Notes under the pieces: model-generated
Databases searched by the model: none
Told to the model about the DNA's origin: nothing
What the model saw: only the letters and a program-made list of their open reading frames with translations
Assembly: GCF_002214465.1 (NCBI RefSeq)
Contig: NZ_CP015101.1
Coordinates: 1,309,013-1,373,012 of the forward strand
Direction of reading: 5' to 3'
Length of the DNA: 64,000 bases
Source: Thermococcus barossii
Lineage (GTDB): Archaea; Methanobacteriota_B; Thermococci; Thermococcales; Thermococcaceae
Translations under genes and position numbers: made by a program
In this document: piece by piece, positions 1 to 64,000 of the stretch
Layout: every line of letters begins with the position of its first letter
Numbering within the stretch: position 1 is the stretch's first letter

Positions 1-1
1 C

Positions 2-499
2 TTTGTCCTCGATGTGTACCCCGGAACCATAAACGTCGGCTCAGACACCCTGAAAGCCTACGTTCGGGAGATACTGCGTGAGTTCGCAGCCGAGGGCTTT
101 AAGAGAATCGTCCTCCTCAACGGTCATGGCGGCAACCACTCCCCGCTTCTTCTAGCTGCGGAAGAGGTGGCGGGGGAGTTTCCTGGAGTGGAAATCTGGC
201 TCATAAACTGGTGGGTGGACTTCAGGGAGGACATACTCAGCATATGCTCCAGCCAGGGACACGCGGGCCAGGACGAAACGTCGGTGATGCTGGCCATAAG
301 GCCCGAGCTCGTGAGGATGGAGGAGGCCAAAGGGGAGAGGAGAACATCGAGGGTGAGGGTAATCAGGAAGGACATCGGAAGGGAGCTGTTCCCGGACGGA
401 GTGAACGACGACCCGTCCCTTGCGACTGCCGAGAAAGGTGAGGCAATTCTGAGCGTTGTTAGCGAAAAGATAGCCCGACTCATAGCGGGGGAGAAGTAA
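2..499 (+). CDS. Creatininase-family amidohydrolase (3' part, cut by window start)
   Basis: The reading frame is open from the first bases, so the true start lies upstream of the window; only the C-terminal ~165 residues are present. The motif NGHGGN (around positions 116-133) is the metal-binding core of the creatininase/creatinine amidohydrolase family, and the later HAGQDETS segment carries the second conserved acidic/His motif. Family members hydrolyse cyclic amides or formamides such as creatinine or the FAPy intermediate in archaeal riboflavin/F420 synthesis (ArfB). Which substrate applies here cannot be decided from this fragment. The stop codon overlaps the next gene's ATG by one base, so the two are probably cotranscribed. 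Confidence 0.8.
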   Translation, partial: FVLDVYPGTINVGSDTLKAYVREILREFAAEGFKRIVLLNGHGGNHSPLLLAAEEVAGEFPGVEIWLINWWVDFREDILSICSSQGHAGQDETSVMLAIRPELVRMEEAKGERRTSRVRVIRKDIGRELFPDGVNDDPSLATAEKGEAILSVVSEKIARLIAGEK

Positions 500-1140
500 T
501 GGGGCACGAAGAAGTTTTGGAGGAACTGGATAGGCGTATAAAACGCCTGCAGGCCGAGGTGGAGCTGGCCGAGGAGAGACTCCGCTATCTGGATGAGATA
601 GGCGCCCCGTCGAGGTACAGGACCCTGCAGAGGAAGGACAACTCGGTCTATTACCTCCTTCTCATGGCAGTCTGGGTGCTCCTCGGCTTTCTCGCCCTGA
701 TGGCCATCAGTCACAGGCTTCCCTACGGTTTCAGCTTTCCCCTGCTCCCTTACGTTCTTATTATGCTCCTGGTGATAGTGCTACCTCTTGCATACTACTA
801 CCTGAGCCGGCGCGAGGAACCGAAGACGCCCATGGACGAGCTTGAGGAGAGGGAAAGGCTCGCCAAACTCGTGCTTTCTCTGTTTTACCTGCCACTGAGG
901 GAGGCCATCGAGAAGGACGACCGGAGGAAAATTGAAGGGCTGGCGGAGGATCTACTAAACAACCCGATTCTGGCGGAGGCCATCGAGAGAACCAACGAGG
1001 GGGATCCGAAAGCCATGGCCTACGGCCTCTATCTCTACGCCACCTACCGTCCGGAGCTTGAGGGGGAGGTACGGGAGGCCCTAAGGATGGTCAACAACAA
1101 GCCCATCAGAGCGCTCCTCAAAGAGCTCGTCGAGGGCTAA
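499..1140 (+). CDS. Hypothetical membrane protein with N-terminal coiled coil
   Basis: A 213-residue protein of unknown function. The first ~35 residues are highly charged with heptad-like leucines (a likely coiled coil). Two hydrophobic segments follow at about residues 52-72 and 76-97, joined by a short loop containing SHRLPYG. The remaining ~110 residues are charged, helical and presumably cytoplasmic. The ATG shares one base with the upstream stop codon, and GGGGGAGA directly upstream is a good ribosome-binding site, so it is translated from the same transcript as the creatininase-family gene. I do not recognise the family; no catalytic motif is visible. Confidence 0.7.
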   Translation: MGHEEVLEELDRRIKRLQAEVELAEERLRYLDEIGAPSRYRTLQRKDNSVYYLLLMAVWVLLGFLALMAISHRLPYGFSFPLLPYVLIMLLVIVLPLAYYYLSRREEPKTPMDELEERERLAKLVLSLFYLPLREAIEKDDRRKIEGLAEDLLNNPILAEAIERTNEGDPKAMAYGLYLYATYRPELEGEVREALRMVNNKPIRALLKELVEG

Positions 1141-1150
1141 GGTTATAACC
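1141..1150 (+). promoter_or_regulatory. TATA box of a leaderless transcript
   Basis: The sequence ggTTATAAcc is centred about 26 bp before the GTG at 1172, the usual archaeal TATA-to-start distance. No Shine-Dalgarno sequence precedes that GTG, so the transcript is probably leaderless. Confidence 0.5.
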
Positions 1151-1171
1151 GTTGATGCCCTTCTTCCTCCG

Positions 1172-1993
1172 GTGAGAGGCTTGAGGCTTGAGGTTCTAAG
1201 CAAGGAGGATATGAACGCCCTCTCAAGGGAACTGAGCAGGGCGGGGATTATGAACAGAACCCTGGAAGACGTTACCCCTGAGATTTCCCACTACGTGGTC
1301 GTGAGGGGTACCTACGCCGAGCTGGTGGAGAAGGCGGAGGGGATAGAACCCCTCCAGGAGAGTCTGGACGAGCTGAAGTTTGCCTTTGAGGAGATAACCT
1401 CCAACTGGGAGGTAGGGGAGGGGAAGCCCCTCGACGGACTCTTCGACGAGTCCGATTTGGGCAGGCTGCTCGTGCTCACCGCCCTGATAGAGAGCGGTAC
1501 CGTGGTTGAGGAAGACGGAAAACTCGTTCTCATGGAGAGACCCGTTCTCGACGGCCTCAGGGTGGAGCTCCGCTTCCCGATAGACGAGGTGGAGGATTAC
1601 CTAGAGGAACTTGAGAGGCGCTTTGAAACGGGGATGATAACCGAGTACACGATGGAGAAGAGGTACTTCGTCGAGGTGATGGAGGTCGACAGGGAGCTGG
1701 TCGAGGCGGCGCTTGAGATAGCCGAGGATTACGCCACGGAGGAGAGCATAGTCGAGGCGATGTTCGATGGGATAGCCCGCTCGGTTCTGGCGGACGTTAT
1801 CCTGGAGCTGGCAAAGAAGCACAGGAAGAAGAACGACCTCATAGATGCCCTTCTGGAGAGGGAACCCATAGTGGTCGAGGGAGAGCGTGAGAGGCTGAAC
1901 ATATACTTCGACGAAGATGCAATAGAGGACTTCCTCAAGGAACTCCAGAGCCTCGGCTACCTGAAGGTCAAGGGCAACAGGATATGGGTCTAA
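1172..1993 (+). CDS. Conserved hypothetical protein, acidic, two-fold repeated alpha/beta architecture
   Basis: A 273-residue, strongly acidic protein with no recognised catalytic motif, signal peptide or membrane segment. Two stretches look related: LRLEVLSKEDMNALSREL near the N-terminus, and LRVELRFPIDEVEDYLEELER at about residues 128-148. Both are followed by a Y-x-V-V/E element (HYVVVRGTY and KRYFVEVMEV), suggesting an internal duplication. The C-terminal ~60 residues (ending LQSLGYLKVKGNRIWV) resemble a winged-helix wing. The GTG start is chosen because a TATA box lies 26 bp upstream. Function unknown. Confidence 0.65.
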   Translation: MRGLRLEVLSKEDMNALSRELSRAGIMNRTLEDVTPEISHYVVVRGTYAELVEKAEGIEPLQESLDELKFAFEEITSNWEVGEGKPLDGLFDESDLGRLLVLTALIESGTVVEEDGKLVLMERPVLDGLRVELRFPIDEVEDYLEELERRFETGMITEYTMEKRYFVEVMEVDRELVEAALEIAEDYATEESIVEAMFDGIARSVLADVILELAKKHRKKNDLIDALLEREPIVVEGERERLNIYFDEDAIEDFLKELQSLGYLKVKGNRIWV

Positions 1994-2066
1994 TCCCTCC
2001 CCTCTCTCCCACCTCTCCGTAAAATTTTAAAGGGACTTTTCTCACCTTAGCCCGGAGGTGGTGGCA

Positions 2067-2210
2067 GTGGCGGAGCTGAGGGCGGTTATATTCTACGACC
2101 GCGACGGCACCCGCTACTACCGCTGCCCGCGCTGTGGTATGCTCTTCAGAAACTCCAGGGACTACACGAGGCACGTCAACAAGGCCCACGGACATCTCTT
2201 CAGGAAGTGA
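2067..2210 (+). CDS. C2H2 zinc-finger microprotein (47 aa)
   Basis: A very small gene encoding a single classical C2H2 finger: CPRC, then twelve residues, then HVNKAH (Cys-x2-Cys-x12-His-x4-His), preceded by a basic YYR strand. The GTG at 2067 is chosen because GGAGGTG at 2054-2060 gives a spacing of six bases; in-frame GTGs at 2058 and 2061 overlap that site. A TATA-like tttaaag lies at about 2025. One-finger proteins of this kind occur across Thermococcales and are usually thought to bind DNA, RNA or protein partners. The exact role is unknown. Confidence 0.75.
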
Positions 2211-2211
2211 C

Positions 2212-2225
2212 CTTTCTTTTTCCTC
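2212..2225 (+). terminator. Pyrimidine-rich terminator after the zinc-finger gene
   Basis: The stop codon at 2208-2210 is followed at once by a pyrimidine/T-rich run (cctttctttttcct). Oligo-T tracts terminate transcription in Thermococcales, and the next gene is convergent. Confidence 0.4.
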
Positions 2226-2226
2226 C

Positions 2227-2286
2227 GGGATGAGGAGAACGGCCAGGCCTGAAAAGTGATGAGCGGTCTCGGGCTTGCCGACCGCT
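2227..2286 (+). other. Hairpin and C/D-box-like sequence between convergent genes
   Basis: A perfect seven-base stem (AGCGGTC at 2262-2268 with GACCGCT at 2280-2286) sits between two convergent genes and touches the stop codon of the minus-strand gene. Just before it are GGGATGA (2227-2233), CTGA (2249-2252) and GTGATGA (2256-2262), resembling C, D' and C' boxes of an archaeal box C/D sRNA. The expected D box would be an imperfect CCGA (2278-2281). It may be only a terminator hairpin. Confidence 0.25.
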
Positions 2287-3292
2287 AGTCTCTGATTATT
2301 ATCTCCTTCGTGAGCTTTACTATGAACGTCTTCCCAACCTTCTCCCTCTCGACGAGCTGCTTCTTCTCAAGTTCCTGGATGATCCTGCTTATCGTGGGTC
2401 TTGAGTAGCCAGTAAGCTCCGGAAGTTCCTCCTGCTTTATGACACCGCCCTTTTCCAGAATGGCCTTGACCACTATGCGCTCCTTCTCGGTCAGCACCTC
2501 GATGGGCACCCTGTTGGCGGCCCAGCGCTTCTTGGCGTAGTAGAGGGAAACCGGAATTGCAACGGCCAGAGAGAGCAGTACTGCCGCAACTATGGCTACC
2601 CAGTTCGTTTCCTTGGGCTGGGAAGGGAGCTTTATCTCAAGGTTCTCCTTGACCCAGTAGGTCTGGTAGCCCATGGCCTCAATCTTAGCTTGAACGTCCT
2701 TAGACATGCCTGCGCCCATCAGCTCCACGAGCTCCGGATGGAGCTTCTTTATCGCGTTGGCCGTCGAATCAGAGAGCGCATCCTCCTGGGTTAACAGAAG
2801 GGGGTAGCCGTATATCATCGCCCACCTGGCCGCGGCCAGGGCCGAACCGTAGTCACTTGAGCTGGCAACGACGACTATATTGGCTCCATCCGGGTAGAAG
2901 TGCAGCGCCAGCTTTGCAGCGGTCTCAGTTCTAACCGCCCCGCCTATCCTCTCGACGATGAAACCCATGTTGAGCAGTTCATCCTGAACCCTGTCGCTGA
3001 CCGCCTGGGAATCGCCTATTATGAGCACGTGGTTCCAGCCGAACTGAGCGTAGCTCTGAAGCTGGGCTATGGTTCCAGGGTCGAGCTCCTTCGGGTTAAC
3101 GGGGAGAATCGGAACATCGAGCATCTTGGCGTAGGGAAGCGCAACGATGTAATCAATCATATCATCGTTTCTGACGATGATTAAATCGTACTTGGGTTTC
3201 TCCCCGCCCTTTCCCTGGGCTGAGGAGAGGGGAATGAGGAACGAGGAAAATATGAGCAGGAGGAGTGCCAACGTCAAGGCCCTTTTAACCAT
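2285..3292 (-). CDS. Membrane-anchored winged-helix protein with extracytoplasmic cell-wall-binding-2-like domain
   Basis: A 335-residue protein with three visible parts. Residues 1-25 are a signal sequence ending in SSAQ. Residues ~33-210 form an alpha/beta domain with repeated hydrophobic strands (VLIIGD, NIVVVASSSDYGSALAAARWA) like the cell-wall-binding repeat 2 family. A single transmembrane helix at about 229-251 is followed by basic KKRW. Residues ~262-335 are a MarR/TrmB-like winged helix (LTEKERIVVKAILEKGG, TGYSRPTISRIIQELE). The topology implies an outside sensor domain and a cytoplasmic DNA-binding domain in one chain. The regulated genes are unknown. The ATG is preceded by a GGTGAT ribosome-binding site. 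Confidence 0.75.
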   Translation of the reverse strand: MVKRALTLALLLLIFSSFLIPLSSAQGKGGEKPKYDLIIVRNDDMIDYIVALPYAKMLDVPILPVNPKELDPGTIAQLQSYAQFGWNHVLIIGDSQAVSDRVQDELLNMGFIVERIGGAVRTETAAKLALHFYPDGANIVVVASSSDYGSALAAARWAMIYGYPLLLTQEDALSDSTANAIKKLHPELVELMGAGMSKDVQAKIEAMGYQTYWVKENLEIKLPSQPKETNWVAIVAAVLLSLAVAIPVSLYYAKKRWAANRVPIEVLTEKERIVVKAILEKGGVIKQEELPELTGYSRPTISRIIQELEKKQLVEREKVGKTFIVKLTKEIIIRD

Positions 3293-3337
3293 TCCATCAC
3301 CTGAAAAAAGGGTAGGGAAAGCTCCTTAAAAGGTTTT

Positions 3338-4012
3338 TCAAAGCTCCAGGGTTTCCCCGGGTTCGAGGACTACCACCTCAGCCTTGTCCCCAACGAGTTT
3401 TCTGAACTCCTCGGGGTCAGCTGAAATCGGAGGCCAGGTGTTGTAGTGCATCGGCACAACTTTCCTGGGCTTCAGGAACTCGACTGCCTTTGCTGCCTCC
3501 CTGATTCCCATCGTGAAGTGGCCGCCTATCGGAAGGAGCGCGACGTCTATCGGCCCGTAAAGCTCGGCGAAGAGCTCCATGTCCCTGAAGACAAAGGTGT
3601 CGCCGGCGTGATAGATGGTCTTTTCGTCGAGCTTGATGATGTAGCCGGCCGCGTTGCCTATGCCGTACTTGCCGTCGCTGCTGGAGTGCCAGGCCGGAAC
3701 CTGAACTATTTTAACACCATCAACCTCAGTCGGGCCGTAGTTCATGCCGATAGTGGTTATTCCGCCCTCGCTCTCGACGAGGTAGTTGGCTATGTCGTAC
3801 ATGGCGACTATCTTAGCTCCGGTTCTCCTGGCTATCTCAGCCGCATCGCCGATGTGGTCGCCGTGGGCGTGGGTTATGAGTATAAGGTCGGCCTCCACAT
3901 CCTCAGGCTTAACTGCCGCTTTTGGATTGCCTGTCAGGAACGGGTCTATCAGGATTTTCTTACTCCCCTCTATCAGGAAGGCCGCGTGGCCCAGAAACTT
4001 CACCTTCACCAT
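3338..4012 (-). CDS. UPF0173-type metal-dependent hydrolase (metallo-beta-lactamase fold)
   Basis: A 224-residue protein with the full MBL-fold signature: THAHGDHIGD at about residues 47-56 for two-metal binding, YHAGDTFVF as the bridging-Asp motif, and PMHYNTW as the last His. The opening MVKVKFLGHAAFLIEGS is characteristic of the UPF0173 subgroup (YtkL-like). The natural substrate of this subgroup is not established. It lies alone, with the same orientation as the upstream membrane-anchored winged-helix gene, and is divergent from acdA, with which it shares a ~180 bp promoter region. Confidence 0.85.
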   Translation of the reverse strand: MVKVKFLGHAAFLIEGSKKILIDPFLTGNPKAAVKPEDVEADLILITHAHGDHIGDAAEIARRTGAKIVAMYDIANYLVESEGGITTIGMNYGPTEVDGVKIVQVPAWHSSSDGKYGIGNAAGYIIKLDEKTIYHAGDTFVFRDMELFAELYGPIDVALLPIGGHFTMGIREAAKAVEFLKPRKVVPMHYNTWPPISADPEEFRKLVGDKAEVVVLEPGETLEL

Positions 4013-4082
4013 GGTATCACCCGACGAATATAATAACCCGAGCTAACTTAAGTCTTTCGACCACACAAAATATGAACAGTAG

Positions 4083-4166
4083 TGTCCTTTTTAGCCCATC
4101 AGGGCTTTACTTATCCCCGTTCATGCTCATATTTGCCTCGCTGTCCTTTTTAGGAAAGCTTATATA
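4083..4166 (+). promoter_or_regulatory. acdA-iorAB promoter with exact 12-bp direct repeats
   Basis: TGTCCTTTTTAG occurs exactly twice, at 4083-4094 and 4142-4153, 59 bp apart. The second copy is immediately upstream of the TATA element gcTTATATAg (4159-4166), which places initiation around 4190, just before the acdA ATG. The repeats are in the position of an operator for a transcription factor; which one is not known. Confidence 0.45.
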
Positions 4167-4196
4167 GAATTCCGCCGAGTTTAGGCCGGTGATGTG

Positions 4197-5576
4197 ATGA
4201 CGTTTGATTACTTCTTCAGGCCAAAGGCTATAGCGGTTATTGGGGCATCCAATGACCCGCTCAAGCTCGGTTATGAGGTCTTCAAGAACCTCAAGGATTA
4301 CAAAGACGGCAGAGTTTATCCTGTGAACGTTAAGGATGAGGAAGTTCAGGGTATCAAGGCCTACAAGAACGTCAAAGACATCCCTGACGAGGTGGAGCTG
4401 GCGGTTGTGGTGGTTCCAAAGAGGTTCGTGAAGGGCACGATAGAGGACTGCGGCGAGAAGGGCGTCAAGGGAATAATCCTCATCACCGCCGGCTTCGGTG
4501 AGGTCGGCGAGGAGGGCAAGAGGGAGGAGCGCGAGCTGGTGGAGATAGCCCACAGGTACGGGATGAGAATCGTCGGGCCGAACTGCGTCGGGATAATGAA
4601 CACCCACAACGACATGAACGCCACCTTCGTGATGGACGCGAAGAAGGGAGACATCGCTTTTATCAGCCAGAGCGGAGCTTTGGGGGCAGGGATCATCTAC
4701 AAGACCGTCAAAGAGGGCATAGGCTTCTCCAAGTTCGTTAGCATAGGCAACATGGCAGACGTTGATTTCTCCGAGTTCATGGAGTACCTGGCCGACACGG
4801 AGGAGGACAAGGCGATAGCGCTCTACATCGAGGGGCTGAAGGACGGCAGGCGGTTCATGGAGGTGGCCAAGCGCGTCACGAAGAAGAAGCCCGTCATCGT
4901 TCTCAAGGCAGGAAAGAGCGAGAGCGGAGCGAGGGCGGCATCTTCCCACACCGGCTCGCTCGCAGGTTCATACAGGATATACGAGGCCGCCTTCAAGCAG
5001 AGCGGAATAATCGTCGCGGACACGATAGATGACATGCTCAGCATGGCCCGCGCTTTCACCCAGCCGCTCCCGAGGGGCAAGAGAGTTGCCATAATGACCA
5101 ACGCCGGCGGCCCGGGGGTTCTCACCGCCGACGCCATAGACAGAAAGGGCCTGAAGCTGGCCGACCTGGAAGAGGAGACGATCGAGGGACTTCGCTCGTT
5201 CCTCCCGCCGATGGCGGCGGTGAAGAACCCGGTTGACATGATAGCCTCCGCCAGGGGGGAGGACTACTACAGGACGGCCAAGCTGCTCCTTGAGGACCCC
5301 AACGTTGACATGCTCATCAGCATCTGCGTTGTTCCAACCTTCGCGGGCATGACGCCGACGGAGCACGCCGAGGGTGTGGTCAGGGCGGTTAAGGAAGTGA
5401 ACAACGGCAAGCCGGTTCTCGGGCTCTTCATGGCGGGATACGTGAGCGAGCCCGCGAAGGAGGTTCTGGAGAAGGCCGGCATCCCAAGCTACGAGAGACC
5501 GGAGGATGCCGCCGCGGCGGCATACGCCCTCGTCGAGTTTGCGAAGGCGAAGGGAGTTTTGAAGGAAGAGGAATGA
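4197..5576 (+). CDS. acdA: ADP-forming acyl-CoA synthetase, alpha subunit (ACS II type)
   Basis: This enzyme converts acyl/aryl-CoA, ADP and phosphate to acid, CoA and ATP, the energy-conserving last step of peptide fermentation. The 459-residue alpha subunit has the CoA-binding Rossmann domain at the start (FFRPKAIAVIGASND), the SQSGALG succinyl-CoA-synthetase-like motif, and the phosphorylated His in SSHTGSLAGS at about residue 251. The beta subunit is not nearby, as usual in Thermococcales. Position directly before iorAB matches the arrangement known in Pyrococcus furiosus for ACS II, which prefers aryl substrates such as phenylacetyl- and indoleacetyl-CoA. ATG 4197 is preferred over the adjoining GTG 4194 because GGTGAT fits it better. 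Confidence 0.9.
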   Translation: MTFDYFFRPKAIAVIGASNDPLKLGYEVFKNLKDYKDGRVYPVNVKDEEVQGIKAYKNVKDIPDEVELAVVVVPKRFVKGTIEDCGEKGVKGIILITAGFGEVGEEGKREERELVEIAHRYGMRIVGPNCVGIMNTHNDMNATFVMDAKKGDIAFISQSGALGAGIIYKTVKEGIGFSKFVSIGNMADVDFSEFMEYLADTEEDKAIALYIEGLKDGRRFMEVAKRVTKKKPVIVLKAGKSESGARAASSHTGSLAGSYRIYEAAFKQSGIIVADTIDDMLSMARAFTQPLPRGKRVAIMTNAGGPGVLTADAIDRKGLKLADLEEETIEGLRSFLPPMAAVKNPVDMIASARGEDYYRTAKLLLEDPNVDMLISICVVPTFAGMTPTEHAEGVVRAVKEVNNGKPVLGLFMAGYVSEPAKEVLEKAGIPSYERPEDAAAAAYALVEFAKAKGVLKEEE

Positions 5577-5587
5577 GGTGATTTTGG

Positions 5588-7534
5588 ATGGCGAAGGTTA
5601 CCGACATAGTGTTGTGGGACAAGCCCGGGGAGAAGGTCATTCTCCTCGGCAACCAGGCGATAGCAAGGGGCGCACTGGAGGCGAACATAGCCGTTTTCGC
5701 GGCCTACCCCGGAACGCCCAGCTCGGAGCTCACCGATACGATGGCGATGGTTGCCAAGAAGGCCGGCGTTTACATGGAGTACTCCACCAACGAGAAGGTC
5801 GCCTTCGAGACGGCTCTAAGCGCCGCGTGGAGCGGTCTGAGGGCCATGACGGCCATGAAGCACGTTGGACTGAACGTCGCGGCCGACACTTTCCTCAGCG
5901 CCGTCGGAATGGGAGTGGAAGGCGGCTTCGTCATAATGGTGGCGGATGACCCGAGCATGTGGAGCAGCCAGAACGAGCAGGACACTCGCGTGTACGCGAA
6001 GTTCGCCAACGTGCCCGTTCTCGAACCCAGCGACCCGATGGAAGCCAAGGAGATGACGAAGTACGCCTTCGAGCTGAGCGAGAAGTTCAAGCACTTCGTC
6101 ATACTGAGGACGACCACCAGAACCTCGCACGCCAGGGGAGACATAATCCTTGGGGAACTGCCCGAGGATATAAAGCAGGCCAAGAGGAAGTTCGGCAACT
6201 TCAAGAAGGACCCAAGCAGGTTCGTCGACATACCCGCCAACGCCAGGCGCTTCCACCCGCAGATTCTTGAGAAGATTGAGAAGATCCGCGAGGAGCTCAA
6301 CGAGTGCCCGTTCAACTGGATTGAGGGCGACGAGAACGCCAAGGTCGGTATCATCGCTCCGGGACTTGCCTACTCCTACGTGAAGGAGGCTCTTCACTGG
6401 CTCGGCGTCGAGAACGTGAAGGTGCTCAAGCTCGGAACCCCGTTCCCCGTCCCCTACGGCCTTCTTGAGAGGTTCCTCGACGGCCTTGAGAAGGTTCTCA
6501 TCGTGGAGGAGCTCGAACCGGTCGTTGAGGAGCAGGTCAAGACCTGGGCCTACGATAAGGGCCTGACCATCCCAATCCACGGCAAGGACCTCGTGCCGCG
6601 CGTTTACGAGATGACCACCAGGAGGGCGGTTGAGGCGATAGCGAAGTTCCTTGGCCTTGAGACCCCAATAAACTTCGAGGAGCTCGACGAGAAGTACAAG
6701 AAGGTCCAGGCGATGGTCCCGCCGAGGCCGCCGAGTCTCTGTCCTGCCTGTCCGCACAGGAACACCTTCTACGCCATAAAGAAGGCCGCTACTCCGAGGG
6801 CAATATTCCCGAGCGACATCGGCTGTTACACCCTCGGTGTCCTGCCACCGCTCAAGGCCGTTGACACCACCGTCGCGATGGGCGGTTCCATAGGCGTCGC
6901 ACACGGCCTCAGCATAGCCCTGAACGGAAGCATAGCCGAGGAAGAGCACAAGAGGGGCAAGGAGAAGAAAGTCATTGTGGCGACGATAGGCGACTCGACG
7001 TTCTTCCACACGGGACTCCCGGCTTTGGCGAACGCTATCTACAACCGCTCCAACGTCCTCATAGTCGTCGTTGACAACCTCGTTACGGCAATGACCGGCG
7101 ACCAGCCGAACCCGGGAACCGGTGAGACACCTCACGGGCCAGGAAAGCAGATTAAGATTGAAGAGGTCGCAAAGGCCCTTGGAGCAGACTTCGTCGAGGT
7201 CGTTGACCCGTACGACATCAAGGCCACCACCGAGACCATAAAGAGGGCCCTCCAGGTCGAAGGGGTTAGCGTTGTAGTCACCAGGCGCGTCTGTGCACTC
7301 TACAGGATAGGAGAGCTCAGGAGGGCCAGGATACAGTGGCCCATCTATCAGGTCAACGAGGAGAAGTGTACTGGCTGTAAGATATGTATCAACGCCTACG
7401 GCTGTCCGGCCATCTACTGGGACGCCGAGACAGGAAAGGCCAAGATAGACGAGCTCATGTGCTGGGGTTGCGGCGGCTGTGCCCAGGTCTGTCCGTTCGA
7501 TGCCTTTGAGAAGGTCAGGGAGGGAGAGCTATGA
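5588..7534 (+). CDS. iorA: Indolepyruvate:ferredoxin oxidoreductase, alpha subunit
   Basis: IorA decarboxylates indolepyruvate, phenylpyruvate and hydroxyphenylpyruvate to aryl-CoA while reducing ferredoxin. The 648-residue chain shows the pyrimidine-binding domain first ([11 protein letters not shown]), a transketolase C-like middle domain, the thiamine-pyrophosphate-binding domain ([16 protein letters not shown], about 465-480), and a C-terminal two-cluster ferredoxin domain ([14 protein letters not shown] and [12 protein letters not shown]). The Cys pair [10 protein letters not shown] lies near residue 385. It follows acdA by 11 bp, with a GGTGATT ribosome-binding site, and overlaps iorB by four bases. 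Aryl-CoA from IorAB is the substrate for AcdA, so the operon encodes consecutive steps. Confidence 0.95.
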
Positions 7535-8139
7535 AGGAGTACAACATCGTTATCACAGGAGTTGGCGGCCAGGGTATCCTCACAGCGGCAAACCTTCTCG
7601 GCTGGGCCGCCCTCCGCGCCGGCTACAAGGTAAGGATGGGAGAGGTTCACGGAATGAGCCAGCGCTTTGGTTCGGTCATCGCCTACGTCCGCTTCGGCGA
7701 AGAGGTCTACGGTGCCATGGTTCCTGAGGGAAAGGCGGACGTCATACTGAGTTTTGAACCGGTTGAGGCGCTCCGCTACATCAACTACCTCAAGAAGGGC
7801 GGGCTGGTCTTCACCAACGCCAGGCCGATACCGCCGGTTCAGGTCTCCATGGGACTCGCCACCTACCCGAGCCTTGAGGAGATAAAGAAGGTCGTCGAGG
7901 AGGACTTCGAGGCCAAGTTCATGGCCTTCGACGCGGAAGAGCTCGCGATGAAGGCCGGCCACGTGATAACGACGAACGTCGTCCTCATAGGCGCGCTGAC
8001 CCAGACGCCAGGCTTCCCGCTCTCGGCGGAGCACGTTAAAGAAGTCATCCGCGTCAGCGTTCCGCCGAAGGCTGTAGATGTTAACATGAAGGCCTTTGAC
8101 CTCGGAGTCCAGGCGGCGAAGGAGATGCTGGGGCTCTGA
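7531..8139 (+). CDS. iorB: Indolepyruvate:ferredoxin oxidoreductase, beta subunit
   Basis: The 202-residue gamma/beta-type subunit of 2-oxoacid:ferredoxin oxidoreductases. The N-terminal [18 protein letters not shown] is the diagnostic nucleotide/CoA-contact motif, followed by [20 protein letters not shown]. The ATG overlaps the iorA stop (ATGA), implying translational coupling and 1:1 assembly. A short T-tract (cccatttttaac) after the stop closes the operon. Confidence 0.95.
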
Positions 8140-8201
8140 AGCCCCATTTTTAACTATTCTGGTTTTCCCAGAAGGCCATTCCAAAGGGCTGCCAAAACCT
8201 T

Positions 8202-8243
8202 TATAACTTACCCCAGGGTAAGTAACTTACGGTGGGGTAAGTT
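8202..8243 (+). promoter_or_regulatory. Palindromic operator over the ATPase promoter and start codon
   Basis: Right after the TATA element TTATAA (8201-8206) comes AACTTACCCC (8205-8214), a 13-bp palindrome GTAAGTAACTTAC (8218-8230), and GGGGTAAGTT (8234-8243), which is the exact reverse complement of the first element and runs into the TTG start. Nested repeats across TATA, initiation site and start codon are what an autorepressor site looks like. Confidence 0.6.
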
Positions 8244-9348
8244 GCTGTTCGACCTTCAGCCCAAGACGAGACGGGAGGATTTGTACGACAGGGAGGAGAA
8301 GCTTAGGGAGTTTGAAGATGCCCTCCACCTCGGGGAGAAGCTGGTTCTAATACTGGGAATAAGGCGCCTCGGAAAAAGCTCCCTCCTCAACGTTGCACTT
8401 TCCGAATCCAACCTACCCCACGCCAAAATAGACGTTCGCTCCCTGTACTTCACCCACGGCTCCATCCCACAGGAAATGCTCGCGAAAAGAATCCTGGGTT
8501 CGCTTATTAGCTCGCTCCCACCGAGTGGAAAGCTCAGGCTTGGCATGATTGAGGCACTTTCATCCATCAAAGGGCTCCGCCTCTCCGGGGTCCATGTGGA
8601 ATTTGAGAAAAAACCCGATCTGGCTGAAATCCTGGAAAGGATAAACTCATGGGCAGAAAGCGAAGAGAAGCGGGTCGTCATAGCGTTCGACGAGGCCCAG
8701 TATCTCCGGCTTTCCGGGGTTCAGTACGATGGGCTGATAGCCTACGCGGTTGACAACCTTCCCGCCCTGACGTTCGTTCTGACGGGCTCGGAGGTTGGAA
8801 TGCTCCACGACTTCCTCGGCCTGGACAATCCCAAAAAGCCGCTTTTCGGAAGGTACGCCAGGGAAATAACGCTGGAGAGATTCAGCAGGGAGCAGAGTAT
8901 TGACTTTCTGGAGAGGGGTTTCAGGGAGCTCGGTATTGATGTGAGCCCCCCTGAGCTCGAACGGGCCGTTGACAGGCTCGATGGAATCGTGGGATGGCTG
9001 AGCATGTACGGCTATCTCAGGGGGGTGAGAAAACTCCCGGAAAAGGATGCCCTGAATGAGCTGTTTCATCGGGCGGAGGCCCTTGTAAAGGAAGAGCTCT
9101 CATCCCTGCTTTCGTACAGCAGGAGATATGGGCTCATACTGAAGGCCGTTGCCATGGGCAACGAAACGTGGAGCGAGATTAAGGAGTACCTCGAATTCAA
9201 AGCTGGAAGGATAAACGATGCCAAGTTCTCCCTTCTTCTGAAAAACCTGGTAAAGTACGGCTATCTCGATAAAGGCGCCAGGGGATACTCCATTCCCGAC
9301 CCCGTTGTTGCGGAGGTCGTCAAGAAGGTCAAACTTACCCCCGGGTAA
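8242..9348 (+). CDS. Archaeal AAA-superfamily ATPase with C-terminal winged helix
   Basis: A 368-residue protein of the archaeal ATPase family (Pfam Arch_ATPase type). The N-terminal YDREEKLREFEDAL box is followed by Walker A (GIRRLGKSSLL, about residues 39-49) and Walker B (VVIAFDEAQYL, about 149-159). A sensor-like FVLTGSEVGML and an LFGRYAREI element come next. The last ~100 residues form a winged-helix region (RRYGLILKAVAMGNETWSEIKEYL). The TTG start is embedded in a palindrome, and its stop codon lies in a second copy of the same repeat, so gene and repeats appear to be one unit. Such ATPases are numerous and strain-variable in Thermococcales; the cellular role is not established. Confidence 0.75.
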   Translation: MLFDLQPKTRREDLYDREEKLREFEDALHLGEKLVLILGIRRLGKSSLLNVALSESNLPHAKIDVRSLYFTHGSIPQEMLAKRILGSLISSLPPSGKLRLGMIEALSSIKGLRLSGVHVEFEKKPDLAEILERINSWAESEEKRVVIAFDEAQYLRLSGVQYDGLIAYAVDNLPALTFVLTGSEVGMLHDFLGLDNPKKPLFGRYAREITLERFSREQSIDFLERGFRELGIDVSPPELERAVDRLDGIVGWLSMYGYLRGVRKLPEKDALNELFHRAEALVKEELSSLLSYSRRYGLILKAVAMGNETWSEIKEYLEFKAGRINDAKFSLLLKNLVKYGYLDKGARGYSIPDPVVAEVVKKVKLTPG

Positions 9349-9360
9349 GCTCCTTACCCC
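9333..9360. repeat. GGGTAAG palindrome at the 3' end of the ATPase gene
   Basis: CTTACCC (9334-9340), two bases, GGGTAAG (9343-9349), followed by CTTACCCC (9353-9360). The same motif is in the promoter at 8205-8243. The ATPase stop codon TAA (9346-9348) is inside the palindrome. Confidence 0.6.
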
Positions 9361-9367
9361 AGGTACA

Positions 9368-10378
9368 CTAAAGCTCCCACCATTCCCTGTGAACTGTTAC
9401 CACACGCTGGACTGTTGACAGTGCCTCGTAGCTCGGTTTTAAAGGGCCTTTTTCCGGTTCGCCGCTTAAGTAGCCCTCACTAAACGCGGGTAGGCCCTCC
9501 ATAAGCCCGACATTGTAGCCCCCCTCGAAAATAACCGCGAGGGAATAGCGCGAGAGGGTTGCACCGGCGTAGCGGAAGAACCTCTCCGTCAGCCTGAGGG
9601 TCGTCAGGAGTTCACCCTGGAAGCCGTCGAAACCGGCGGAGACCACCACAACGTTCGGGTTAACCTCCTCAATGACCGGCAGGACAACTTCCATCCACGC
9701 TAGGAGGTAATCGTCATCGGTAGCGTAGTGCGGCATGGGGATGTTTATCTTGCTCCCCTCGGCGTCCCTCCCACCGACGTCGTGTTCGTAGCCGCTCCAG
9801 GGATAGATGTCGCGCTCGTGGATGTCAATATGAATCACATCAGGGTCGTTCCAGAATATCTCCTGAGTCCCGTTGCCGTGATGGGCATCGAAGTCTATGA
9901 CCAAGGCCTTTCCATCGAGTTCTTTGAGGGTGCGGGCCGCAAAGGCGCTGTTGTTGAAGATGCAGAAGCCGAGGGTTGAGGCGTTGAAGGCTTTTCCCGA
10001 CCTCCCCGCATGGTGTCCGGGTGGCCTGACGAGGGCTAGGTACATGCCGGGTCTCTTCAAAGCGGACTTTACCGCATCCCTTGCGGCACCCAGGGCTGTA
10101 AGTGCCGCCTCCCAGGTGCCGGGGGATACGTAGGTATCGGGGTCGAGGTACCCGAATGCCCTGCCCAGCTCCCGGATTTTCCCAACGTATTCACCATCGT
10201 GTATCAGGAGAACCTCCTCAGCCGTCACTGGCTCCGGTTCGAGCACGTTATCCTCCTTCCAGAAGTCACCTTCTCTGAGGCCTTTTATCGCGTAGTCTAA
10301 CCTGGTAGGATTCTCCGGATGGTAGCCCTCCGGCCTGTGCTCCCTGAAGATGGGGGAGTAAAAGATTCTGAGGGACAA
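9368..10378 (-). CDS. Histone deacetylase-superfamily protein (acetoin utilisation/acetylpolyamine amidohydrolase-like)
   Basis: A 336-residue zinc-dependent deacetylase fold. HRPEGYHPENPTRLD opens the domain, RPPGHHAGRS is the active-site His pair, DFDAHHGNGTQEIFW supplies zinc-binding Asp/His, and SAGFDGFQGE and EGGYN complete the set. In archaea such proteins deacetylate small amines or protein lysines; the substrate here is unknown. I place the start at the TTG 10378 (LSLRIFYSP...) because GGTGA lies seven bases upstream, on the tbp stop codon; the longer in-frame extension would run through the end of tbp. It probably forms an operon with tbp. Confidence 0.85.
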   Translation of the reverse strand: MSLRIFYSPIFREHRPEGYHPENPTRLDYAIKGLREGDFWKEDNVLEPEPVTAEEVLLIHDGEYVGKIRELGRAFGYLDPDTYVSPGTWEAALTALGAARDAVKSALKRPGMYLALVRPPGHHAGRSGKAFNASTLGFCIFNNSAFAARTLKELDGKALVIDFDAHHGNGTQEIFWNDPDVIHIDIHERDIYPWSGYEHDVGGRDAEGSKINIPMPHYATDDDYLLAWMEVVLPVIEEVNPNVVVVSAGFDGFQGELLTTLRLTERFFRYAGATLSRYSLAVIFEGGYNVGLMEGLPAFSEGYLSGEPEKGPLKPSYEALSTVQRVVTVHREWWEL

Positions 10379-10385
10379 GAGGGTT

Positions 10386-10958
10386 TCACCACTCTTCCTC
10401 TTCCTCGATGAGGCCGTACTTCTCAAGCTCGCGGAGGAGCTTTCTAACGGCCTCCCATGCGTCGTGCTCGCTCTTCGCTCCAGAGCAGACTATCTTTCCG
10501 GACGAGAAGAGCAGTATTACCGCCCTCGGCTCTTTGACGCGATAGATAACGCCGGGGAACTGCTCGGGTTCGTACTCACAGTTGGGCAGGCTCAAAGCAA
10601 CGGCATCGAGGTTGAACTCCATGCCTATGTCTCCGCTGAAGACCATGTTCTGGATGTCTATCTGGGGCGCGCGTTGGAACTTGGCTCCAATCTTCTTGAG
10701 CATCTGGATGAGCTTGTTGACGGCGCGCTCTATGTCCTCGACGCTTTTTGCCCCCGTGACGACGAGCTTGCCGGAGCTGAATATCAGGAGGGCAACCTTC
10801 GGTTCCTCGAAGCGGCATATTATCCCCGGAAACTCCTCGGGATTGTACTTGGAGTTGGGGCATATTTCGATAACCCTTTCAAGGTTCAGCTGCGTAAACA
10901 AGTCAACAGAAGCGACGATGTTCTCGATTCTGAGCTTTACATTGCTCATGTCTACCAA
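10386..10958 (-). CDS. tbp: TATA-box-binding protein
   Basis: TBP recognises archaeal TATA boxes and recruits TFB and RNA polymerase. The 190-residue protein has the two pseudo-symmetrical repeats: [30 protein letters not shown] (near residue 44) and [30 protein letters not shown] (near 135). A short acidic tail (EEEEEW) follows, as in Pyrococcus. The start is TTG at 10958 ([13 protein letters not shown]), with GAGGTG six bases upstream; this reproduces the known N-terminus of the family. An internal ATG at 10949 is possible but less likely. Confidence 0.97.
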
Positions 10959-10989
10959 GGCTTACACCTCCAGATGGTGGGTTTAAAAA

Positions 10990-11001
10990 CCCTTTATAAA
11001 T
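10990..11001 (-). promoter_or_regulatory. tbp promoter (TATA box)
   Basis: On the minus strand, ATTTATAAAGGG lies about 35-45 bp upstream of the tbp TTG start, leaving room for a short leader containing the GAGGTG site. A second A/T element (gggtttttaaac) lies between it and the start. Confidence 0.45.
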
Positions 11002-11061
11002 GAGGCGGGTTGAGTTTTTAAAGGTTTATGCTCAAAAAGGCACATTGAAAGGAAAGAAAGG

Positions 11062-12765
11062 TCAGAGATATGTTTCAACCAAAATTTTTCCAGCCTCGGT
11101 GAGACCCTTGCTCCCAAGGAAGCCAAGCTCGCGGAGCATTGTCAAAGCTTTCTTTATCTCATCGTCGCTCAGGCTGAGGTGCTTCCGGATAACGTCCACT
11201 TCCTCCATCTTGTAGCCCTTGGCCTCGCCCTTCTCCTTCCAAATCCTGTTGAAGGTCTCGATGTTCTCGTAGATGACCCTGAGAACGTTGTAGAGGGTCG
11301 GAGTCACGCTGAACTTGACACGGACTATCTCTTGGAGCTTCGCGTTCTCAAGGGCGGTCTTGACCCTCTCTCCGAGCTCAGTGAGCTTGACCATGCCGTT
11401 CTGGAGCTCGACGACGAAGCCCTTGGCCTCGGCCTCGCCTATGGCCCTGGTTATCCCCTTCTCGTCGCCGCCGACGTAGTCCCTGACCAGTTCAACCAGC
11501 TCGTCGCGGTGGATGTACCTCTTCCTCGGAACCTTCGCCAGTATCGCGGCATCGTAGCGCGTTATGAAGGGCCTCCTCCTTATCGAGCGGCTCAGCCTGA
11601 GGTAGAACCTGCCCTTGTCGGTGACGCCGGCCCTTACAACGCCCTCCTCCTGGGCCTTCAGAACCCACTCCGCTATGGGAACGTCGCCGCTCTCCGCGTA
11701 GGTTACTGCCTTCATGGCATCGGGACTCACGGTTCCGAATTTTATGGCCCCCCTGCCCCACTCGATGAGCCAGTAGGTGTCCTTGTTCTTAACGAGCCTC
11801 CTCTCGATGAGCTCCTTGCTCTCGAGGAGGTGCAGTATCGCCCCGAGGTCTTCGACTTCGACGCGCCTGGCGATTTCCTTCTCAGTTGGCAGTATCTCGG
11901 GGTTGGTCTCGTACTTCTCCTCGATCTCCTTGATGGCCTTGAGAACCGCCAGCCCGTCGTCGAGCAGGTATATCGGGAGGACCTTCTCCTCAACCTTACC
12001 CATCGCCTCGTAGGTCTCCATCATGGCTTTTCCGAACTCCGTCGTGCCCTTCTCGTCGCTCAGCCCCATGCTCTCCAGCTCTGCGTTGCTCCTTCCCGCC
12101 TTCAACGCCTCGAAGTCCTCCTTCCTGAGGACTATGGCCCTGGCAAACACGGGTATCATGCTTATCGCTTTGAGCGCGAGCCTTGCAGCCGGAGTGGTCG
12201 CGAAGGCCCTGCCCTTCTCTGTCGGCGGCGAGATCAGGAGCAGGCGCATGGCCTGGAGGGCGTTGACTATGTTGTCGCCGTAGAGCCGGGAGTTCTTGAA
12301 GGTGATCAGCTCGTCGAGGGTGCCGAGCTTGGGCATCCCCCTGAGGAACGAGACTATCTCAGGCGTGAGGTAAACGACAGGGTGCGTCTCGCGGTAGATC
12401 TCCAGCAGGGCCCTTCCGAACTCCGTTAAACCGTTCTCATTTGCCAGCTTCCTCTCCCTCAGCGTCTCAAGCCAGTTCTCCGGCACATTTCCGGTTTCCG
12501 CCAGGAGCTCCAGCATCTTCATTGTCTCGGTGTCTGCTATGAGGTCGGGAAGCTCGTCGAGGTTGAGAGAGTCGGTGATTTCAAGCAGCTTCCTCCCGGC
12601 CTCTGTGAGCTTAATCTTCCCACCCTCAAGCTCGGCGAAGCCGAGGATGTAGAGCTCTATCGCCCTAATCTGGAACTCCTCGGGAAGTTTGGCCTCGATT
12701 TCGGCCTGACTCTGGGTTTCCTTCATCTCCCTGAGTATCTCAAGGTGCCTTCTCTTCAGGTACAT
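11062..12765 (-). CDS. DUF505-family protein built of repeated winged-helix-like modules
   Basis: A 567-residue archaeal protein of the DUF505 type. A short motif of the form L/T-T-E-F/A-G-R/K-x-L/M-L/M-E-x-Y recurs four or more times (LTEAGRKLLEI, LTEFGRALLEIY, TTEFGKAMMETY, LTEAGKILVETY), each closing a helical module like the end of a winged helix. No enzymatic motif is seen. The start is ATG 12765 (MYLKRRHLEIL), six bases after GGAGGG; the 39 additional in-frame upstream codons lie in the divergent promoter region and look non-coding. A minus-strand TATA (GTTTTAAAAAA, near 12815) fits this start. Function unknown; tandem winged helices suggest DNA or protein binding. Confidence 0.75.
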   Translation of the reverse strand: MYLKRRHLEILREMKETQSQAEIEAKLPEEFQIRAIELYILGFAELEGGKIKLTEAGRKLLEITDSLNLDELPDLIADTETMKMLELLAETGNVPENWLETLRERKLANENGLTEFGRALLEIYRETHPVVYLTPEIVSFLRGMPKLGTLDELITFKNSRLYGDNIVNALQAMRLLLISPPTEKGRAFATTPAARLALKAISMIPVFARAIVLRKEDFEALKAGRSNAELESMGLSDEKGTTEFGKAMMETYEAMGKVEEKVLPIYLLDDGLAVLKAIKEIEEKYETNPEILPTEKEIARRVEVEDLGAILHLLESKELIERRLVKNKDTYWLIEWGRGAIKFGTVSPDAMKAVTYAESGDVPIAEWVLKAQEEGVVRAGVTDKGRFYLRLSRSIRRRPFITRYDAAILAKVPRKRYIHRDELVELVRDYVGGDEKGITRAIGEAEAKGFVVELQNGMVKLTELGERVKTALENAKLQEIVRVKFSVTPTLYNVLRVIYENIETFNRIWKEKGEAKGYKMEEVDVIRKHLSLSDDEIKKALTMLRELGFLGSKGLTEAGKILVETYL

Positions 12766-12882
12766 GAGCATCCCTCCATTTTTTGACGGGAATTTTTCTA
12801 ACCAGAATTTTTTAAAACTTTCGGTGAATAAAAATTGGCAAGACTTAAAAAGCGCCTGCATGAAGGGAACATGGTGATGCAA

Positions 12883-13305
12883 ATGAGAAACACGATGGTT
12901 TTAGTAAGGACCGACAACTTCCAGAAGGCCAGCATAGCACTGGCAGACCTGGTGCGCTACGGCGGAATGCAGATACGCGGCGATCCGAGGATAATCCCCC
13001 CGGCACTCTCGGACTGGGCCTTTGAAAAGATAAGCGGCGAGAAGCCGAGGAGGCGCTTCAGGGCCCACGTGATTGCTCAGATAGACCTCCCTCCGGCAAA
13101 GGCGATAGGCAGACTGATGGACATCCACCCGCCGGCCCATATACTCGTCATTCCTCCCGACACGGAGGTCTGGGAGGAACTGATCCGCCTCTGGAGCACC
13201 TTTGAGAAGCTCAAGGGCTTCCATCCCCCGAAGAGAACCAAAGCGGAGGAGCTCAGGAAGGAGAGGGAGCGGGAAGAGGAGGAGTGGGAGCTGGAGGAGT
13301 TCTGA
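12883..13305 (+). CDS. DUF356-family protein
   Basis: A 140-residue archaeal conserved protein. The opening NTMVLVRTDNFQKASIALADL and the segment PRIIPPALSDWAFEKISGE are typical of DUF356, known from methanogens and Thermococcales but without an assigned function. The tail (from about residue 118) is a charged helix, KAEELRKEREREEEEWELEEF-like. I choose ATG 12883 because GGTGA precedes it by a few bases and a TATA (gacttaaaaag, near 12842-12852) places initiation around 12872; ATGs at 12871 and 12877 are alternatives. It ends directly against the convergent mbf1 stop codon with no intervening base. Confidence 0.75.
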   Translation: MRNTMVLVRTDNFQKASIALADLVRYGGMQIRGDPRIIPPALSDWAFEKISGEKPRRRFRAHVIAQIDLPPAKAIGRLMDIHPPAHILVIPPDTEVWEELIRLWSTFEKLKGFHPPKRTKAEELRKEREREEEEWELEEF

Positions 13306-13845
13306 TCACTTCTTCTTCCGCTTCTTGATCTTGATGTTGGCTATGTCGCCAAGGGTCGGCTCGTAGTCCTTGGGAATCGAGGTCTTCTTCTCAATCTCGG
13401 TCTCGGTGCGCTCGATGAGGGTTATCTTGAAGTACTTCTCCAGCTTCTTAGCCTCCTTTATCGTCGGCTCACGGTAGCCGTGGGCTATGGCGCGGAGGTC
13501 GTTCATCGAGAGGCCTATCTCGTGGGAAAGCTCCTCGTAGCTCTTGCCGCTCTTCTGGATAGCCCTGTAAACCCTCTCGGCGTAATCCTCCACTATCTCC
13601 TCGGTGTACAGCGGTCTCTCTGTTCTCGGTTTGGACGGCCTCGGCCTGGCCGGACGTGAATAAGTCCTCCTGGCAGGCTGCCTGCCGGTCGGCATGATGC
13701 TGAAGGTTCCGGGCTTCTTTCCGCCGTACTTCTCGTAGCAGCGGTCGCAGACTAAAACTTCAGCCCCTTCAAGCCTTATCCTGTGCCCCGGCCCCCTTAT
13801 CGGAGCACCGCATATCTCGCAGTATCTAGGCTTGGCTTTCCCCAT
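13306..13845 (-). CDS. Archaeal multiprotein bridging factor aMBF1
   Basis: A 179-residue MBF1-like transcription factor. The N-terminal zinc ribbon has CEICGAPI and CDRCYEKYGG. A flexible Arg/Pro-rich linker (about 50-85) follows. The Cro/C1-type helix-turn-helix (YEELSHEIGLSMNDLRAIAHGYREPTI..., split here as two elements) covers about residues 105-145. The C-terminal tail is lysine-rich (IKIKKRKKK). Archaeal MBF1 is linked to transcription and translation. ATG 13845 has GGTGG five bases upstream; the longer in-frame extension crosses the divergent promoter and is rejected. Confidence 0.88.
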   Translation of the reverse strand: MGKAKPRYCEICGAPIRGPGHRIRLEGAEVLVCDRCYEKYGGKKPGTFSIMPTGRQPARRTYSRPARPRPSKPRTERPLYTEEIVEDYAERVYRAIQKSGKSYEELSHEIGLSMNDLRAIAHGYREPTIKEAKKLEKYFKITLIERTETEIEKKTSIPKDYEPTLGDIANIKIKKRKKK

Positions 13846-13915
13846 CTCAACCACCTTCGTTCCACACTTAAGGCTCGGAGTCAGGCTTTTTAAACCCCAC
13901 GATGAGCCTATATTG

Positions 13916-14425
13916 ATGAGCGGGATAAGGATAGAGAGGCTCCAGCGGCTCGACCAAGAAACGCTGGAGAGGCTCATTAAAATTTACATGAGGGGCTACG
14001 AGGGAATGCGCGAGTACGGCGGTGAGGGCGAGAGCTACGCTAAGCGCTACCTCCGCTGGTGCTGGAACAAGGCAAAGGACGGCTTCTTCGTTGCAAGGGT
14101 AGGGGACGAGATAGCGGGCTTCATCGTATGCGACAACGACTGGTACAGCAAGTACGAGGGAAGAACCGTCGGAGCGGTTCACGAGTTCGTGGTGGACAGG
14201 CGCTTCCAGGGACACGGCATAGGACATATGCTCATGGAGAAGTGCCTGGAGTACCTGGGGAAGCACAACGACAGGGTGGAACTCTGGGTGGGCGAGAGAA
14301 ACGAGAAGGCCATCAAGTTCTACGAGGGCTACGGCTTTAAGAAAGTCGGCCAGAGCGGGATATGGGTTAGAATGGTGAAGGACCTGAGAAGGGGAAACAA
14401 TGAAAAACCGCCGGGGGATAGTTGA
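13916..14425 (+). CDS. GNAT-family N-acetyltransferase
   Basis: A 169-residue acetyltransferase. The acetyl-CoA-binding motif A is VHEFVVDRRFQGHGIGHMLMEK (given here as the V...RxxGxG core, RRFQGHGIG), about residues 88-110, followed by the motif B region NEKAIKFYEGYGFKKVG. The acceptor substrate is unknown. A TATA element (tttttaaacc, 13886-13895) is about 25 bp upstream of ATG 13916 and no ribosome-binding site is visible, so a leaderless transcript is likely. It overlaps the following small gene by one base (TGATG). Confidence 0.85.
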   Translation: MSGIRIERLQRLDQETLERLIKIYMRGYEGMREYGGEGESYAKRYLRWCWNKAKDGFFVARVGDEIAGFIVCDNDWYSKYEGRTVGAVHEFVVDRRFQGHGIGHMLMEKCLEYLGKHNDRVELWVGERNEKAIKFYEGYGFKKVGQSGIWVRMVKDLRRGNNEKPPGDS

Positions 14426-14718
14426 TGCCGTGCATAAAACCACCCCAGCCCGAGAAGGTGAGAGACTTGAAAGAGGAAAGCTTCATACGCGAAGGTAAGG
14501 GCAGACTGAGAGTCCTCATTGAAAGCGAGGGGGAGAAAATTGAAACGAGCATGAGCGGCTCCCTGAAGAGCGTCGATGAGATAGCCGAGATGCTGGGCGT
14601 CGAGGCCAGAGACGGGAGGATAGAGACCGTCGTTGACGGGGTGAAAGTCCGGGCAGAGCGGGGAAAGCTGGAGATGGAGTTCGAGAACGGTGACAGGCTG
14701 AGGATAGAGAAGGCATAG
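14425..14718 (+). CDS. Small conserved hypothetical protein (97 aa)
   Basis: Unrecognised. The protein is charged and rich in beta-prone alternations in its second half (RIETVVDGVKVRAERGKLEMEFE split around the loop), with a preceding helix SVDEIAEMLGVEARDG. The N-terminus contains one Cys and a PPQPEK stretch. The ATG overlaps the acetyltransferase stop by one base, and GGGGGAT upstream serves as ribosome-binding site, so the two proteins are coproduced. It ends one base before the convergent transporter gene. Confidence 0.6.
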   Translation: MPCIKPPQPEKVRDLKEESFIREGKGRLRVLIESEGEKIETSMSGSLKSVDEIAEMLGVEARDGRIETVVDGVKVRAERGKLEMEFENGDRLRIEKA

Positions 14719-14719
14719 C

Positions 14720-15574
14720 TCAGCCCGTCGAGATGAGGATTACCCCCATCCCGGTGAGGAGTATGGCGTAGAGGAGCCTCCTTGTGAAGGGCTCCTTTAG
14801 GAAAATTACTGCCAAGAGAGCGGCCATAATCGGGCTGGACTCCGCCGCAGGGGTGGCTATGCTCGAACCCGCCTCCTTTATTGCCGTCGTGAAGAAGCAG
14901 TGTCCCAGGAAGGTCCCAAGAAAGGCCACGAGAAAAACGGTCCCCCAGTTCCTCGCCCTCATCCTCCTTACGTCCGGCAGTATTCTTGGCACGAAGACGA
15001 TGCCCCCAAGGGCACCGAAGCTTATTCTCAGGCCCGCTATCACCAGGGGGTTGTTGCCCGTCACGAGCCAGTCCGTCATGACTATGGCCACGGCCCAGAA
15101 GAGCTGGGCACCGGCACTGAAGAGGACTCCCCGGGGCTCGAGCCTTCCCTCGCGCGATTCCCCCATGAGTATCGCCACCGCGAGGATTATCAGAACTGCA
15201 CCCACACCAATTTGAACGGTCAGCGACCTGCCAAGGAATACGTGCGCCAGAAGCATCGTCAGTATTGGGTAGGGTGTAACGAGGAGGGCCGCCCTGGAGA
15301 CGCCCAGTATTTTGATGGACTCAAAGAAGAGCCAGTCCCCGAGAGTAAAGCCGATTATCGCCGACAGTACAAGCACGGCAAAACCCTGAGTTCCGAGGGG
15401 AGGGATGCCGTAGACCCCCAGAATCCCGAGGTACAGAAAACCCCCAATGAAGAGCCTCAAAACGTTGAGGGAAAGTGAACTGATGCCCCGCATGGAAACC
15501 CTGGCGAACAGCGAGCCAACAGCCCACAGAAGGGCAGCGATGAGGGCGAAGGCGACCCCTATGACGACGCTCAT
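14720..15574 (-). CDS. DMT-superfamily (EamA) transporter
   Basis: A 284-residue integral membrane protein with ten predicted helices arranged as two EamA repeats, each starting with a characteristic Trp-rich helix (FALIAALLWAVGSLFARVSM at the N-terminus and LFSAGAQLFWAVAIVMTDWL at about 150). Members export or import metabolites such as amino acids or nucleotide sugars; the substrate cannot be told. The ATG lies about 26 bp after the minus-strand TATA element ccTTTTTAAGC (15596-15606) without a clear ribosome-binding site, pointing to leaderless expression. Confidence 0.85.
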   Translation of the reverse strand: MSVVIGVAFALIAALLWAVGSLFARVSMRGISSLSLNVLRLFIGGFLYLGILGVYGIPPLGTQGFAVLVLSAIIGFTLGDWLFFESIKILGVSRAALLVTPYPILTMLLAHVFLGRSLTVQIGVGAVLIILAVAILMGESREGRLEPRGVLFSAGAQLFWAVAIVMTDWLVTGNNPLVIAGLRISFGALGGIVFVPRILPDVRRMRARNWGTVFLVAFLGTFLGHCFFTTAIKEAGSSIATPAAESSPIMAALLAVIFLKEPFTRRLLYAILLTGMGVILISTG

Positions 15575-15626
15575 GCTACAGGCTGCGAGAGATTAGCTTA
15601 AAAAGGTTAAGGAAAAATAGGGGGGG

Positions 15627-16031
15627 TCATTTCACCGGAGGTCTGAACTTGTAGCCGTAGAGGATTATTCCGTCCTCCTCGAACTCCCTTATCTTCTTGG
15701 TGACGACCTCGACCTCCATTCCGAAGTCTATCTCCTCCGGGTCAACGTCGGTCAGCTGGGCCAGAACGACGGGTCCCTCCTCAAGCTCCACGAGCGCCAG
15801 CGGGAAGGGCTTGTAGTACTCGAAGCCGCTCGGCGGGTTTCTAACGATGGTCCAGCTAAGGACCTTTCCCTTTCCGCTCAGCTCGACCTCCTCGATGTTC
15901 CTGGAACCACAGACGGGACAGACGGGCCTCTTCGGGAAGTGGACATGGCCGTTCTCACACTTTCCGCCAATGAGCATGTACTTCTCACGGAAGTGCCTCC
16001 AGTAGCGGGAAACCTGCATCGGGCGCGCCAT
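15627..16031 (-). CDS. DUF35 zinc-ribbon/OB-fold protein, scaffold of the thiolase-HMG-CoA synthase complex
   Basis: A 134-residue protein with an N-terminal rubredoxin-like zinc ribbon (CENGH and CPVCGSRN, about residues 25-43) followed by an OB-fold (GKGKVLSWTIVRN ... GMEVEVVTKK). In methanogenic archaea the homologous protein bridges acetoacetyl-CoA thiolase and HMG-CoA synthase and channels acetoacetyl-CoA. It is the third gene of the HMGS-thiolase-DUF35 operon, starting one base after the thiolase stop, which fits that role well. Confidence 0.88.
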   Translation of the reverse strand: MARPMQVSRYWRHFREKYMLIGGKCENGHVHFPKRPVCPVCGSRNIEEVELSGKGKVLSWTIVRNPPSGFEYYKPFPLALVELEEGPVVLAQLTDVDPEEIDFGMEVEVVTKKIREFEEDGIILYGYKFRPPVK

Positions 16032-16032
16032 T

Positions 16033-17193
16033 TCAGACCCTCCTAAAGACGTTGACGGTTATGTTCGAACCGGTTCCACCTATGTTCTGAGTCAGGCCGA
16101 TTTCCGCATCCGGCACCTGGCTCGGTGCCTCGCCGCGGAGCTGGAGAACTGCCTCAACCGTCTGGTAAACACCGGTCGCTCCAACGGGGTGACCCCTCGC
16201 TTTAAGTCCACCCATTGTCTGGATTGGATAGTCGGCGTCAATCGCTATTTGACCCTCCTGGGCCAGCTTTGCTCCCTCTCCCTTCTTCGCAACGCCGAGG
16301 GCTTCGAGGCTTAGCGCCGCCATGACGGTGAAGGCGTCGTGAACCTCGAAGAAGTCTATGTCCTTTGGCTCGACACCCGCCATCCTGTACGCCCTCTCAG
16401 CGGCTACCTTTGCCGCCTTGAGGGTGAGGAGGTCATCACGGTTGGCGAGATTGATGGTGTCAATAGCCCTGCCCATTCCGGCAACTTCCACCCACTTCTC
16501 CTTCGGAACCCCGAGCTCCTGGGCCTTCTCGGGGGTGGTGATTATGACCGCGGCGGCGCCATCGCAGACGGGTGAAGCATCAAAGAGCTTGAGCGGGTCG
16601 GCAACGTATGGGCTTCTCATAACTGTCTCAACCTTAATGGGGCGCTTGAACATCGCGTAGGGGTTCTTGGCACCGTTGGCATGGGCATTGACCGCGAAGA
16701 GAGCCAAGTCCTCCTCGGTGTAGCCGTATGCCTTCATGTAGTAGCGCATTATGAGGGCGTTGAGGGCAACGAAGCTAGCCCCGTGGAAGAGCTCCCACTC
16801 GGCGTCGGCCGCATAGGCCAGGTATCTAGTGGCGTCGCTCGGCCATGCGTCGGTCATCTTCTCGACTCCGACAACAGCAACAACGTCCTCAAGACCGCTG
16901 AGAACGGCTTTAACGCCCTCCTGTACCGCGGCACCGCCACTGGCACAGGCGGCCTCGACCTTGACAGCGGGGATGTTCCCGAGGCCCGCCCAGTCGGCTA
17001 TGAGCGCGCCGAGGTTCTCCTGCTCGACGAACGAGCCGGAAACCATGTTTCCAACGTAGAGCGAATCAACCTTGTCGATTCCAGCGTCGTCCATGGCGTT
17101 GAGAAGCGCCTCAACGGCGAGGTCCCTCAGCCCAATCTTCCAGTGCTCACCAACCGGGGTCATACCGGCACCGATTATGACTGCCTTCCTCAT
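16033..17193 (-). CDS. Acetyl-CoA C-acetyltransferase (acetoacetyl-CoA thiolase), archaeal type
   Basis: A 386-residue thiolase of the SCP2-like archaeal branch. The nucleophilic Cys is in VEAACASGGAA (about residue 85); the His residues are in FFEVHDAFTVM and in the C-terminal GHPVGATGVYQ. It condenses two acetyl-CoA to acetoacetyl-CoA, the first step of the mevalonate route to isoprenoid lipids. ATG 17193 is preferred over GTG 17202 because GAGGTGG lies five bases upstream. It follows HMGS by ten bases and precedes the DUF35 partner by one. Confidence 0.92.
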   Translation of the reverse strand: MRKAVIIGAGMTPVGEHWKIGLRDLAVEALLNAMDDAGIDKVDSLYVGNMVSGSFVEQENLGALIADWAGLGNIPAVKVEAACASGGAAVQEGVKAVLSGLEDVVAVVGVEKMTDAWPSDATRYLAYAADAEWELFHGASFVALNALIMRYYMKAYGYTEEDLALFAVNAHANGAKNPYAMFKRPIKVETVMRSPYVADPLKLFDASPVCDGAAAVIITTPEKAQELGVPKEKWVEVAGMGRAIDTINLANRDDLLTLKAAKVAAERAYRMAGVEPKDIDFFEVHDAFTVMAALSLEALGVAKKGEGAKLAQEGQIAIDADYPIQTMGGLKARGHPVGATGVYQTVEAVLQLRGEAPSQVPDAEIGLTQNIGGTGSNITVNVFRRV

Positions 17194-17203
17194 CTCGACC
17201 ACC

Positions 17204-18256
17204 TCACAGTATGTACTTCCTCCTTGCCTTCGCGTAGAGGGCGTAGTCTATGTACTTCTTCCTGTTCACGTAGTCCATGGTCTTTGGAGCGAGGTCGCGC
17301 TTCTCCTCTATGGCGTCCTGAACGACTATGCTGAAGGCGTCGCTTCCGGCTCCGGAACCAAAGCTTACCCACAGAATCCTGTCCCCGGGCTTGGCGATGT
17401 CGAGAACGGCGGAGACGCCGACCATCGTGGCGCCGCTGTAGGTGTTTCCGATTATCCCTGTGAGCAGGCCAGGAAGAATCTTCTCCTTGGGGATTCCGAG
17501 TATTTTGCCAACGGTGAGCGGGAACTTGACGTTTGGCTGATGGAATACCGCGTAGTCGAAGTCGTTCACCGTAAGACCCAGCTCCTCCATGAGGGTCTTG
17601 GCGGCGTTGACTATGTGGTGGAAATATGCCGGCTCGCCGGTAAAGCGGTTCCCGTGCCTCGGGTAATGCTCGTGTTGCCTCCTCCAGAAGTCCGGCGTGT
17701 CGGTAACGTATGAATAGCTGCCCTCAAAATAAGCAACGGTCTCGCTGCTCTTCTCGCCGACTATGAAGGCCGCTCCCCCGGCTCCGGCGGTGAACTCCAG
17801 GTGGTCGCCGGGCCTCCCCTGGGCGGTGTCGGCACCGATGGCCATCGCGTAGTCCGCCATCTCCGAGCCGACGAAGCCGATGGCGGTCTGAAGTGCCTCG
17901 GTTCCGGCCTTGCAGGCGAACTCAAAGTCCGCCGTGCTCACATCGGGAGTTGCACCGATGGCTTCGGCTATTACAGTTCCGGTGGGCTTGACGGCGTAGG
18001 GCTTGCTCTCGCTTCCGAACCAGACGGCCCTGATGAGCGTTGGGTCAATGCGGGCCCTCCTGAGGGCGTTGCGAGCGGCCTCAATTCCTATCGTGAGTGC
18101 ATCCTCGTCAAGGCCTGGAACGGCTTTCTCCTGTATCGGGAAGCTGGAAACTCCCCAGACCCTTCCTATCTCTTCGGCTTTGATTCTATACATCGGGACG
18201 TAGGCACCGTAGCCAACGATGCCGACTTCGCGCCTTGGCTTCAGGAGCTTTTTCAT
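17204..18256 (-). CDS. Hydroxymethylglutaryl-CoA synthase
   Basis: A 350-residue archaeal HMG-CoA synthase. It has the opening [15 protein letters not shown], the active-site Cys in [13 protein letters not shown] (about residue 114), and the conserved His in [13 protein letters not shown]. It condenses acetoacetyl-CoA with acetyl-CoA to give HMG-CoA for mevalonate and archaeal ether lipids. The ATG has GGTGAT five bases upstream. It is first in a three-gene operon with thiolase and the DUF35 bridging protein, matching the channelled complex described in archaea. Confidence 0.94.
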
Positions 18257-18283
18257 GGGGCATCACCTACAAAAGCTGAACGT

Positions 18284-18317
18284 AACTCCGCCTAAGGTTC
18301 ATGGGGGAGTTATAAAA
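18284..18317 (-). promoter_or_regulatory. Mevalonate-operon promoter with inverted repeat
   Basis: On the minus strand the TATA box CTTTTATAACTC covers about 18309-18320. The inverted repeat AACTCC (18284-18289) / GGAGTT (18306-18311) spans the expected initiation region and touches the TATA box, a position suited to a repressor. Confidence 0.35.
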
Positions 18318-18387
18318 GCCTTTCGGTGAAAGTAAAAGAGCTTTTCGACGATTGGCGATAAAAAGGGGCGGAAAACGAAAGATGTTT

Positions 18388-19068
18388 TTACGGCTTCCTG
18401 ACAACGAAGAGCGCGTGGTCCTTCTCGTAGGGCTCAAGCGAAAGCCTCTCAACGACCTCGAAGTACTCGGAAAGCTCCTTCTCGACCTCCTTGAAGACCT
18501 GCTCCGGCTCCTTGGTGACGTCAATGCTCCTGCTCTTGACGCTTATCATGCCGTAGCCGCCGCTTTTCAGGTAGACCCTCGCGTTGTCTATGAGTATCTT
18601 CGCCTGCGTCGGCTGGGCGACGTCCTCGAAGATGACGTCAACCTTGGGAACCAGCGCACGGTAGCCCTCGGGCTTGGTGGCATCGCCGAGTATGGGTACG
18701 ATGTTCCTGCGCTCTTCGACGATGGGAACCAGCTCCCTCAGAACCCTCGGCGAGAACTCCACTCCGAAGACCTTTCCCTCCCAGCCAACGATGTCGCTGA
18801 CGTGTGAGGCTGTGGTACCGCTGGCAACGCCGAGGTAGAGAACCTTTGAGCCCGGCTTAATCGGGAAGTTCTTGAGGCCGTTCAGTATGGCCGCGGCAAG
18901 CTTTGAGCGCCTTGGGTTCCACACCCTGTACTCCTCGCCTTCAAACTTTATCAGCCTCTCGCCGTAGACCTTCTGGCCCGGAACGAGATTCTTGGTGGCT
19001 ATCTTCTCGCTCCCGTCCTCATCAACGAAGACGTAAACGCCGGGGAACCTGTGCTTCTTAATCCTCAT
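18388..19068 (-). CDS. flpA: Fibrillarin-like rRNA/tRNA 2'-O-methyltransferase
   Basis: Fibrillarin is the SAM-dependent methyltransferase of box C/D RNPs. The 226-residue protein has the archaeal N-terminal domain ([19 protein letters not shown] split), the [11 protein letters not shown] element, the SAM-binding motif [15 protein letters not shown] (about residue 80), and FEDVAQPTQ. It lies five bases downstream of nop5 in the same operon, the usual archaeal arrangement, ensuring coordinated production of the two core proteins. Confidence 0.97.
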
Positions 19069-19073
19069 TTACC

Positions 19074-20348
19074 TCACCTCTTGCCGCCCTTACCCTTCTT
19101 CTTTTTCTTTTTGTCCTTTTTCCCTTTCATTTTCTCCTTCTTCTCGAACTTCCTGCCCTTCTCGCCCTTTCCTTTCTTCTTGCCCTTCGCCTTTTCCTTC
19201 TTTTTCTTGGCAGGCTTAGCCTTCCTCTTCGGCGGGTTCGGGTACTTCTCCTTAATCTCCTGAATGCGCTGCTCTATCTCCTGCTTCAGCTCCTCGGCGA
19301 TGTATTCGCCGGAGAAGTAGTCAACCCTGGCCGCTATGGCGAGCTTTCCTGCCAGGGCCCTTGCTATCTTACCCCTCTGCCACCAGGGCGAGCGGTTTAT
19401 CGCTGGGTACTGAAAGATGACCCCGTGCTTTGGAGGTTTAGCACCGCTCCTCAGGTGTCTGAAGAGGGCCTTTTCAGCTCCAAGGACCTGTATGGTCGAG
19501 GCGGGCATCATGGCAAGCTCCTTTAAACCGCCCGCGAGGCTGAGCAACCTGGCGCCGAGCTTCGCACCGACCAGAGCCTTTAGGTTCGGCGCAACCTCGT
19601 CCATTGCCGTCTCAAGGTAGTCCTCTATCTGCTCCCTGAGCTTGTAGAGGTCGCTTATCTCGCTCGCGAGCTTGACGATTATCTCGGCGTCGAACTTGCC
19701 GAGCGGGGCTCCCATGGAGCTCTCCGCGGCCTTGATTATCTTCTCAATCTTGCCCTCAGGGAGGCCAAGGCTCTTGAGCTTCTCCTCACTCACGTTCTCC
19801 CTCGGGCCGACTGTCTTGACGAAGGCAACGTACTGCTGGTGCTTGGGAAGGATCTCATCCAGCTCCGGGAAGTGAAGGCTGTACCACTCCCTGAGGCGCG
19901 AGACGAGGAGGTTGATGACCTTGTCTATGTCGTCAAGGGACTCGATTGCCTGGATTATCATCTTGTCGCGCGCGCCGCTCTGCTCCTGTATGCGGAGCCT
20001 GGTGAGAGCGACGCCAACGCTGAAGTACTCCTCAAACCAGTTCTCGCCGAGGAACTCCTCGGGGCTTGAGCGGAGCTTTTCTCCCGCTATGTTCGGGAAC
20101 TCGGCGGTGGCGTTGTAGCCGAGCTCCTTCAGGGCCCTGCTCAGCTCCGAGTCTTCCACCACAAACTCGTCGTAGCCGCTCTCTTTAAGCTCGTCAAGGA
20201 ACGAGATCAGCTCGTCGCTTGGCTCGCCCTTCAAAAGTTTGTCAAGGCTGTTCTCAGGTTTTCCGGAGAAAACCCTCTGATCAATGAGATTACCGCCCTC
20301 GTCAAAGGCGTATATGCCCCTGACGTTCTCGGCAAGGTACGCTTTCAT
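19074..20348 (-). CDS. Nop5/Nop56/Nop58 C/D-box RNP core protein
   Basis: A 424-residue scaffold that joins fibrillarin and L7Ae on box C/D sRNAs. The N-terminal fibrillarin-binding domain is followed by a coiled coil (about 115-240) and the Nop domain, with the signature GAKLGARLLSLAGGLKELA and IQVLGAEKALFRHL. The last ~60 residues are an extreme Lys/Glu/Gly tail, common in this family and real rather than a sequencing artefact. Four in-frame start codons lie in a row (GTG 20357, ATGs 20354, 20351, 20348); the last, MKAYLAEN, has the best distance from GAGGGTGA. Confidence 0.95.
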   Translation of the reverse strand: MKAYLAENVRGIYAFDEGGNLIDQRVFSGKPENSLDKLLKGEPSDELISFLDELKESGYDEFVVEDSELSRALKELGYNATAEFPNIAGEKLRSSPEEFLGENWFEEYFSVGVALTRLRIQEQSGARDKMIIQAIESLDDIDKVINLLVSRLREWYSLHFPELDEILPKHQQYVAFVKTVGPRENVSEEKLKSLGLPEGKIEKIIKAAESSMGAPLGKFDAEIIVKLASEISDLYKLREQIEDYLETAMDEVAPNLKALVGAKLGARLLSLAGGLKELAMMPASTIQVLGAEKALFRHLRSGAKPPKHGVIFQYPAINRSPWWQRGKIARALAGKLAIAARVDYFSGEYIAEELKQEIEQRIQEIKEKYPNPPKRKAKPAKKKKEKAKGKKKGKGEKGRKFEKKEKMKGKKDKKKKKKGKGGKR

Positions 20349-20530
20349 CATCATCACCCTCTCAGTTTTTGTCTCCGAAGTATAAAAGGGTTAGGCGTTT
20401 TAAACCCTTGCGTGTCCGTTTTGCACCAACTTCCGTGGAGACCCTTGGCAGTCAATGAGCACTGTTAGCTTGAGAGTTTTAAGAACCCTGTGTATGGGTT
20501 TAAAATTGTATGGGGTTCGCCATAATATAA

Positions 20531-20745
20531 CTTGGCTTTGGCCAGGTTTTCACTTCTAGTGATAGGAAGAGTTAAATAATCCAACGGCATATTTTGTAAT
20601 GCCATTCCCATTGGAGGTGCAAGTTGTGAATTGGAAATCCGCACTAGTGTTACTCTTAGGAATCCTCCTATTGGGAGGAATCGTGACGGCGGCACCGGTT
20701 GAAAAACCAGAAGCAGTGCCACTAACCACAGTCAAAGCACTAGCG
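20531..20745 (+). repeat. Promoter/leader/signal-peptide region repeated at 28938-29150
   Basis: From ggccaggttttcacttc through the ribosome-binding site (cccattggaggtg) this region matches 28938-29030 nearly base for base, and the similarity continues more weakly into the coding part (gcaccggttga.aaacc). It marks a duplicated gene module. Confidence 0.8.
20548..20564 (+). promoter_or_regulatory. Tgr-type box (TATCAC-N5-GTGATA-like) upstream of a TATA element
   Basis: TTTCAC-TTCTA-GTGATA differs from the Thermococcales glycolytic motif TATCAC-N5-GTGATA by one base. It lies just upstream of the TATA-like TTAAATAA (20572-20579). By the known behaviour of the Tgr/TrmBL1 regulator, a site upstream of BRE/TATA goes with activation under gluconeogenic conditions. 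The box is conserved in the second copy (28954-28970). Confidence 0.55.
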
Positions 20746-21927
20746 GTTAGAGAACTACACAAGTTCCCCGAATTCAATGGAGCACTCCCAACCAACCCAA
20801 CACCCCTCTACTTCCCTGACGGCAGGTTGGCGGCCTACGAATTCAGAATGGTCAAGAATGGAAAAACCATTGGTTACATCATAGTATCAGCCAACAGGAA
20901 TTTGCCACCGGCAATCCTGGAGGCCGGCTTTGGGAAGAAGACTCCAAGCGACCTGATGAAAGAACTCGCGGTGAAGAAAGGCGTTAAGAACTACCGCTTC
21001 GTGTACTTCAGCGGACTGAACTACGGCCTGCTGGCAGAGGATAAAGTCATAGACATGAAAGGCAAAGAATACAGAAAACCAAACACATACAAACCCCCAG
21101 TTGGAGACAATGGACTACAGAACAGCCACAAATGGCTATCTCTTAAATTGCAGACGTCAGCTCACACATTAATGACCACAGACATATCAGGACAGTACAA
21201 ACCAAACATTGCCACAAGGATAGATTGGAAAATGGTATCAGGAGTTCCCAGGTGGGCTCAGTATGATCCCATGAATCTTAGCCAGGAAAATGATTCCCAT
21301 CTTCCACAGCCAGACGTAGGGTATGCAGGTGATGATTTTATAGGGCCTAATCCAGACTACTGGGATAATAAGAGGAATGACTGCGCCCCGATATCTGGAG
21401 CTATGCTTATAGCATATTATGATAAGCAATATCAAACCTCATGGTACCGTGAGGCACTGATAGATGTCCTCCATAAACTCATGGAAACTGATGAAAATGG
21501 AATGACTAAAACACCAAAAATTGGACCAGGGATAGAAAAATTCTATGATGAAGCCATGAGGTTATACCGAAAAGGAATATTCGATAAACCCCCGAAATAC
21601 CGGTATGTCACAACATTCAAGTCTTGGGGCATAGACGGGGAAGAGGATCCGAATAACGACAAACTATTCAATGTAATTCAATCTGAGATTTCTAATTACA
21701 GGCCGGTGCTACTAAGTTCAAGTAATGGAGACGGAATAGGGTTCCACTGGCAGTGGCTTCACACAACAACAGTTACAGGGTATAGCGTGTACAGTAACGG
21801 AGATAGGTATATCTTCGTCCACACAACCAGAGCTGATCTCCTTGCAGCGTGGATACTTGTTGACACTCTAGGGAAGCCCAGAGGTTCCAATTACTTAATA
21901 ATATTGGTCCACGCGTACCAAACGTAG
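20626..21927 (+). CDS. Secreted C39-like (papain-fold) protein
   Basis: A 433-residue exported protein. Residues 1-~24 are a signal peptide (NWKSALVLLLGILLLGGIV, ending TAAP). A propeptide-like region (~25-160) contains FRMVKNGKTIGYIIVSANR. The C-terminal half has DCAPISGAMLIAYYD with a Cys in the active-site position of C39-like peptidases, and later a conserved His region (HWQWLHTTTVTGY), so a cysteine-peptidase fold is likely; catalysis is inferred. The GTG 20626 start is set by GGAGGTG at 20613-20619, six bases upstream. It is followed 11 bp later by a partner gene. The sequence is visibly more AT-rich than its neighbours. Confidence 0.7.
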   Translation: MNWKSALVLLLGILLLGGIVTAAPVEKPEAVPLTTVKALAVRELHKFPEFNGALPTNPTPLYFPDGRLAAYEFRMVKNGKTIGYIIVSANRNLPPAILEAGFGKKTPSDLMKELAVKKGVKNYRFVYFSGLNYGLLAEDKVIDMKGKEYRKPNTYKPPVGDNGLQNSHKWLSLKLQTSAHTLMTTDISGQYKPNIATRIDWKMVSGVPRWAQYDPMNLSQENDSHLPQPDVGYAGDDFIGPNPDYWDNKRNDCAPISGAMLIAYYDKQYQTSWYREALIDVLHKLMETDENGMTKTPKIGPGIEKFYDEAMRLYRKGIFDKPPKYRYVTTFKSWGIDGEEDPNNDKLFNVIQSEISNYRPVLLSSSNGDGIGFHWQWLHTTTVTGYSVYSNGDRYIFVHTTRADLLAAWILVDTLGKPRGSNYLIILVHAYQT

Positions 21928-21938
21928 GGGGGAGAAAA

Positions 21939-23519
21939 TTGAACCTTAAGAAGACTGTGGCCGCCATAACGATATCCATTATCTCCATCTCCCTTTTTAT
22001 GGTGATCCATAATACAACCACAGAAAACGAACAGGATAGTATCACCCCCCTTCCCCAATGCAGCATAGTCTACGCTCCCAATTTTACACCGTCCAACTCA
22101 TGGCACTGGAGCGTGGAGGAGGTTATGAACAGAACAATAAAGGGTTTTGATGACAGGATTCTGTTCGAGAACACTGATAGACTGGAAAGGGAGGACTGGC
22201 CATCTGCACTGGGCATAGCGCCGCCCTGCTTCATGGCAAAGGGAGCGCTCCACATTGAGGGAGAAAATGTGGGAACAACATACCGGCCGGTGGTGGGGTT
22301 CACAGAATATTACGGGGTGGAAAACGCCACAATGCCCAAAGGCGAGGTGTACCTGGCACACTACGCAGTACCGACCGCCGGGGTGATATGGAGGATAAGG
22401 GAGTACGGGGTTTACCCCGAAGATAGAGCCAGAGAAGAAACACCGGTAGCTGAATGCAACTGCTCCCTGGAAGACATTATAAAAGCCACACTGGGGAGAA
22501 TCGAGAAGGGAGGCTTCATTGAGATTGAATCGAGCCTAAAAACCAGCGAAAACAATTGTTTTGAGCTTATCACCTCCAGACTGTACAAAGGGCCGGAGGG
22601 CTACCTCTACGTCGAGTTTGCGAGGGTTAGGGGACTGGACCTAATCAGGGTTCTCATGGTAATGGGAAGGGAGCGGGGGGTGGTTGAGGCCTACTCAAGG
22701 GCCCTAAGCGCCGGTGGCCCCTTAGAAGAAGTTAATGCGGGATCCTGGCCTGAACACCGGAACATGTCCGCCTGCAAACTCAGTATGAATCCGGAATTTA
22801 CCCCCGTTAATGCCTGGCCCGGCTGGAGCGTCAGGCGTCCTCTGGGAAATCTGTACGTGGAATACAACGACGGTCTAACCATCATGCCCCAGTTTTCCCC
22901 GAAAAACGTCAGCTCGGAGAATCCTCCAGGAGCTTTGTACGGTGTGGACTGGCCCTCCAGAATTGGGATAACTCCCACATGCGCGATAGCCGGTAGCCAG
23001 GTAGCCTTTGTGACCTGGAACACCGAAAACGCCACGGGATCATTCTGTCCCACGGTGAGAAACAAGCTATGTGCCATTAACAGACAATCTCCCTTCCTGC
23101 CAGGGGGAAAGGTGTACCTGGCCACGTACGTGATACCCCAGGCCAACACGACATGGGTAATTCAGGAAAACCTTGCCTGTAGGGGGTGGAACAACTTTCT
23201 GGAGCCGGCAACCTGCAGGAAAAGAGAGACCACAATAAGGGGAGCCTGCACCTGCCCCGTTGAAGCGATAATCACCCGGCTCGACGAGGCCATAAGAGGA
23301 AAAGGATTCGAGGAAATCCCTCCGGAGGTGGAGCCCGCTGAGAACGAGTATTTCAAGCCTCTCAGCGTTAAACTTTACCGCAAAGACGACCAGTACCTCT
23401 ATGTGGAATTCGCCCAAGTCAAGGGCATGGATTTGGTTAGAGTTCTCATGATAATGGGCGACGAGGAGACAGTCAAGGCATACGCGGAGGCCTTCACAGC
23501 GGGAAGCATCGAAGGTTAA
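21939..23519 (+). CDS. Exported/membrane-anchored protein with two copies of a Cys-containing domain
   Basis: Unrecognised family. The 526-residue protein begins with an uncleaved-signal or anchor helix (about residues 5-23). Two homologous domains follow, each with a W-P-S-A/R-L/I-GI-x-P-x-C element (DWPSALGIAPPCF, DWPSRIGITPTCA), a KVYLA-type strand, a C-x-C motif (ECNCSLEDII, ACTCPVEAII), and a closing YLYVEFAxVxGxDLxRVLMxMG. Paired Cys residues suggest disulfides outside the cell. The TTG start follows GGGGGGAGA. It is tightly coupled to the C39-like gene; its paralogue at 29185 has one domain. The role may be inhibitor, binding partner or surface protein, but that is conjecture. Confidence 0.65.
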   Translation: MNLKKTVAAITISIISISLFMVIHNTTTENEQDSITPLPQCSIVYAPNFTPSNSWHWSVEEVMNRTIKGFDDRILFENTDRLEREDWPSALGIAPPCFMAKGALHIEGENVGTTYRPVVGFTEYYGVENATMPKGEVYLAHYAVPTAGVIWRIREYGVYPEDRAREETPVAECNCSLEDIIKATLGRIEKGGFIEIESSLKTSENNCFELITSRLYKGPEGYLYVEFARVRGLDLIRVLMVMGRERGVVEAYSRALSAGGPLEEVNAGSWPEHRNMSACKLSMNPEFTPVNAWPGWSVRRPLGNLYVEYNDGLTIMPQFSPKNVSSENPPGALYGVDWPSRIGITPTCAIAGSQVAFVTWNTENATGSFCPTVRNKLCAINRQSPFLPGGKVYLATYVIPQANTTWVIQENLACRGWNNFLEPATCRKRETTIRGACTCPVEAIITRLDEAIRGKGFEEIPPEVEPAENEYFKPLSVKLYRKDDQYLYVEFAQVKGMDLVRVLMIMGDEETVKAYAEAFTAGSIEG

Positions 23520-23585
23520 AGCATTTCATTTTTCACAATTCTCTTTCGAATGATATAGGGAAACAAAGAGACAGGGAGAAAAGGT

Positions 23586-24719
<1,134 letters not shown>

Positions 24720-24807
24720 AATCGCCGCTACCCTTTAAGTGTATAGATTTGATGACGTGCTCAAAAGTGTGCATCTAATGGGGGGAACGGAAGTGGAGGA
24801 GAAGCTT

Positions 24808-26049
24808 ATGCGCAAACTGAGCTCAGGGTCACTGGATTTTGAGGCGTACTTCTCGGACAAGGCCAAGAGCATGAAGGCTTCGGAGATTAGGGAGCTCCTC
24901 AAGCTCGTCGAGGCCGGCGATGTTATCTCCCTCGCCGGTGGCCTCCCGGCTCCCGAGACATTCCCGGTTGAGACCATAAAGAAAATAGCCGAAGAGGTTC
25001 TCACCCACCATGCAGACAAGGCTCTCCAGTACGGAACCACCAAGGGCTTCACGCCTCTCCGCCTAGCCCTGGCGGACTGGATGGAGAAGCGCTACGGCAT
25101 TCCAACCAGCAAGGTTGAGATAATGATGGTCGCCGGCTCTCAGCAGGCCCTCGACCTCATAGGCAGAACCTTCATCAACCCCGGCGATATAGTTGTCGTC
25201 GAGGGTCCAACGTATCTCGCCGCTTTAAACGCCTTCAAGTACTATGAACCCGAGTTCATCAGCATCCCCATGGACGACGACGGTATGATGGTTGACCTCT
25301 TGGAAGAGAAGCTCAGGAAGCTCAACGCGGAGGGCAAGAAGGTAAAGTTCGTTTACACGGTTTCTACCTTCCAGAACCCAGCAGGAGTCACGATGAGCCT
25401 TGAGAGGAGAAAGAGGCTCATAGAACTCGCCAGGGAATACGATTTCCTCATCGTTGAGGACAGCCCGTACAGCGAGCTCCGTTACTCGGGCGAGCCCATC
25501 CCGCCGATTAAACACTTCGACGACGAGGGCCGCGTCATGTACCTCGGAACCTTCTCGAAGATTCTCGCTCCTGGATTCAGGCTCGGCTGGATAGCGGCCC
25601 ACCCGCACTTCATCAGGAAGATAGAGATAGCCAAGCAGGCCGTAGACCTCTGTGCCAACACCCTTGCCCAGGTCATAGCATGGAAGTACGTTGCGGACGG
25701 CCACCTCGACGAGCACATACCGAAGATAATAGAGTTCTACAAGCCAAGGCGCGACGCAATGCTGGAGGCCCTTGAGGAGTACATGCCCGAGGGCGTCAGG
25801 TGGACCAAGCCGGACGGGGGAATGTTCATCTGGGTCACCCTCCCCGAGGGCATCGATACCAAGATGATGGCGGAGAAGGCCATAAGGAAGGGCGTAGCCT
25901 ACGTGCCCGGTGAGGCGTTCTTCGCCCACCGCGACGTCAAGAACACCATGAGGCTCAACTTCACCTACGTGCCGGAAGAGAAGATACGTGACGGTGTTAA
26001 GAGGCTCGCAGAAGTCATTGAAGAGGAGATAAAGGCCCTTAAGGGCTGA
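24808..26049 (+). CDS. Aromatic/kynurenine-type aminotransferase (PLP fold type I)
   Basis: A 413-residue aminotransferase. The PLP Lys is Lys251 in YLGTFSKILAPGFRLGW; SLAGGLPAPETFP near the N-terminus and NPAGVTM and the TKPDGGMFIWV segment are those of the KAT II/ArAT branch. The closest remembered relative is the Pyrococcus horikoshii kynurenine aminotransferase homologue. It would yield aryl pyruvates, the substrates of IorAB elsewhere in this window. ATG 24808 is chosen because GGAGGAG sits six bases before it; the in-frame codons back to GTG 24739 start right at the predicted initiation site and are less likely to be translated. Confidence 0.88.
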   Translation: MRKLSSGSLDFEAYFSDKAKSMKASEIRELLKLVEAGDVISLAGGLPAPETFPVETIKKIAEEVLTHHADKALQYGTTKGFTPLRLALADWMEKRYGIPTSKVEIMMVAGSQQALDLIGRTFINPGDIVVVEGPTYLAALNAFKYYEPEFISIPMDDDGMMVDLLEEKLRKLNAEGKKVKFVYTVSTFQNPAGVTMSLERRKRLIELAREYDFLIVEDSPYSELRYSGEPIPPIKHFDDEGRVMYLGTFSKILAPGFRLGWIAAHPHFIRKIEIAKQAVDLCANTLAQVIAWKYVADGHLDEHIPKIIEFYKPRRDAMLEALEEYMPEGVRWTKPDGGMFIWVTLPEGIDTKMMAEKAIRKGVAYVPGEAFFAHRDVKNTMRLNFTYVPEEKIRDGVKRLAEVIEEEIKALKG

Positions 26050-26114
26050 TGTCCCTTCTTTTCTTCCCGCAAAGCTTTTTATTTTGGAATCGGTAACATC
26101 CTTAGGTGGTAGCT

Positions 26115-26981
26115 ATGAAGCCCCTGATAGGTATAATCGGTCAAATCGATCCTTCCAAAAACAGGCTCTTTCTTGACCGCAGGCACATTGAGAAAATCGC
26201 CACCGCGGGAGGCATCCCTGCGGTTTTTACCCTCGACTGCTCCCCTGAGGAGGTCCTCGAACACGTGGACGGGCTGCTGCTCATAGAGGGGCCCGACGTT
26301 CACCCGTACTTTTACGGCGAAGACCCATCGGGTGCGATAAAGTACGTTGACGTTGACAGGGACGAGTTCGAGATAAGGCTCGTGAAGATGGCCGTGGAGA
26401 AAGGGATTCCTATACTCGGCATTTCCCGCGGTATGCACGTGATAAACGTCGCCCTGGGAGGAACGCTCTACCAGGACTTAAACGACATCCCCAAGGCTAT
26501 AAAGCACGACTGGGACGTCGAGCTGATAGGACCCACCCAGCGGGTTCACGGCGTCAGGATAAAAACAAGCTCCACCCTCTACGAGATACTCAAGAACGAA
26601 CTGGACATCGGGGGCACCAACGAGGTCTATCTGCGCGTCAACAGTTTCCACCATCAGGCAGTCAAGAGGGTCGGGGAGGGAATTCGGCCGGTTGCCTACG
26701 CGGTCGATGGTTTGATAGAGGCCATTGAGGGAACCGAGGGCTTCATAATGGGCCTGCAGTGGCAGCCGGAGTACCTTCCCGAGATGGAAAGGGTCTTTGA
26801 GGCTTTCGTCAGGGCCGCCGCCGAGTATCGCCTCAGGAAGCTTGAACTGGAGAGGATCGAGATAGAGGCTGAAGTGAGGGAGGAGTTAAGAGAGCAGGCC
26901 CCAGGCTCTAAAGGGGAACCAGATGAGAGCCATCACAGCTCGGAAACGACCGATAACCCTCCCGACACGAACCAAATGTGA
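26115..26981 (+). CDS. Peptidase C26/class I glutamine amidotransferase homologue lacking the catalytic Cys and His
   Basis: A 288-residue protein with the gamma-glutamyl-GABA-hydrolase fold: LLIEGPDVHP, GISRGMHVINVALGG, VNSFHHQAVKRV and GLQWQPEY appear in the expected order. In active members the motifs read G-I-C-R-G and Q-W-H-P-E; here Ser104 replaces the nucleophilic Cys and Gln217 the catalytic His. The fold is kept but ordinary catalysis is not possible, so a regulatory or binding role is inferred. A charged tail of ~50 residues ends in an unusual SETTDNPPDTNQM. The 3' end overlaps the convergent radical SAM gene by 74 bp. ATG 26115 follows GGTGG. Confidence 0.75.
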   Translation: MKPLIGIIGQIDPSKNRLFLDRRHIEKIATAGGIPAVFTLDCSPEEVLEHVDGLLLIEGPDVHPYFYGEDPSGAIKYVDVDRDEFEIRLVKMAVEKGIPILGISRGMHVINVALGGTLYQDLNDIPKAIKHDWDVELIGPTQRVHGVRIKTSSTLYEILKNELDIGGTNEVYLRVNSFHHQAVKRVGEGIRPVAYAVDGLIEAIEGTEGFIMGLQWQPEYLPEMERVFEAFVRAAAEYRLRKLELERIEIEAEVREELREQAPGSKGEPDESHHSSETTDNPPDTNQM

Positions 26982-27750
26982 TTCCCTTCGCAGTTATCTT
27001 TTTCTCAGCCTCCTGGAGGATCTGAAGCCTCAGCTCACGCGGGAGATAGTGGTAGCCCCCTATTCTCTCCCCCCTCTCGTAAAGGGGCCAGAGCTTTTCC
27101 ATCAGCTCCGGGAACTTGGCGAACATCCTTGCCTTAGAATCCGGTCTGAGCTTGAGCGTTGAGACGGTTATGTGGCTCACGAAGCTTAAAGCGTCGAGGG
27201 TCTCGTCGAAATCCTCCCATGTGTAGAAGGGTATTATCGGGTCTATGCGCGCGTAAACGGGAATTCCGGCCTTCTTAGCCTTTTTGAGGGCCCGTATTCT
27301 CGACCTCGGCGAGGGTGCGTTCGGCTCCAGCATTTTTGCCTTGCGCTCATCGACGGTCGTCACGGTTACACCAACGGCACAGCGCAGCTCGCTCAGGATA
27401 TCTATATCGCGCTCAAAGATATCCGATTTCGTAAGGAGAAGGCAGCGGACGTCGTAGCGTTTGAAGAGCTTGAGAACCTGCCTGGTTATCCCCAGCTCGC
27501 GCTCCACCGTCGGGTAGGGGTCGGAGGAGTAGGAGAGCGCTATGATGTATCTTTTATCGAACCTTCTGAGCTCCCGCTCCAGCTTTGGCAGGAGCCCCTC
27601 CTTCGTCCTCACGCGGAAGGCGTTGGGAATGTAACCCGTTATATAGCAGTAAACGCACGCGTGGTCGCAGCCGGTGTAGACGTTGAGAGTGTACTTAAAC
27701 GGACAGGTGCAGAGCTTTGCCTTCCAGGGGTCGAAGGGCCTGATATACAT
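26908..27750 (-). CDS. Radical SAM protein, SPL/Rv2578c-like
   Basis: A 280-residue radical SAM enzyme. The cluster motif is TGCDHACVYCY (about residues 27-37), the Cys-x3-Cys-x2-Cys pattern; LLLTKSDIFERD and RIDPIIPFYTW are typical SPL-family segments. Members of this group include spore-photoproduct-lyase-like proteins of unknown substrate. A C-terminal FGSCREGY motif adds a further Cys, as in relatives. The conserved C-terminus supports translation through the 74-bp overlap with the convergent gene. Confidence 0.85.
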   Translation of the reverse strand: MYIRPFDPWKAKLCTCPFKYTLNVYTGCDHACVYCYITGYIPNAFRVRTKEGLLPKLERELRRFDKRYIIALSYSSDPYPTVERELGITRQVLKLFKRYDVRCLLLTKSDIFERDIDILSELRCAVGVTVTTVDERKAKMLEPNAPSPRSRIRALKKAKKAGIPVYARIDPIIPFYTWEDFDETLDALSFVSHITVSTLKLRPDSKARMFAKFPELMEKLWPLYERGERIGGYHYLPRELRLQILQEAEKKITAKGITFGSCREGYRSFPSCDGSHLVPL

Positions 27751-27808
27751 GTTCCTGCCTACGAAAAGTCCTTAAAAGGAATTGCGCTTACACGAACGGG
27801 TGAAAAAT

Positions 27809-28216
27809 GTGACAGATGAAGTTAGGGGACGCGTAAAGTGGGTCGAGAACATGCAGTTCGTTGGGAAGATGGACACGGACCAGTGCGCGATAATCCTCGG
27901 CGATGGGGGCATAAGCCCCATGAAGCTCCTCCTCCTGAGCGTTGCGGGCTGCACCGCCTACGATGTGGTAATGATTCTCCAGAAGATGCGCGAGCCGATC
28001 GAGGGGCTGGAGGTCGAGATATCCGGTGAGAGGCGCGAAGAACACCCTCGCATATACAAAAAGGTTCACCTGCACTACAAAATCCACGGCGATGTGAGTG
28101 AGGAGAAGGCCAAGCGCGCCATAGAACTGAGCCAGGACAAGTACTGCTCCGCCTCAGCCCACGTGAAGCTCAGCGGGGCAGAGGTTACGTACTCCTTCGA
28201 GATAATCAGGGATTAG
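27809..28216 (+). CDS. OsmC/Ohr-family protein
   Basis: A 135-residue OsmC-fold protein. The two redox Cys residues are in SVAGCTAYDVVMI and DKYCSASAHVKLSG. Family members reduce organic hydroperoxides with thiols. The GTG start at 27809 (VTDEVRGRVKW) has GGTGA five bases upstream; an in-frame TTG at 27782 has no such site. It is divergent from the radical SAM gene, with a short shared promoter region. Confidence 0.88.
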   Translation: MTDEVRGRVKWVENMQFVGKMDTDQCAIILGDGGISPMKLLLLSVAGCTAYDVVMILQKMREPIEGLEVEISGERREEHPRIYKKVHLHYKIHGDVSEEKAKRAIELSQDKYCSASAHVKLSGAEVTYSFEIIRD

Positions 28217-28255
28217 GTTTTTAACCTCCCCCTCTCCCTTTCCTCGGGTGGTGAC

Positions 28256-28897
28256 GTGATAGAGCTGATCAAGTACTTTGTGATACTCTACGGCGGGCTG
28301 TTCGCGATAACGAATCCAGTCGGAGCGGTGCCGGTGTTTCTTGGAGTCACCCACGACCTCTCCAGGGAGGAAAGGCACGAGATAGCCACAAAAACAGCGC
28401 TAACCGTTCTCCTCACACTCGTCACATTCGCACTGGTGGGGGAATGGATATTCAGGTTCTTCGGGTCGAGCGTCGATGCGTTCGCGATAGCAGGAGGGAT
28501 ACTCCTCTTCAAGATGGCGATGGACATGCTCTCGGGCAGGCTCTCGACGGTCAAGATAAGCAAGGAAGAAACCGAGGAGTTCAGCGAGGAAGTGGTCACG
28601 CTGGAGGAAGTTGCCATAATTCCGCTCGCCATACCCCTCATCTCGGGGCCCGGTGCGATAACCACCGTGATGATATACATGGCCAAGAGCGGTACGATTC
28701 CGGAGAAGGCCGTCGTCATAGCCAGCATAGGGGCGATAGCGGCAACAGTCTGGCTGGTCCTCTGCTCCTCCAACAGGATACAGGAGAGGCTCGGAAGGGT
28801 GGGGATAAAGGTCATGACGAGGATGATGGGTCTGATACTCACCTCGATGGCCGTCCAGATGATAATCAACGGCATCAAGGGGGCCTTCGGGCTTTAG
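28256..28897 (+). CDS. MarC-family integral membrane protein
   Basis: A 213-residue protein with six predicted membrane helices. The ITNPVGAVPVFLG signature lies in the first helix region, and PLAIPLISGPGAITTVMIY in the middle; both define MarC/UPF0056. The function of the family is unsettled (it was once thought to confer multiple antibiotic resistance in Escherichia coli). The GTG start follows GGTGGTGA. The gene is monocistronic. Confidence 0.88.
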   Translation: MIELIKYFVILYGGLFAITNPVGAVPVFLGVTHDLSREERHEIATKTALTVLLTLVTFALVGEWIFRFFGSSVDAFAIAGGILLFKMAMDMLSGRLSTVKISKEETEEFSEEVVTLEEVAIIPLAIPLISGPGAITTVMIYMAKSGTIPEKAVVIASIGAIAATVWLVLCSSNRIQERLGRVGIKVMTRMMGLILTSMAVQMIINGIKGAFGL

Positions 28898-28937
28898 CGT
28901 TTCACGGTTTTATTGCCTGGGACTTAAATTTTATAAC

Positions 28938-29150
28938 TTGATTTTGGCCAGGTTTTCACTTCTTGTGATAGGAAGAGTTAAATAGTTCAACGGCATATTT
29001 TGTAATGCTATTCCCATTGGAGGTGTAGGTTACGAGCCGGAAAGCCGCGGCAGTATCACTTATCGGCCCCTTCTGTTAGAGGGGTCGTAACGGCAGCACC
29101 GGTTGACAAACCCGAGGCAGTACCCCTGGCGACCGTCACCAACATGCAAG
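28938..29150 (+). pseudogene. Decayed 5' fragment of a second C39-like secreted protein gene, with its promoter
   Basis: The promoter, leader and ribosome-binding site match 20531-20625 almost exactly, but the coding part is broken. The GTG start position reads gttacg, a TAG stop occurs near 29077, and the frame shifts before the still readable GVVTAAPVDKPEAVPLATVT (compare GIVTAAPVEKPEAVPLTTVK in the intact copy). Similarity ends at about 29150. The rest of the gene is absent and the partner gene follows within 35 bp, so an internal deletion removed most of the protein. Confidence 0.75.
28954..28970 (+). promoter_or_regulatory. Second copy of the Tgr-type box
   Basis: TTTCAC-TTCTT-GTGATA, upstream of TTAAATAG (28978-28985). 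It keeps both half-sites of the copy at 20548-20564 and differs only in the spacer. Confidence 0.5.
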
Positions 29151-29184
29151 AGCGGACCGGAACCATTATCCAGAGGCGATACAG

Positions 29185-30047
29185 TTGAACGGTAGAACTA
29201 TCACAAAACTGCTCATACTTTCCATTATTCTACTCTTTCTTGCGGTGGTGTTGTATTCCAAAATGCCCATCCGAGAGACAGAACAGGATGAAGGTTTAAA
29301 GAATTGTCTCCTAACTTCGAACGCAACCTACTGGCCCTCAATGCCCGTGGTAACTGTTCACCGCTATCTACCAAACGGGTCGGTTATAGAGTATGAGGAG
29401 AGCTTTACCCCGTGGCCCAATGAAGATAAGGGCTTTATGTGATCGAAGACTGGGCTGAGGAACTGGGGATAAACCCACCGTGCTACATCACCAAGGCTAC
29501 AGGAAAGGCGGTGCTGGAAGCGGAAGGGAAAGCTGGCTATGGTCTTTTCCTTCGGTGGAGAGTCAAAAACGATGGGAACTCTTGGAGCGATTTGAAAAGG
29601 ATTGACAAACGAAAAGAGACCCCTGTCTCCGCGGGTTCAGTGAGGATAGCAGTTTACACGATACCGATATCCAGTGGAAGCTGGGAAATCGAGGCTGGTG
29701 AGCTCTTGGAGAACCCCTACTGGTTCAACAGCACCGGTGGAGGCCGGTTTGTCTCCGCGTGGTTCAATGGAACGTGCGCTTGTAAGCCAGAGGAAATCGT
29801 AGAGACCACCCTTAAGAAAATCAAATCTGCCGGCTTCAAAGAAAAGGAACATGGGGAAATCTTGGAAACAGAAGCGCTAAAACCCATATATTCAGCTTTC
29901 TTCGTTAGAGATAATCAGTATCTGTACATTGAGTTCGTTGAAGTTAAAAGCATGAACCTGATGAGAGTTCTCATGATAATGGGCGACGAAGAGACAGTCA
30001 AGGCATACGCGGAGGCCTTCACAGCGGGAAGCATCGGAGAAGGGTGA
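29185..30047 (+). pseudogene. Exported Cys-containing protein, paralogue of the 21939 gene, interrupted by a frameshift
   Basis: Two frames together make one single-domain paralogue. The first (29185-29442, TTG start) has an anchor helix at about residues 8-25 and ends ...NEDKGFM. The second (29439-30047) continues EDWAEELGINPPCYI, a CACKPEEIVETT segment and the closing YLYIEFVEVKSMNLMRVLMIMG. In the intact paralogue the corresponding segments are contiguous (EDWPSALGIAPPCF), so one base has been lost near 29437. The frames overlap as GTGA, so limited reinitiation cannot be excluded. The last ~75 bases are nearly identical to the 3' end of the 21939 gene. Confidence 0.65.
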
Positions 30048-30106
30048 GGTTTCCCCTCCACCGGCACATTTTTTAGCCGGAGGTTCAACTTTTCACGGTG
30101 TTGAAA

Positions 30107-30388
30107 ATGCGCGGAGACCTGATTCGTGTTCTCAGCTCAGTTGAGGAGAAGGCCAACGAGCTGAAGCTCGACGGCTACGAGCCGGACGTTGTCCTCCTGG
30201 GAAGGGAAGCCTACGAGTTCATAAGAGAGCAGATAAACGAGGAGTTCGGCGACGAGGAGGAGGTTTTCGAGCTCTCTGGTCTAAAGATACGCATGCTCGA
30301 CGAGCTCGGAGGGGATGCAGTTGTCATCGACAGCAAGGCACTCGGCCTCGGTCTCGGCGGGGCGAAGAGGTTTAGGGTCGTCCTATAA
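30107..30388 (+). CDS. Small conserved hypothetical protein (93 aa), possibly DUF1884-like
   Basis: A small protein with an N-terminal helix (VLSSVEEKANELKLDG), a DVVLLGREAYEFIREQINEEFG-type central helix (given in part), and a C-terminal strand ending in a Gly-rich LGLGLGGAKRFRVVL. It resembles the small alpha/beta proteins of Thermococcales grouped as DUF1884, but I am not certain of the family. ATG 30107 is six bases from GGTG. It overlaps the convergent citG-like gene by 17 bp at the 3' end. Confidence 0.6.
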   Translation: MRGDLIRVLSSVEEKANELKLDGYEPDVVLLGREAYEFIREQINEEFGDEEEVFELSGLKIRMLDELGGDAVVIDSKALGLGLGGAKRFRVVL

Positions 30389-31298
30389 CTCCCCAGACCT
30401 TTCCGTTTCTCATTTCCACCCTCAGCCCCCTCAAGACGAGAAGGCTGAGCGAGACGGCCATTATATCGGCTAAACTGCCGGGGTTCCTCAGGTCCCCTTT
30501 ATCCCGCATGAATGCATCGAACTCTTCGATGCCCATCTTTCCCTCAAGGACTTTCCCGGCGTTCTCCTGAACGAGCCTCGCCTCTTCGATGCCGGCCTTC
30601 CTAACTATCAGCGTGTCGAGGTTATGGGCAAGAAGCTCGAGGAATGCCCTGAGCACGGCCTCCTCCAGCGGGAGCTCCTTTATTAGCTCGTAGAGCCTTC
30701 CAAAGGTGGAGTAGCTCAGCTCGTACTCCTTGAGCCACTCGCAGAATATCATCTCGCGCTCACAGCTTACCTCGGCGAGCCTGGACAGGTTCACCCCGTC
30801 TTGAAAGAGCTCCCTGAAGGAATCGTCGCTGTAAACGTCGTACTTGACCCCGGAGGGGATTCCCTTGGGGTTGGCTATCCTTATCGCCCGGTAGAGCTCC
30901 ATCGTGTCCCTGACCGTTGATTCGTCGATGAGGAGCTTGGCCTTCTCCCTGGCGTCGAGCATGTTCCTCCCAATGCCCAGCCCCATGATTAGAGGGATCG
31001 AAAGGGCTATGATCCCGAAGTTGGGGTTGGCGTCCTGAGCCTCGCGCGATGCCTGAACCGCCCTCTTTATCAGCTCCCCGATTCCAGCTTCCCGGGGCTC
31101 AAGGATACCCTTCCTGAGTAACTCTGCGGTCTTTATCGCCTCGTAGTAAACGCCGAGGACAGAAGTCTCGGCGAAGAGGAAGTGGTAGAACGTCAGGTCG
31201 TCAAAGTCCCTAAAGCGGCTCACGTTGCCCGGCTTTGGAAGGGCCGCCTCAAGGAGGGGGCCAAGGGTGAAAGCCCGGATTATTCGCCATCTCTCCAT
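30372..31298 (-). CDS. Triphosphoribosyl-dephospho-CoA synthase family protein (CitG/MdcB-like)
   Basis: A 308-residue all-alpha protein. The defining elements LEAALPKPGNVSRFRDF, NPNFGIIALSIPLIMG, and HNLDTLIVRKAG are those of CitG/MdcB, which make the precursor of the citrate- or malonate-lyase prosthetic group from ATP and dephospho-CoA. No citrate or malonate lyase genes are present here, so the biochemical role in this organism is uncertain. It is the last gene of a pspC-orf-citG operon, starting one base before the upstream stop codon ends. Confidence 0.8.
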   Translation of the reverse strand: MERWRIIRAFTLGPLLEAALPKPGNVSRFRDFDDLTFYHFLFAETSVLGVYYEAIKTAELLRKGILEPREAGIGELIKRAVQASREAQDANPNFGIIALSIPLIMGLGIGRNMLDAREKAKLLIDESTVRDTMELYRAIRIANPKGIPSGVKYDVYSDDSFRELFQDGVNLSRLAEVSCEREMIFCEWLKEYELSYSTFGRLYELIKELPLEEAVLRAFLELLAHNLDTLIVRKAGIEEARLVQENAGKVLEGKMGIEEFDAFMRDKGDLRNPGSLADIMAVSLSLLVLRGLRVEMRNGKVWGVIGRP

Positions 31299-31526
31299 TC
31301 AGACCACCAGGTACAGGAGCAGGTAGATGAGATAGAGGAGCAGCACCAGTCTGCGGGCGGCTCTCCTGGTCAGCATGTAGAGTCCAAAGGCTATGAGCGT
31401 AACGCCCCAGAAGGCGTCCTTTATGTAAGGTGCGTACGGCCTGAGCCAGTCGAGGAAGGTCGGCTGAAATTCCTTGAGGAGCAGGAGGAAGCCAAGGAAA
31501 ACCAGAATCAAGCCAAAGGTTCTCAT
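31299..31526 (-). CDS. Small two-helix membrane protein (75 aa)
   Basis: Unrecognised. Two hydrophobic helices are visible, at about residues 3-20 (FGLILVFLGFLLLL) and 33-50 (AFWGVTLIAFGLYML), followed by RRAARR and a third hydrophobic stretch at the C-terminus (LVLLLYLIYLLLYLVV). ATG 31526 sits after GGGGTGAT, which overlaps the PspC stop codon; GTG 31535 is an alternative. Placement next to PspC suggests an envelope-related role. Confidence 0.6.
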   Translation of the reverse strand: MRTFGLILVFLGFLLLLKEFQPTFLDWLRPYAPYIKDAFWGVTLIAFGLYMLTRRAARRLVLLLYLIYLLLYLVV

Positions 31527-31531
31527 CTCAA

Positions 31532-31960
31532 TCACCCCTCACTAAAGAGTATTATTCCTATAACGAGGAAGGCCACCGCCAGCAGCGTTCTGAAGTCCAC
31601 CGCAGGCAGGAGGAACGGCATGAAAGGGCCGGCCAGCAGTATTGCGCCCAGCACTATCAGCAGGAGGGCGATTGCCTTCGAGTTTTCGTTTCCGGAGAAG
31701 ACCTCCCCCAGCCTTTCCCCCGTCTCGTCCACCAGGTTTCCGAGCCTGTCTGCCAGGGGTTCCTCAGCCTCCTCGCCCTCCTCGGGTATTATGAGCGCCG
31801 CAAGGAAGTAGAGCAATGTCATGGCGACGGGGTTGAACACCAGAAGAACCACGAAGATCAGCCTTACAAGGGTGGGGTCAACGTTGAGGTGCTCGGCTAT
31901 GCCGCCGAGTACACCGAGGAGGATTCTCTTCTCCTTTGACCGCATGAGTTTCTCAGCCAT
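31532..31960 (-). CDS. PspC-domain membrane protein
   Basis: A 142-residue protein whose N-terminal PspC domain is clear: LMRSKEKRILLGVLGGIAEHLNVD and then LVRLIFVVLLVFNPVAMTLLYF, ending in ALIIPEE. A charged linker (~70-100) and two further hydrophobic helices follow. PspC proteins belong to phage-shock-type envelope-stress systems in bacteria; the archaeal role is unknown. ATG 31960 follows GGTGGGG; the upstream in-frame extension would cover the promoter region. Confidence 0.82.
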   Translation of the reverse strand: MAEKLMRSKEKRILLGVLGGIAEHLNVDPTLVRLIFVVLLVFNPVAMTLLYFLAALIIPEEGEEAEEPLADRLGNLVDETGERLGEVFSGNENSKAIALLLIVLGAILLAGPFMPFLLPAVDFRTLLAVAFLVIGIILFSEG

Positions 31961-32033
31961 TATCCCCACCGAGAAAGAGGAAACTGAAGGGCTTAAAAAC
32001 TCATCCCTCAACCGTTAAAAGAAAAGCTGAAGG

Positions 32034-32534
32034 TCAGCGGAGGAGCTTAACGAACTCCCTCATCCAGGCGTATAGATCTCCCGGGTGCCTTGAGCTGACC
32101 CAGTTGCCGTCCACGACCACCGGCTCGTCCACCCACTCGGCCCCGGCGTTTCTCACGTCGTCTCTGATGGTTACCGTGCTCGTTCCCTTCCTGCCCTTCA
32201 GCACGCCAGCCGAGATGAGTATCTGCGGCCCGTGGCAGATGCTCGCCACCGGCTTTCCGGCCTCGAACATCCTCCTGGTTATCTCGACGGCCTTCTCGTT
32301 GAGCCTTACCCTTTCCGGGGCCTTTCCTCCCGGCAGAACGAGGGCATCGAACTCGTCCGGGTCAACCTCGTCAAAGGCGAGTTTTGCCTCCACGAGATAG
32401 CCGTGCTTGCCGGTTATGGTGCCCCTCTTGAAGCTCGCCACGTAAACCTCGTGCCCTTCCTCCATCAGCCTGTGGAGGGGGTAGATAAGCTCCAGGTCTT
32501 CGAACTCGTCCGCACTGAGAAACAGCACCTTCAT
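32034..32534 (-). CDS. pfpI: PfpI-type intracellular protease/deglycase (DJ-1 superfamily)
   Basis: A 166-residue protein matching Pyrococcus furiosus PfpI over its whole length. The nucleophile Cys100 and His101 are in SICHGPQILISAGV, and the conserved Glu is at position ~12 in FEDLELIYP. PfpI forms hexamers with ATP-independent protease activity; DJ-1 relatives also act as deglycases. The C-terminal WVSSRHPGDLYAWMREFVK is characteristic. ATG 32534 follows GGTGTT; the five additional upstream codons lack support. Confidence 0.95.
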   Translation of the reverse strand: MKVLFLSADEFEDLELIYPLHRLMEEGHEVYVASFKRGTITGKHGYLVEAKLAFDEVDPDEFDALVLPGGKAPERVRLNEKAVEITRRMFEAGKPVASICHGPQILISAGVLKGRKGTSTVTIRDDVRNAGAEWVDEPVVVDGNWVSSRHPGDLYAWMREFVKLLR

Positions 32535-32607
32535 ATCGAACACCCCCACTCAAACGCCTGGAGAAAATAGAAAGGGGGCACTTATAAGGATTTTTGGGCA
32601 GAAGTGG

Positions 32608-33060
32608 TCAGAGCGGCAGCTCGGTGGTCTCCTTGTGGACCTTGAGGACGACCATGGTGTGGGTTGCAACGACGCCTTCAATCTCGCCGATGGTGTCGAG
32701 GAACTCGTTGAGCTCCTCGCTTCCACGGGTTCTTATCTTGACGAGCATGTCGTAATCGCCGGTGGTCTCGAAAATCTCAACGATTTCCGGGTACTTTCTG
32801 AGCTCGTTCGCCACGTGGGAGTACTTCCCCGCCTTGGCCTTGATAAGTATGAACGCCAGAATCTTGAAGCCAAGTGACCCGGGATCGAGTATGACCGTGA
32901 ACTTCTTTATTATCCCGCGCTCCTTCAGCTTTTTAATCCTCTCGTAAACGGTGGATTCGGCGAGATTAACCTCCTTGGATATCTCCCTCAGGGGCGTTCT
33001 GCTGTTCTTTTGGAGTATGGCGAGAATCTTTCTGTCCACATCGTCCAAACCCGTTCGCAT
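32608..33060 (-). CDS. Lrp/AsnC (feast/famine) regulator, FL11-like
   Basis: A 150-residue regulator. The N-terminal helix-turn-helix is TPLREISKEVNLAESTVYERIKKL (the AESTVYERI recognition helix around residue 35). The C-terminal RAM domain contains SHVANELRKYPEIVEIFETTGDYDM, which senses an amino acid. It resembles P. horikoshii FL11 (PH1592), which binds lysine and represses many promoters. ATG 33060 follows GGTGAT. A near-consensus FL11 site lies in its own promoter, fitting autoregulation, and the same 120-bp gap drives the divergent GTPase gene. Confidence 0.88.
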   Translation of the reverse strand: MRTGLDDVDRKILAILQKNSRTPLREISKEVNLAESTVYERIKKLKERGIIKKFTVILDPGSLGFKILAFILIKAKAGKYSHVANELRKYPEIVEIFETTGDYDMLVKIRTRGSEELNEFLDTIGEIEGVVATHTMVVLKVHKETTELPL

Positions 33061-33075
33061 GAGCATCACCGCCTG

Positions 33076-33103
33076 TAAAAAATTTTCGGAAGATTTTATA
33101 AAC
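33076..33103 (-). promoter_or_regulatory. Autoregulatory FL11-type site and TATA box
   Basis: The 13-mer at 33076-33088 reads TAAAAAATTTTCG on the plus strand, 11 of 13 matches to the feast/famine consensus TGAAAWWWTTTCA. It lies between the regulator's TATA box (minus strand TTTATAAAAT, about 33094-33103) and its start codon, so binding would block initiation. Confidence 0.45.
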
Positions 33104-33124
33104 TTGCCGATTTCAAAACCACAG

Positions 33125-33134
33125 TGTTTATAAA
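33125..33134 (+). promoter_or_regulatory. TATA box of the DRG-family GTPase gene
   Basis: gTTTATAAAA lies about 45 bp upstream of the ATG at 33177, leaving a short leader with GGAGGG. Confidence 0.45.
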
Positions 33135-33176
33135 ACGCCCTTCGCCTCTTAATTCAGAGCTTCTGGAGGGTCAGTG

Positions 33177-34343
33177 ATGCCAACGAACGTGACAGCGGAA
33201 TACCTGGCGGCGGAGGAGGAGTACAGAAACGCAAAGACTATCCCTGAGAAGATTCGGGCCCTCGAAAAGATGTACGCAACCGTGCCAAAACACAAGGGAA
33301 CCGAGAAGCTCCGACTTCAGATAAAGCGAAAGCTGGCGGAGCTGAGAAAGGAGCTGGAGAAGCAGAGGCAGATGAAGAAGGGTGGCGGCGGGCCCTCGAT
33401 GGCCGTCCGAAAGGAGGGCGCGGCACAGATAGTTCTGGCTGGCCTGCCCAACGTGGGCAAGAGCTCACTCATGAAGGCGCTGACCAACGTGGACATTGAC
33501 GTGGCGGACTACGCCTTCACGACCGTGGAGCCGATACCGGGCATGATGCATCACAGGGACGTTCAGATACAGCTCGTTGAGGTCCCCGGCCTCGTTGAGG
33601 GCGCTGCGTTGGGAAAGGGCATGGGGCCGCAGCTGCTGAGCGTTATCAGAAACGCTGACGCCATAGCTATAGTCGTTGACCTCTCCCAGGACCCTGTGAA
33701 GCAGATGGAAACCCTCCTCAAGGAGTTTGAAAGGGCAGGGATAAAGCTCAACAAGCGCCGCCCGAGGGTGGAGATAAAGAGAACCGCGATGGGTGGGATA
33801 GTCATCAACGGCCAGGAGAACATCAAGGGCGACATAAGCGAGGTCATGAAGATGCTCCGCGAGGAGCGCATACACTCGGCCGAGATAACCGTCAAGGAGC
33901 CTGTGACGCTGGAGGAGTTTGCCGACGCGCTCGATGAAAGCCTCGTCTGGAGGAGGGCGATAATCATCGCCAACAAGGGCGACGCCCCGGGAAGCAAGGA
34001 GAACTACAAGAAGCTCGTTGAGGCCTACGGGGACCGCTTTAAGATAATCCCCGTCTCGGCGAAGAGGAAGATACAGCTTGACAAGCTCAAAGACGAACTA
34101 TACGAGCTGGCCGGGATAATCCGCGTCTTCACCAAGAGCCCCGGTGAGGAGCCGGCTTATCCACCGGTGCCGCTGAAGAAAGGCTCGACCGTCATGGATT
34201 TAGCGGAAAGGATCCACAAGGACTTCGCCAAGAACTTCCGCTACGCCCGCGTCTGGGGCAAGAGCGTCAAGTTCCCTGGCCAGCGCGTTGGGGCCGACCA
34301 CGTCCTTGAGGACGGGGACATAGTGGAGATTCACGCGAGGTAG
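33177..34343 (+). CDS. DRG/Obg-family GTPase with TGS domain
   Basis: A 388-residue DRG-type GTPase. The N-terminal ~65 residues are a helical, basic region. Walker A/G1 is GLPNVGKSSLMKAL (about residues 91-104), G2 FTTVEPIPG, G3 VEVPGLVEGAA (DxPG replaced by V-P-G as in the DRG group), and NKGD is G4. The C-terminal ~70 residues form a TGS domain, ending GADHVLEDGDIVEIHAR. DRG proteins associate with ribosomes in translation. ATG 33177 has GGAGGGTCAG upstream. Confidence 0.92.
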   Translation: MPTNVTAEYLAAEEEYRNAKTIPEKIRALEKMYATVPKHKGTEKLRLQIKRKLAELRKELEKQRQMKKGGGGPSMAVRKEGAAQIVLAGLPNVGKSSLMKALTNVDIDVADYAFTTVEPIPGMMHHRDVQIQLVEVPGLVEGAALGKGMGPQLLSVIRNADAIAIVVDLSQDPVKQMETLLKEFERAGIKLNKRRPRVEIKRTAMGGIVINGQENIKGDISEVMKMLREERIHSAEITVKEPVTLEEFADALDESLVWRRAIIIANKGDAPGSKENYKKLVEAYGDRFKIIPVSAKRKIQLDKLKDELYELAGIIRVFTKSPGEEPAYPPVPLKKGSTVMDLAERIHKDFAKNFRYARVWGKSVKFPGQRVGADHVLEDGDIVEIHAR

Positions 34344-34387
34344 AAAGGTTTTTCTCAATGAATGCCAAAGACAGATTGGGTGGGATT

Positions 34388-34630
34388 ATGGAGAGTGCAA
34401 TGCCCGAGGGATTCCGTGACTTCCTCGGCCCAAAGCCTGAGAGGGAGCTTGTTCTCCTCGCGGCCATAGAGCTATACCGGGAGGAAAAGCTTAGTCTCGG
34501 AAAGGCTGCCGAATTTGCAGGTTTGAGTGTGAGGGAATTCCTCTACGAGCTGAGGAAGAGGGGTGTCCCGCTAAACTACACGAGAGAAGAGGCCGAGGAG
34601 GACCTCAAGACCGTTGAGGGTCTGGAATGA
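34388..34630 (+). CDS. UPF0175-family antitoxin
   Basis: An 80-residue protein of the UPF0175 type. The segment LVLLAAIELYREEKLSLGKAAEFAG (in part: ELYREEKLSLGKAAEFAGLS) and the following helix VREFLYELRKRGVP are diagnostic. The family is paired with DUF3368 PIN-like toxins; here the ATGA overlap with the next gene is exactly that arrangement. ATG 34388 follows GGTGGGA; the earlier ATG 34358 is a weaker alternative. Confidence 0.85.
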   Translation: MESAMPEGFRDFLGPKPERELVLLAAIELYREEKLSLGKAAEFAGLSVREFLYELRKRGVPLNYTREEAEEDLKTVEGLE

Positions 34631-35079
34631 TCGTGGTATCAAACACGAGTCCTCTTATAGGGTTGTCAAACATCGGGGAGCTAAGGATACTCCACGAACT
34701 TTTTGGAGAGATTCTGGTGCCCCCTGCGGTTGTCAGGGAGTTCGGGGAAATTCTTCCAGAATGGACCATTATCAAGAGTCCTCGGGACAAACACCTTGTT
34801 AACGCCCTCTCAAGGCTCCTTGGAGAGGGCGAATCCGAGGCGATAGCCCTTGCCCTTGAGCTCAAGGCAGATTTTCTGATACTCGATGACCTGAAGGCAA
34901 GGAAGATCGCCAGGGAGATGGGAGTTAAGGTCATGGGGACGGCGGGTGTTCTTCTACTCGCGAAGAAGAGGGGAATCGTTGGAGCAGTTAAACCGCTACT
35001 CTCGGAGCTAGTGGAGAGGGGCTTCAGAATATCCCCCGAAGTCATTGAGGTCATACTCAAAGCGGCGGGAGAGGGTTAG
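34627..35079 (+). CDS. DUF3368 PIN-like toxin
   Basis: A 150-residue PIN-fold protein. MIVVSNTSPLIGLSNIGEL provides the first acidic-site strand with Asn5/Thr6 (DUF3368 carries SNTSPLI or SDSSPLI here), GEGESEAIALALEL gives the conserved Glu-x-E-A motif, and LILDDLKARKIA supplies the Asp pair. PIN toxins cleave RNA. It is translationally coupled to the UPF0175 antitoxin. The first acidic residue is Asn in this protein, so the activity should not be assumed to be full. Confidence 0.85.
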   Translation: MIVVSNTSPLIGLSNIGELRILHELFGEILVPPAVVREFGEILPEWTIIKSPRDKHLVNALSRLLGEGESEAIALALELKADFLILDDLKARKIAREMGVKVMGTAGVLLLAKKRGIVGAVKPLLSELVERGFRISPEVIEVILKAAGEG

Positions 35080-35116
35080 CGGCAACTTTTTTCCGCCGTA
35101 GGCATCTTTTCCGTAT

Positions 35117-35587
35117 CTAACGGCAGAACGGCCCCTTGCACTTCCGTCCGTCTTTTCCGACCAGGGAATCCAGCTTGAACTCCTTCCCGTCCAGGCTGTC
35201 CATGATGAGCTTTTCACCGTCCCTCTCGAAGATCCAGAACACCTTGTAGGCCCGGGCCTCCCTGATTATTTCTATCCTCGGGAGCCACCACGAGACGACG
35301 CGGGAGTTTCCCCAGGTTATCGCGCTCTCAAAGGCCTTCATCCTCGCCTCCTCGTAATCCACCAGCGGCTCCATTACCTTCTTCTCCTCCACCTCCCATT
35401 CGTAGAGGTCTATGAAGCCGTCGCCACGCTCGGCCCCGAGGCGGTACAGGTCCACGTAGGCAAAGTAGTCAAAGACCCGGTCGCTCCTGCCGAGGCGCTT
35501 GTAGAAGAGCCTAAGGTGGAAGATATGGTAAGGATACAGCACGAAGTCCGGATTTGAAATGCCCTCAGGCTTGAATATTGGCCTCAT
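35117..35587 (-). CDS. Hypothetical protein (156 aa)
   Basis: Not recognised. The protein is rich in aromatic residues (FVLYPYHIFHLRLFYKR, VVSWWLPRIEII), followed by a FERDGEKLIMDSLDGKE segment and a short C-terminal tail with two Cys (KCKGPFC). There is no signal peptide or membrane helix. ATG 35587 (MRPIFKPEG) has GAGGGT seven bases upstream; ATG 35602 is the alternative. It is convergent with the toxin-antitoxin operon. Confidence 0.6.
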   Translation of the reverse strand: MRPIFKPEGISNPDFVLYPYHIFHLRLFYKRLGRSDRVFDYFAYVDLYRLGAERGDGFIDLYEWEVEEKKVMEPLVDYEEARMKAFESAITWGNSRVVSWWLPRIEIIREARAYKVFWIFERDGEKLIMDSLDGKEFKLDSLVGKDGRKCKGPFCR

Positions 35588-35706
35588 GACGTTGACCCTC
35601 ATATTTCAGCCCCGCATCTACATATCCCCTTAGCTTATTAACTGTTGCCCTCCGTTGTCACAGCGCCCAAACATCCCGTCCAGGATTGGGAACTTTTAAA
35701 CCAATA

Positions 35707-35717
35707 TGTTTATATTT
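35707..35717 (+). promoter_or_regulatory. TATA box of the proline-uptake operon
   Basis: tgTTTATATTT lies 65-75 bp upstream of the ATG at 35781; with initiation about 25 bp downstream, a ~45-base leader remains. The 178-bp gap upstream otherwise shows no gene. Confidence 0.4.
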
Positions 35718-35780
35718 TCATGTGCCCATACTGTCGACTGATGTCCCTTAGTTTACACCAATGGATTGAGGTGGAGTAAG

Positions 35781-35960
35781 ATGGGCTTGAGTGGTTCAGC
35801 CTGGGCAACACTTGTGATACCGACGCTTTTGGGTATTCTGACGATGCTGCTGTACGGCTTCTGGGACAGAATAACAGGCAAGGAATACTACGTGGACGAC
35901 GAGATTCTGGCCTACGACGAAGACCTCATGACAACCCTCAAGGAGGAGGGTAAGCTATGA
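35781..35960 (+). CDS. Symporter small accessory protein (59 aa)
   Basis: One transmembrane helix (about residues 6-27: AWATLVIPTLLGILTMLLYGFW) followed by a charged, acidic C-terminus (YYVDDEILAYDEDLM). Small proteins of this form precede SSS-family symporter genes in many archaea and bacteria. The ATG has GAGGTGGAG in front, and the stop overlaps the symporter start (ATGA). Confidence 0.75.
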   Translation: MGLSGSAWATLVIPTLLGILTMLLYGFWDRITGKEYYVDDEILAYDEDLMTTLKEEGKL

Positions 35961-37576
35961 ACAGCGGGATACTGTTCGGTTTTCTGGTGTATCTCGCGCT
36001 GCTGGCCTATATCGGCTGGTGGGCCAACAGGTACACCAAGACAGAGGACCAGTACTTCGTCGGCGGCAGGAGGGTTCACGTTTTAGCGGCCACCCTCTCG
36101 GACAAGGCAAGCGACTTCTCTGGCTGGCTGATGCTCGGCTACCCGGGTGCAGCATTTTCCAGCGGTCTCGGTGCTTTCTGGGCAGCCATCGGCTGTCTCT
36201 TCGGTACCCTCGCCGATTACGTCCTTATCGGACCGAGGTTGAGGATATACGCCGGTAAATTCAGGGCAATAACCGTGCCGGACTACCTTGAGGCCCGCCT
36301 GAAGGACGACACCAAGCTGATAAGGGTTCTGAGTGCGCTGATAATCATAATCTTTATGACAGCCTACGTTGCGGCGCAGTTCACCGCCGGTGGAAAGACC
36401 TTCGCGGAGGGCTTCGGCATAAGCGACAACACTGGAATCCTCATAACCGTCATTATCCTGACGGCCTACGTTATCACCGGTGGCTTCTTTGCCGTCGTCT
36501 GGACCGACGTCGTTCAGGCGATGTTCATGCTGCTGACGCTCATAATAGTGCCGTTCCTTGCGCTCTCAGAGATAGGAGGCTTTGATAGGGCCACCCAGAT
36601 AATAGGAAGCGCCGATCCCGCAAAGCTCCATCCGTTCGGCGGTGCGACAGGGATAGCGGCCATAATCTTTGCCATAAGCTACGCCTCATGGATAGTCGGC
36701 TACCTCGGTCAGCCCCATATCGTCACCCGTTACATGAGCGTTGAGGACCCGAGAAAGCTCAGAAGGCCCGGTATATTCATCAGCGGTACCTGGACAATAA
36801 TCGTCCTCTGGGGAGCCTTCTTCGCGGGCTTCCTCGGCTTCGCGATGTACCAGGCCGGAATCCTGAGTGTCAGCGACCCGGAGAAGGTCATCCCCGCCAT
36901 GGCAGTTGAGCTCATGCCGAGCTGGCTGGCAGGCTTCGTGATAGCGGGTATAATCTCCGCAGTCATGAGCACCGCCGATTCACAGCTGCTCGTCGCATCC
37001 TCGGCCATAGCCAGAGACTTCTACCACAAGGTTCTCGGCAAGGAGATAGGCAAGAAGCAGATGGTCAACATATCGAGGCTCGTGGTGGCTGGAGTTGCCC
37101 TCGTTGGTCTCTGGTTCGCCCTCAGCGGTCCAAAGGTCATATACCAGATGGTCGCAACTGCCTGGGGTGGTCTCGCGGTAGGCTTCGGCCCGATACTCAC
37201 GCTGAGCCTCTGGTGGAAGAGAGCAACCAAGGAGGGGGCAATCGTCGGAATGGCCTACGGTCTCATCAGCGAGGTTCTCTTTGAGGCAAAGATATACGGC
37301 TGGGCGTTCAACCCGGACGCTCCGGGATTCTTTGGCACCATCGGCGGCTGGTTCAACGGCATACCGGTGTTCTTCGTCAACTTCTTCGTGACCCTGATAG
37401 TCATAATCATCGTCAGCCTGCTCACAAAGCCACCGGAGGACGTCGTTAAGCTCCACGAGGAGATATTCAGGAAAGTTCCCATCGAGGGGACCGGCAAGAA
37501 GAGCATCACCGAGACCAGGGCCAAGAGCCAGGTCGAGAACGTCGCCGAGTTCGTCCTCGCCAAGGGAATCGCATGA
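35957..37576 (+). CDS. Sodium:proline symporter-like SSS-family transporter
   Basis: A 539-residue membrane protein with about 13 helices. The YFVGGRRVHVLAATLSDKASDFSGWLM segment (cited in part), MTAYVAAQFTAGGKTFAEGF and MSTADSQLLVASSAIARDFY are PutP/SSS motifs for Na+ and substrate. It is coupled to the small accessory protein and lies immediately upstream of proline dehydrogenase genes, so L-proline is the best candidate substrate (inferred from context and family). Confidence 0.88.
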   Translation: MNSGILFGFLVYLALLAYIGWWANRYTKTEDQYFVGGRRVHVLAATLSDKASDFSGWLMLGYPGAAFSSGLGAFWAAIGCLFGTLADYVLIGPRLRIYAGKFRAITVPDYLEARLKDDTKLIRVLSALIIIIFMTAYVAAQFTAGGKTFAEGFGISDNTGILITVIILTAYVITGGFFAVVWTDVVQAMFMLLTLIIVPFLALSEIGGFDRATQIIGSADPAKLHPFGGATGIAAIIFAISYASWIVGYLGQPHIVTRYMSVEDPRKLRRPGIFISGTWTIIVLWGAFFAGFLGFAMYQAGILSVSDPEKVIPAMAVELMPSWLAGFVIAGIISAVMSTADSQLLVASSAIARDFYHKVLGKEIGKKQMVNISRLVVAGVALVGLWFALSGPKVIYQMVATAWGGLAVGFGPILTLSLWWKRATKEGAIVGMAYGLISEVLFEAKIYGWAFNPDAPGFFGTIGGWFNGIPVFFVNFFVTLIVIIIVSLLTKPPEDVVKLHEEIFRKVPIEGTGKKSITETRAKSQVENVAEFVLAKGIA

Positions 37577-37634
37577 TTCCCTTTTCTTTCCACCATTCTT
37601 TTTCACCGGTTCGCAACGTGAAATTAAACCAAAG

Positions 37635-37670
37635 GTTTTGAACCATTTTTGGTCAACCTAACATTTATAA
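37635..37670 (+). promoter_or_regulatory. pdhA1 promoter with a GTTn3AAC element upstream of TATA
   Basis: GTTTTGAAC (37635-37643) matches the GTTn3AAC half-motif of the SurR redox regulator, and TTGGTCAAC follows after five bases as a partial second copy. The TATA element TTTATAA is at 37664-37670, about 50 bp before the ATG. SurR binding is only a suggestion. Confidence 0.3.
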
Positions 37671-37721
37671 GCATTGGTGCATAAATGACGGCGCCTATTG
37701 TAAAATCTTCGAGGTGGGAGC

Positions 37722-39224
37722 ATGAGACCGCTCGACCTGACCGAGAAGGACCCTTCTAAGAGGATCACCATCTACTTTGAAGGAAAACCCTACGAGGCCT
37801 ACGAAGGAGAAAAGATTACCGTCGCACTTCTCGCCAACGGGGTGTACTGGCTCACCATGAGCACCGAGGGAAGGAAAAGGGGAGCCTTCACCTTCGGCCC
37901 GGTGCCGATGGTGGTGGACGGAACCAAAAACATCAACGCCCGCAAGACCAAGGTTCGTGACGGCATGAGGCTGGAGAGGCAGGGCTATGGGGACTTTCAG
38001 GAGACCGTGGAAATCGACGAGGGTAAGCCGGTTGAAAGGCTGGTAGTTGATGTGGCCGTCATCGGAGGCGGCCCGGCGGGAATCGGGACTGTCCTTGAGA
38101 TTCAGGAGCACCTGACCGTTGCCCTGGTGGAGGAGAGGGGCTGGCTCGGCGGCGACCTCTGGCTCAAGGGCCTTCCCCAGGAGGGTTTTGGGGAGAAGAA
38201 GCCCCAGGAGGTCGTTAATGAGCTTGTCGGGAAGTTCAACGAGAACGTCCGGGTTTTCAGGAACACGATAGCCCTCGGGGTATTTGACAAAGGCGAGTAC
38301 TTCCTCGTACCTGTTGTCCGGGGAGACCAGCTCATCGAGATAATGGCCAAGCGCGTCGTTCTGGCCGTTGGGGCGGTCGACAACATTCACCTCTTCGAGA
38401 ACAACGACTATCCAGGTGTCTTCAGAAGGAGCGACGCGCTTGAGGTTCTCAACGTCTGGGGAGTTGCGCCTGGAAGGAAGGTCGCGGTCGTGGGTAGCAA
38501 GCCAGAAGAGATAACCGCGGAGCTTGACCGCTGGGGCATCGAGTACATCACAGTTCCAAACCCCAAGCGCGTTGAGGGCAGGGAAAAGGTCGAGAGGCTC
38601 ATAGACACGAACGGGAATTCCTACGAGGTCGATGCCGTCATAATGGCCGAGGGAAGGAGACCCGACATCAACCCGCCGACCCAGGCAGGCGGGAAGCTGG
38701 TCTTCAGGCACGGCTACTACACCCCCGTCCTCGATTCCAGGAACAGAATCCGGGACGGCATCTACGTGGCCGGGAGCGCCGCCAGCATAAAGCCCCACTA
38801 CGCGAACTACATTGAGGGCAGGCTCGTCGGGGCGTACATCCTCAGGGAATTCGGCTTTGAGGCGGAGCCGTGCATCTACGCGGAGAGACTGGAGGATTAC
38901 GAACCGGAGGCGGTACAGGTTCAGAGAATAGACTTCGGGAACCTTAACCTTGAGGACGTGCAGATATGCGGCTGCGACGTCTCCCTGAGGAAGGTAGACG
39001 ACGTCGTGAAGTCGGGCATAACCGACCTGCAGATAATCAAGCGCCTAACGCATTTAGCGATGGGCTTCTGCCAGGGCCGCTTCTGTCTGTTCAACGGCGC
39101 GGTGGTGGTTTCCCAGAGAACGGGGACGCCCATGGACCGGCTGGACATACCCGTCGCGAGGCCGCCGCTCAAGAACGTTAAGATGAAGGTCACCGCCGAG
39201 GGGGTGGAGGAGTATGCCGAGTAA
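37722..39224 (+). CDS. Dye-linked L-proline dehydrogenase PDH1, alpha subunit
   Basis: A 500-residue flavoprotein related to sarcosine oxidase alpha. The N-terminal ubiquitin-like domain (ITIYFEGKPYEAYEGEKITVALLANG) lacks the Cys residues of a [2Fe-2S] cluster. Then comes an FAD-binding domain (VAVIGGGPAGIGTVLEI, about residue 110), an NAD-binding-like domain, and a C-terminal BFD-like domain with ICGCDVSL and GFCQGRFC Cys pairs (about 420-470). In the P. horikoshii PDH1 complex this subunit pairs with the beta subunit; it carries electron-transfer and NADH-dehydrogenase functions. ATG follows GAGGTGGGAG and overlaps the next gene by 11 bp. Confidence 0.85.
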   Translation: MRPLDLTEKDPSKRITIYFEGKPYEAYEGEKITVALLANGVYWLTMSTEGRKRGAFTFGPVPMVVDGTKNINARKTKVRDGMRLERQGYGDFQETVEIDEGKPVERLVVDVAVIGGGPAGIGTVLEIQEHLTVALVEERGWLGGDLWLKGLPQEGFGEKKPQEVVNELVGKFNENVRVFRNTIALGVFDKGEYFLVPVVRGDQLIEIMAKRVVLAVGAVDNIHLFENNDYPGVFRRSDALEVLNVWGVAPGRKVAVVGSKPEEITAELDRWGIEYITVPNPKRVEGREKVERLIDTNGNSYEVDAVIMAEGRRPDINPPTQAGGKLVFRHGYYTPVLDSRNRIRDGIYVAGSAASIKPHYANYIEGRLVGAYILREFGFEAEPCIYAERLEDYEPEAVQVQRIDFGNLNLEDVQICGCDVSLRKVDDVVKSGITDLQIIKRLTHLAMGFCQGRFCLFNGAVVVSQRTGTPMDRLDIPVARPPLKNVKMKVTAEGVEEYAE

Positions 39225-40374
39225 AGAGCTCCCTGAGAGGAGCGATATCGTTATCATCGGTGGGGGCATAGTAGGGGTCACGATAGCGCACGAGTTAGCC
39301 AAGCGCGGGGAGGAAGTTACCGTCATAGAGAAGCGCTTCATAGGTTCAGGCTCGACCTTCCGCTGTGGAACCGGCATAAGGCAGCAGTTCAACGATGAAG
39401 CGAACGTCCAGGTTATGAAGCGCTCCGTCGAGCTGTGGAAGAAGTACAGCGAGGAGTACGGCTTCTCCTTCGAGCAGACCGGCTACCTCTTCCTGCTCTA
39501 CGACGATGACGAGGTCGAGGAGTTCAAGCGGAACATAGCGATTCAGAACCGCTTCGGCGTCCCGACGAGGCTCATAACGCCGGAGGAAGCCAAGGAGATA
39601 GTCCCTCTCCTGGACATCAGTGAGGTGGTAGCTGCTTCCTGGAACCCGACCGACGGAAAGGCCGACCCCTTCTACGCCACGGCCGCCTTTGCCCTCAACG
39701 CCGAGCGCTTCGGGGCCAAGCTGGTTGAATACACCGAGGTCAAGGACTTCATCGTTGAGAACGGTGAGATAAAGGGCCTTAAGACCAGCAGAGGGACAAT
39801 AAAGACGGGCACCGTCATAAACGCCACCAACGCCTGGGCAAAGCTCATCAACGCGATGGCAGGGATAAGCGTCAAGATACCGATAGAGCCCTACAAGCAC
39901 CAGGCCGTCATCACACAGCCCATAAAGAAGGGCTCCATAAACCCGATGGTCATCTCCTTCAAGTACGGCCACGCCTACCTGACCCAGACGGCCCACGGTG
40001 GCGTCGTCGGCGGAGTCGGCTACGAGCTCGGGCCGACCTACGACCTCAACCCAACGTACGAGTTCCTCCGCGAGGTCAGCTACTACTTCACCAAGATCAT
40101 CCCGGCACTGAGGGAGCTCCTCATCCTGAGGACGTGGGCGGGTTACTACGCGAAAACTCCCGACAGCAACCCGGCGATAGGAAAGATCGAGGAGCTGAGC
40201 GACTACTACATTGCCGCAGGTTTCTCCGGCCACGGCTTCATGATGGCCCCAGCGGTGGCGGAGATGGTAGCGAACCTTGTGACAAAGGGCAGAACCGACC
40301 TCCCTGTGGACTGGTACGACCCGTACAGGTTTGAGCGCGGTGAACTACGCGGACAGGCCCTCCAGATGGGCTGA
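39214..40374 (+). CDS. Dye-linked L-proline dehydrogenase PDH1, beta (catalytic) subunit
   Basis: A 386-residue FAD-dependent oxidoreductase of the DAO family. IVIIGGGIVGVTIAHELAKRG is the ADP-binding motif, and GSGSTFRCGTGIRQQF the FAD-pyrophosphate loop found in thermococcal proline dehydrogenases. C-terminal AAGFSGHGFMMAP is also conserved. It oxidises L-proline to pyrroline-5-carboxylate. It is translationally coupled to the alpha subunit, and the closely similar PDH2 beta protein is encoded at 56004-57170 in this window. Confidence 0.87.
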   Translation: MPSKELPERSDIVIIGGGIVGVTIAHELAKRGEEVTVIEKRFIGSGSTFRCGTGIRQQFNDEANVQVMKRSVELWKKYSEEYGFSFEQTGYLFLLYDDDEVEEFKRNIAIQNRFGVPTRLITPEEAKEIVPLLDISEVVAASWNPTDGKADPFYATAAFALNAERFGAKLVEYTEVKDFIVENGEIKGLKTSRGTIKTGTVINATNAWAKLINAMAGISVKIPIEPYKHQAVITQPIKKGSINPMVISFKYGHAYLTQTAHGGVVGGVGYELGPTYDLNPTYEFLREVSYYFTKIIPALRELLILRTWAGYYAKTPDSNPAIGKIEELSDYYIAAGFSGHGFMMAPAVAEMVANLVTKGRTDLPVDWYDPYRFERGELRGQALQMG

Positions 40375-40394
40375 CTTTTTCTTCTCTCGTTATC

Positions 40395-40404
40395 CTTAAA
40401 TATT
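40395..40404 (+). promoter_or_regulatory. TATA box of the galK operon
   Basis: ctTAAATATT lies about 30-38 bp before the galK ATG, with GGGTGGAA as ribosome-binding site. No Tgr-type box was found here. Confidence 0.4.
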
Positions 40405-40432
40405 CTCAAACCTAACCCCATTGGGTGGAATC

Positions 40433-41494
40433 ATGTACCGCGTTGATTCTCCCGGAAGGGTCAACCTGATCGGGGAGCACACGGACTACTCCCTCGGCTA
40501 CGTCATGCCGATGGCAATAGACCTCTACACGGTTCTCCATGCCCAGAAGGACGAGAGGGTAAGAGTCTACTCTCAGATATCCAGGGACGTGAAAGAGTTC
40601 GGCCTCGATGAAATCAGAAAAGCCAACGACTGGGCCGACTACATCAGGGGAATCTTCTGGATCCTCAGGGAGGAAGGACACTCGGTTGGAGGAATGAAGG
40701 GCATCATCGGAGGCGACCTTCCTGTGGGCTCGGGCCTGAGCTCCTCGGCGAGCCTTGAGCTGGCCGTTCTGGCGTTTCTCAACGAGGCCTACGGGCTGAA
40801 CCTCCTCCCGATAGAGATGGCCCTTCTCGCACAGAAAGCGGAGAACGACTTTGTCGGAGTCCCCTGCGGGATACTCGACCAGTTTGCAGTCGTTCACGGT
40901 AAAAAGGACCACGTGATGTTTCTGGACACTGACACGCTGAGGCATGAGTACATAAGGTTCCCGAGCGACGTTCAGGTTCTCGTGTTCTACACGGGGGTCA
41001 AACGGGAGCTGGCTGGCTCGGCCTACTCAGAGAGGAGGAAGGTGGCGGAGGAGACGCTCAGGTTCCTTGGAAAGAGAACATCCAAGGAGGTCGAAGAAGA
41101 GGAGCTCAGGAACCTTCCCTCCCTCTACCGGCGATTCTTCGGGTACATCGTCAGGGAGAACCGGCGCGTCCTTGAGGCCAGGGATGCCCTGAGGAGCGGC
41201 GACGTCCGGACCTTCGGCGAGCTGATGACGGCCTCACACTGGGATTTGGCCAGAAACTACGACGTCTCAAGCGAGGAGCTGGACTTCTTTGTAAGGAAGG
41301 CGGTCGAATTCGGTGCCTACGGGGCCAAGCTGACCGGAGCTGGCTTTGGCGGTTCAGCGGTGGCCATAGTTCCGGAGGAGCTGGCACTGGACGTGGCCAT
41401 GAGGGTGACCGACGAGTACGTCAGGCACTTCAACTGGGAGCCTGACTACCACCTCGTCAGCCCGAGCGACGGGGTGAGCGTGAGGAGGGTCTGA
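40433..41494 (+). CDS. galK: Galactokinase
   Basis: A 353-residue GHMP kinase. Motif 1 is SPGRVNLIGEHTDYSLGYVMP with the galactose-binding Gly/Glu/His, motif 2 the ATP loop PVGSGLSSSASLE (about residue 95), motif 3 GAKLTGAGFGGSAVAIVP near the C-terminus. It phosphorylates galactose to galactose-1-phosphate. ATG 40433 has GGGTGGAATC upstream. It leads a five-gene operon; two bases separate its stop from galA, so it processes the galactose released by the alpha-galactosidase. No galT (uridylyltransferase) is present in this window. Confidence 0.95.
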   Translation: MYRVDSPGRVNLIGEHTDYSLGYVMPMAIDLYTVLHAQKDERVRVYSQISRDVKEFGLDEIRKANDWADYIRGIFWILREEGHSVGGMKGIIGGDLPVGSGLSSSASLELAVLAFLNEAYGLNLLPIEMALLAQKAENDFVGVPCGILDQFAVVHGKKDHVMFLDTDTLRHEYIRFPSDVQVLVFYTGVKRELAGSAYSERRKVAEETLRFLGKRTSKEVEEEELRNLPSLYRRFFGYIVRENRRVLEARDALRSGDVRTFGELMTASHWDLARNYDVSSEELDFFVRKAVEFGAYGAKLTGAGFGGSAVAIVPEELALDVAMRVTDEYVRHFNWEPDYHLVSPSDGVSVRRV

Positions 41495-41495
41495 G

Positions 41496-42581
41496 TTGCT
41501 CGCTCTCCTCCTCCACGGCAACCTTCAGTACGCGGAGATTCCAAAGAATGAGGTAGGGAGGGTCATCGAGAAGGCCTACGTACCTGTTCTCTCGGCTCTC
41601 ATCGGGAAGGAGGTCCCCTTCGCCCTCAACATCACGGGCTTCACCCTCGAACTCCTCCCCGGGGAGGTTCTGGGTCTCATACGCGAGGGAATCGAATCCG
41701 GGCTGATAGAGGTAACCGGAACATCATACAGCCACGCGATACTGCCCCTCCTGAGCCTCGACAGGGTTGAGGCCCAGATCCGGCGCGACAGGGAGGTGAA
41801 GGAGAATCTGCTTGAAGTCTCTCCAAGGCTCTTCTTCCCGCCGGAGCTGGCCTACGACCCGATTCTGCCAGCCATGCTCAAGGACAGCGGTTATGAGACG
41901 GTTTTCGTCGATGGGGAAGCCCTCGTCCTTTCAAACCACATCAACAGGGCCATAAAACCGGTGAAGCCGCTCTACCCCCACCTCATCAAGGCCCAGCGCG
42001 GTGAGGGCAACAGGTACCTCAACTACCTCCTCGGCCTGAGGGAGCTGAAAAAGTCGCTCAAACTCGTCTTTCCCGGGAAGGTAACCCTCAGGGCGGTTAA
42101 GGATATCGAGGCGATACCGATATGGGTGAACGTGAACACCGTTGTGATGCTCTCCGCGGGGAGGTTCCCGCTGATGGGTCCGAAGAAGGGAGCAAAATGG
42201 CTCGGGAACCTAGACGACGTTGTCCTCTACGGCACGGACATAGAGTTCCTGGGCTACCGGCCCCTGGCGGACTACCTGATAACCGTCGATTCTTTCATCG
42301 AGGTCTTCGACGCCCTGGGGCGGGAGATAAGGCCCCCGAGCGAGCTGCCGCACTCCGGTAAGAGGCTGTACCTAAGAACCTCAAGCTGGGCGCCCGATAA
42401 AAGCCTTGAGGTATGGCGGCTCGACGAAGGCAACGCCAGGCTGAACGCCCTTTCCTGGAACCTGCGGGGAGAGAAGGCGTTTCTGGCAGAGAACAGCGAC
42501 GCAAGGGGATGGGAGCCCCTGCCCGAGAGGAGGCTTGACGCGTTTAGGGCCATTTATGAAGCCTGGAGGGAGAAATCGTGA
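41496..42581 (+). CDS. galA: GH57-family alpha-galactosidase
   Basis: A 361-residue protein resembling the P. furiosus GH57 alpha-galactosidase (364 aa). The catalytic nucleophile Glu117 is in RLFFPPELAYDP, at the same position as in that enzyme. The His in LLLHGNLQYAE near the N-terminus is the GH57 opening motif. It removes terminal alpha-galactosyl residues. The TTG start lies two bases after the galK stop, preceded by GAGGAGGGT. It overlaps the transporter gene by four bases. Confidence 0.88.
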   Translation: MLALLLHGNLQYAEIPKNEVGRVIEKAYVPVLSALIGKEVPFALNITGFTLELLPGEVLGLIREGIESGLIEVTGTSYSHAILPLLSLDRVEAQIRRDREVKENLLEVSPRLFFPPELAYDPILPAMLKDSGYETVFVDGEALVLSNHINRAIKPVKPLYPHLIKAQRGEGNRYLNYLLGLRELKKSLKLVFPGKVTLRAVKDIEAIPIWVNVNTVVMLSAGRFPLMGPKKGAKWLGNLDDVVLYGTDIEFLGYRPLADYLITVDSFIEVFDALGREIRPPSELPHSGKRLYLRTSSWAPDKSLEVWRLDEGNARLNALSWNLRGEKAFLAENSDARGWEPLPERRLDAFRAIYEAWREKS

Positions 42582-43912
42582 GGAATTTAAGAAACAAGGT
42601 TTCGGTAGTCCTTCTCGTCCTGATGGCCGCTTTCCTGATGGCGGACCAGAACCTTCTTCCCCCGAACTACCAGCAGATAATGGCCGAGTTCGGGATAAGC
42701 GAAACCCAGATGGGGCTCGTTTCAACGATATTCGTCGCCACGAGCGCTCTGATAACAATAGTCTGGGGTTTCCTCTCGGACATAAAGGGCAGGAAAAAGC
42801 TCCTGGTCATAGGCGTCCTCCTCGGCGAGATACCGTGCTTCTTAACGGCCTTCGTCAACAGCTACTACGAACTGCTACTCATGAGGCTCTTCACCGGAAT
42901 CGGAGTCGGCTCGATAATCCCGATAGGCTACTCCCTGATAGCAGACATGTTCTCCAGCGAGGAGCGCGGGAAGGGCTACGCCTTCATACAGACTGCCTTC
43001 GGCTTCGGAACCCTCTTCGGGATGATAATGGCCGGCCTGATAGCCAGCTGGAGGGTTCCCTTCATCCTCGCCTCGGTTCCCAACTTCATCCTCGCACCGC
43101 TCTTCTACGCCATAGCGGAGGAGCCGAAGAGGGGCGCCGGTGAGGAGGAGGTCCGGAGGCTCATCGAGCACGGCGTGGAGTACACCTACCGGCTGAGCTG
43201 GGAAGCCGTCAGAAAGTCATTCAAGACCAGGACAAACCTCCTGATATTCCTCCAGGGATTGGCCGGAACGGTTCCCTGGGGCGTCCTCATGTACTGGCTG
43301 GTCTCGTTCCTTATCGTGACGAGGGGCATGGAGAAGGACACCGCCACCTTCGTCCTGCTGATACTGGGAATAGCGACCGTCATAGGGACCCTCGTAGGGG
43401 GCTACGTGGGAGACTACTTCGAGAGGAGAAGCCCAGGTGGAAGGGCGCTAGTGACGGGGATAGCGGTGTTCCTCGGCATGATAGCCGCGATAGGGGTAAT
43501 CCTCTACCCGCTCCCTCCCCACCTCTCCTTCGAGGGCTGGCTCGCACTGGCTGTCTACTCCATACTCTTCCTCCAGCTCGTCAGCTTCGCCGGACCGAAC
43601 GTCACAGCAATAATCTCCCAGGTGAACCTGCCGGAGGACAGGGGGACCGTCTTCGGGGTGTTCAACATCATAGACAACGTCGGAAAGGCCCTGGGCCCAC
43701 TCTTCGGCGGGTTCCTCATCGAAACCCTGAGGAGCAGAGGCTACACCAACGCCCAGGCGTACGAGTACACCCTCGTCATAGGCTCGCTCTTCTGGACGCT
43801 CTGCGCCCTCGTCTGGTTCTGGATAAGGCGGCAGTATCCCAGGGACAGGGAGGAGGTCAGGGCAACACTGAGGAAACGGGCCGAGACACTGCTCGGAGGT
43901 GATGTCGCTTGA
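42578..43912 (+). CDS. MFS transporter
   Basis: A 444-residue twelve-helix major facilitator protein. The signature loop between helices 2 and 3 is GFLSDIKGRKKLLVIG; the second-half equivalent is GGYVGDYFERRSPGGR. Lying within the galactoside operon and coupled by four-base overlaps on both sides, it probably imports the oligosaccharide or its products. The transported sugar is not determined by the sequence. Confidence 0.87.
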   Translation: MRNLRNKVSVVLLVLMAAFLMADQNLLPPNYQQIMAEFGISETQMGLVSTIFVATSALITIVWGFLSDIKGRKKLLVIGVLLGEIPCFLTAFVNSYYELLLMRLFTGIGVGSIIPIGYSLIADMFSSEERGKGYAFIQTAFGFGTLFGMIMAGLIASWRVPFILASVPNFILAPLFYAIAEEPKRGAGEEEVRRLIEHGVEYTYRLSWEAVRKSFKTRTNLLIFLQGLAGTVPWGVLMYWLVSFLIVTRGMEKDTATFVLLILGIATVIGTLVGGYVGDYFERRSPGGRALVTGIAVFLGMIAAIGVILYPLPPHLSFEGWLALAVYSILFLQLVSFAGPNVTAIISQVNLPEDRGTVFGVFNIIDNVGKALGPLFGGFLIETLRSRGYTNAQAYEYTLVIGSLFWTLCALVWFWIRRQYPRDREEVRATLRKRAETLLGGDVA

Positions 43913-44706
43913 AGCCGATTCTCCTGGCGAAGGCCAGGTTTAGAGGTGCCTCCCCGGAGGAATTCCGGGAACTTCTGAAGGAGACGCTCGGCTTCGATGT
44001 TGGAATGCCCTTCGAGGGCGTTGAGAGAATACTCTGCATCCAGCCACACCCGGACGACTGCGAGCTTGCCATAGGCGGAACCCTGGCGAGGCTCTCCCGG
44101 GAGGGGAAGGAGGTGGAATACCTCACCCTGACCGACGGTTCTGCAGGGAGCAGGGAGCTCCCGCCAGAAGAGTTAAGGAAAGTCCGGAGGAGGGAACAGG
44201 AGAGGGCGGCGGAGATAATAGGGGTTAAAAAACTCCTCTGGCTCGGTTACACCGACACGAAGTTGCCCTACAGCGATGACGTCAGGGAAGAACTCATCGG
44301 CATAATCCGCTCTGAGAGGCCGGACCTGGTGCTGGCCCCGGACCCCTGGCTCCCCTACGAGGTTCATCCGGACCACAGGAAAGCCGGTCTCCTGGCGGGG
44401 GAGGCGGCCTTCTTCTCGGCCCTTCCGAACGTGGGCGAAGGAAATCCCTGGGACGTCCCGCTCCTCGGCTTCTACTACACGGACAACCCGAACCACATTG
44501 AGGATGTTACCGGTTTCCTCAAGCTCAAGCTGAAGGCGCTGAAGGCCCATGAAAGCCAGTTCAAGGAGGACTGGAATTCGTGGGAGGTCTTCGTGAGGAG
44601 CGTCGCCAGGTTTTACGGGGAGATCGGTGGCTTCAAGTACGGTGAGGGGCTGAGGATCCTCCCAACAGTTTTGTTCCATGCCAATCCTCTCGCGGGGGTG
44701 CTCTGA
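43909..44706 (+). CDS. PIG-L family de-N-acetylase, diacetylchitobiose-deacetylase-like
   Basis: A 265-residue zinc deacetylase. The zinc motif is CIQPHPDDCELAIGGTLARL (about residues 43-62), with the third ligand in EVHPDHRKAGLLAGEAAF. It resembles the thermococcal diacetylchitobiose deacetylases over its whole length, including the PDLVLAPDPWLPYEVHPDH stretch and the C-terminal ARFYGEIGGFKYGEGLRI. Its presence in a galactoside operon suggests an N-acetylated sugar such as an acetyl-hexosamine linked to galactose. The TTG start overlaps the previous stop as TTGA, after GGAGGTGATG. Confidence 0.85.
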   Translation: MKPILLAKARFRGASPEEFRELLKETLGFDVGMPFEGVERILCIQPHPDDCELAIGGTLARLSREGKEVEYLTLTDGSAGSRELPPEELRKVRRREQERAAEIIGVKKLLWLGYTDTKLPYSDDVREELIGIIRSERPDLVLAPDPWLPYEVHPDHRKAGLLAGEAAFFSALPNVGEGNPWDVPLLGFYYTDNPNHIEDVTGFLKLKLKALKAHESQFKEDWNSWEVFVRSVARFYGEIGGFKYGEGLRILPTVLFHANPLAGVL

Positions 44707-46014
44707 GTGAGGATAGCCTTCATCGGGGCAGGGAGCATATTCACCCCCCTCGGCCTCTACACGATAGCCACCAGCGAAACGCTAAGCAACGCCGAGGTCT
44801 ACCTCGTCGAGATAGACGACGACAGGAGGAGGTTCGTGACAGCGCTGGCGGAGAAGATAGGGAAGACCTTCAGGGCTGGATTCAAGGTTACCCCTCTGAA
44901 AGAGGCCGAAGAACTTGAGAAGTACGGTCTCGACTACGCCGTCATCTCGGTGGAGAAGGAGAGGTACGAGCGCTGGAGGCTGGACTTCGAAATCCCCCAC
45001 AGGCACGGGATAAAGCAGGTTCTCGGGGAGAACGGGGGGCTGGGCGGCCTGGCGCACACCCTCCGTGTTGTTCCGCTGGTTCTGGGAATCGCCAGACGGA
45101 TAGAGGACATCAACAGGGATGCGGCGGTTTTCATATACTCCAACCCCGAGCCGAGGGTGACCTACGCGGTTCTCAACTACACCGGGCTCAGAAACGTCTA
45201 CGGGCTCTGCACGGGATACCTTGAGAGGAAGGAGATGCTCGCCCCCCTCCTGAAGGTGGACGAGCGGGAGATAAACTTCACCGCCGCCGGACTCAACCAC
45301 TTCACGTGGATAAGGGAGCTCTGGGTGAGGGGCGAGGATGCCTATCCGAGGCTCAAGGAGGCACTGGAGAGGAAACCGGAGTTCGAACCCCTGAGCCAGC
45401 TGCTCTACAGGGCCTACGGGCTCTTCCCCTCTCCGGACGACAACCACATAGGCGAGTACCTGAGCTTTGCCTGGCCGCTCGTTCCCGATGAAAAGAAGGG
45501 CCTGAAATGGATAGAGCGGACGAAGAGGGAAGGGGAAGAGGTAAGAAAGTTACTGAGGCTCTTCCTGAGGGGTCTCGTCCCGAAGTTCGCCTTCAACCGT
45601 TTCGTGAAGTTCCCGGACGTTGCGATGAACGTCGTGGAGGGGCTTGAGGGGGCGGAGAAACTTCAGGAGGCGATAAACATCCCCAACAGGGGCTACATAG
45701 ACCTGCCGGAGGGCACGGTGGTCGAGGTTCCGGCAAGGGTCTCCCCGAAGGGTGTAAAACCGCTCCGCGTTCGGCTCCCGAGGGAGACCCTGGTTCCGCT
45801 CAAAGTTCAGGCGGAGATACAGAGGCTTTCAAGCGAGGGGGCGGCGGAGGGGAACGTTGAAAAGGTTGTAAAAGCAGTGCTCCTCGACCCCGTTGTCCAC
45901 GACGCGGAGGCCGGTCTCAGGGCGATGGCCGAGCTAATGAAAGCTCACCTTGATGCCCTGCCGCAGTTCGATGAGGGCGACGTTGAGGTGGTGGAGAGAA
46001 CGATACGGGCCTAA
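44707..46014 (+). CDS. GH4-family glycoside hydrolase (NAD- and metal-dependent)
   Basis: A 435-residue GH4 protein. The Rossmann start FIGAGSIFTPLGLYTIA binds NAD. GENGGLGGLAHTLRVVPLV, SNPEPRVTYAVLNYTG, and the metal ligands in YGLCTGY (Cys) and GLNHFTWI (His) follow. GH4 enzymes use NAD+ oxidation and a divalent metal to hydrolyse alpha- or beta-glycosides, often of phosphorylated sugars. The usual G-L-C-H motif has Thr in place of His here. Substrate is uncertain (alpha-galactosidase, glucuronidase or phosphoglycosidase possible). GTG starts directly after the upstream stop. Last gene of the operon. Confidence 0.85.
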   Translation: MRIAFIGAGSIFTPLGLYTIATSETLSNAEVYLVEIDDDRRRFVTALAEKIGKTFRAGFKVTPLKEAEELEKYGLDYAVISVEKERYERWRLDFEIPHRHGIKQVLGENGGLGGLAHTLRVVPLVLGIARRIEDINRDAAVFIYSNPEPRVTYAVLNYTGLRNVYGLCTGYLERKEMLAPLLKVDEREINFTAAGLNHFTWIRELWVRGEDAYPRLKEALERKPEFEPLSQLLYRAYGLFPSPDDNHIGEYLSFAWPLVPDEKKGLKWIERTKREGEEVRKLLRLFLRGLVPKFAFNRFVKFPDVAMNVVEGLEGAEKLQEAINIPNRGYIDLPEGTVVEVPARVSPKGVKPLRVRLPRETLVPLKVQAEIQRLSSEGAAEGNVEKVVKAVLLDPVVHDAEAGLRAMAELMKAHLDALPQFDEGDVEVVERTIRA

Positions 46015-47264
46015 ACCTCCCCGAGGCCGTATCTTTCAAGCAGCTCGTCGCTTATCTCTCCCTTCTTTGAGATTTCACCGTAGATGTGAGCGCTCCTTCT
46101 CGGCTTCCGTTCAAAGGTCTCGTAGTCGACCTCTATGAGTCCAAAGCGCGGTCTGAAACCTTCTGCCCACTCGTAGTTGTCGATGAGCGACCAGTAGAAG
46201 TAGCCCCTCCCGTCGATGCCTTCCGCCAAGGCTTTATGGACGAACTGGAGGTGCTGTACTATGAACTCGATGCGCCACTCATCGTCGAGCGTCGCTATGC
46301 CGTTCTCGGTGACGTAGAGCGGAAGGCCATACTCAGAGAAGGCCTTCAGCCCCTCGTAGACGCCCCCCGGATAGACGCTCCAGCCCATGTCCGTCTTCCT
46401 GCCCACGTTGGCGTCCTCGACGGCGAAGCGTTTGAGCGGATTCCTCACAGCTTTGACCTTCATGATGTTGTAGTAGTTCATCCCGAGCCAGTCAAGGCCG
46501 CTCACCGGGACCTCAAAGGTTCTCATGAAGCCCCTGAATTCTCCCGTCAGGATTCCATCCAGGAGGGAGCGGTTGAAGGTGTAGTCTATCTCTTCGGCCG
46601 CTTTTCTATCCCTCTCAGAATCAGTCGCCGGCACGAAGTGCGGGCGATTCTTCACTATCCCGACCCGGAACTTGCCGTGGAGGATTTCATAGGCGATGGC
46701 ATGGGCTTTAATCAGGTTTGCCGCAACTTTCTCCGCCTTCAGCGGGTTCTTTCTGAAGGGCGGCCACATCCCCTCAACGTATGAAGCCACGACATAGACC
46801 ATCGGCTCGTTGAAGGTCGCCACCAGCTCAACGCCCTCGATGTTATCCCTTATCAGCTCAACGTAGCTCCTCCAGTGCTCAAGGTTACCCTCCTTTTCGA
46901 ATCCGCCTTTGAGGGCAAACCACGTCGGCAGCGTGAAGTGATGCAGCGTGAGCATCGGGGTTATGCCGGCCTCGTTGAGGAGGTCAATGATGCCCTGATA
47001 GCGCATTAAGGCCTCCTCGTTTGGTTTTCCCTCCTCAGGGAAGACCCTGCCCCACTCTATCGAGAAGCGATAAGCTCTGTAGCCCAGCTCAGCCATCAGC
47101 TCGATGTCCCTCTCGTAGAGCTCCCACGAGTTGCAGGCCTTTCCGGCGTGCGGAAGTTTCCCCCTCTCGGCCCAGTACCACCAGTCGCTCCAGACGTTGT
47201 CGCCCTCGATCTGGTAGGACGAGGTGGCGGTTCCAAGGAGAAATCCGTCGGGGAACTTGAGCAT
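46011..47264 (-). CDS. GH1-family beta-glycosidase
   Basis: A 417-residue GH1 enzyme, similar in length to the P. horikoshii BGPh type. FPDGFLLGTATSSYQIEGD opens the barrel; the acid/base Glu is in TFNEPMVYV and the nucleophile in YVTENGIA. It hydrolyses beta-galactosides, glucosides or mannosides. ATG 47264 has GGAGGGT upstream, overlapping the peptidase stop codon, so these two genes are one transcript. Its stop codon overlaps that of the convergent GH4 gene by four bases. Confidence 0.92.
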   Translation of the reverse strand: MLKFPDGFLLGTATSSYQIEGDNVWSDWWYWAERGKLPHAGKACNSWELYERDIELMAELGYRAYRFSIEWGRVFPEEGKPNEEALMRYQGIIDLLNEAGITPMLTLHHFTLPTWFALKGGFEKEGNLEHWRSYVELIRDNIEGVELVATFNEPMVYVVASYVEGMWPPFRKNPLKAEKVAANLIKAHAIAYEILHGKFRVGIVKNRPHFVPATDSERDRKAAEEIDYTFNRSLLDGILTGEFRGFMRTFEVPVSGLDWLGMNYYNIMKVKAVRNPLKRFAVEDANVGRKTDMGWSVYPGGVYEGLKAFSEYGLPLYVTENGIATLDDEWRIEFIVQHLQFVHKALAEGIDGRGYFYWSLIDNYEWAEGFRPRFGLIEVDYETFERKPRRSAHIYGEISKKGEISDELLERYGLGEV

Positions 47265-47266
47265 TT

Positions 47267-48541
47267 TCAACCCTCCAGCCTGAGCCCGGCCTCCTCGTTA
47301 ACCTTTCTCCAGCTCCGTCCGAACAGCAGGGGGAGCTTTCCGGGCTTTACCATCTTCTCCCACCTTTCGAGTAGCCTGGCCTCCTCGCGAAAGGCCCATT
47401 CAGTCAATGCCCTCAGGTCCTCCGGGGTCTTTTCAATCTCCCTGGCCTTCTCTATTATCTCGCCCTGAAGTCCCTCCCTCTCACGGGCGAAGTCGTCGAT
47501 GTAGGTGCGGTAGTTCGTCAGGAACCTCCTGTGGAAAGCCTCGAAGCGCCACCAGTATGCCTCAGGATCGTAGCGGTCGGTGGGTTCCTTCCCGAGGTCC
47601 GGAAGGCCGCCCTCGAAGGTAACCGGCTTGAAGATGCTCAGACAGGGGTTCGAGGTGCCCGTGAACCAGTGAAATCCGTTTCCAAGCTCGGAAACCTGCG
47701 ATGAAGCCGTCTGAGAGGGCCTCGTTAAGCCCCCGTAGTGCATGCAGATGTCCCTCATTGAGCCCTTCTCCGGGCGGTAAGGCTCAAAGGAGTGGGAGCG
47801 CAGAAGGTACATCATGTACTCGAGCGTTATCTCACCCTCGCGCTCTTTCAGCTTCTTCAGTGTGAAGGCCCTCCGCTCCCGGCCGTGGGCAAAGTGGGTG
47901 TAGAACCTGTCCGAGAAGTGCTTCGCGAAGCTGAAGGAGCCCTTTCTTGCAAGCCTTTCAACGCCCTCCGATGCCATATCCCAGTCGTTCTCAATCGTCA
48001 GTGCATTGGAGATAGAATAGACCCCATCGATTTTCTTTGCCGCCCACTCCCTTCCAACGGTCTCAAGAACCCAGGCCTCCTGGGGGTCGGCTATTATGAA
48101 GGAGCTGAAGTAGAACAGCTTGTGGCTCCTGCTCCCATTCCCTCCCTGAAGTCCCTGCTCAACGATGCCCGTTATGAACTCCAAGGCCTCCCCTGCGCTC
48201 CTGGTCCTCTCAAGGGCGAGGCGTATCATGTCCATCCCGGTCACGCCACTCTCCGGCACCTTCACCTTCGTGAAGACGGCGGTGTTGCCTATTGCCACCT
48301 CGAACTCGTTCACGCCCATCTCAGCCCCCCACATCCACCACGGACGGGAGAGAATCACCGCGTAGGTTTCCTTCACCTGCGGAAAGTCCACGTAGGTAAG
48401 CCTGACCTTCTCCTCCTCGTGCTTGGTTCTCGGTATGAACTCAAGGATTTGAGCCTCGTTCGGCTCGCGGTCGCTGTTCTTGGCGAAGAGTGTTACCCCC
48501 TCCTTCGTGGCCTCAGGTGCGGCCACCAGAACATCGCACAT
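47267..48541 (-). CDS. C69-family dipeptidase/secernin-like N-terminal-nucleophile hydrolase
   Basis: A 424-residue Ntn hydrolase. Cys2 of MCDVLVAAPEATKEG becomes the N-terminal nucleophile after Met removal. GVTLFAKNSDREPNEAQ and WVLETVGREWAAKKIDGVYSISNALTI are family C69 (secernin/PepD) motifs. It acts on small peptides or acyl-amide bonds. It is cotranscribed with the GH1 gene. The ATG follows GGTGAAACC. The link to sugar genes is unexplained. Confidence 0.85.
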   Translation of the reverse strand: MCDVLVAAPEATKEGVTLFAKNSDREPNEAQILEFIPRTKHEEEKVRLTYVDFPQVKETYAVILSRPWWMWGAEMGVNEFEVAIGNTAVFTKVKVPESGVTGMDMIRLALERTRSAGEALEFITGIVEQGLQGGNGSRSHKLFYFSSFIIADPQEAWVLETVGREWAAKKIDGVYSISNALTIENDWDMASEGVERLARKGSFSFAKHFSDRFYTHFAHGRERRAFTLKKLKEREGEITLEYMMYLLRSHSFEPYRPEKGSMRDICMHYGGLTRPSQTASSQVSELGNGFHWFTGTSNPCLSIFKPVTFEGGLPDLGKEPTDRYDPEAYWWRFEAFHRRFLTNYRTYIDDFAREREGLQGEIIEKAREIEKTPEDLRALTEWAFREEARLLERWEKMVKPGKLPLLFGRSWRKVNEEAGLRLEG

Positions 48542-48592
48542 GGTTTCACCCGTTGATTTTTGGGCGGGCCTCTATAAGAGGTTTCCGTCCAC

Positions 48593-49131
48593 TCAAAGCT
48601 CCAGGGTGATGCACTCGGGCGGAACGCGTTCGACTATCCTGACGTTCTTTCCAGCTCTGTAAATCCTCAGACCCCTTCTCCTCAGGCAGTCGGCGTCTAT
48701 TACCAGAAGAACCACGTCCCTCCCGTGCCTCCTGCCCGTTTCGATTGCCTCGCTTTTGCTCGTCGTTAGGTGAAGAACTGCCGCTTCATCGGTTTGAGTC
48801 CTTCTTTCAGAATCCGCTTGAGGTTCCTCCTCGGCGTTCCGTGGTAGAGAACCTCCGATTCCGTGTCCTCCTCGTGGTTTAGAGAGACCGGAAAGCTGTG
48901 GCCGTAGCGGGCGCGGATGTTCCCATCCCTAATCTCGTAGCGCCCCTTGGGGTCGAGCCGGACTATCTCCCTCACGAACTCCTCGGTGACATCGGGATAA
49001 ACGCTCCGCAGGGCACTCACCAGGTCTTTGAGGGGCACAAAGCCCCTGGCGTCAGGTTTAAGTCCGAACTCCTCTGGAGAGTGGCGCAGAATGTAGGCCA
49101 TCAACCTGCTCACCCTGACCCTCGACGGCAT
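48593..49131 (-). pseudogene. kptA: RNA 2'-phosphotransferase (Tpt1/KptA), frameshifted
   Basis: KptA moves the 2'-phosphate from RNA splice junctions to NAD. The first frame (49131-48766) reads [21 protein letters not shown] ... [28 protein letters not shown] and then stops. The second frame (to 48593) continues [33 protein letters not shown] and [12 protein letters not shown]. The family expects ...RQFVHL...; inserting one base at about 48780 restores it exactly, and total length (~178 aa) is then normal. A single-base deletion is therefore clear, although a sequencing error is also possible. Confidence 0.85.
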
Positions 49132-49162
49132 GGAGAGGAGTGGAGGGGGAAATAAAAAAACC

Positions 49163-50908
49163 TCACGGAAGCTCGATGACCGCCCACACCGGCCTGTGGT
49201 CTGAAACCTCGACGTCGCAGAGGCAGCCGTAGTCCTTAACCCGGGCCGGCCAGTCCTTCTTGAGCAGAATGTAGTCTATGTTCTCCTCGTCCCTGACCCC
49301 GTTGCGCTCCCAGAGGAAGGTGTACGGGGGCCTCTCGGGGAAGGCGTCGCGGTAGTCGCGCGTGAGTATTGCTATTGCCTCCTCGTCAGGCTCCGCGTTG
49401 GTGTCGCCCCCTATTACCTGGGCCACCGGTTTGCTCTCCGCGAACTTGAGCAGCTCCTCGGCCTGCATCGCCCTCTCCTCCTCGCTCAGCCCCATGTGAA
49501 CGTTCACTAGGGTGAGGCCGAGTTCCTCGATGAAGACCTTCTGTGCAGGTCTCGCCTGGCCGACGCTCTCTAGGTTGAGTTCACCCTCGGTTCTCATGTG
49601 CCAGTGGGAGAAGACCGCTATCCCGTAGCTTCCCTCCACTGCCGGCTTGTACTCGTAGGCGTAGCCTAGGCGGGCGGAGATGAAGAGGGGCACGTCCTGG
49701 TAGCCGTTGGCTATCATTCCGCCAACAACCTCCTGGGCCAGCCACACGTCCGGCTTCTGCTCGGCTAAAAGGTTAACCAGTTCATAGCCGTTGAAGGTGC
49801 CGTCGTAGGGCCCGAAGCCCTGGTGGACGTTATAGGTCCAGATGAGGACGTCCTTTTTCGCTTCGCCGTAGGTTGGCCCCGCATTGAAGAGTGCCAGGGT
49901 TATCAGGGAGGCGACGATGAGGCCGGCCAGCGGGCCGGCGATTTCCCTCGCGCTTGGGAGCTTTACCTCGGCGCTCTTCCCGTAGGCGCTGAGGGCGTAG
50001 ACTATCGATGCCGCCAGGATGAGGGCCTCAAGCCTGTCCTCCATGAAGGCCAGCCCTATGTCCCTGCCCACGTAGGCACCTATGGCGAGCGTTAAAACGA
50101 GGAAGAGGTAGAATGCACCTATGACGCCTCCCCTGCTGCCCTTGGCGTTCTCGGCCAGCGCCATTGAAGCCGCGAGAGCTAAGGGGAGACCGATGAGCGA
50201 GAGGGGCCTGAGGAAGAGCGTGACCGAGCCGAGGACGAGTAGGGCCATCGCGAGGGAGGGCTTTCTGGAAAGGTACGGGCCGAGAAGAATCGCCAGGGCC
50301 ACGAGCAGGGAGAAGCCGATGAACTCGGGCAGGTAATAGACCGTCATTCCCGAGTAGCGCATCACGGCATTGGGGTAGATGAGGCCGAGCTCCAGCAGGG
50401 CGGCGAAGGCGTACAGCCCAAAGCCGGGCTTTTTAAGCGTCCCCTGCTCCTTCCAGAGGGCGTAGGCACCGAGGAGCAGAAGAACCGCCAGGATGATCCT
50501 CGTGTAGGGAAAGTCAGCCGGCTCTCCGCCTGTGGCCAGGACGCGGAGGCTCAGGTCGGCAACAAGCCCCATAGCCAGGTACTTCACGTCAAGCTCCTTG
50601 ACGAGGGCTAAAGCCAAGGGAAGGGCAAAGGCCGCTATCAGGTGCGTGTACTCTGTTGCGTCCGTGGCGAGGAGCGCGATGGCGTAGGCGGCCATTATGG
50701 CCGCTCCGGCTTTCCTGCTAAGCCGCCCGACGAGAAATGCCGCAAGCAGGAGCAGGAGAATCCCCAGTCCGGAGGGGAAGTTCATCCCGTAGAAGAACGT
50801 CTTTTCCAGGCTCGAGTAAGCGCCGGCGACGAAGATTCTCATGCTCGACGCGAGAAGCACCCCTGTTCCGAGGCCGAGCAGTACTCTATCCCTTTCGGCT
50901 ACCTTCAT
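49163..50908 (-). CDS. Membrane protein with C-terminal endonuclease/exonuclease/phosphatase domain
   Basis: A 581-residue fusion. Residues 1 to about 335 have roughly ten hydrophobic helices. From about 350 comes an EEP domain with [15 protein letters not shown] (Asn), WLAQEVVGG (Glu), [24 protein letters not shown] (Asp/Asn) and the closing [16 protein letters not shown] enzymes hydrolyse phosphodiesters in nucleic acids, inositol phosphates or sphingolipids; membrane tethering suggests a lipid-linked or extracellular substrate. ATG follows GGTGATCGC. It may be part of an operon with UbiA and NADH oxidase. Confidence 0.82.
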
Positions 50909-50959
50909 GCGATCACCTAAAGAGGAAGTTCGTCGTTGGGGACTTAAAGTTTGTCCAGC

Positions 50960-51808
50960 TCAGAGGAAGAAGGGAAGCAGGAAAACCAGCGCCCCCAGGA
51001 GAAAAGCCGCCTCCATCCTCCTGAAGACCTCCCCTCTCCCGGCCCCGTTGAGCCAGCGCCGGAGCTGGAAGATAGCGAAGATCATGAAGGGCAGGAACGA
51101 AACGGAGAGGAGGGGATAATAGCCGAGGAGGCAGTAGACGACGACCATGAGGGAGGAGAGGGCAAAGAGAAGCATCCCGACCTTTATTCCCCTCTCCCGC
51201 CCGAGCCACGAGGCGGACGTTCTTGCCCCCAGGGCGAGGTCCTCATCTATGGTCGGTATCGCGAGTATCATGTGTCCGGCCGAGAGGAGAACGAAGAAGG
51301 GGAGGGAGTAAACGACCGCCCATCTTACCGGAAGGCCGAGGGACTCGAAGATGAGCCCCATCGTGACGGGGCCGTAGGTGAGGCCGTTGGTTAGCGAATC
51401 GACGAGGGGCCTCGCCTTGAAGCGCAGCGGAGGGGCGGAGTACGTTATGGCGAGGAAAGAGGCGATGAGCGTTATGACCATGGCCTTGATGGATATCAGC
51501 GCGGAAAGGGTAAGCGCCGGAATTAGGAGGCCGTAGCCGAGGAGTTTAGCGACCTTCAGGCTCACCTTTCCGCTCACGAGGGGGAGCTCGGTTCTGTTGG
51601 CCAGCAAATCCAGCTCGTAGTCGTGGTACTCGTTGATGACCAGGCCCGCCGACGTGACGAGAAAGACCACGAGCATCGCTATGAGAAAATCAGCCGTGAA
51701 AAAAACTCCGTAGTGGTAGCGCGCGATGGTAAAGGCCACTAAGCCCGGAACGAGGGACGGAAGGGCGAACTTGGGACGAAGAAGGGAAAGTAGAGCCCGG
51801 AGCTCCAC
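50960..51808 (-). CDS. UbiA-family prenyltransferase
   Basis: A 282-residue integral membrane protein with about nine helices. The first Asp-rich motif is NEYHDYELDLLANRTELPLVSG (residues ~59-80), the second PTIDEDLALGART (around 190). UbiA-type enzymes attach isoprenoid chains to acceptors such as quinone precursors or sn-glycerol derivatives. The acceptor is not known here. The GTG start follows the NADH oxidase stop within one base. Confidence 0.85.
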   Translation of the reverse strand: MELRALLSLLRPKFALPSLVPGLVAFTIARYHYGVFFTADFLIAMLVVFLVTSAGLVINEYHDYELDLLANRTELPLVSGKVSLKVAKLLGYGLLIPALTLSALISIKAMVITLIASFLAITYSAPPLRFKARPLVDSLTNGLTYGPVTMGLIFESLGLPVRWAVVYSLPFFVLLSAGHMILAIPTIDEDLALGARTSASWLGRERGIKVGMLLFALSSLMVVVYCLLGYYPLLSVSFLPFMIFAIFQLRRWLNGAGRGEVFRRMEAAFLLGALVFLLPFFL

Positions 51809-53128
51809 TCAGCGGAACCTCCTGAGGGCCATTTCAGCGGCGACGCTTATCGGGTCAATCGTCGGGCTTACCGGTGGGGCGTAGGCGGTCTCAAGGTAAA
51901 CGACGTCATCAATCGTTGCGCCCTTCTGCGCTAAAGCCGAGAGCGTCATTATCCTGCCCCAGACGCGCTCGCCGCCGACTATCTGCGCGCCGATTAGCTT
52001 TCTATCGTCTTTCCGGAAGATGACCTTGACGGTTATCGGCTTGCCGCCGGGGTAGTACTCGGGTTTTGTGCTTCCCTTGAACTTGCCAACGGCTATCGCA
52101 ATGCCCTCCCTCTTCGCCCTCTCCTCAGTTACCCCGAAGGTGCCTATCTCAAGGCCGAAGAGCTCGGTTATAGCCGTGTTGAAGACCGGCCTGAAGGCGA
52201 CGTTCTTTCCGGCTATGTGCTCCGCTGCCACTTTCGCCATTCTTACCGCACTCGTCCCGAGCTGGCTGAGTATCCTTTGCCCGGTAACGGCATCAATGAC
52301 CTCCGCGCAGTCGCCTATCGCGTAGATGTCCGGGTCGCTCGTCTGGAGGTGCTCGTTCACGACTATTCCGCGGTTCACCTCAAGCCCCGCCGCCTTGGCG
52401 AGGTCAACGTTGGCCCTCACACCGGTGGCAACGAGCACGAGATCGGCCGGGACTTCCTCATCGCCTATCCTGACCGCCCTGACCGGGCTTCCGATTATCT
52501 CGCTAACTCCCTCGTTGAAGCGGAAAGTTATGTTGTGCTTCTCCATCTCGGCCTGGACGAGCTTGGCGGTGTCTTTGTCGAGCATGGTCGGCATGAGCCT
52601 GTCCATGAGCTCAACAATTAGAACCTCCATGCCGAGCTTCGCGAAGGCCTCCGCGCCTTCAAGGCCGATTAAACCGGCGCCGATGACAACTGCCTTTTTC
52701 GGCTTCTTCTCGGCTATGTAGGCCTTTATCCTTCTCACGTCGTCGAGGCTCTTGAGGGTGAACACTCCCTCGTTCTCCACGCCCTTGATGGGTGGAACAA
52801 AGGCCTTAGAGCCAACCGCCAGGACAAGCTTGTCGTAGGGGACTTCGCCCTTGTCAGTGATTACAGCCTTCCTCTCGCGGTCTATTGCCCTGACCTCGGT
52901 GTTGAGCATGAGCTGGATCTTCTGCTTCTCGTAGAACTCGTTGGGGAAGACTATGACGTCCTCGGGCTTCTCTATCGTGCCGCTGATGACGTGCGGCAGG
53001 GCGCAGGGGGAGTACTGCATCGTTTCCTCCTTTCCGATGACGATGATCTCGGCCTTCCTGTCGAGCTTGCGCATGAAGAGGGCGAAGTTGCTTCCGGCAG
53101 TTCCAGAACCTATTACGACGATTTTCAT
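51809..53128 (-). CDS. NAD(P)H oxidase/CoA-disulfide-reductase-family flavoprotein
   Basis: A 439-residue pyridine-nucleotide-disulfide oxidoreductase. IVVIGSGTAGSNFALFMRKL binds FAD; the redox Cys is in MQYSPCALPHV (about residue 42); AVVIGAGLIGLEGAEAFAKLG binds NADH; IYAIGDCAEV is the second FAD loop. Such thermococcal enzymes reduce oxygen, CoA-disulfide or sulfur species using NAD(P)H; the single Cys favours CoA-persulfide chemistry. ATG 53128 follows GGTGGTG. It is adjacent to and probably cotranscribed with UbiA. Confidence 0.88.
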   Translation of the reverse strand: MKIVVIGSGTAGSNFALFMRKLDRKAEIIVIGKEETMQYSPCALPHVISGTIEKPEDVIVFPNEFYEKQKIQLMLNTEVRAIDRERKAVITDKGEVPYDKLVLAVGSKAFVPPIKGVENEGVFTLKSLDDVRRIKAYIAEKKPKKAVVIGAGLIGLEGAEAFAKLGMEVLIVELMDRLMPTMLDKDTAKLVQAEMEKHNITFRFNEGVSEIIGSPVRAVRIGDEEVPADLVLVATGVRANVDLAKAAGLEVNRGIVVNEHLQTSDPDIYAIGDCAEVIDAVTGQRILSQLGTSAVRMAKVAAEHIAGKNVAFRPVFNTAITELFGLEIGTFGVTEERAKREGIAIAVGKFKGSTKPEYYPGGKPITVKVIFRKDDRKLIGAQIVGGERVWGRIMTLSALAQKGATIDDVVYLETAYAPPVSPTIDPISVAAEMALRRFR

Positions 53129-53183
53129 GAGCACCACCGGAGGGAGAAGGGCGAGGAGGTATAAAAAGTTGGCCTTGGCAAAG

Positions 53184-55171
53184 TCAGCGCATCCACTTTC
53201 TCGCTATCACCGCGACGATGAGTGCCATGAAGACGGCGCCGGTGAGGGCTTCGAGGGCGCTTAGGGCCTTCAGCCAGCCGGTCGGGTGCATGTCGCCGTA
53301 GCCGAGGGTGGTGAATGTAACCATGCTGTAATACAAGATGTCTAAGACGCCTTTAGGCCCCGAAATATCCATCGGTTTGCACATAATATCCGGACTTGGG
53401 ACGCATATCGAGCCCAGTGGGTTGAGTGTTGTACAAAATGAAGATACAATCCACAAAATACCAAAAATTCCTGTTGAGTGTATGATCAATTTCGTTCTAG
53501 CCTCTCTCTTAGACCATATATCAAAGAATTGGGAAGTGAACGCTCCACATAAAATGGAAAAGATTCCCAAAGTTATGATAAAGCCCAAGTTTATCCCAAA
53601 ATACGAACGCTGACTAAAGGCATATACTGTAGGAAAAACCACAAGTGGAATAACCAACCCCATATACAAAAGTCTCGCCCATCCTGTGCCATAATTCGAA
53701 AAGAGATCTCCAAGCAACCATTCTAAAAAATTATACAGCATTGCCTTAAATATGGGCCACTTTTTCCCAGAGGCTTTAGCCTCTTTCATCCTAATCTTTC
53801 TTCTAGCACGCATCCCCACAACAAACATTTGGTCAGCTTCATCTCGCTTTCCTTCTTTTTCAAAGCTTAAACGTTGAACTCTTGCGGCCTCTTGGAGGGA
53901 ATATGTGTAATTTGGTGAGTTAAAATCGAACAGTTCTTTCAACTGACTTTCAATCTCCTTAACGGCATTTTCTATGTTAGATGTTGGTAGCATCACAAGG
54001 CTAACTCCTTGTCGAAAATCACAATTTGAAAATTCTAATTTTTCTTGAAACTTGGGTTTAGGCTCCTTGGAAAAGTCATCCTCCACAAAAATCAAGCGTT
54101 TTCCAAAAGTGGAACCATTGAAGATAGCGTCTCTTTCAAATTTCGCTGATTGGAATTCCACTATTTTTTTAAATTCGACATCCTCAAAGTGAACATTGCC
54201 GTAGAACCTTGCGTTCTTAAAGCTCGCTTCCTTCTCAAACACTGCAAAGTCAAAAATCACATTATCAAACCTTGAATGATTAAATGTAACTTCGTCCTTA
54301 AACGTGGAATGTTTGAAAATGGTTTGCCCCTTAAAAACAACCCATGAGAAGAGGTGAACCGTATCCGAAGTCATTTTCATTGTATCTGTATTTATACTCC
54401 CGAACTTGGTGGCAATATAAAAGATTGTATCTGTAAAATTAGCATTTTCGAGCTCTGAGCCATGAAATGATACCTCCTCCCCTTCGCTTCCCTTAAATGT
54501 TGCTTTAATAAATTTGGCGCTCTTGTAAATTTTTGCGTAAAGAAAGTTAACTTTCCCTACGAATGTAGCATGTGAGAAATCTACTCCTTCCATAAACTTT
54601 GTCTCTGAAAAATCGGTTCCCTGCATAAATTCCACGTTGACAAAGTATGCCATTTTTTCAAACTTTGCATTTTCAAACGATGCAGATCCCTTAAAAGACG
54701 AGAATCCCATAACCAAAGCGTTTTTAATCAAATCTGGCTCAGTAACCTTCTTGGATTTGTGAAGAGAGCCGATGACCACCCAAAATATACTTCTCCGTTG
54801 AATTTTGAATTGTCAAATTTTGCATCTTTGTTAAATACTGCACCCGAAAAATCAGCATTATCTTCAAACGTTGCTCCGGTAAAGTCAGCATCATTTTCAA
54901 ACGTTGCATCTGTAAACTTAGCGGGTTTTTTAAAATGTGAATAACTAAAATTCATATCTCTATATTCTGGAAACACAAAACCTCCTGCATCTATTTCTTC
55001 TGCAAAAACCCATCCCTTGTTCCAAGGCAACTTATACCCAAAGAACTCCAACACAAACTTGTTATAGAACTCCCTCGCTTCCTCCTCACTCTTGTTCGGC
55101 TTGTGGAAGATGCAGTACTCTTGGTCGGCCGTCCCGGGATCACAGTTCCTGAAGTGTGCCATCTTACACAT
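53184..55171 (-). pseudogene. Pentapeptide-repeat-like protein fused to a K+-channel pore, split by a frameshift
   Basis: Two overlapping frames make one protein of about 660 residues. The first (55171-54728) has a Cys-rich N-terminus (MCKMAHFRNCD...YCIFH), then F-x-x-A-x-F repeats (FTDATFENDADFTGATFEDNADF...). The second (54779-53184) continues the repeats (ASFENAKFEKMAYF), then a region of about 100 residues, two or more membrane helices, and the pore FTTLGYGDMHPTG. Loss or gain of bases at about 54730-54779 breaks it, although the overlap could in principle permit reinitiation. The gene is markedly AT-rich except for its last ~150 bp, so acquisition from elsewhere is likely. Confidence 0.65.
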
Positions 55172-55252
55172 GAGAGTATGTTACTCAACATACCAATAAA
55201 AGGTTTATGGTCTATTGAAGGATATTTACATTCAAATCATAAAGAAAAAACC

Positions 55253-57162
<1,910 letters not shown>

Positions 57163-57170
<8 letters not shown>

Positions 57171-57435
57171 CGGCACCACCCACTATGACCTCTACGCGGA
57201 CCGGCCTGGTCGGAACCCTCGCACGGGGCAGCGGAATGTCCTCCTGCTTTCTTCCGGTCTTCCTCGCGAGTATGCCAAGCACTATCGGGATGCACGTCCT
57301 TCCCTGGCAGGGGCCCATTCCTATGCGGAGGAGCCTTTTGAGCTCCTCGATGTCGGTAATTCCAGAATCGATGAGCGCCTCGACCTCCTCAACGGTGACA
57401 TCGTTACAGCGGCAGACTATTTTCTTCCCGGCCAT
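57163..57435 (-). CDS. pdhX: PDH2 small BFD-like [2Fe-2S] subunit
   Basis: A 90-residue bacterioferritin-associated-ferredoxin-like protein with KIVCRCNDVTVEEVEALID and RIGMGPCQGRTCIPIV, i.e. four Cys in the C-x-C...C-x4-C pattern that binds [2Fe-2S]. It carries electrons between PDH2 subunits. The same domain is fused to the C-terminus of PDH1 alpha (37722). ATG 57435 follows GGTGAT; an in-frame GTG at 57459 overlaps the preceding ORF's stop. Confidence 0.88.
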
Positions 57436-57455
57436 TTTCATCACCTCTCGACCCC

Positions 57456-57647
57456 TCACAGCCCTTTCTTCGAAAGCGCTGGCGGAATGTTTCTGACTCC
57501 AACACAGGCTTCCACGACATTGGGTGCCCTCACAAGTGATGCCACTCCACTGTTCACCCCTGAAATGTGCCCTTCGGGCATGTGAGTGTGAACCCTACTG
57601 AGGTGTTCCATCTCCTGGCACCCATCGGATAGGATCTCGACGGTCAT
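57456..57647 (-). CDS. Unrecognised 63-aa ORF inside the PDH2 operon
   Basis: The ORF exactly fills the gap between pdhF and pdhX. Its ATG overlaps the pdhF stop (ATGA) after a good GGTGGTGAG site, and its stop overlaps or abuts pdhX. The 63 residues contain two Cys (positions 10, 49) and several His (HLSRVHTHMPEGH), suggestive of metal binding. I do not recognise it in the known pdhA-F-X-B set. It may be an extra subunit, an assembly factor or a fortuitous ORF. Confidence 0.5.
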   Translation of the reverse strand: MTVEILSDGCQEMEHLSRVHTHMPEGHISGVNSGVASLVRAPNVVEACVGVRNIPPALSKKGL

Positions 57648-58150
57648 TCTCTCACCACCTTAATCGCCCTAACCTCCCAGGCCAGCTCTATCGGCACCTC
57701 AACGGTGATTATCGGTGTATCTCCCTTGCTCTTTTCCCTGGGAACTACCGTGATCACCTTCCCCCTTCCGACCGGCTCGCCGACCCTGTTGAGCAGTATT
57801 ACCTCCTCGCCCCGCTTGGGCAGCGGAAGAAGCTCGTGGGGCATCGTTATCCTTGCCTTGTCGCCAACGTAGTGCACCATGAAGAAGGCCAAGCCCGGGC
57901 ATATCTGGACGCAGAGGGAGCAGCCAATGCACCTGTCGTAGTCCACAATCGGTAAATCGTTCGGGGTGGGCATGCTTATCGCGTTGGTCGGACATATCTC
58001 CCTGCACGGGGCGCACGGAATCTCCTGCGGGCATTCCGGAATCGCTACCGGTCTTTTCCTCAGCCGCTCATCGCTCGGCAGGGGGATGAACTTTTCAAGC
58101 TCCTCGGGAGTGATGTAACCGTTTCTGAGGTAGGCGGGGATTTCACTCAT
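57644..58150 (-). CDS. pdhF: PDH2 electron-transfer subunit with two-cluster ferredoxin domain
   Basis: A 168-residue protein. A first Cys set (PECPQEIPCAPCREICPTNAI) and a second (CIGCSLCVQICPGLAF) bind iron-sulfur clusters of the 2[4Fe-4S] type. The C-terminal ~80 residues form a beta domain (ITVEVPIELAWEVRAIKVV). It accepts electrons in the dye-linked proline dehydrogenase complex. The start overlaps pdhA by four bases (ATGA). Confidence 0.9.
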   Translation of the reverse strand: MSEIPAYLRNGYITPEELEKFIPLPSDERLRKRPVAIPECPQEIPCAPCREICPTNAISMPTPNDLPIVDYDRCIGCSLCVQICPGLAFFMVHYVGDKARITMPHELLPLPKRGEEVILLNRVGEPVGRGKVITVVPREKSKGDTPIITVEVPIELAWEVRAIKVVRE

Positions 58151-59583
58151 TCTCTCACCACCAGAGCCTTCTTAATCCCCTCAAGCACGTGCCTGCCGAA
58201 GGGGCCGGAGCGGAACTCTACGAGGTCCTTCTGGGCTTTCTCCATCTCCTTCAGCCAGCTTTCGTCCGCTATTCCGAGTCTCAGCGCTGCCGCGATTCCG
58301 GCGACCTTGCCCTCAAGCATGGCCGTCGTGGCCTCCTCTATTCCAGCCGAATCTCCTGCGACGAATATTCCCCTGACCGTTGTTTCCATACACTCGTCGC
58401 GGACCGCAACGTGGCCGCTCAGCTCGCGTACGTAGCGTATCTGACAGCCGGCCTGGTGGAGGAGCTCGATGCTCGGCCTCAGTCCAACGGCGAGGGCTAT
58501 GACATCGACCTCGAAGGTCTTCTCAGTTCCTGGAATGACCTGCCATTTCTCGTCCAGCTGAGCTACGACCGCCCTTTCAACCTTCTCCTTTCCCTCGGCA
58601 CGGAGAATCGTGTGTCTCGTGAGTATCGGGACTCCAAGCCTTCTAACCTTGGCAGCATGGACGAAGTAGCCGCCGACCTTCGGCATGGCCTCGACTATCG
58701 CCTTCACCTCAACGCCCGCCTGGATGAGCTGATACGCCAGAATAAGTCCCACGTTGCCGGCCCCAACGATAAGAACCCTGTCGCCGGGCTTGACGCCGTA
58801 GGTGTTCATGAGCGTCTGTATAGCTCCGGCACCGTAGATTCCGGGCAGATCGTTGTTCTCGAAGGGTATCATCTTCTCCATCGCACCGGTCGCCACTATG
58901 ACCGCCCTTCCGCGGAATTCTATCAGTTCACGGTTGTTTTTAACCGCCAGAACGAGCTTCTCGTCGCCGTCCTGGAAGATTCCAACAGCAGACGTCTCCA
59001 GGAATATTTCGATGTTCTCCCTCTTCCTGGCTTCATCCTCAAGAATTTTGGCTATCTCCACGCCCCTAACACCCGCGAACTGCTCGCGCTTGCCGAAGAA
59101 CTTGTGGGTCTGCTTGACGAGCTGGCCGCCGAGCATGGGGTTCTCATCGAAGAGAACAACCTTCGCACCAGCATCCGCCGCGTGTATGGCCGCCATCAGA
59201 CCTGCGGGACCTCCGCCGATTATCACGATGTCCGCCCTCACGACCTTTGCGTTCCTGAACTCCGGTGGCTTTGCATCCCTCGGCAGCTTGGCCTTTCCGT
59301 GCTGGCGCTCTATGACCATTCCGTCCTCGACGAGGGTTATGCACGTCCTCACGTTGGGAATCCCGTTCACGACCATCAGGCAGGAGGAGCACTTTCCGAT
59401 GGCGCAGAAGAGACCTCTGGGCCTCTTCTCGTTGGCTGAATAGTTCAGGACCCGTATTCCTGCCGCATGGAGGGCCGTTGCTATCGTTTCGCCCTCGTAG
59501 GCTTTGATGGGCTTTCCCTCAAAGTATATTGTAACCTCTCTGCCGCGCTCAAAACGCAGAACAGGATGCTCAGTTAAGCGCAC
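58147..59583 (-). CDS. pdhA: PDH2 alpha subunit with [2Fe-2S] N-terminus and FAD domain
   Basis: A 478-residue NADH-dehydrogenase-like subunit. The N-terminal Fer2-4 domain (EVTIYFEGKPIKAYEGETIATALHAAG) carries the Cys set CAIGKCSSCLMVVNG ... RTC. FAD and NAD domains follow (IVIIGGGPAGLMAAIHAADAG, and VLIVGAGNVGLILAYQL), with a conserved GDSAGIEEATTAMLEG near the end. In contrast to PDH1 alpha, there is no C-terminal BFD domain. GTG start follows GGTGAT. First gene of the pdh operon. Confidence 0.9.
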   Translation of the reverse strand: MRLTEHPVLRFERGREVTIYFEGKPIKAYEGETIATALHAAGIRVLNYSANEKRPRGLFCAIGKCSSCLMVVNGIPNVRTCITLVEDGMVIERQHGKAKLPRDAKPPEFRNAKVVRADIVIIGGGPAGLMAAIHAADAGAKVVLFDENPMLGGQLVKQTHKFFGKREQFAGVRGVEIAKILEDEARKRENIEIFLETSAVGIFQDGDEKLVLAVKNNRELIEFRGRAVIVATGAMEKMIPFENNDLPGIYGAGAIQTLMNTYGVKPGDRVLIVGAGNVGLILAYQLIQAGVEVKAIVEAMPKVGGYFVHAAKVRRLGVPILTRHTILRAEGKEKVERAVVAQLDEKWQVIPGTEKTFEVDVIALAVGLRPSIELLHQAGCQIRYVRELSGHVAVRDECMETTVRGIFVAGDSAGIEEATTAMLEGKVAGIAAALRLGIADESWLKEMEKAQKDLVEFRSGPFGRHVLEGIKKALVVRE

Positions 59584-59674
59584 GGTGTATCACCCATGCA
59601 CCTATTCGTTCACGCATTTATGAAAATTTTTCAATCCGAAGGTTCTTCACCTTTGGTTTCAGGGACTACCAAAG

Positions 59675-59686
59675 CTTTATATATCG
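59675..59686 (+). promoter_or_regulatory. SRP RNA promoter (TATA box)
   Basis: CTTTATATAT lies about 25 bp upstream of the SRP RNA 5' end at 59705. Confidence 0.5.
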
Positions 59687-59704
59687 GCGGCTTTAGATTA
59701 CTCT

Positions 59705-60022
59705 GGCGGCGGGCTAGGCCGGGGGGTTCGGCGTCCCCTGTAACCGGAAACCGTCGATATGCCGGGGCCGAAGCCCGGGGGGCGGTTCCCGAAGCCGTCC
59801 CCGGAAGCCGGGGCACAACGGTGATCCCTCGTCCCACGGGGCCGGCGGTGGGCGGGGTCCGGCTGGAGGGCCGGACTAACGCCCTTTACCCGCCGAACCC
59901 CGCCAGGCCCGGAAGGGAGCAGCGGTAGGCGGGACGTTCGGCGCTCGTGGGGTAGCGGGGGTGAGCGAGCCCCGGTGGAAGGGAACGGTGGAGGGTTCCC
60001 ACCCCCGGGCGCGCCCGCCGCC
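59705..60022 (+). ncRNA. Signal recognition particle 7S RNA
   Basis: This very GC-rich sequence has the features of archaeal SRP RNA. Its 5' end GGCGGCGGGC (59705-59714) pairs perfectly with GCCCGCCGCC (60013-60022). Domain IV shows the invariant core CCAGGCCCGGAAGGGAGCAG (59899-59918), which binds SRP54 and carries the GGAA tetraloop. The Alu-like 5' domain (gtaaccgg) is present, and the length of ~318 nt suits Thermococcales. With SRP19 and SRP54 it targets proteins to the membrane. The transcript ends before a short T-tract. Confidence 0.95.
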
Positions 60023-60069
60023 ACTAAACTTTTAGTGTTTTTTCGCGTACCGGTTCCTGGTGATTATGA

Positions 60070-61068
60070 ATGCATCCAAAGATAGGCTCACTTCTCGCGA
60101 GGTTCCCCAGGGTAGAACTCATTGGATGGGAGACTCCGATTCAGTACCTTCCGAAGATAAGCTCGATGGTGGGCGCTGACGTCTACGTCAAGCGCGATGA
60201 CCTCACGGGCTTTGGAATCGGCGGGAACAAGATAAGGAAGCTCGAATTCCTGCTCGGAGATGCTATAGCCAGCGGCGCTGATACGGTGATAACCCTCGGT
60301 GCCGTGCACTCCAACCATGCCTTCGTGACAGCGCTGGCCGCGAAGAGCCTCGGTCTCGACGTCATTTTGGTTCTCAGGGGGAAGGAGGAGCTCAAGGGGA
60401 ACTACCTCCTCGACAAGCTTGTTGGAATAGAAACGAGGGTCTTTGAGGCAGAGAAGACGGCAGACCTGGTTCCAATGGCGGAAGAGATAGCCGAGGAGCT
60501 GAGGGCGGAGGGCAGAAGGCCGTACCTGATCCCGATAGGCGGCGCCTCCCCGGTCGGGACCCTAGGATATGTGGGGGGAGCTGGGGAGATAGCCTCGCAG
60601 GCGAAAAAGCTCGGCATCGAGTTTGACACCGTGGTTGATGCCGTCGGCAGCGGTGGCACCTTGGCGGGGATAACCCTCGGTCTGAGCCTTCTGGGGAGCA
60701 GAACCGAGCCCGTGGGAATGGGCGTCGGGATATTCACGGGCAGCATGGAGAACAGGATACTGGAGCTGGCCGCGGAAACGCGGAGACTCATTGGAGCTAA
60801 GTGCAAAATCAAAAAGCCAAGGATACACGACTACAGCTTCGGCGCCTACGGGAAAATCGTGAAAGAGGTGGGAGAAACCATAAGACTCGTGGCGAAGCTT
60901 GAGGGGATACTCCTCGACCCGGTCTACACCGGAAAGGCCTTCCACGGCCTCATGGAGCTGGCCCAAACGGGGGAGCTCGGCGAAACCGTGCTCTTCATCC
61001 ACACGGGAGGGACGCCCGGACTGTTCCACTACGGCGAGGAGATGCTCAGACTCATGCAAAACCCTTAA
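60070..61068 (+). CDS. ACC deaminase/D-cysteine desulfhydrase-family PLP enzyme
   Basis: A 332-residue fold-type II PLP protein. The PLP-Lys motif is GFGIGGNKIRKLEFLLGDA (Lys near residue 50), with the phosphate-binding GGASPVGTLGYVGG and the SNHAF loop. In P. horikoshii the relative was first named an ACC deaminase, but such enzymes may act on D-cysteine. The ATG at 60070 follows GGTGAT by five bases and begins 47 bp after the SRP RNA. Confidence 0.88.
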   Translation: MHPKIGSLLARFPRVELIGWETPIQYLPKISSMVGADVYVKRDDLTGFGIGGNKIRKLEFLLGDAIASGADTVITLGAVHSNHAFVTALAAKSLGLDVILVLRGKEELKGNYLLDKLVGIETRVFEAEKTADLVPMAEEIAEELRAEGRRPYLIPIGGASPVGTLGYVGGAGEIASQAKKLGIEFDTVVDAVGSGGTLAGITLGLSLLGSRTEPVGMGVGIFTGSMENRILELAAETRRLIGAKCKIKKPRIHDYSFGAYGKIVKEVGETIRLVAKLEGILLDPVYTGKAFHGLMELAQTGELGETVLFIHTGGTPGLFHYGEEMLRLMQNP

Positions 61069-61103
61069 AGCCACTCCATCTTTTTTGACTTCGAGGTGTT
61101 AAG

Positions 61104-62009
61104 ATGGCGAGCCTTGAGGTCGAGCTTTTCGGGATAAAATTCGAGAACCCGCTCATTCTCGCATCTGGAATAAATGACAAGGTGCCGGAGCAGTGGATTA
61201 GGGCGCACGAGGAGGGCGCCGGCGGCGTGGTTACGAAATCCATCGGCATCGAACCGAGGGAGGGCTACGATAATCCCACCATCGTCGAACTGCCCTGCGG
61301 TCTCATCAACGCGATGGGACTGCCCAACCCAGGCTGGAGGGGATTTCTTGAGATGGTCGAGGGCTATACGTTTGACTTCCCGCTCATAGTCTCAATTTTC
61401 GGTGGAACGCCTGAAGAGTTCGCCTTTCTGGCTGAGAAACTCAGCGGCGTTGCCCATGCCTTTGAGCTGAACCTCAGCTGTCCCCACGCAAAAGGCTACG
61501 GCATGGAGATAGGGCAAAACCCAGAGAACGTCTATAAAGTCGTTAGGGCCGTCAAGGACGCCACCGATAGACCGGTCATAGCGAAGCTGACGCCCAACAT
61601 AGATGACATAACCAAGCTCGGTTTAGCTGCCGAAAAGGCTGGAGCTGACGCAGTCTCGGCAATAAACACCCTCAAGGCCATAGCGATTGACGTTTACGCC
61701 AGGAGGCCGGTTCTCAGCAACAGGGTAGGCGGCTACTCTGGACCTGGAATCAAGCCGGTCGCCCTTCGTGCGGTCTACGACCTGGCGAGAACGCTTGATA
61801 TTCCTATTATAGGAATAGGAGGAATAACCACCTGGCAGGATGCCGTCGAGTTCCTCCTTGCTGGAGCTTCAGCTCTGCAGATAGGCACCGCTGTCTCACT
61901 CCGCGGGTGGAAAGTATTCAGGGAAATAAACGATGGAATTTTGGGGTATCTTGAAGAAGAAGGCTTTTCGAGCGTTGAGGAGATAGTCGGACTGGCGCTG
62001 GAGGAGTAA
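61104..62009 (+). CDS. pyrD: Dihydroorotate dehydrogenase, class 1B type
   Basis: A 301-residue FMN-dependent TIM barrel. ENPLILASGIN opens the fold; LNLSCPHAKGYGMEIGQ contains the catalytic Cys of class 1B; GGITTWQDAVEFLLAGASALQIGT binds the FMN phosphate. It oxidises dihydroorotate in pyrimidine synthesis, using electrons passed to NAD by a separate electron-transfer subunit (not in this window). Good SD (GAGGTG) precedes the ATG. Confidence 0.93.
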   Translation: MASLEVELFGIKFENPLILASGINDKVPEQWIRAHEEGAGGVVTKSIGIEPREGYDNPTIVELPCGLINAMGLPNPGWRGFLEMVEGYTFDFPLIVSIFGGTPEEFAFLAEKLSGVAHAFELNLSCPHAKGYGMEIGQNPENVYKVVRAVKDATDRPVIAKLTPNIDDITKLGLAAEKAGADAVSAINTLKAIAIDVYARRPVLSNRVGGYSGPGIKPVALRAVYDLARTLDIPIIGIGGITTWQDAVEFLLAGASALQIGTAVSLRGWKVFREINDGILGYLEEEGFSSVEEIVGLALEE

Positions 62010-62165
62010 AACATGAAGGAATGGGAAACAATCTCGTTGGGCAGGGATTTGAGTCCCGAAGAAATAGAGAAAGCCACAGAAGAAGCTCTCAACGAGGCCA
62101 CAAGTGACATCGAACTCCCAGAAAACTTTAAACCATCAAAATCGGATTTGAGCGGGGTGGGAAAA

Positions 62166-62885
62166 ATGAAGCGCGCTGTGGTGCTGTTCTCGGGTGGGCT
62201 TGATTCGACGGCCTGTCTCTACTGGGCAAAGAGGAACTACGATGAGGTCATAATGCTCACAGTCAACTACGGAAGCAATGAGGAGAGAGTCACGAACAAA
62301 GTTGCCGAGTTCTTTTCGAAGGAGCTGGACGTCTCGCTGAAGGTGGTACGGCTTGATTTCCTCGAGGAGTTCTCAAAGCTCCGCGGGACAACCCTAGTGG
62401 GCGGCGAGACTCCAAGGGTTACCGCGGAGGAGCTTGAGGACATGAGTGTCGCCCAGGAGACTGCCAAGAGCGTCTGGGTTCCAGCTAGAAATGTCGTTCT
62501 GATAAGCGTCGCCGCATCGCTCCTCGATGCGCTCGGCGGTGGGGACATAATAGTCGGCTTCAATGCGGAGGAAGGGGCCACTTTCCCGGACAACACGCCT
62601 GAGTTCGTCGAGAGAATGAACGAAATGCTGAAACATGGCACCATGGCCGATGTGAAGGTCGTCGCCCCGCTGATAGAGCTCGACAAAAGGGGAATAGCGA
62701 AACTCCTGAAGGAGCTGGGCGCCAAGTACGAATACTCCAACTCCTGCTACATGCCGAAGGGCTTCACAGAGGACGGGAAGCCTATACACTGCGGCGAGTG
62801 CGAGAGCTGCGTCAGACGCCATAGAGGCTTGATGGAAGCTCTCGGGGAAGACAGGACGGTTTATGCCGTGAAGCCCGAGATATGA
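62166..62885 (+). CDS. queC: 7-cyano-7-deazaguanine synthase
   Basis: QueC makes preQ0 for archaeosine in tRNA. The 239-residue protein has the PP-loop [17 protein letters not shown], and the C-terminal zinc-binding Cys set (SNSCYMPKG and CGECESC). ATG 62166 follows GGGGTGGGA. However, the reading frame is open and protein-like for 51 further codons upstream, to an ATG at 62013 four bases after pyrD, so a longer form with a helical acidic extension ([17 protein letters not shown]) is possible. Confidence 0.88.
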
Positions 62886-62940
62886 CCGCCCTCTTCTAAT
62901 TTCTTCGCGGGTAAAGGGTTACTCTCAAATCACCGCAAGA

Positions 62941-62948
62941 TTTATAAA
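62941..62948 (+). promoter_or_regulatory. TATA box of the tRNA-Phe/tRNA-Gly unit
   Basis: TTTATAAA lies about 30 bp before the tRNA-Phe 5' end; the second tRNA follows after 12 bp. Confidence 0.5.
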
Positions 62949-62976
62949 TTCGCCCTCTACCCTATCCATTGGGCGT

Positions 62977-63053
62977 GGGGCGGTAGCTCAGCCTGGGAGA
63001 GCGCCGGACTGAAGATCCGGGTGTCGGGGGTTCAAATCCCCCTCGCCCCACCA
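62977..63053 (+). tRNA. tRNA-Phe (GAA)
   Basis: The acceptor stem GGGGCGG pairs with the 3' TCGCCCC; the anticodon loop is CTGAAGA with GAA; the T-arm GGGGGTTCAAATCCCCC is intact, and CCA is encoded at 63051-63053. Confidence 0.95.
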
Positions 63054-63065
63054 CTTTCTCTCAAC

Positions 63066-63143
63066 GCGGTGGTAGTCTAGCCTGGTCTAGGACACCGGCC
63101 TTCCAAGCCGGTGACCCGGGTTCGAATCCCGGCCACCGCACCA
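63066..63143 (+). tRNA. tRNA-Gly (TCC)
   Basis: The acceptor stem GCGGTGG pairs with CCACCGC; the anticodon stem-loop CCGGCCTTCCAAGCCGG carries TCC; the T-loop GGGTTCGAATCCC is intact; CCA is encoded at 63141-63143. Confidence 0.95.
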
Positions 63144-63226
63144 CAACCCGCTTCTCGGATCGTCCGCATATTCCAATGGTTCAACGCTATAGGAGGTTTC
63201 TGACTGCCCATATCTGTCCACTAAAC

Positions 63227-63234
63227 GTTATAAA
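63227..63234 (+). promoter_or_regulatory. TATA box of the terminal radical SAM gene
   Basis: GTTATAAA is about 40 bp upstream of the TTG start at 63270; AGGTGGG lies between as ribosome-binding site. Confidence 0.45.
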
Positions 63235-63269
63235 GGCCACCGGTTTACTTCGTCTTTAGGTGGGCTACG

Positions 63270-64000
63270 TTGGAGAAAGACGCTCATAGGTTCGAGCTTA
63301 ACGGTGCTTTCGTTCTAATTCCCAAAAAACCCGATTTGAAGTATCTGTACATCGAGATAACCAACCGCTGCAACCTCCGGTGCGAGATGTGCTTCAAGCA
63401 GTATTGGGAGGATCCGGAGGGCGATATGGACTGGGAGCTGTTTCTGAAGATTCTCGACGATGCCGAGGAGCTACCCGAGCTGGAGATGATATACTTCGGG
63501 GGCATAGGTGAACCAACAGTTCATCCGCGTTTCATGGATATGGCAAGGGAGGTTAAGAAGAGGGGGTTTGCGCTGGGAATAAGTACCAACGGCTTTCTTC
63601 TCACGGACAAACGCATAGAGGAGCTCGTTGAGCTCGGTCTCGACTTGATATACTTTTCGGTGGATTCGGTGCCCACCCAACCGGTGGACATAGGCCACAT
63701 AAAGCCCGACGTGACGGGTTCCAGAATCAGGAAGATCCAGGAAGTCAAGAAGAGGCTCAACAGTGACGTTCCGCACATAGGGGTTGAGGTGGTGGTTACC
63801 AAGGAGAACTACAAAGAACTAGTGGATATAGTCCACTACGTTGGATCCCTGGGCGTGGATACCGTCCTCATCTCAAACCTGATTCCAATAACGAAGGAGC
63901 ACGCGGAGCTGATAGTCTACGACGGGAGCGTTGACATGAAGCCGATAATAGACAAGCTTGAGGCTGTATACCACGGGTACATTTACAAACTCGCGGAGTT
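63270..64000 (+). CDS. Radical SAM protein, tungsten-cofactor-modifying (Cmo)-like, truncated by window end
   Basis: The frame from TTG 63270 is open to the end of the window (at least 243 residues). The cluster motif is TNRCNLRCEMCFKQYWE (Cys-x3-Cys-x2-Cys, about residues 35-45), then FGGIGEPTVHPRF and ISTNGFLLTD, all typical of radical SAM/SPASM maturases. The wording resembles the Cmo-type protein associated with tungsten-containing aldehyde:ferredoxin oxidoreductases in Thermococcales, but I cannot confirm the subgroup without the C-terminus or the neighbours. The TTG start follows AGGTGGG. Confidence 0.75.
   Translation, partial: MEKDAHRFELNGAFVLIPKKPDLKYLYIEITNRCNLRCEMCFKQYWEDPEGDMDWELFLKILDDAEELPELEMIYFGGIGEPTVHPRFMDMAREVKKRGFALGISTNGFLLTDKRIEELVELGLDLIYFSVDSVPTQPVDIGHIKPDVTGSRIRKIQEVKKRLNSDVPHIGVEVVVTKENYKELVDIVHYVGSLGVDTVLISNLIPITKEHAELIVYDGSVDMKPIIDKLEAVYHGYIYKLAE

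Follow-up and report, generated by a model that had tools for sequence, protein, structure and literature searches.

Polymorphic two-gene modules at fixed chromosomal sites in Thermococcus: a putative secreted protease with a cognate anchored partner

The window analysed here, a stretch of 64,000 nucleotides (C1:1309013-1373012 of G000, a 1.92 Mb single-contig Thermococcaceae genome), contains two loci of a two-gene module that we regard, with a probability of about 0.6, as a polymorphic effector-immunity cassette, in which a predicted secreted pro-cysteine protease is paired with a cognate anchored immunity protein or inhibitor. What we observe is a shared module anatomy, covariation between the two genes, one-way retention of the second gene, exchange between sites and species, and homopolymer tracts within some of the lead genes. 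An earlier note on this DNA had remarked that the paired families look undescribed, and this impression holds: the lead gene is weakly C39-like or C10-like, the partner (PT) is without a Pfam or NCBIfam match, and a literature search, to whose scope the 2019 paper on archaeal toxins (10.1128/mBio.00715-19) did not belong, returned no earlier description of the cassette.

Anatomy of the two loci and their products

The earlier note had reported a promoter, leader and signal-peptide block at 20531-20745 that recurs at 28938-29150. The recurrence is real, with limits that comparison to relatives places at 20526-20744 and 28932-29138 (Table 1). Within the source genome the block occurs at these two places only (80% identity, E 1.9e-46), and a genome-wide repeat, which would have undermined the proposal, is thereby rejected. 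A TCACT..AGTGA palindrome (20545-20570 and 28951-28976) is found directly 5' of the TATA-like box in most modules, and may be a candidate regulator site. The first locus does have a complete C39-like gene and a two-domain partner, as had been proposed, and the two PT domains are mutually homologous; the second likewise carries a remnant of the lead gene together with a one-domain, frameshifted PT. In the remnant the start codon is now ACG, an indel and an in-frame TAG are present, and the reading frame is deleted from approximately codon 41 to near its end, while in the adjoining PT gene a one-base deletion near 29434, identified against intact relatives, leads to a TGA. Judged from the reading frames, site A of the window is an intact module and site B a decaying orphan-partner locus.

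Table 1. Features of the two window modules and the sites they occupy (window coordinates)
Feature	Position	Strand	Remarks
Site A	between genes at 19074-20357 and 23586-24623
Constant promoter and leader, module 1	20526..20625	+	similarity between modules at different sites begins at 20526; 14-locus alignment
Module 1 elements	TCACT..AGTGA palindrome; TATA-like GTTAAATAA at 20571; ribosome site GGAGGTG at 20613	+	named from sequence
C39-like putative secreted papain-like pro-protease	20626..21927	+	constant signal peptide and pro-domain to ~21091, then variable catalytic domain
Two-domain anchored partner PT, module 1	21939..23519	+	domains 22050-22727 and 22764-23516; constant tail ~23376-23507
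Site B	between genes at 28256-28897 and 30098-30388
Second constant 5' block, module 2	28932..29138	+	promoter and dead C39 remnant; deletion junction 29138/29139
One-domain PT of other type, module 2	29185..30047	+	broken; body 89% identical to C39-linked PT of G038/G025
Constant PT tail, module 2	29919..30047	+	tail and right flank 93% identical to G016/G039 site B
Site C	L063 in the source genome

The lead gene product is best read as a predicted secreted papain-like zymogen with a pro-domain. Alone, the window protein matches Pfam C39_2 weakly (E 0.0087); among 28 family members, C39_2 is matched by 26 (best 9e-10), I69 (the Spi inhibitor/pro-domain family) by 13 and C10 by six. A structure model of the protein finds its best solved-structure match in prostaphopain B (E 3.8e-4), with low TM-scores. 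Cys253, His379 and His399 are invariant in all 28 proteins; the third catalytic position is thus occupied by a histidine instead of the expected Asn/Asp, which is unusual and makes protease activity uncertain. The C39 peptidases of bacteriocin-processing transporters (PF03412) belong to the same broad papain-like superfamily, but the protein described here is a stand-alone secreted one with a pro-domain, not part of an ABC transporter; with no PF03412 match anywhere in the source genome, that identity was rejected.

The partner had been called an anchored, Cys-containing protein, and the wider family agrees: a hydrophobic N-terminal segment is found in 48 of 51 PT reading frames tested, Cys73 and Cys162 are invariant, and Cys4 and Cys164 nearly so. 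The PT domain is predicted to adopt a confident fold (pLDDT 93), for which no significant PDB match, and no significant match to any known inhibitor among solved structures, was obtained. The fold hits are weak and non-significant, and several are to the Mog1/PsbP/DcrB fold, the effector chaperones EagT6 and SciW among them. Identities between PT bodies are bimodal (20-50% or 70-100%), and as such PT falls into discrete types. PT may represent a new, heat-stable class of extracellular cysteine-protease inhibitors.

Fixed sites, covariation and exchange

PT was found in 26 and C39-like genes in 31 of the 94 Thermococcaceae genomes that formed our main survey sample. A profile search of 115 genomes of the phylum detected PT in 26 genomes and C39 in 33, every one of them Thermococcaceae, and outside the family a scan of public genomes yielded divergent C39 relatives only, in a few haloarchaea. 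The named relatives in which these genes occur belong to Thermococcus. When 58 loci were mapped, most PT modules proved to lie between conserved genes at fixed sites, and at least four such chromosomal sites (A, B, C and D) exist in Thermococcus. The window modules occupy sites A and B, both of which are also occupied in several other species; outside the window the source genome has a third PT gene, complete and without a C39 gene, at C1:95809-96567 (site C). A virus-borne module was rejected for want of any match in viral contigs, a search from which nearby records may be missing, and a known defence family was rejected as PADLOC returned no match to the module.

Across the family the module follows a constant-variable-constant plan, in which a constant promoter, signal peptide and pro-domain are followed by a variable catalytic domain and PT body, and these in turn by a constant PT tail. 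Among lead proteins linked to PT, the pro-region is 88-99% conserved (residues 21-120) and the catalytic domain mostly 33-57%, with 0.70-0.75 in the active-site stretch; conservation of PT itself is 23-43% in the first 200 residues and rises to as much as 87% close to the C-terminus. At the DNA level, similarity between module 1 and most relatives starts at 20526 where the sites differ, and stops at 21084-21111, usually at 21089-21094, and many cross-site matches are confined to the PT tail. The two variable segments change together. A Mantel test links catalytic variant to PT body with rho 0.595 (p=0.0004); for pro-domain and PT body the correlation is weaker (rho 0.24, p=0.046). Four catalytic variants are common to two species (96-99% alike), and their PT bodies are 88-98% alike, as against mostly 23-53% for other pairs of the PT group; catalytic variant, in short, predicts PT variant.

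The near identity of the two PT ends in the window had been noted earlier and is genuine, with roughly one difference in the last ~75 bp against a DNA identity of 37% between the bodies. Its attribution to gene conversion holds in part at best. PT tails of pairs with body identity below 0.6 are as similar within a genome (0.666) as between genomes (0.665; p=0.11), and recent gene conversion as a general cause is unsupported across genomes; the likeness mostly reflects a tail that is constant throughout the family, with perhaps a slight local homogenisation in the source genome.

Evidence of exchange is found at both window sites. Over 900 bp, module 2 shares 89% identity with a PT that G038/G025 carry at site A beside a C39 gene. 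The sequence on either side of this body resembles site B of G016/G039, with ~90% identity in the left flank (28800-28985) and ~93% in the tail plus right flank (29919-30400); the PT body at that site is of a different type, and the matches mark a recombination breakpoint near 29919. The PT at window site A has its counterparts in orphan PTs at site C, with 93% identity in G016 and 92% in G039, while the neighbouring site A flanks are ~85% identical, which argues that this gene has moved between species and sites. One C39 and PT module of G015 (L094) links a site A left flank to a site C right flank, as expected from recombination between modules. At another locus of the same genome (L096) a site C contig ends within the C39 gene, and modules may thus serve as recombination points for chromosome rearrangement. 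In G070, two loci at different sites (L082 and L083) have identical C39 5' ends, including a 9-G tract, and catalytic domains ~50% alike, which we read from their sequences as within-genome homogenisation of the constant block. PT duplicates of the same type do not occur within a genome (0 observed, 4.2 expected, p=0.005), a figure confounded by orthology at fixed sites and not relied on as a principal argument.

One-way retention and its possible explanations

The earlier note had proposed to test whether the partner always adjoins a C39-like gene, and had named its common occurrence without one as a refutation. Taken literally that condition applies, but the dependence runs in one direction. 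A partner gene lies directly downstream of all 28 complete C39 genes examined. In a site tally counted by hand from the gene maps, complete PT-type C39 genes occur at 14 sites, each with a PT downstream (one cut by a contig end), and among the mapped loci of the 94 genomes there is no site at which such a gene lacks PT. The reverse does not hold, as one or more full PT domains stand without a complete C39 gene at 25 sites; seven further sites have a broken PT only. Because loci at a fixed site are related by common descent, these counts of loss and retention are not independent. A C39-linked PT of another genome is matched at 60% or better by 33 of the 43 orphan PT domains, in most cases at 80-97%. 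Module 2 and the site C loci of G016/G039 retain a C39 5' remnant joined to a point just before the PT start, and several other orphan loci retain just the promoter portion of the constant block. An immunity gene would be expected to show this pattern, with no complete PT-type C39 found without PT; a partner having a function of its own would also account for the one-way loss.

On the effector-immunity reading, the first gene would encode an exported papain-like cysteine protease, kept inactive by a constant pro-domain of Spi-like type until its activation in the extracellular space, with a catalytic domain that comes in discrete variants. The product of the second, anchored in the membrane and lying outside the cytoplasm, would bind the matching protease variant and block it, and would protect the producer and any cell with the same partner type. 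The constant 5' block and the constant PT tail would serve as arms for homologous recombination, by which catalytic domain and PT body would be exchanged as one, both from species to species and from one fixed chromosomal site to another, and where the protease is lost and the partner retained, orphan immunity would result, window site B being a probable and decaying example. Proteolytic activity, its inhibition by PT, antagonism between strains and phase switching are what we infer from the pattern. A broader and more tentative proposal is kin discrimination in hyperthermophilic archaea, in which phase-variable secreted proteases of many specificities would each be countered by a cognate surface immunity protein, the cassettes would be exchanged among fixed chromosomal sites, and libraries of orphan immunity genes would be kept against the proteases of neighbouring species.

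Staphopain and staphostatin, streptopain (SpeB) and Spi, and the Bacteroides C10 proteases are pairs of a secreted cysteine protease and a neighbouring inhibitor, and the present module shares with them a papain-like zymogen with a pro-domain and a putative inhibitor gene downstream. It is unlikely that the module is simply of this kind, a nutritional secreted protease with a self-protection inhibitor, in which case coevolution and drift would explain its variation and strains would not antagonise one another. In its favour, the zymogen is built alike and the genes stand in the same order, prostaphopain B is the best fold match, I69 and C10 are among the Pfam matches (the Spi-like pro-domain in 13/28), and variant pairs covary. 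However, PT is anchored, apparently extracytoplasmic and without sequence kinship to known inhibitors, and it is strongly polymorphic, exchanged as a cassette and kept without a protease at 25 sites, whereas a pure self-inhibitor would tend to vanish along with its protease. Moreover, most orphan types match the C39-linked PT of other species rather than the resident one, and site E (see below) has extra downstream partners of other families.

Both products look exported and are strongly polymorphic, and Thermococcales possess another hypervariable surface module, VARTIG (PMC8416519); a surface recognition module, serving adhesion or self/non-self recognition, diversified by viruses or partner choice, with a protease fold that processes PT or surface proteins, would account for these features. 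We nevertheless think it quite unlikely, as the catalytic Cys and His are invariant in 28/28 proteins, the partner is retained without the lead gene and never the reverse, and the partner can be an unrelated polytopic protein. A last alternative, close to the duplicated module of the earlier note, is a plain tandem duplication in the source genome with one copy decayed and the ends gene-converted. The alike 5' and 3' ends, the short identical stretch of tail and the broken second copy are in keeping with this. It is nonetheless very improbable and largely contradicted by the PT types: both sites are occupied in several species, the two bodies are of different types at 37% DNA identity, and the body of the second copy is of a type found beside an intact C39 gene in other species (89% identical to G038/G025), its flanks and tail matching site B of G016/G039.

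Effector and immunity genes so arranged recall the polymorphic toxin systems (PMC3482391), in which a constant N-terminal region precedes an exchangeable, variable C-terminal effector domain, a matching immunity gene lies directly downstream and orphan immunity genes occur. All three traits are found here: a constant pro-region (88-99%) before a catalytic domain at 33-57%, the two decoupled at site E; a downstream partner of putative immunity role whose variants covary with those of the lead gene; and PT-only sites whose domains are largely matched elsewhere. The lead protein differs in being a small exported zymogen instead of a large delivery protein, and the putative immunity gene in having a constant tail, which amounts to a second recombination arm. 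No dedicated delivery genes were seen in the module neighbourhoods; a signal peptide is present, and general export is assumed. Membership in the polymorphic toxin systems is as such supported on architecture, not on function. VARTIG (PMC8416519) and the present module have in common a restriction to Thermococcales, hypervariability through recombination, an architecture like that of polymorphic toxins, and an exported lead protein with small membrane proteins downstream. VARTIG centres on Ig-domain proteins (arCOG07710), whereas the lead protein here is papain-like and has no Ig domain match, and the module is not a VARTIG one. Predicted archaeal polymorphic toxins have been described as lacking experimental characterisation so far (PMC8416519), and antagonism between archaeal strains is largely unexplored experimentally. 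The family offers discrete, matched pairs of protease and partner that sort into natural specificity groups, besides orphan partners and tracts that may act as on/off switches, and its host genus includes genetically tractable strains.

A second branch at site E and homopolymer tracts

At a further site, E, other Thermococcaceae carry a second branch of C39-like genes with partner families f29, f17/f45, f44 and f81 and downstream tandem arrays (L104-L117); no C39 gene of this branch was found in the source genome. Site E catalytic domains form two main classes, with identities of 0.73-0.88 within and 0.42-0.47 between them. Directly after the first comes the anchored f29, which is remotely related to PT (hhalign probability 96.6, E 4.9e-10); the second is followed by the small polytopic f17/f45, and L112, of a third catalytic type, is paired with a partner of its own. 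Catalytic class thus predicts partner family, and pro-domain similarity does not track the classes. Between PT and either f44 or the L112 partner there was no significant direct match, the link running only through f81. Some site E loci have additional partners from the other class, and these resemble tandem orphan immunity genes.

Some C39 genes contain homopolymer tracts within the signal peptide, and no such tract is present in the window gene. Five otherwise complete C39-like genes are out of frame exactly at the tract. The frame is lost at a poly-G tract in the gene of G013 (8 G) and in the two G070 copies (9 G apiece), all of them otherwise open, and at a poly-T tract at site E of G013 (T7) and in G024 (T9), while the gene of G054 (T8) is in frame. 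Eight-G runs are rare in these genomes, at most some ten places each. The tracts suggest phase variation of C39 genes, sequencing error being an alternative. The poly-G tracts lie at position 4778 of L070, 7506 of L082 and 4507 of L083, and the poly-T tracts at 4287 of L104, 6070 of L108 and 6238 of L115.
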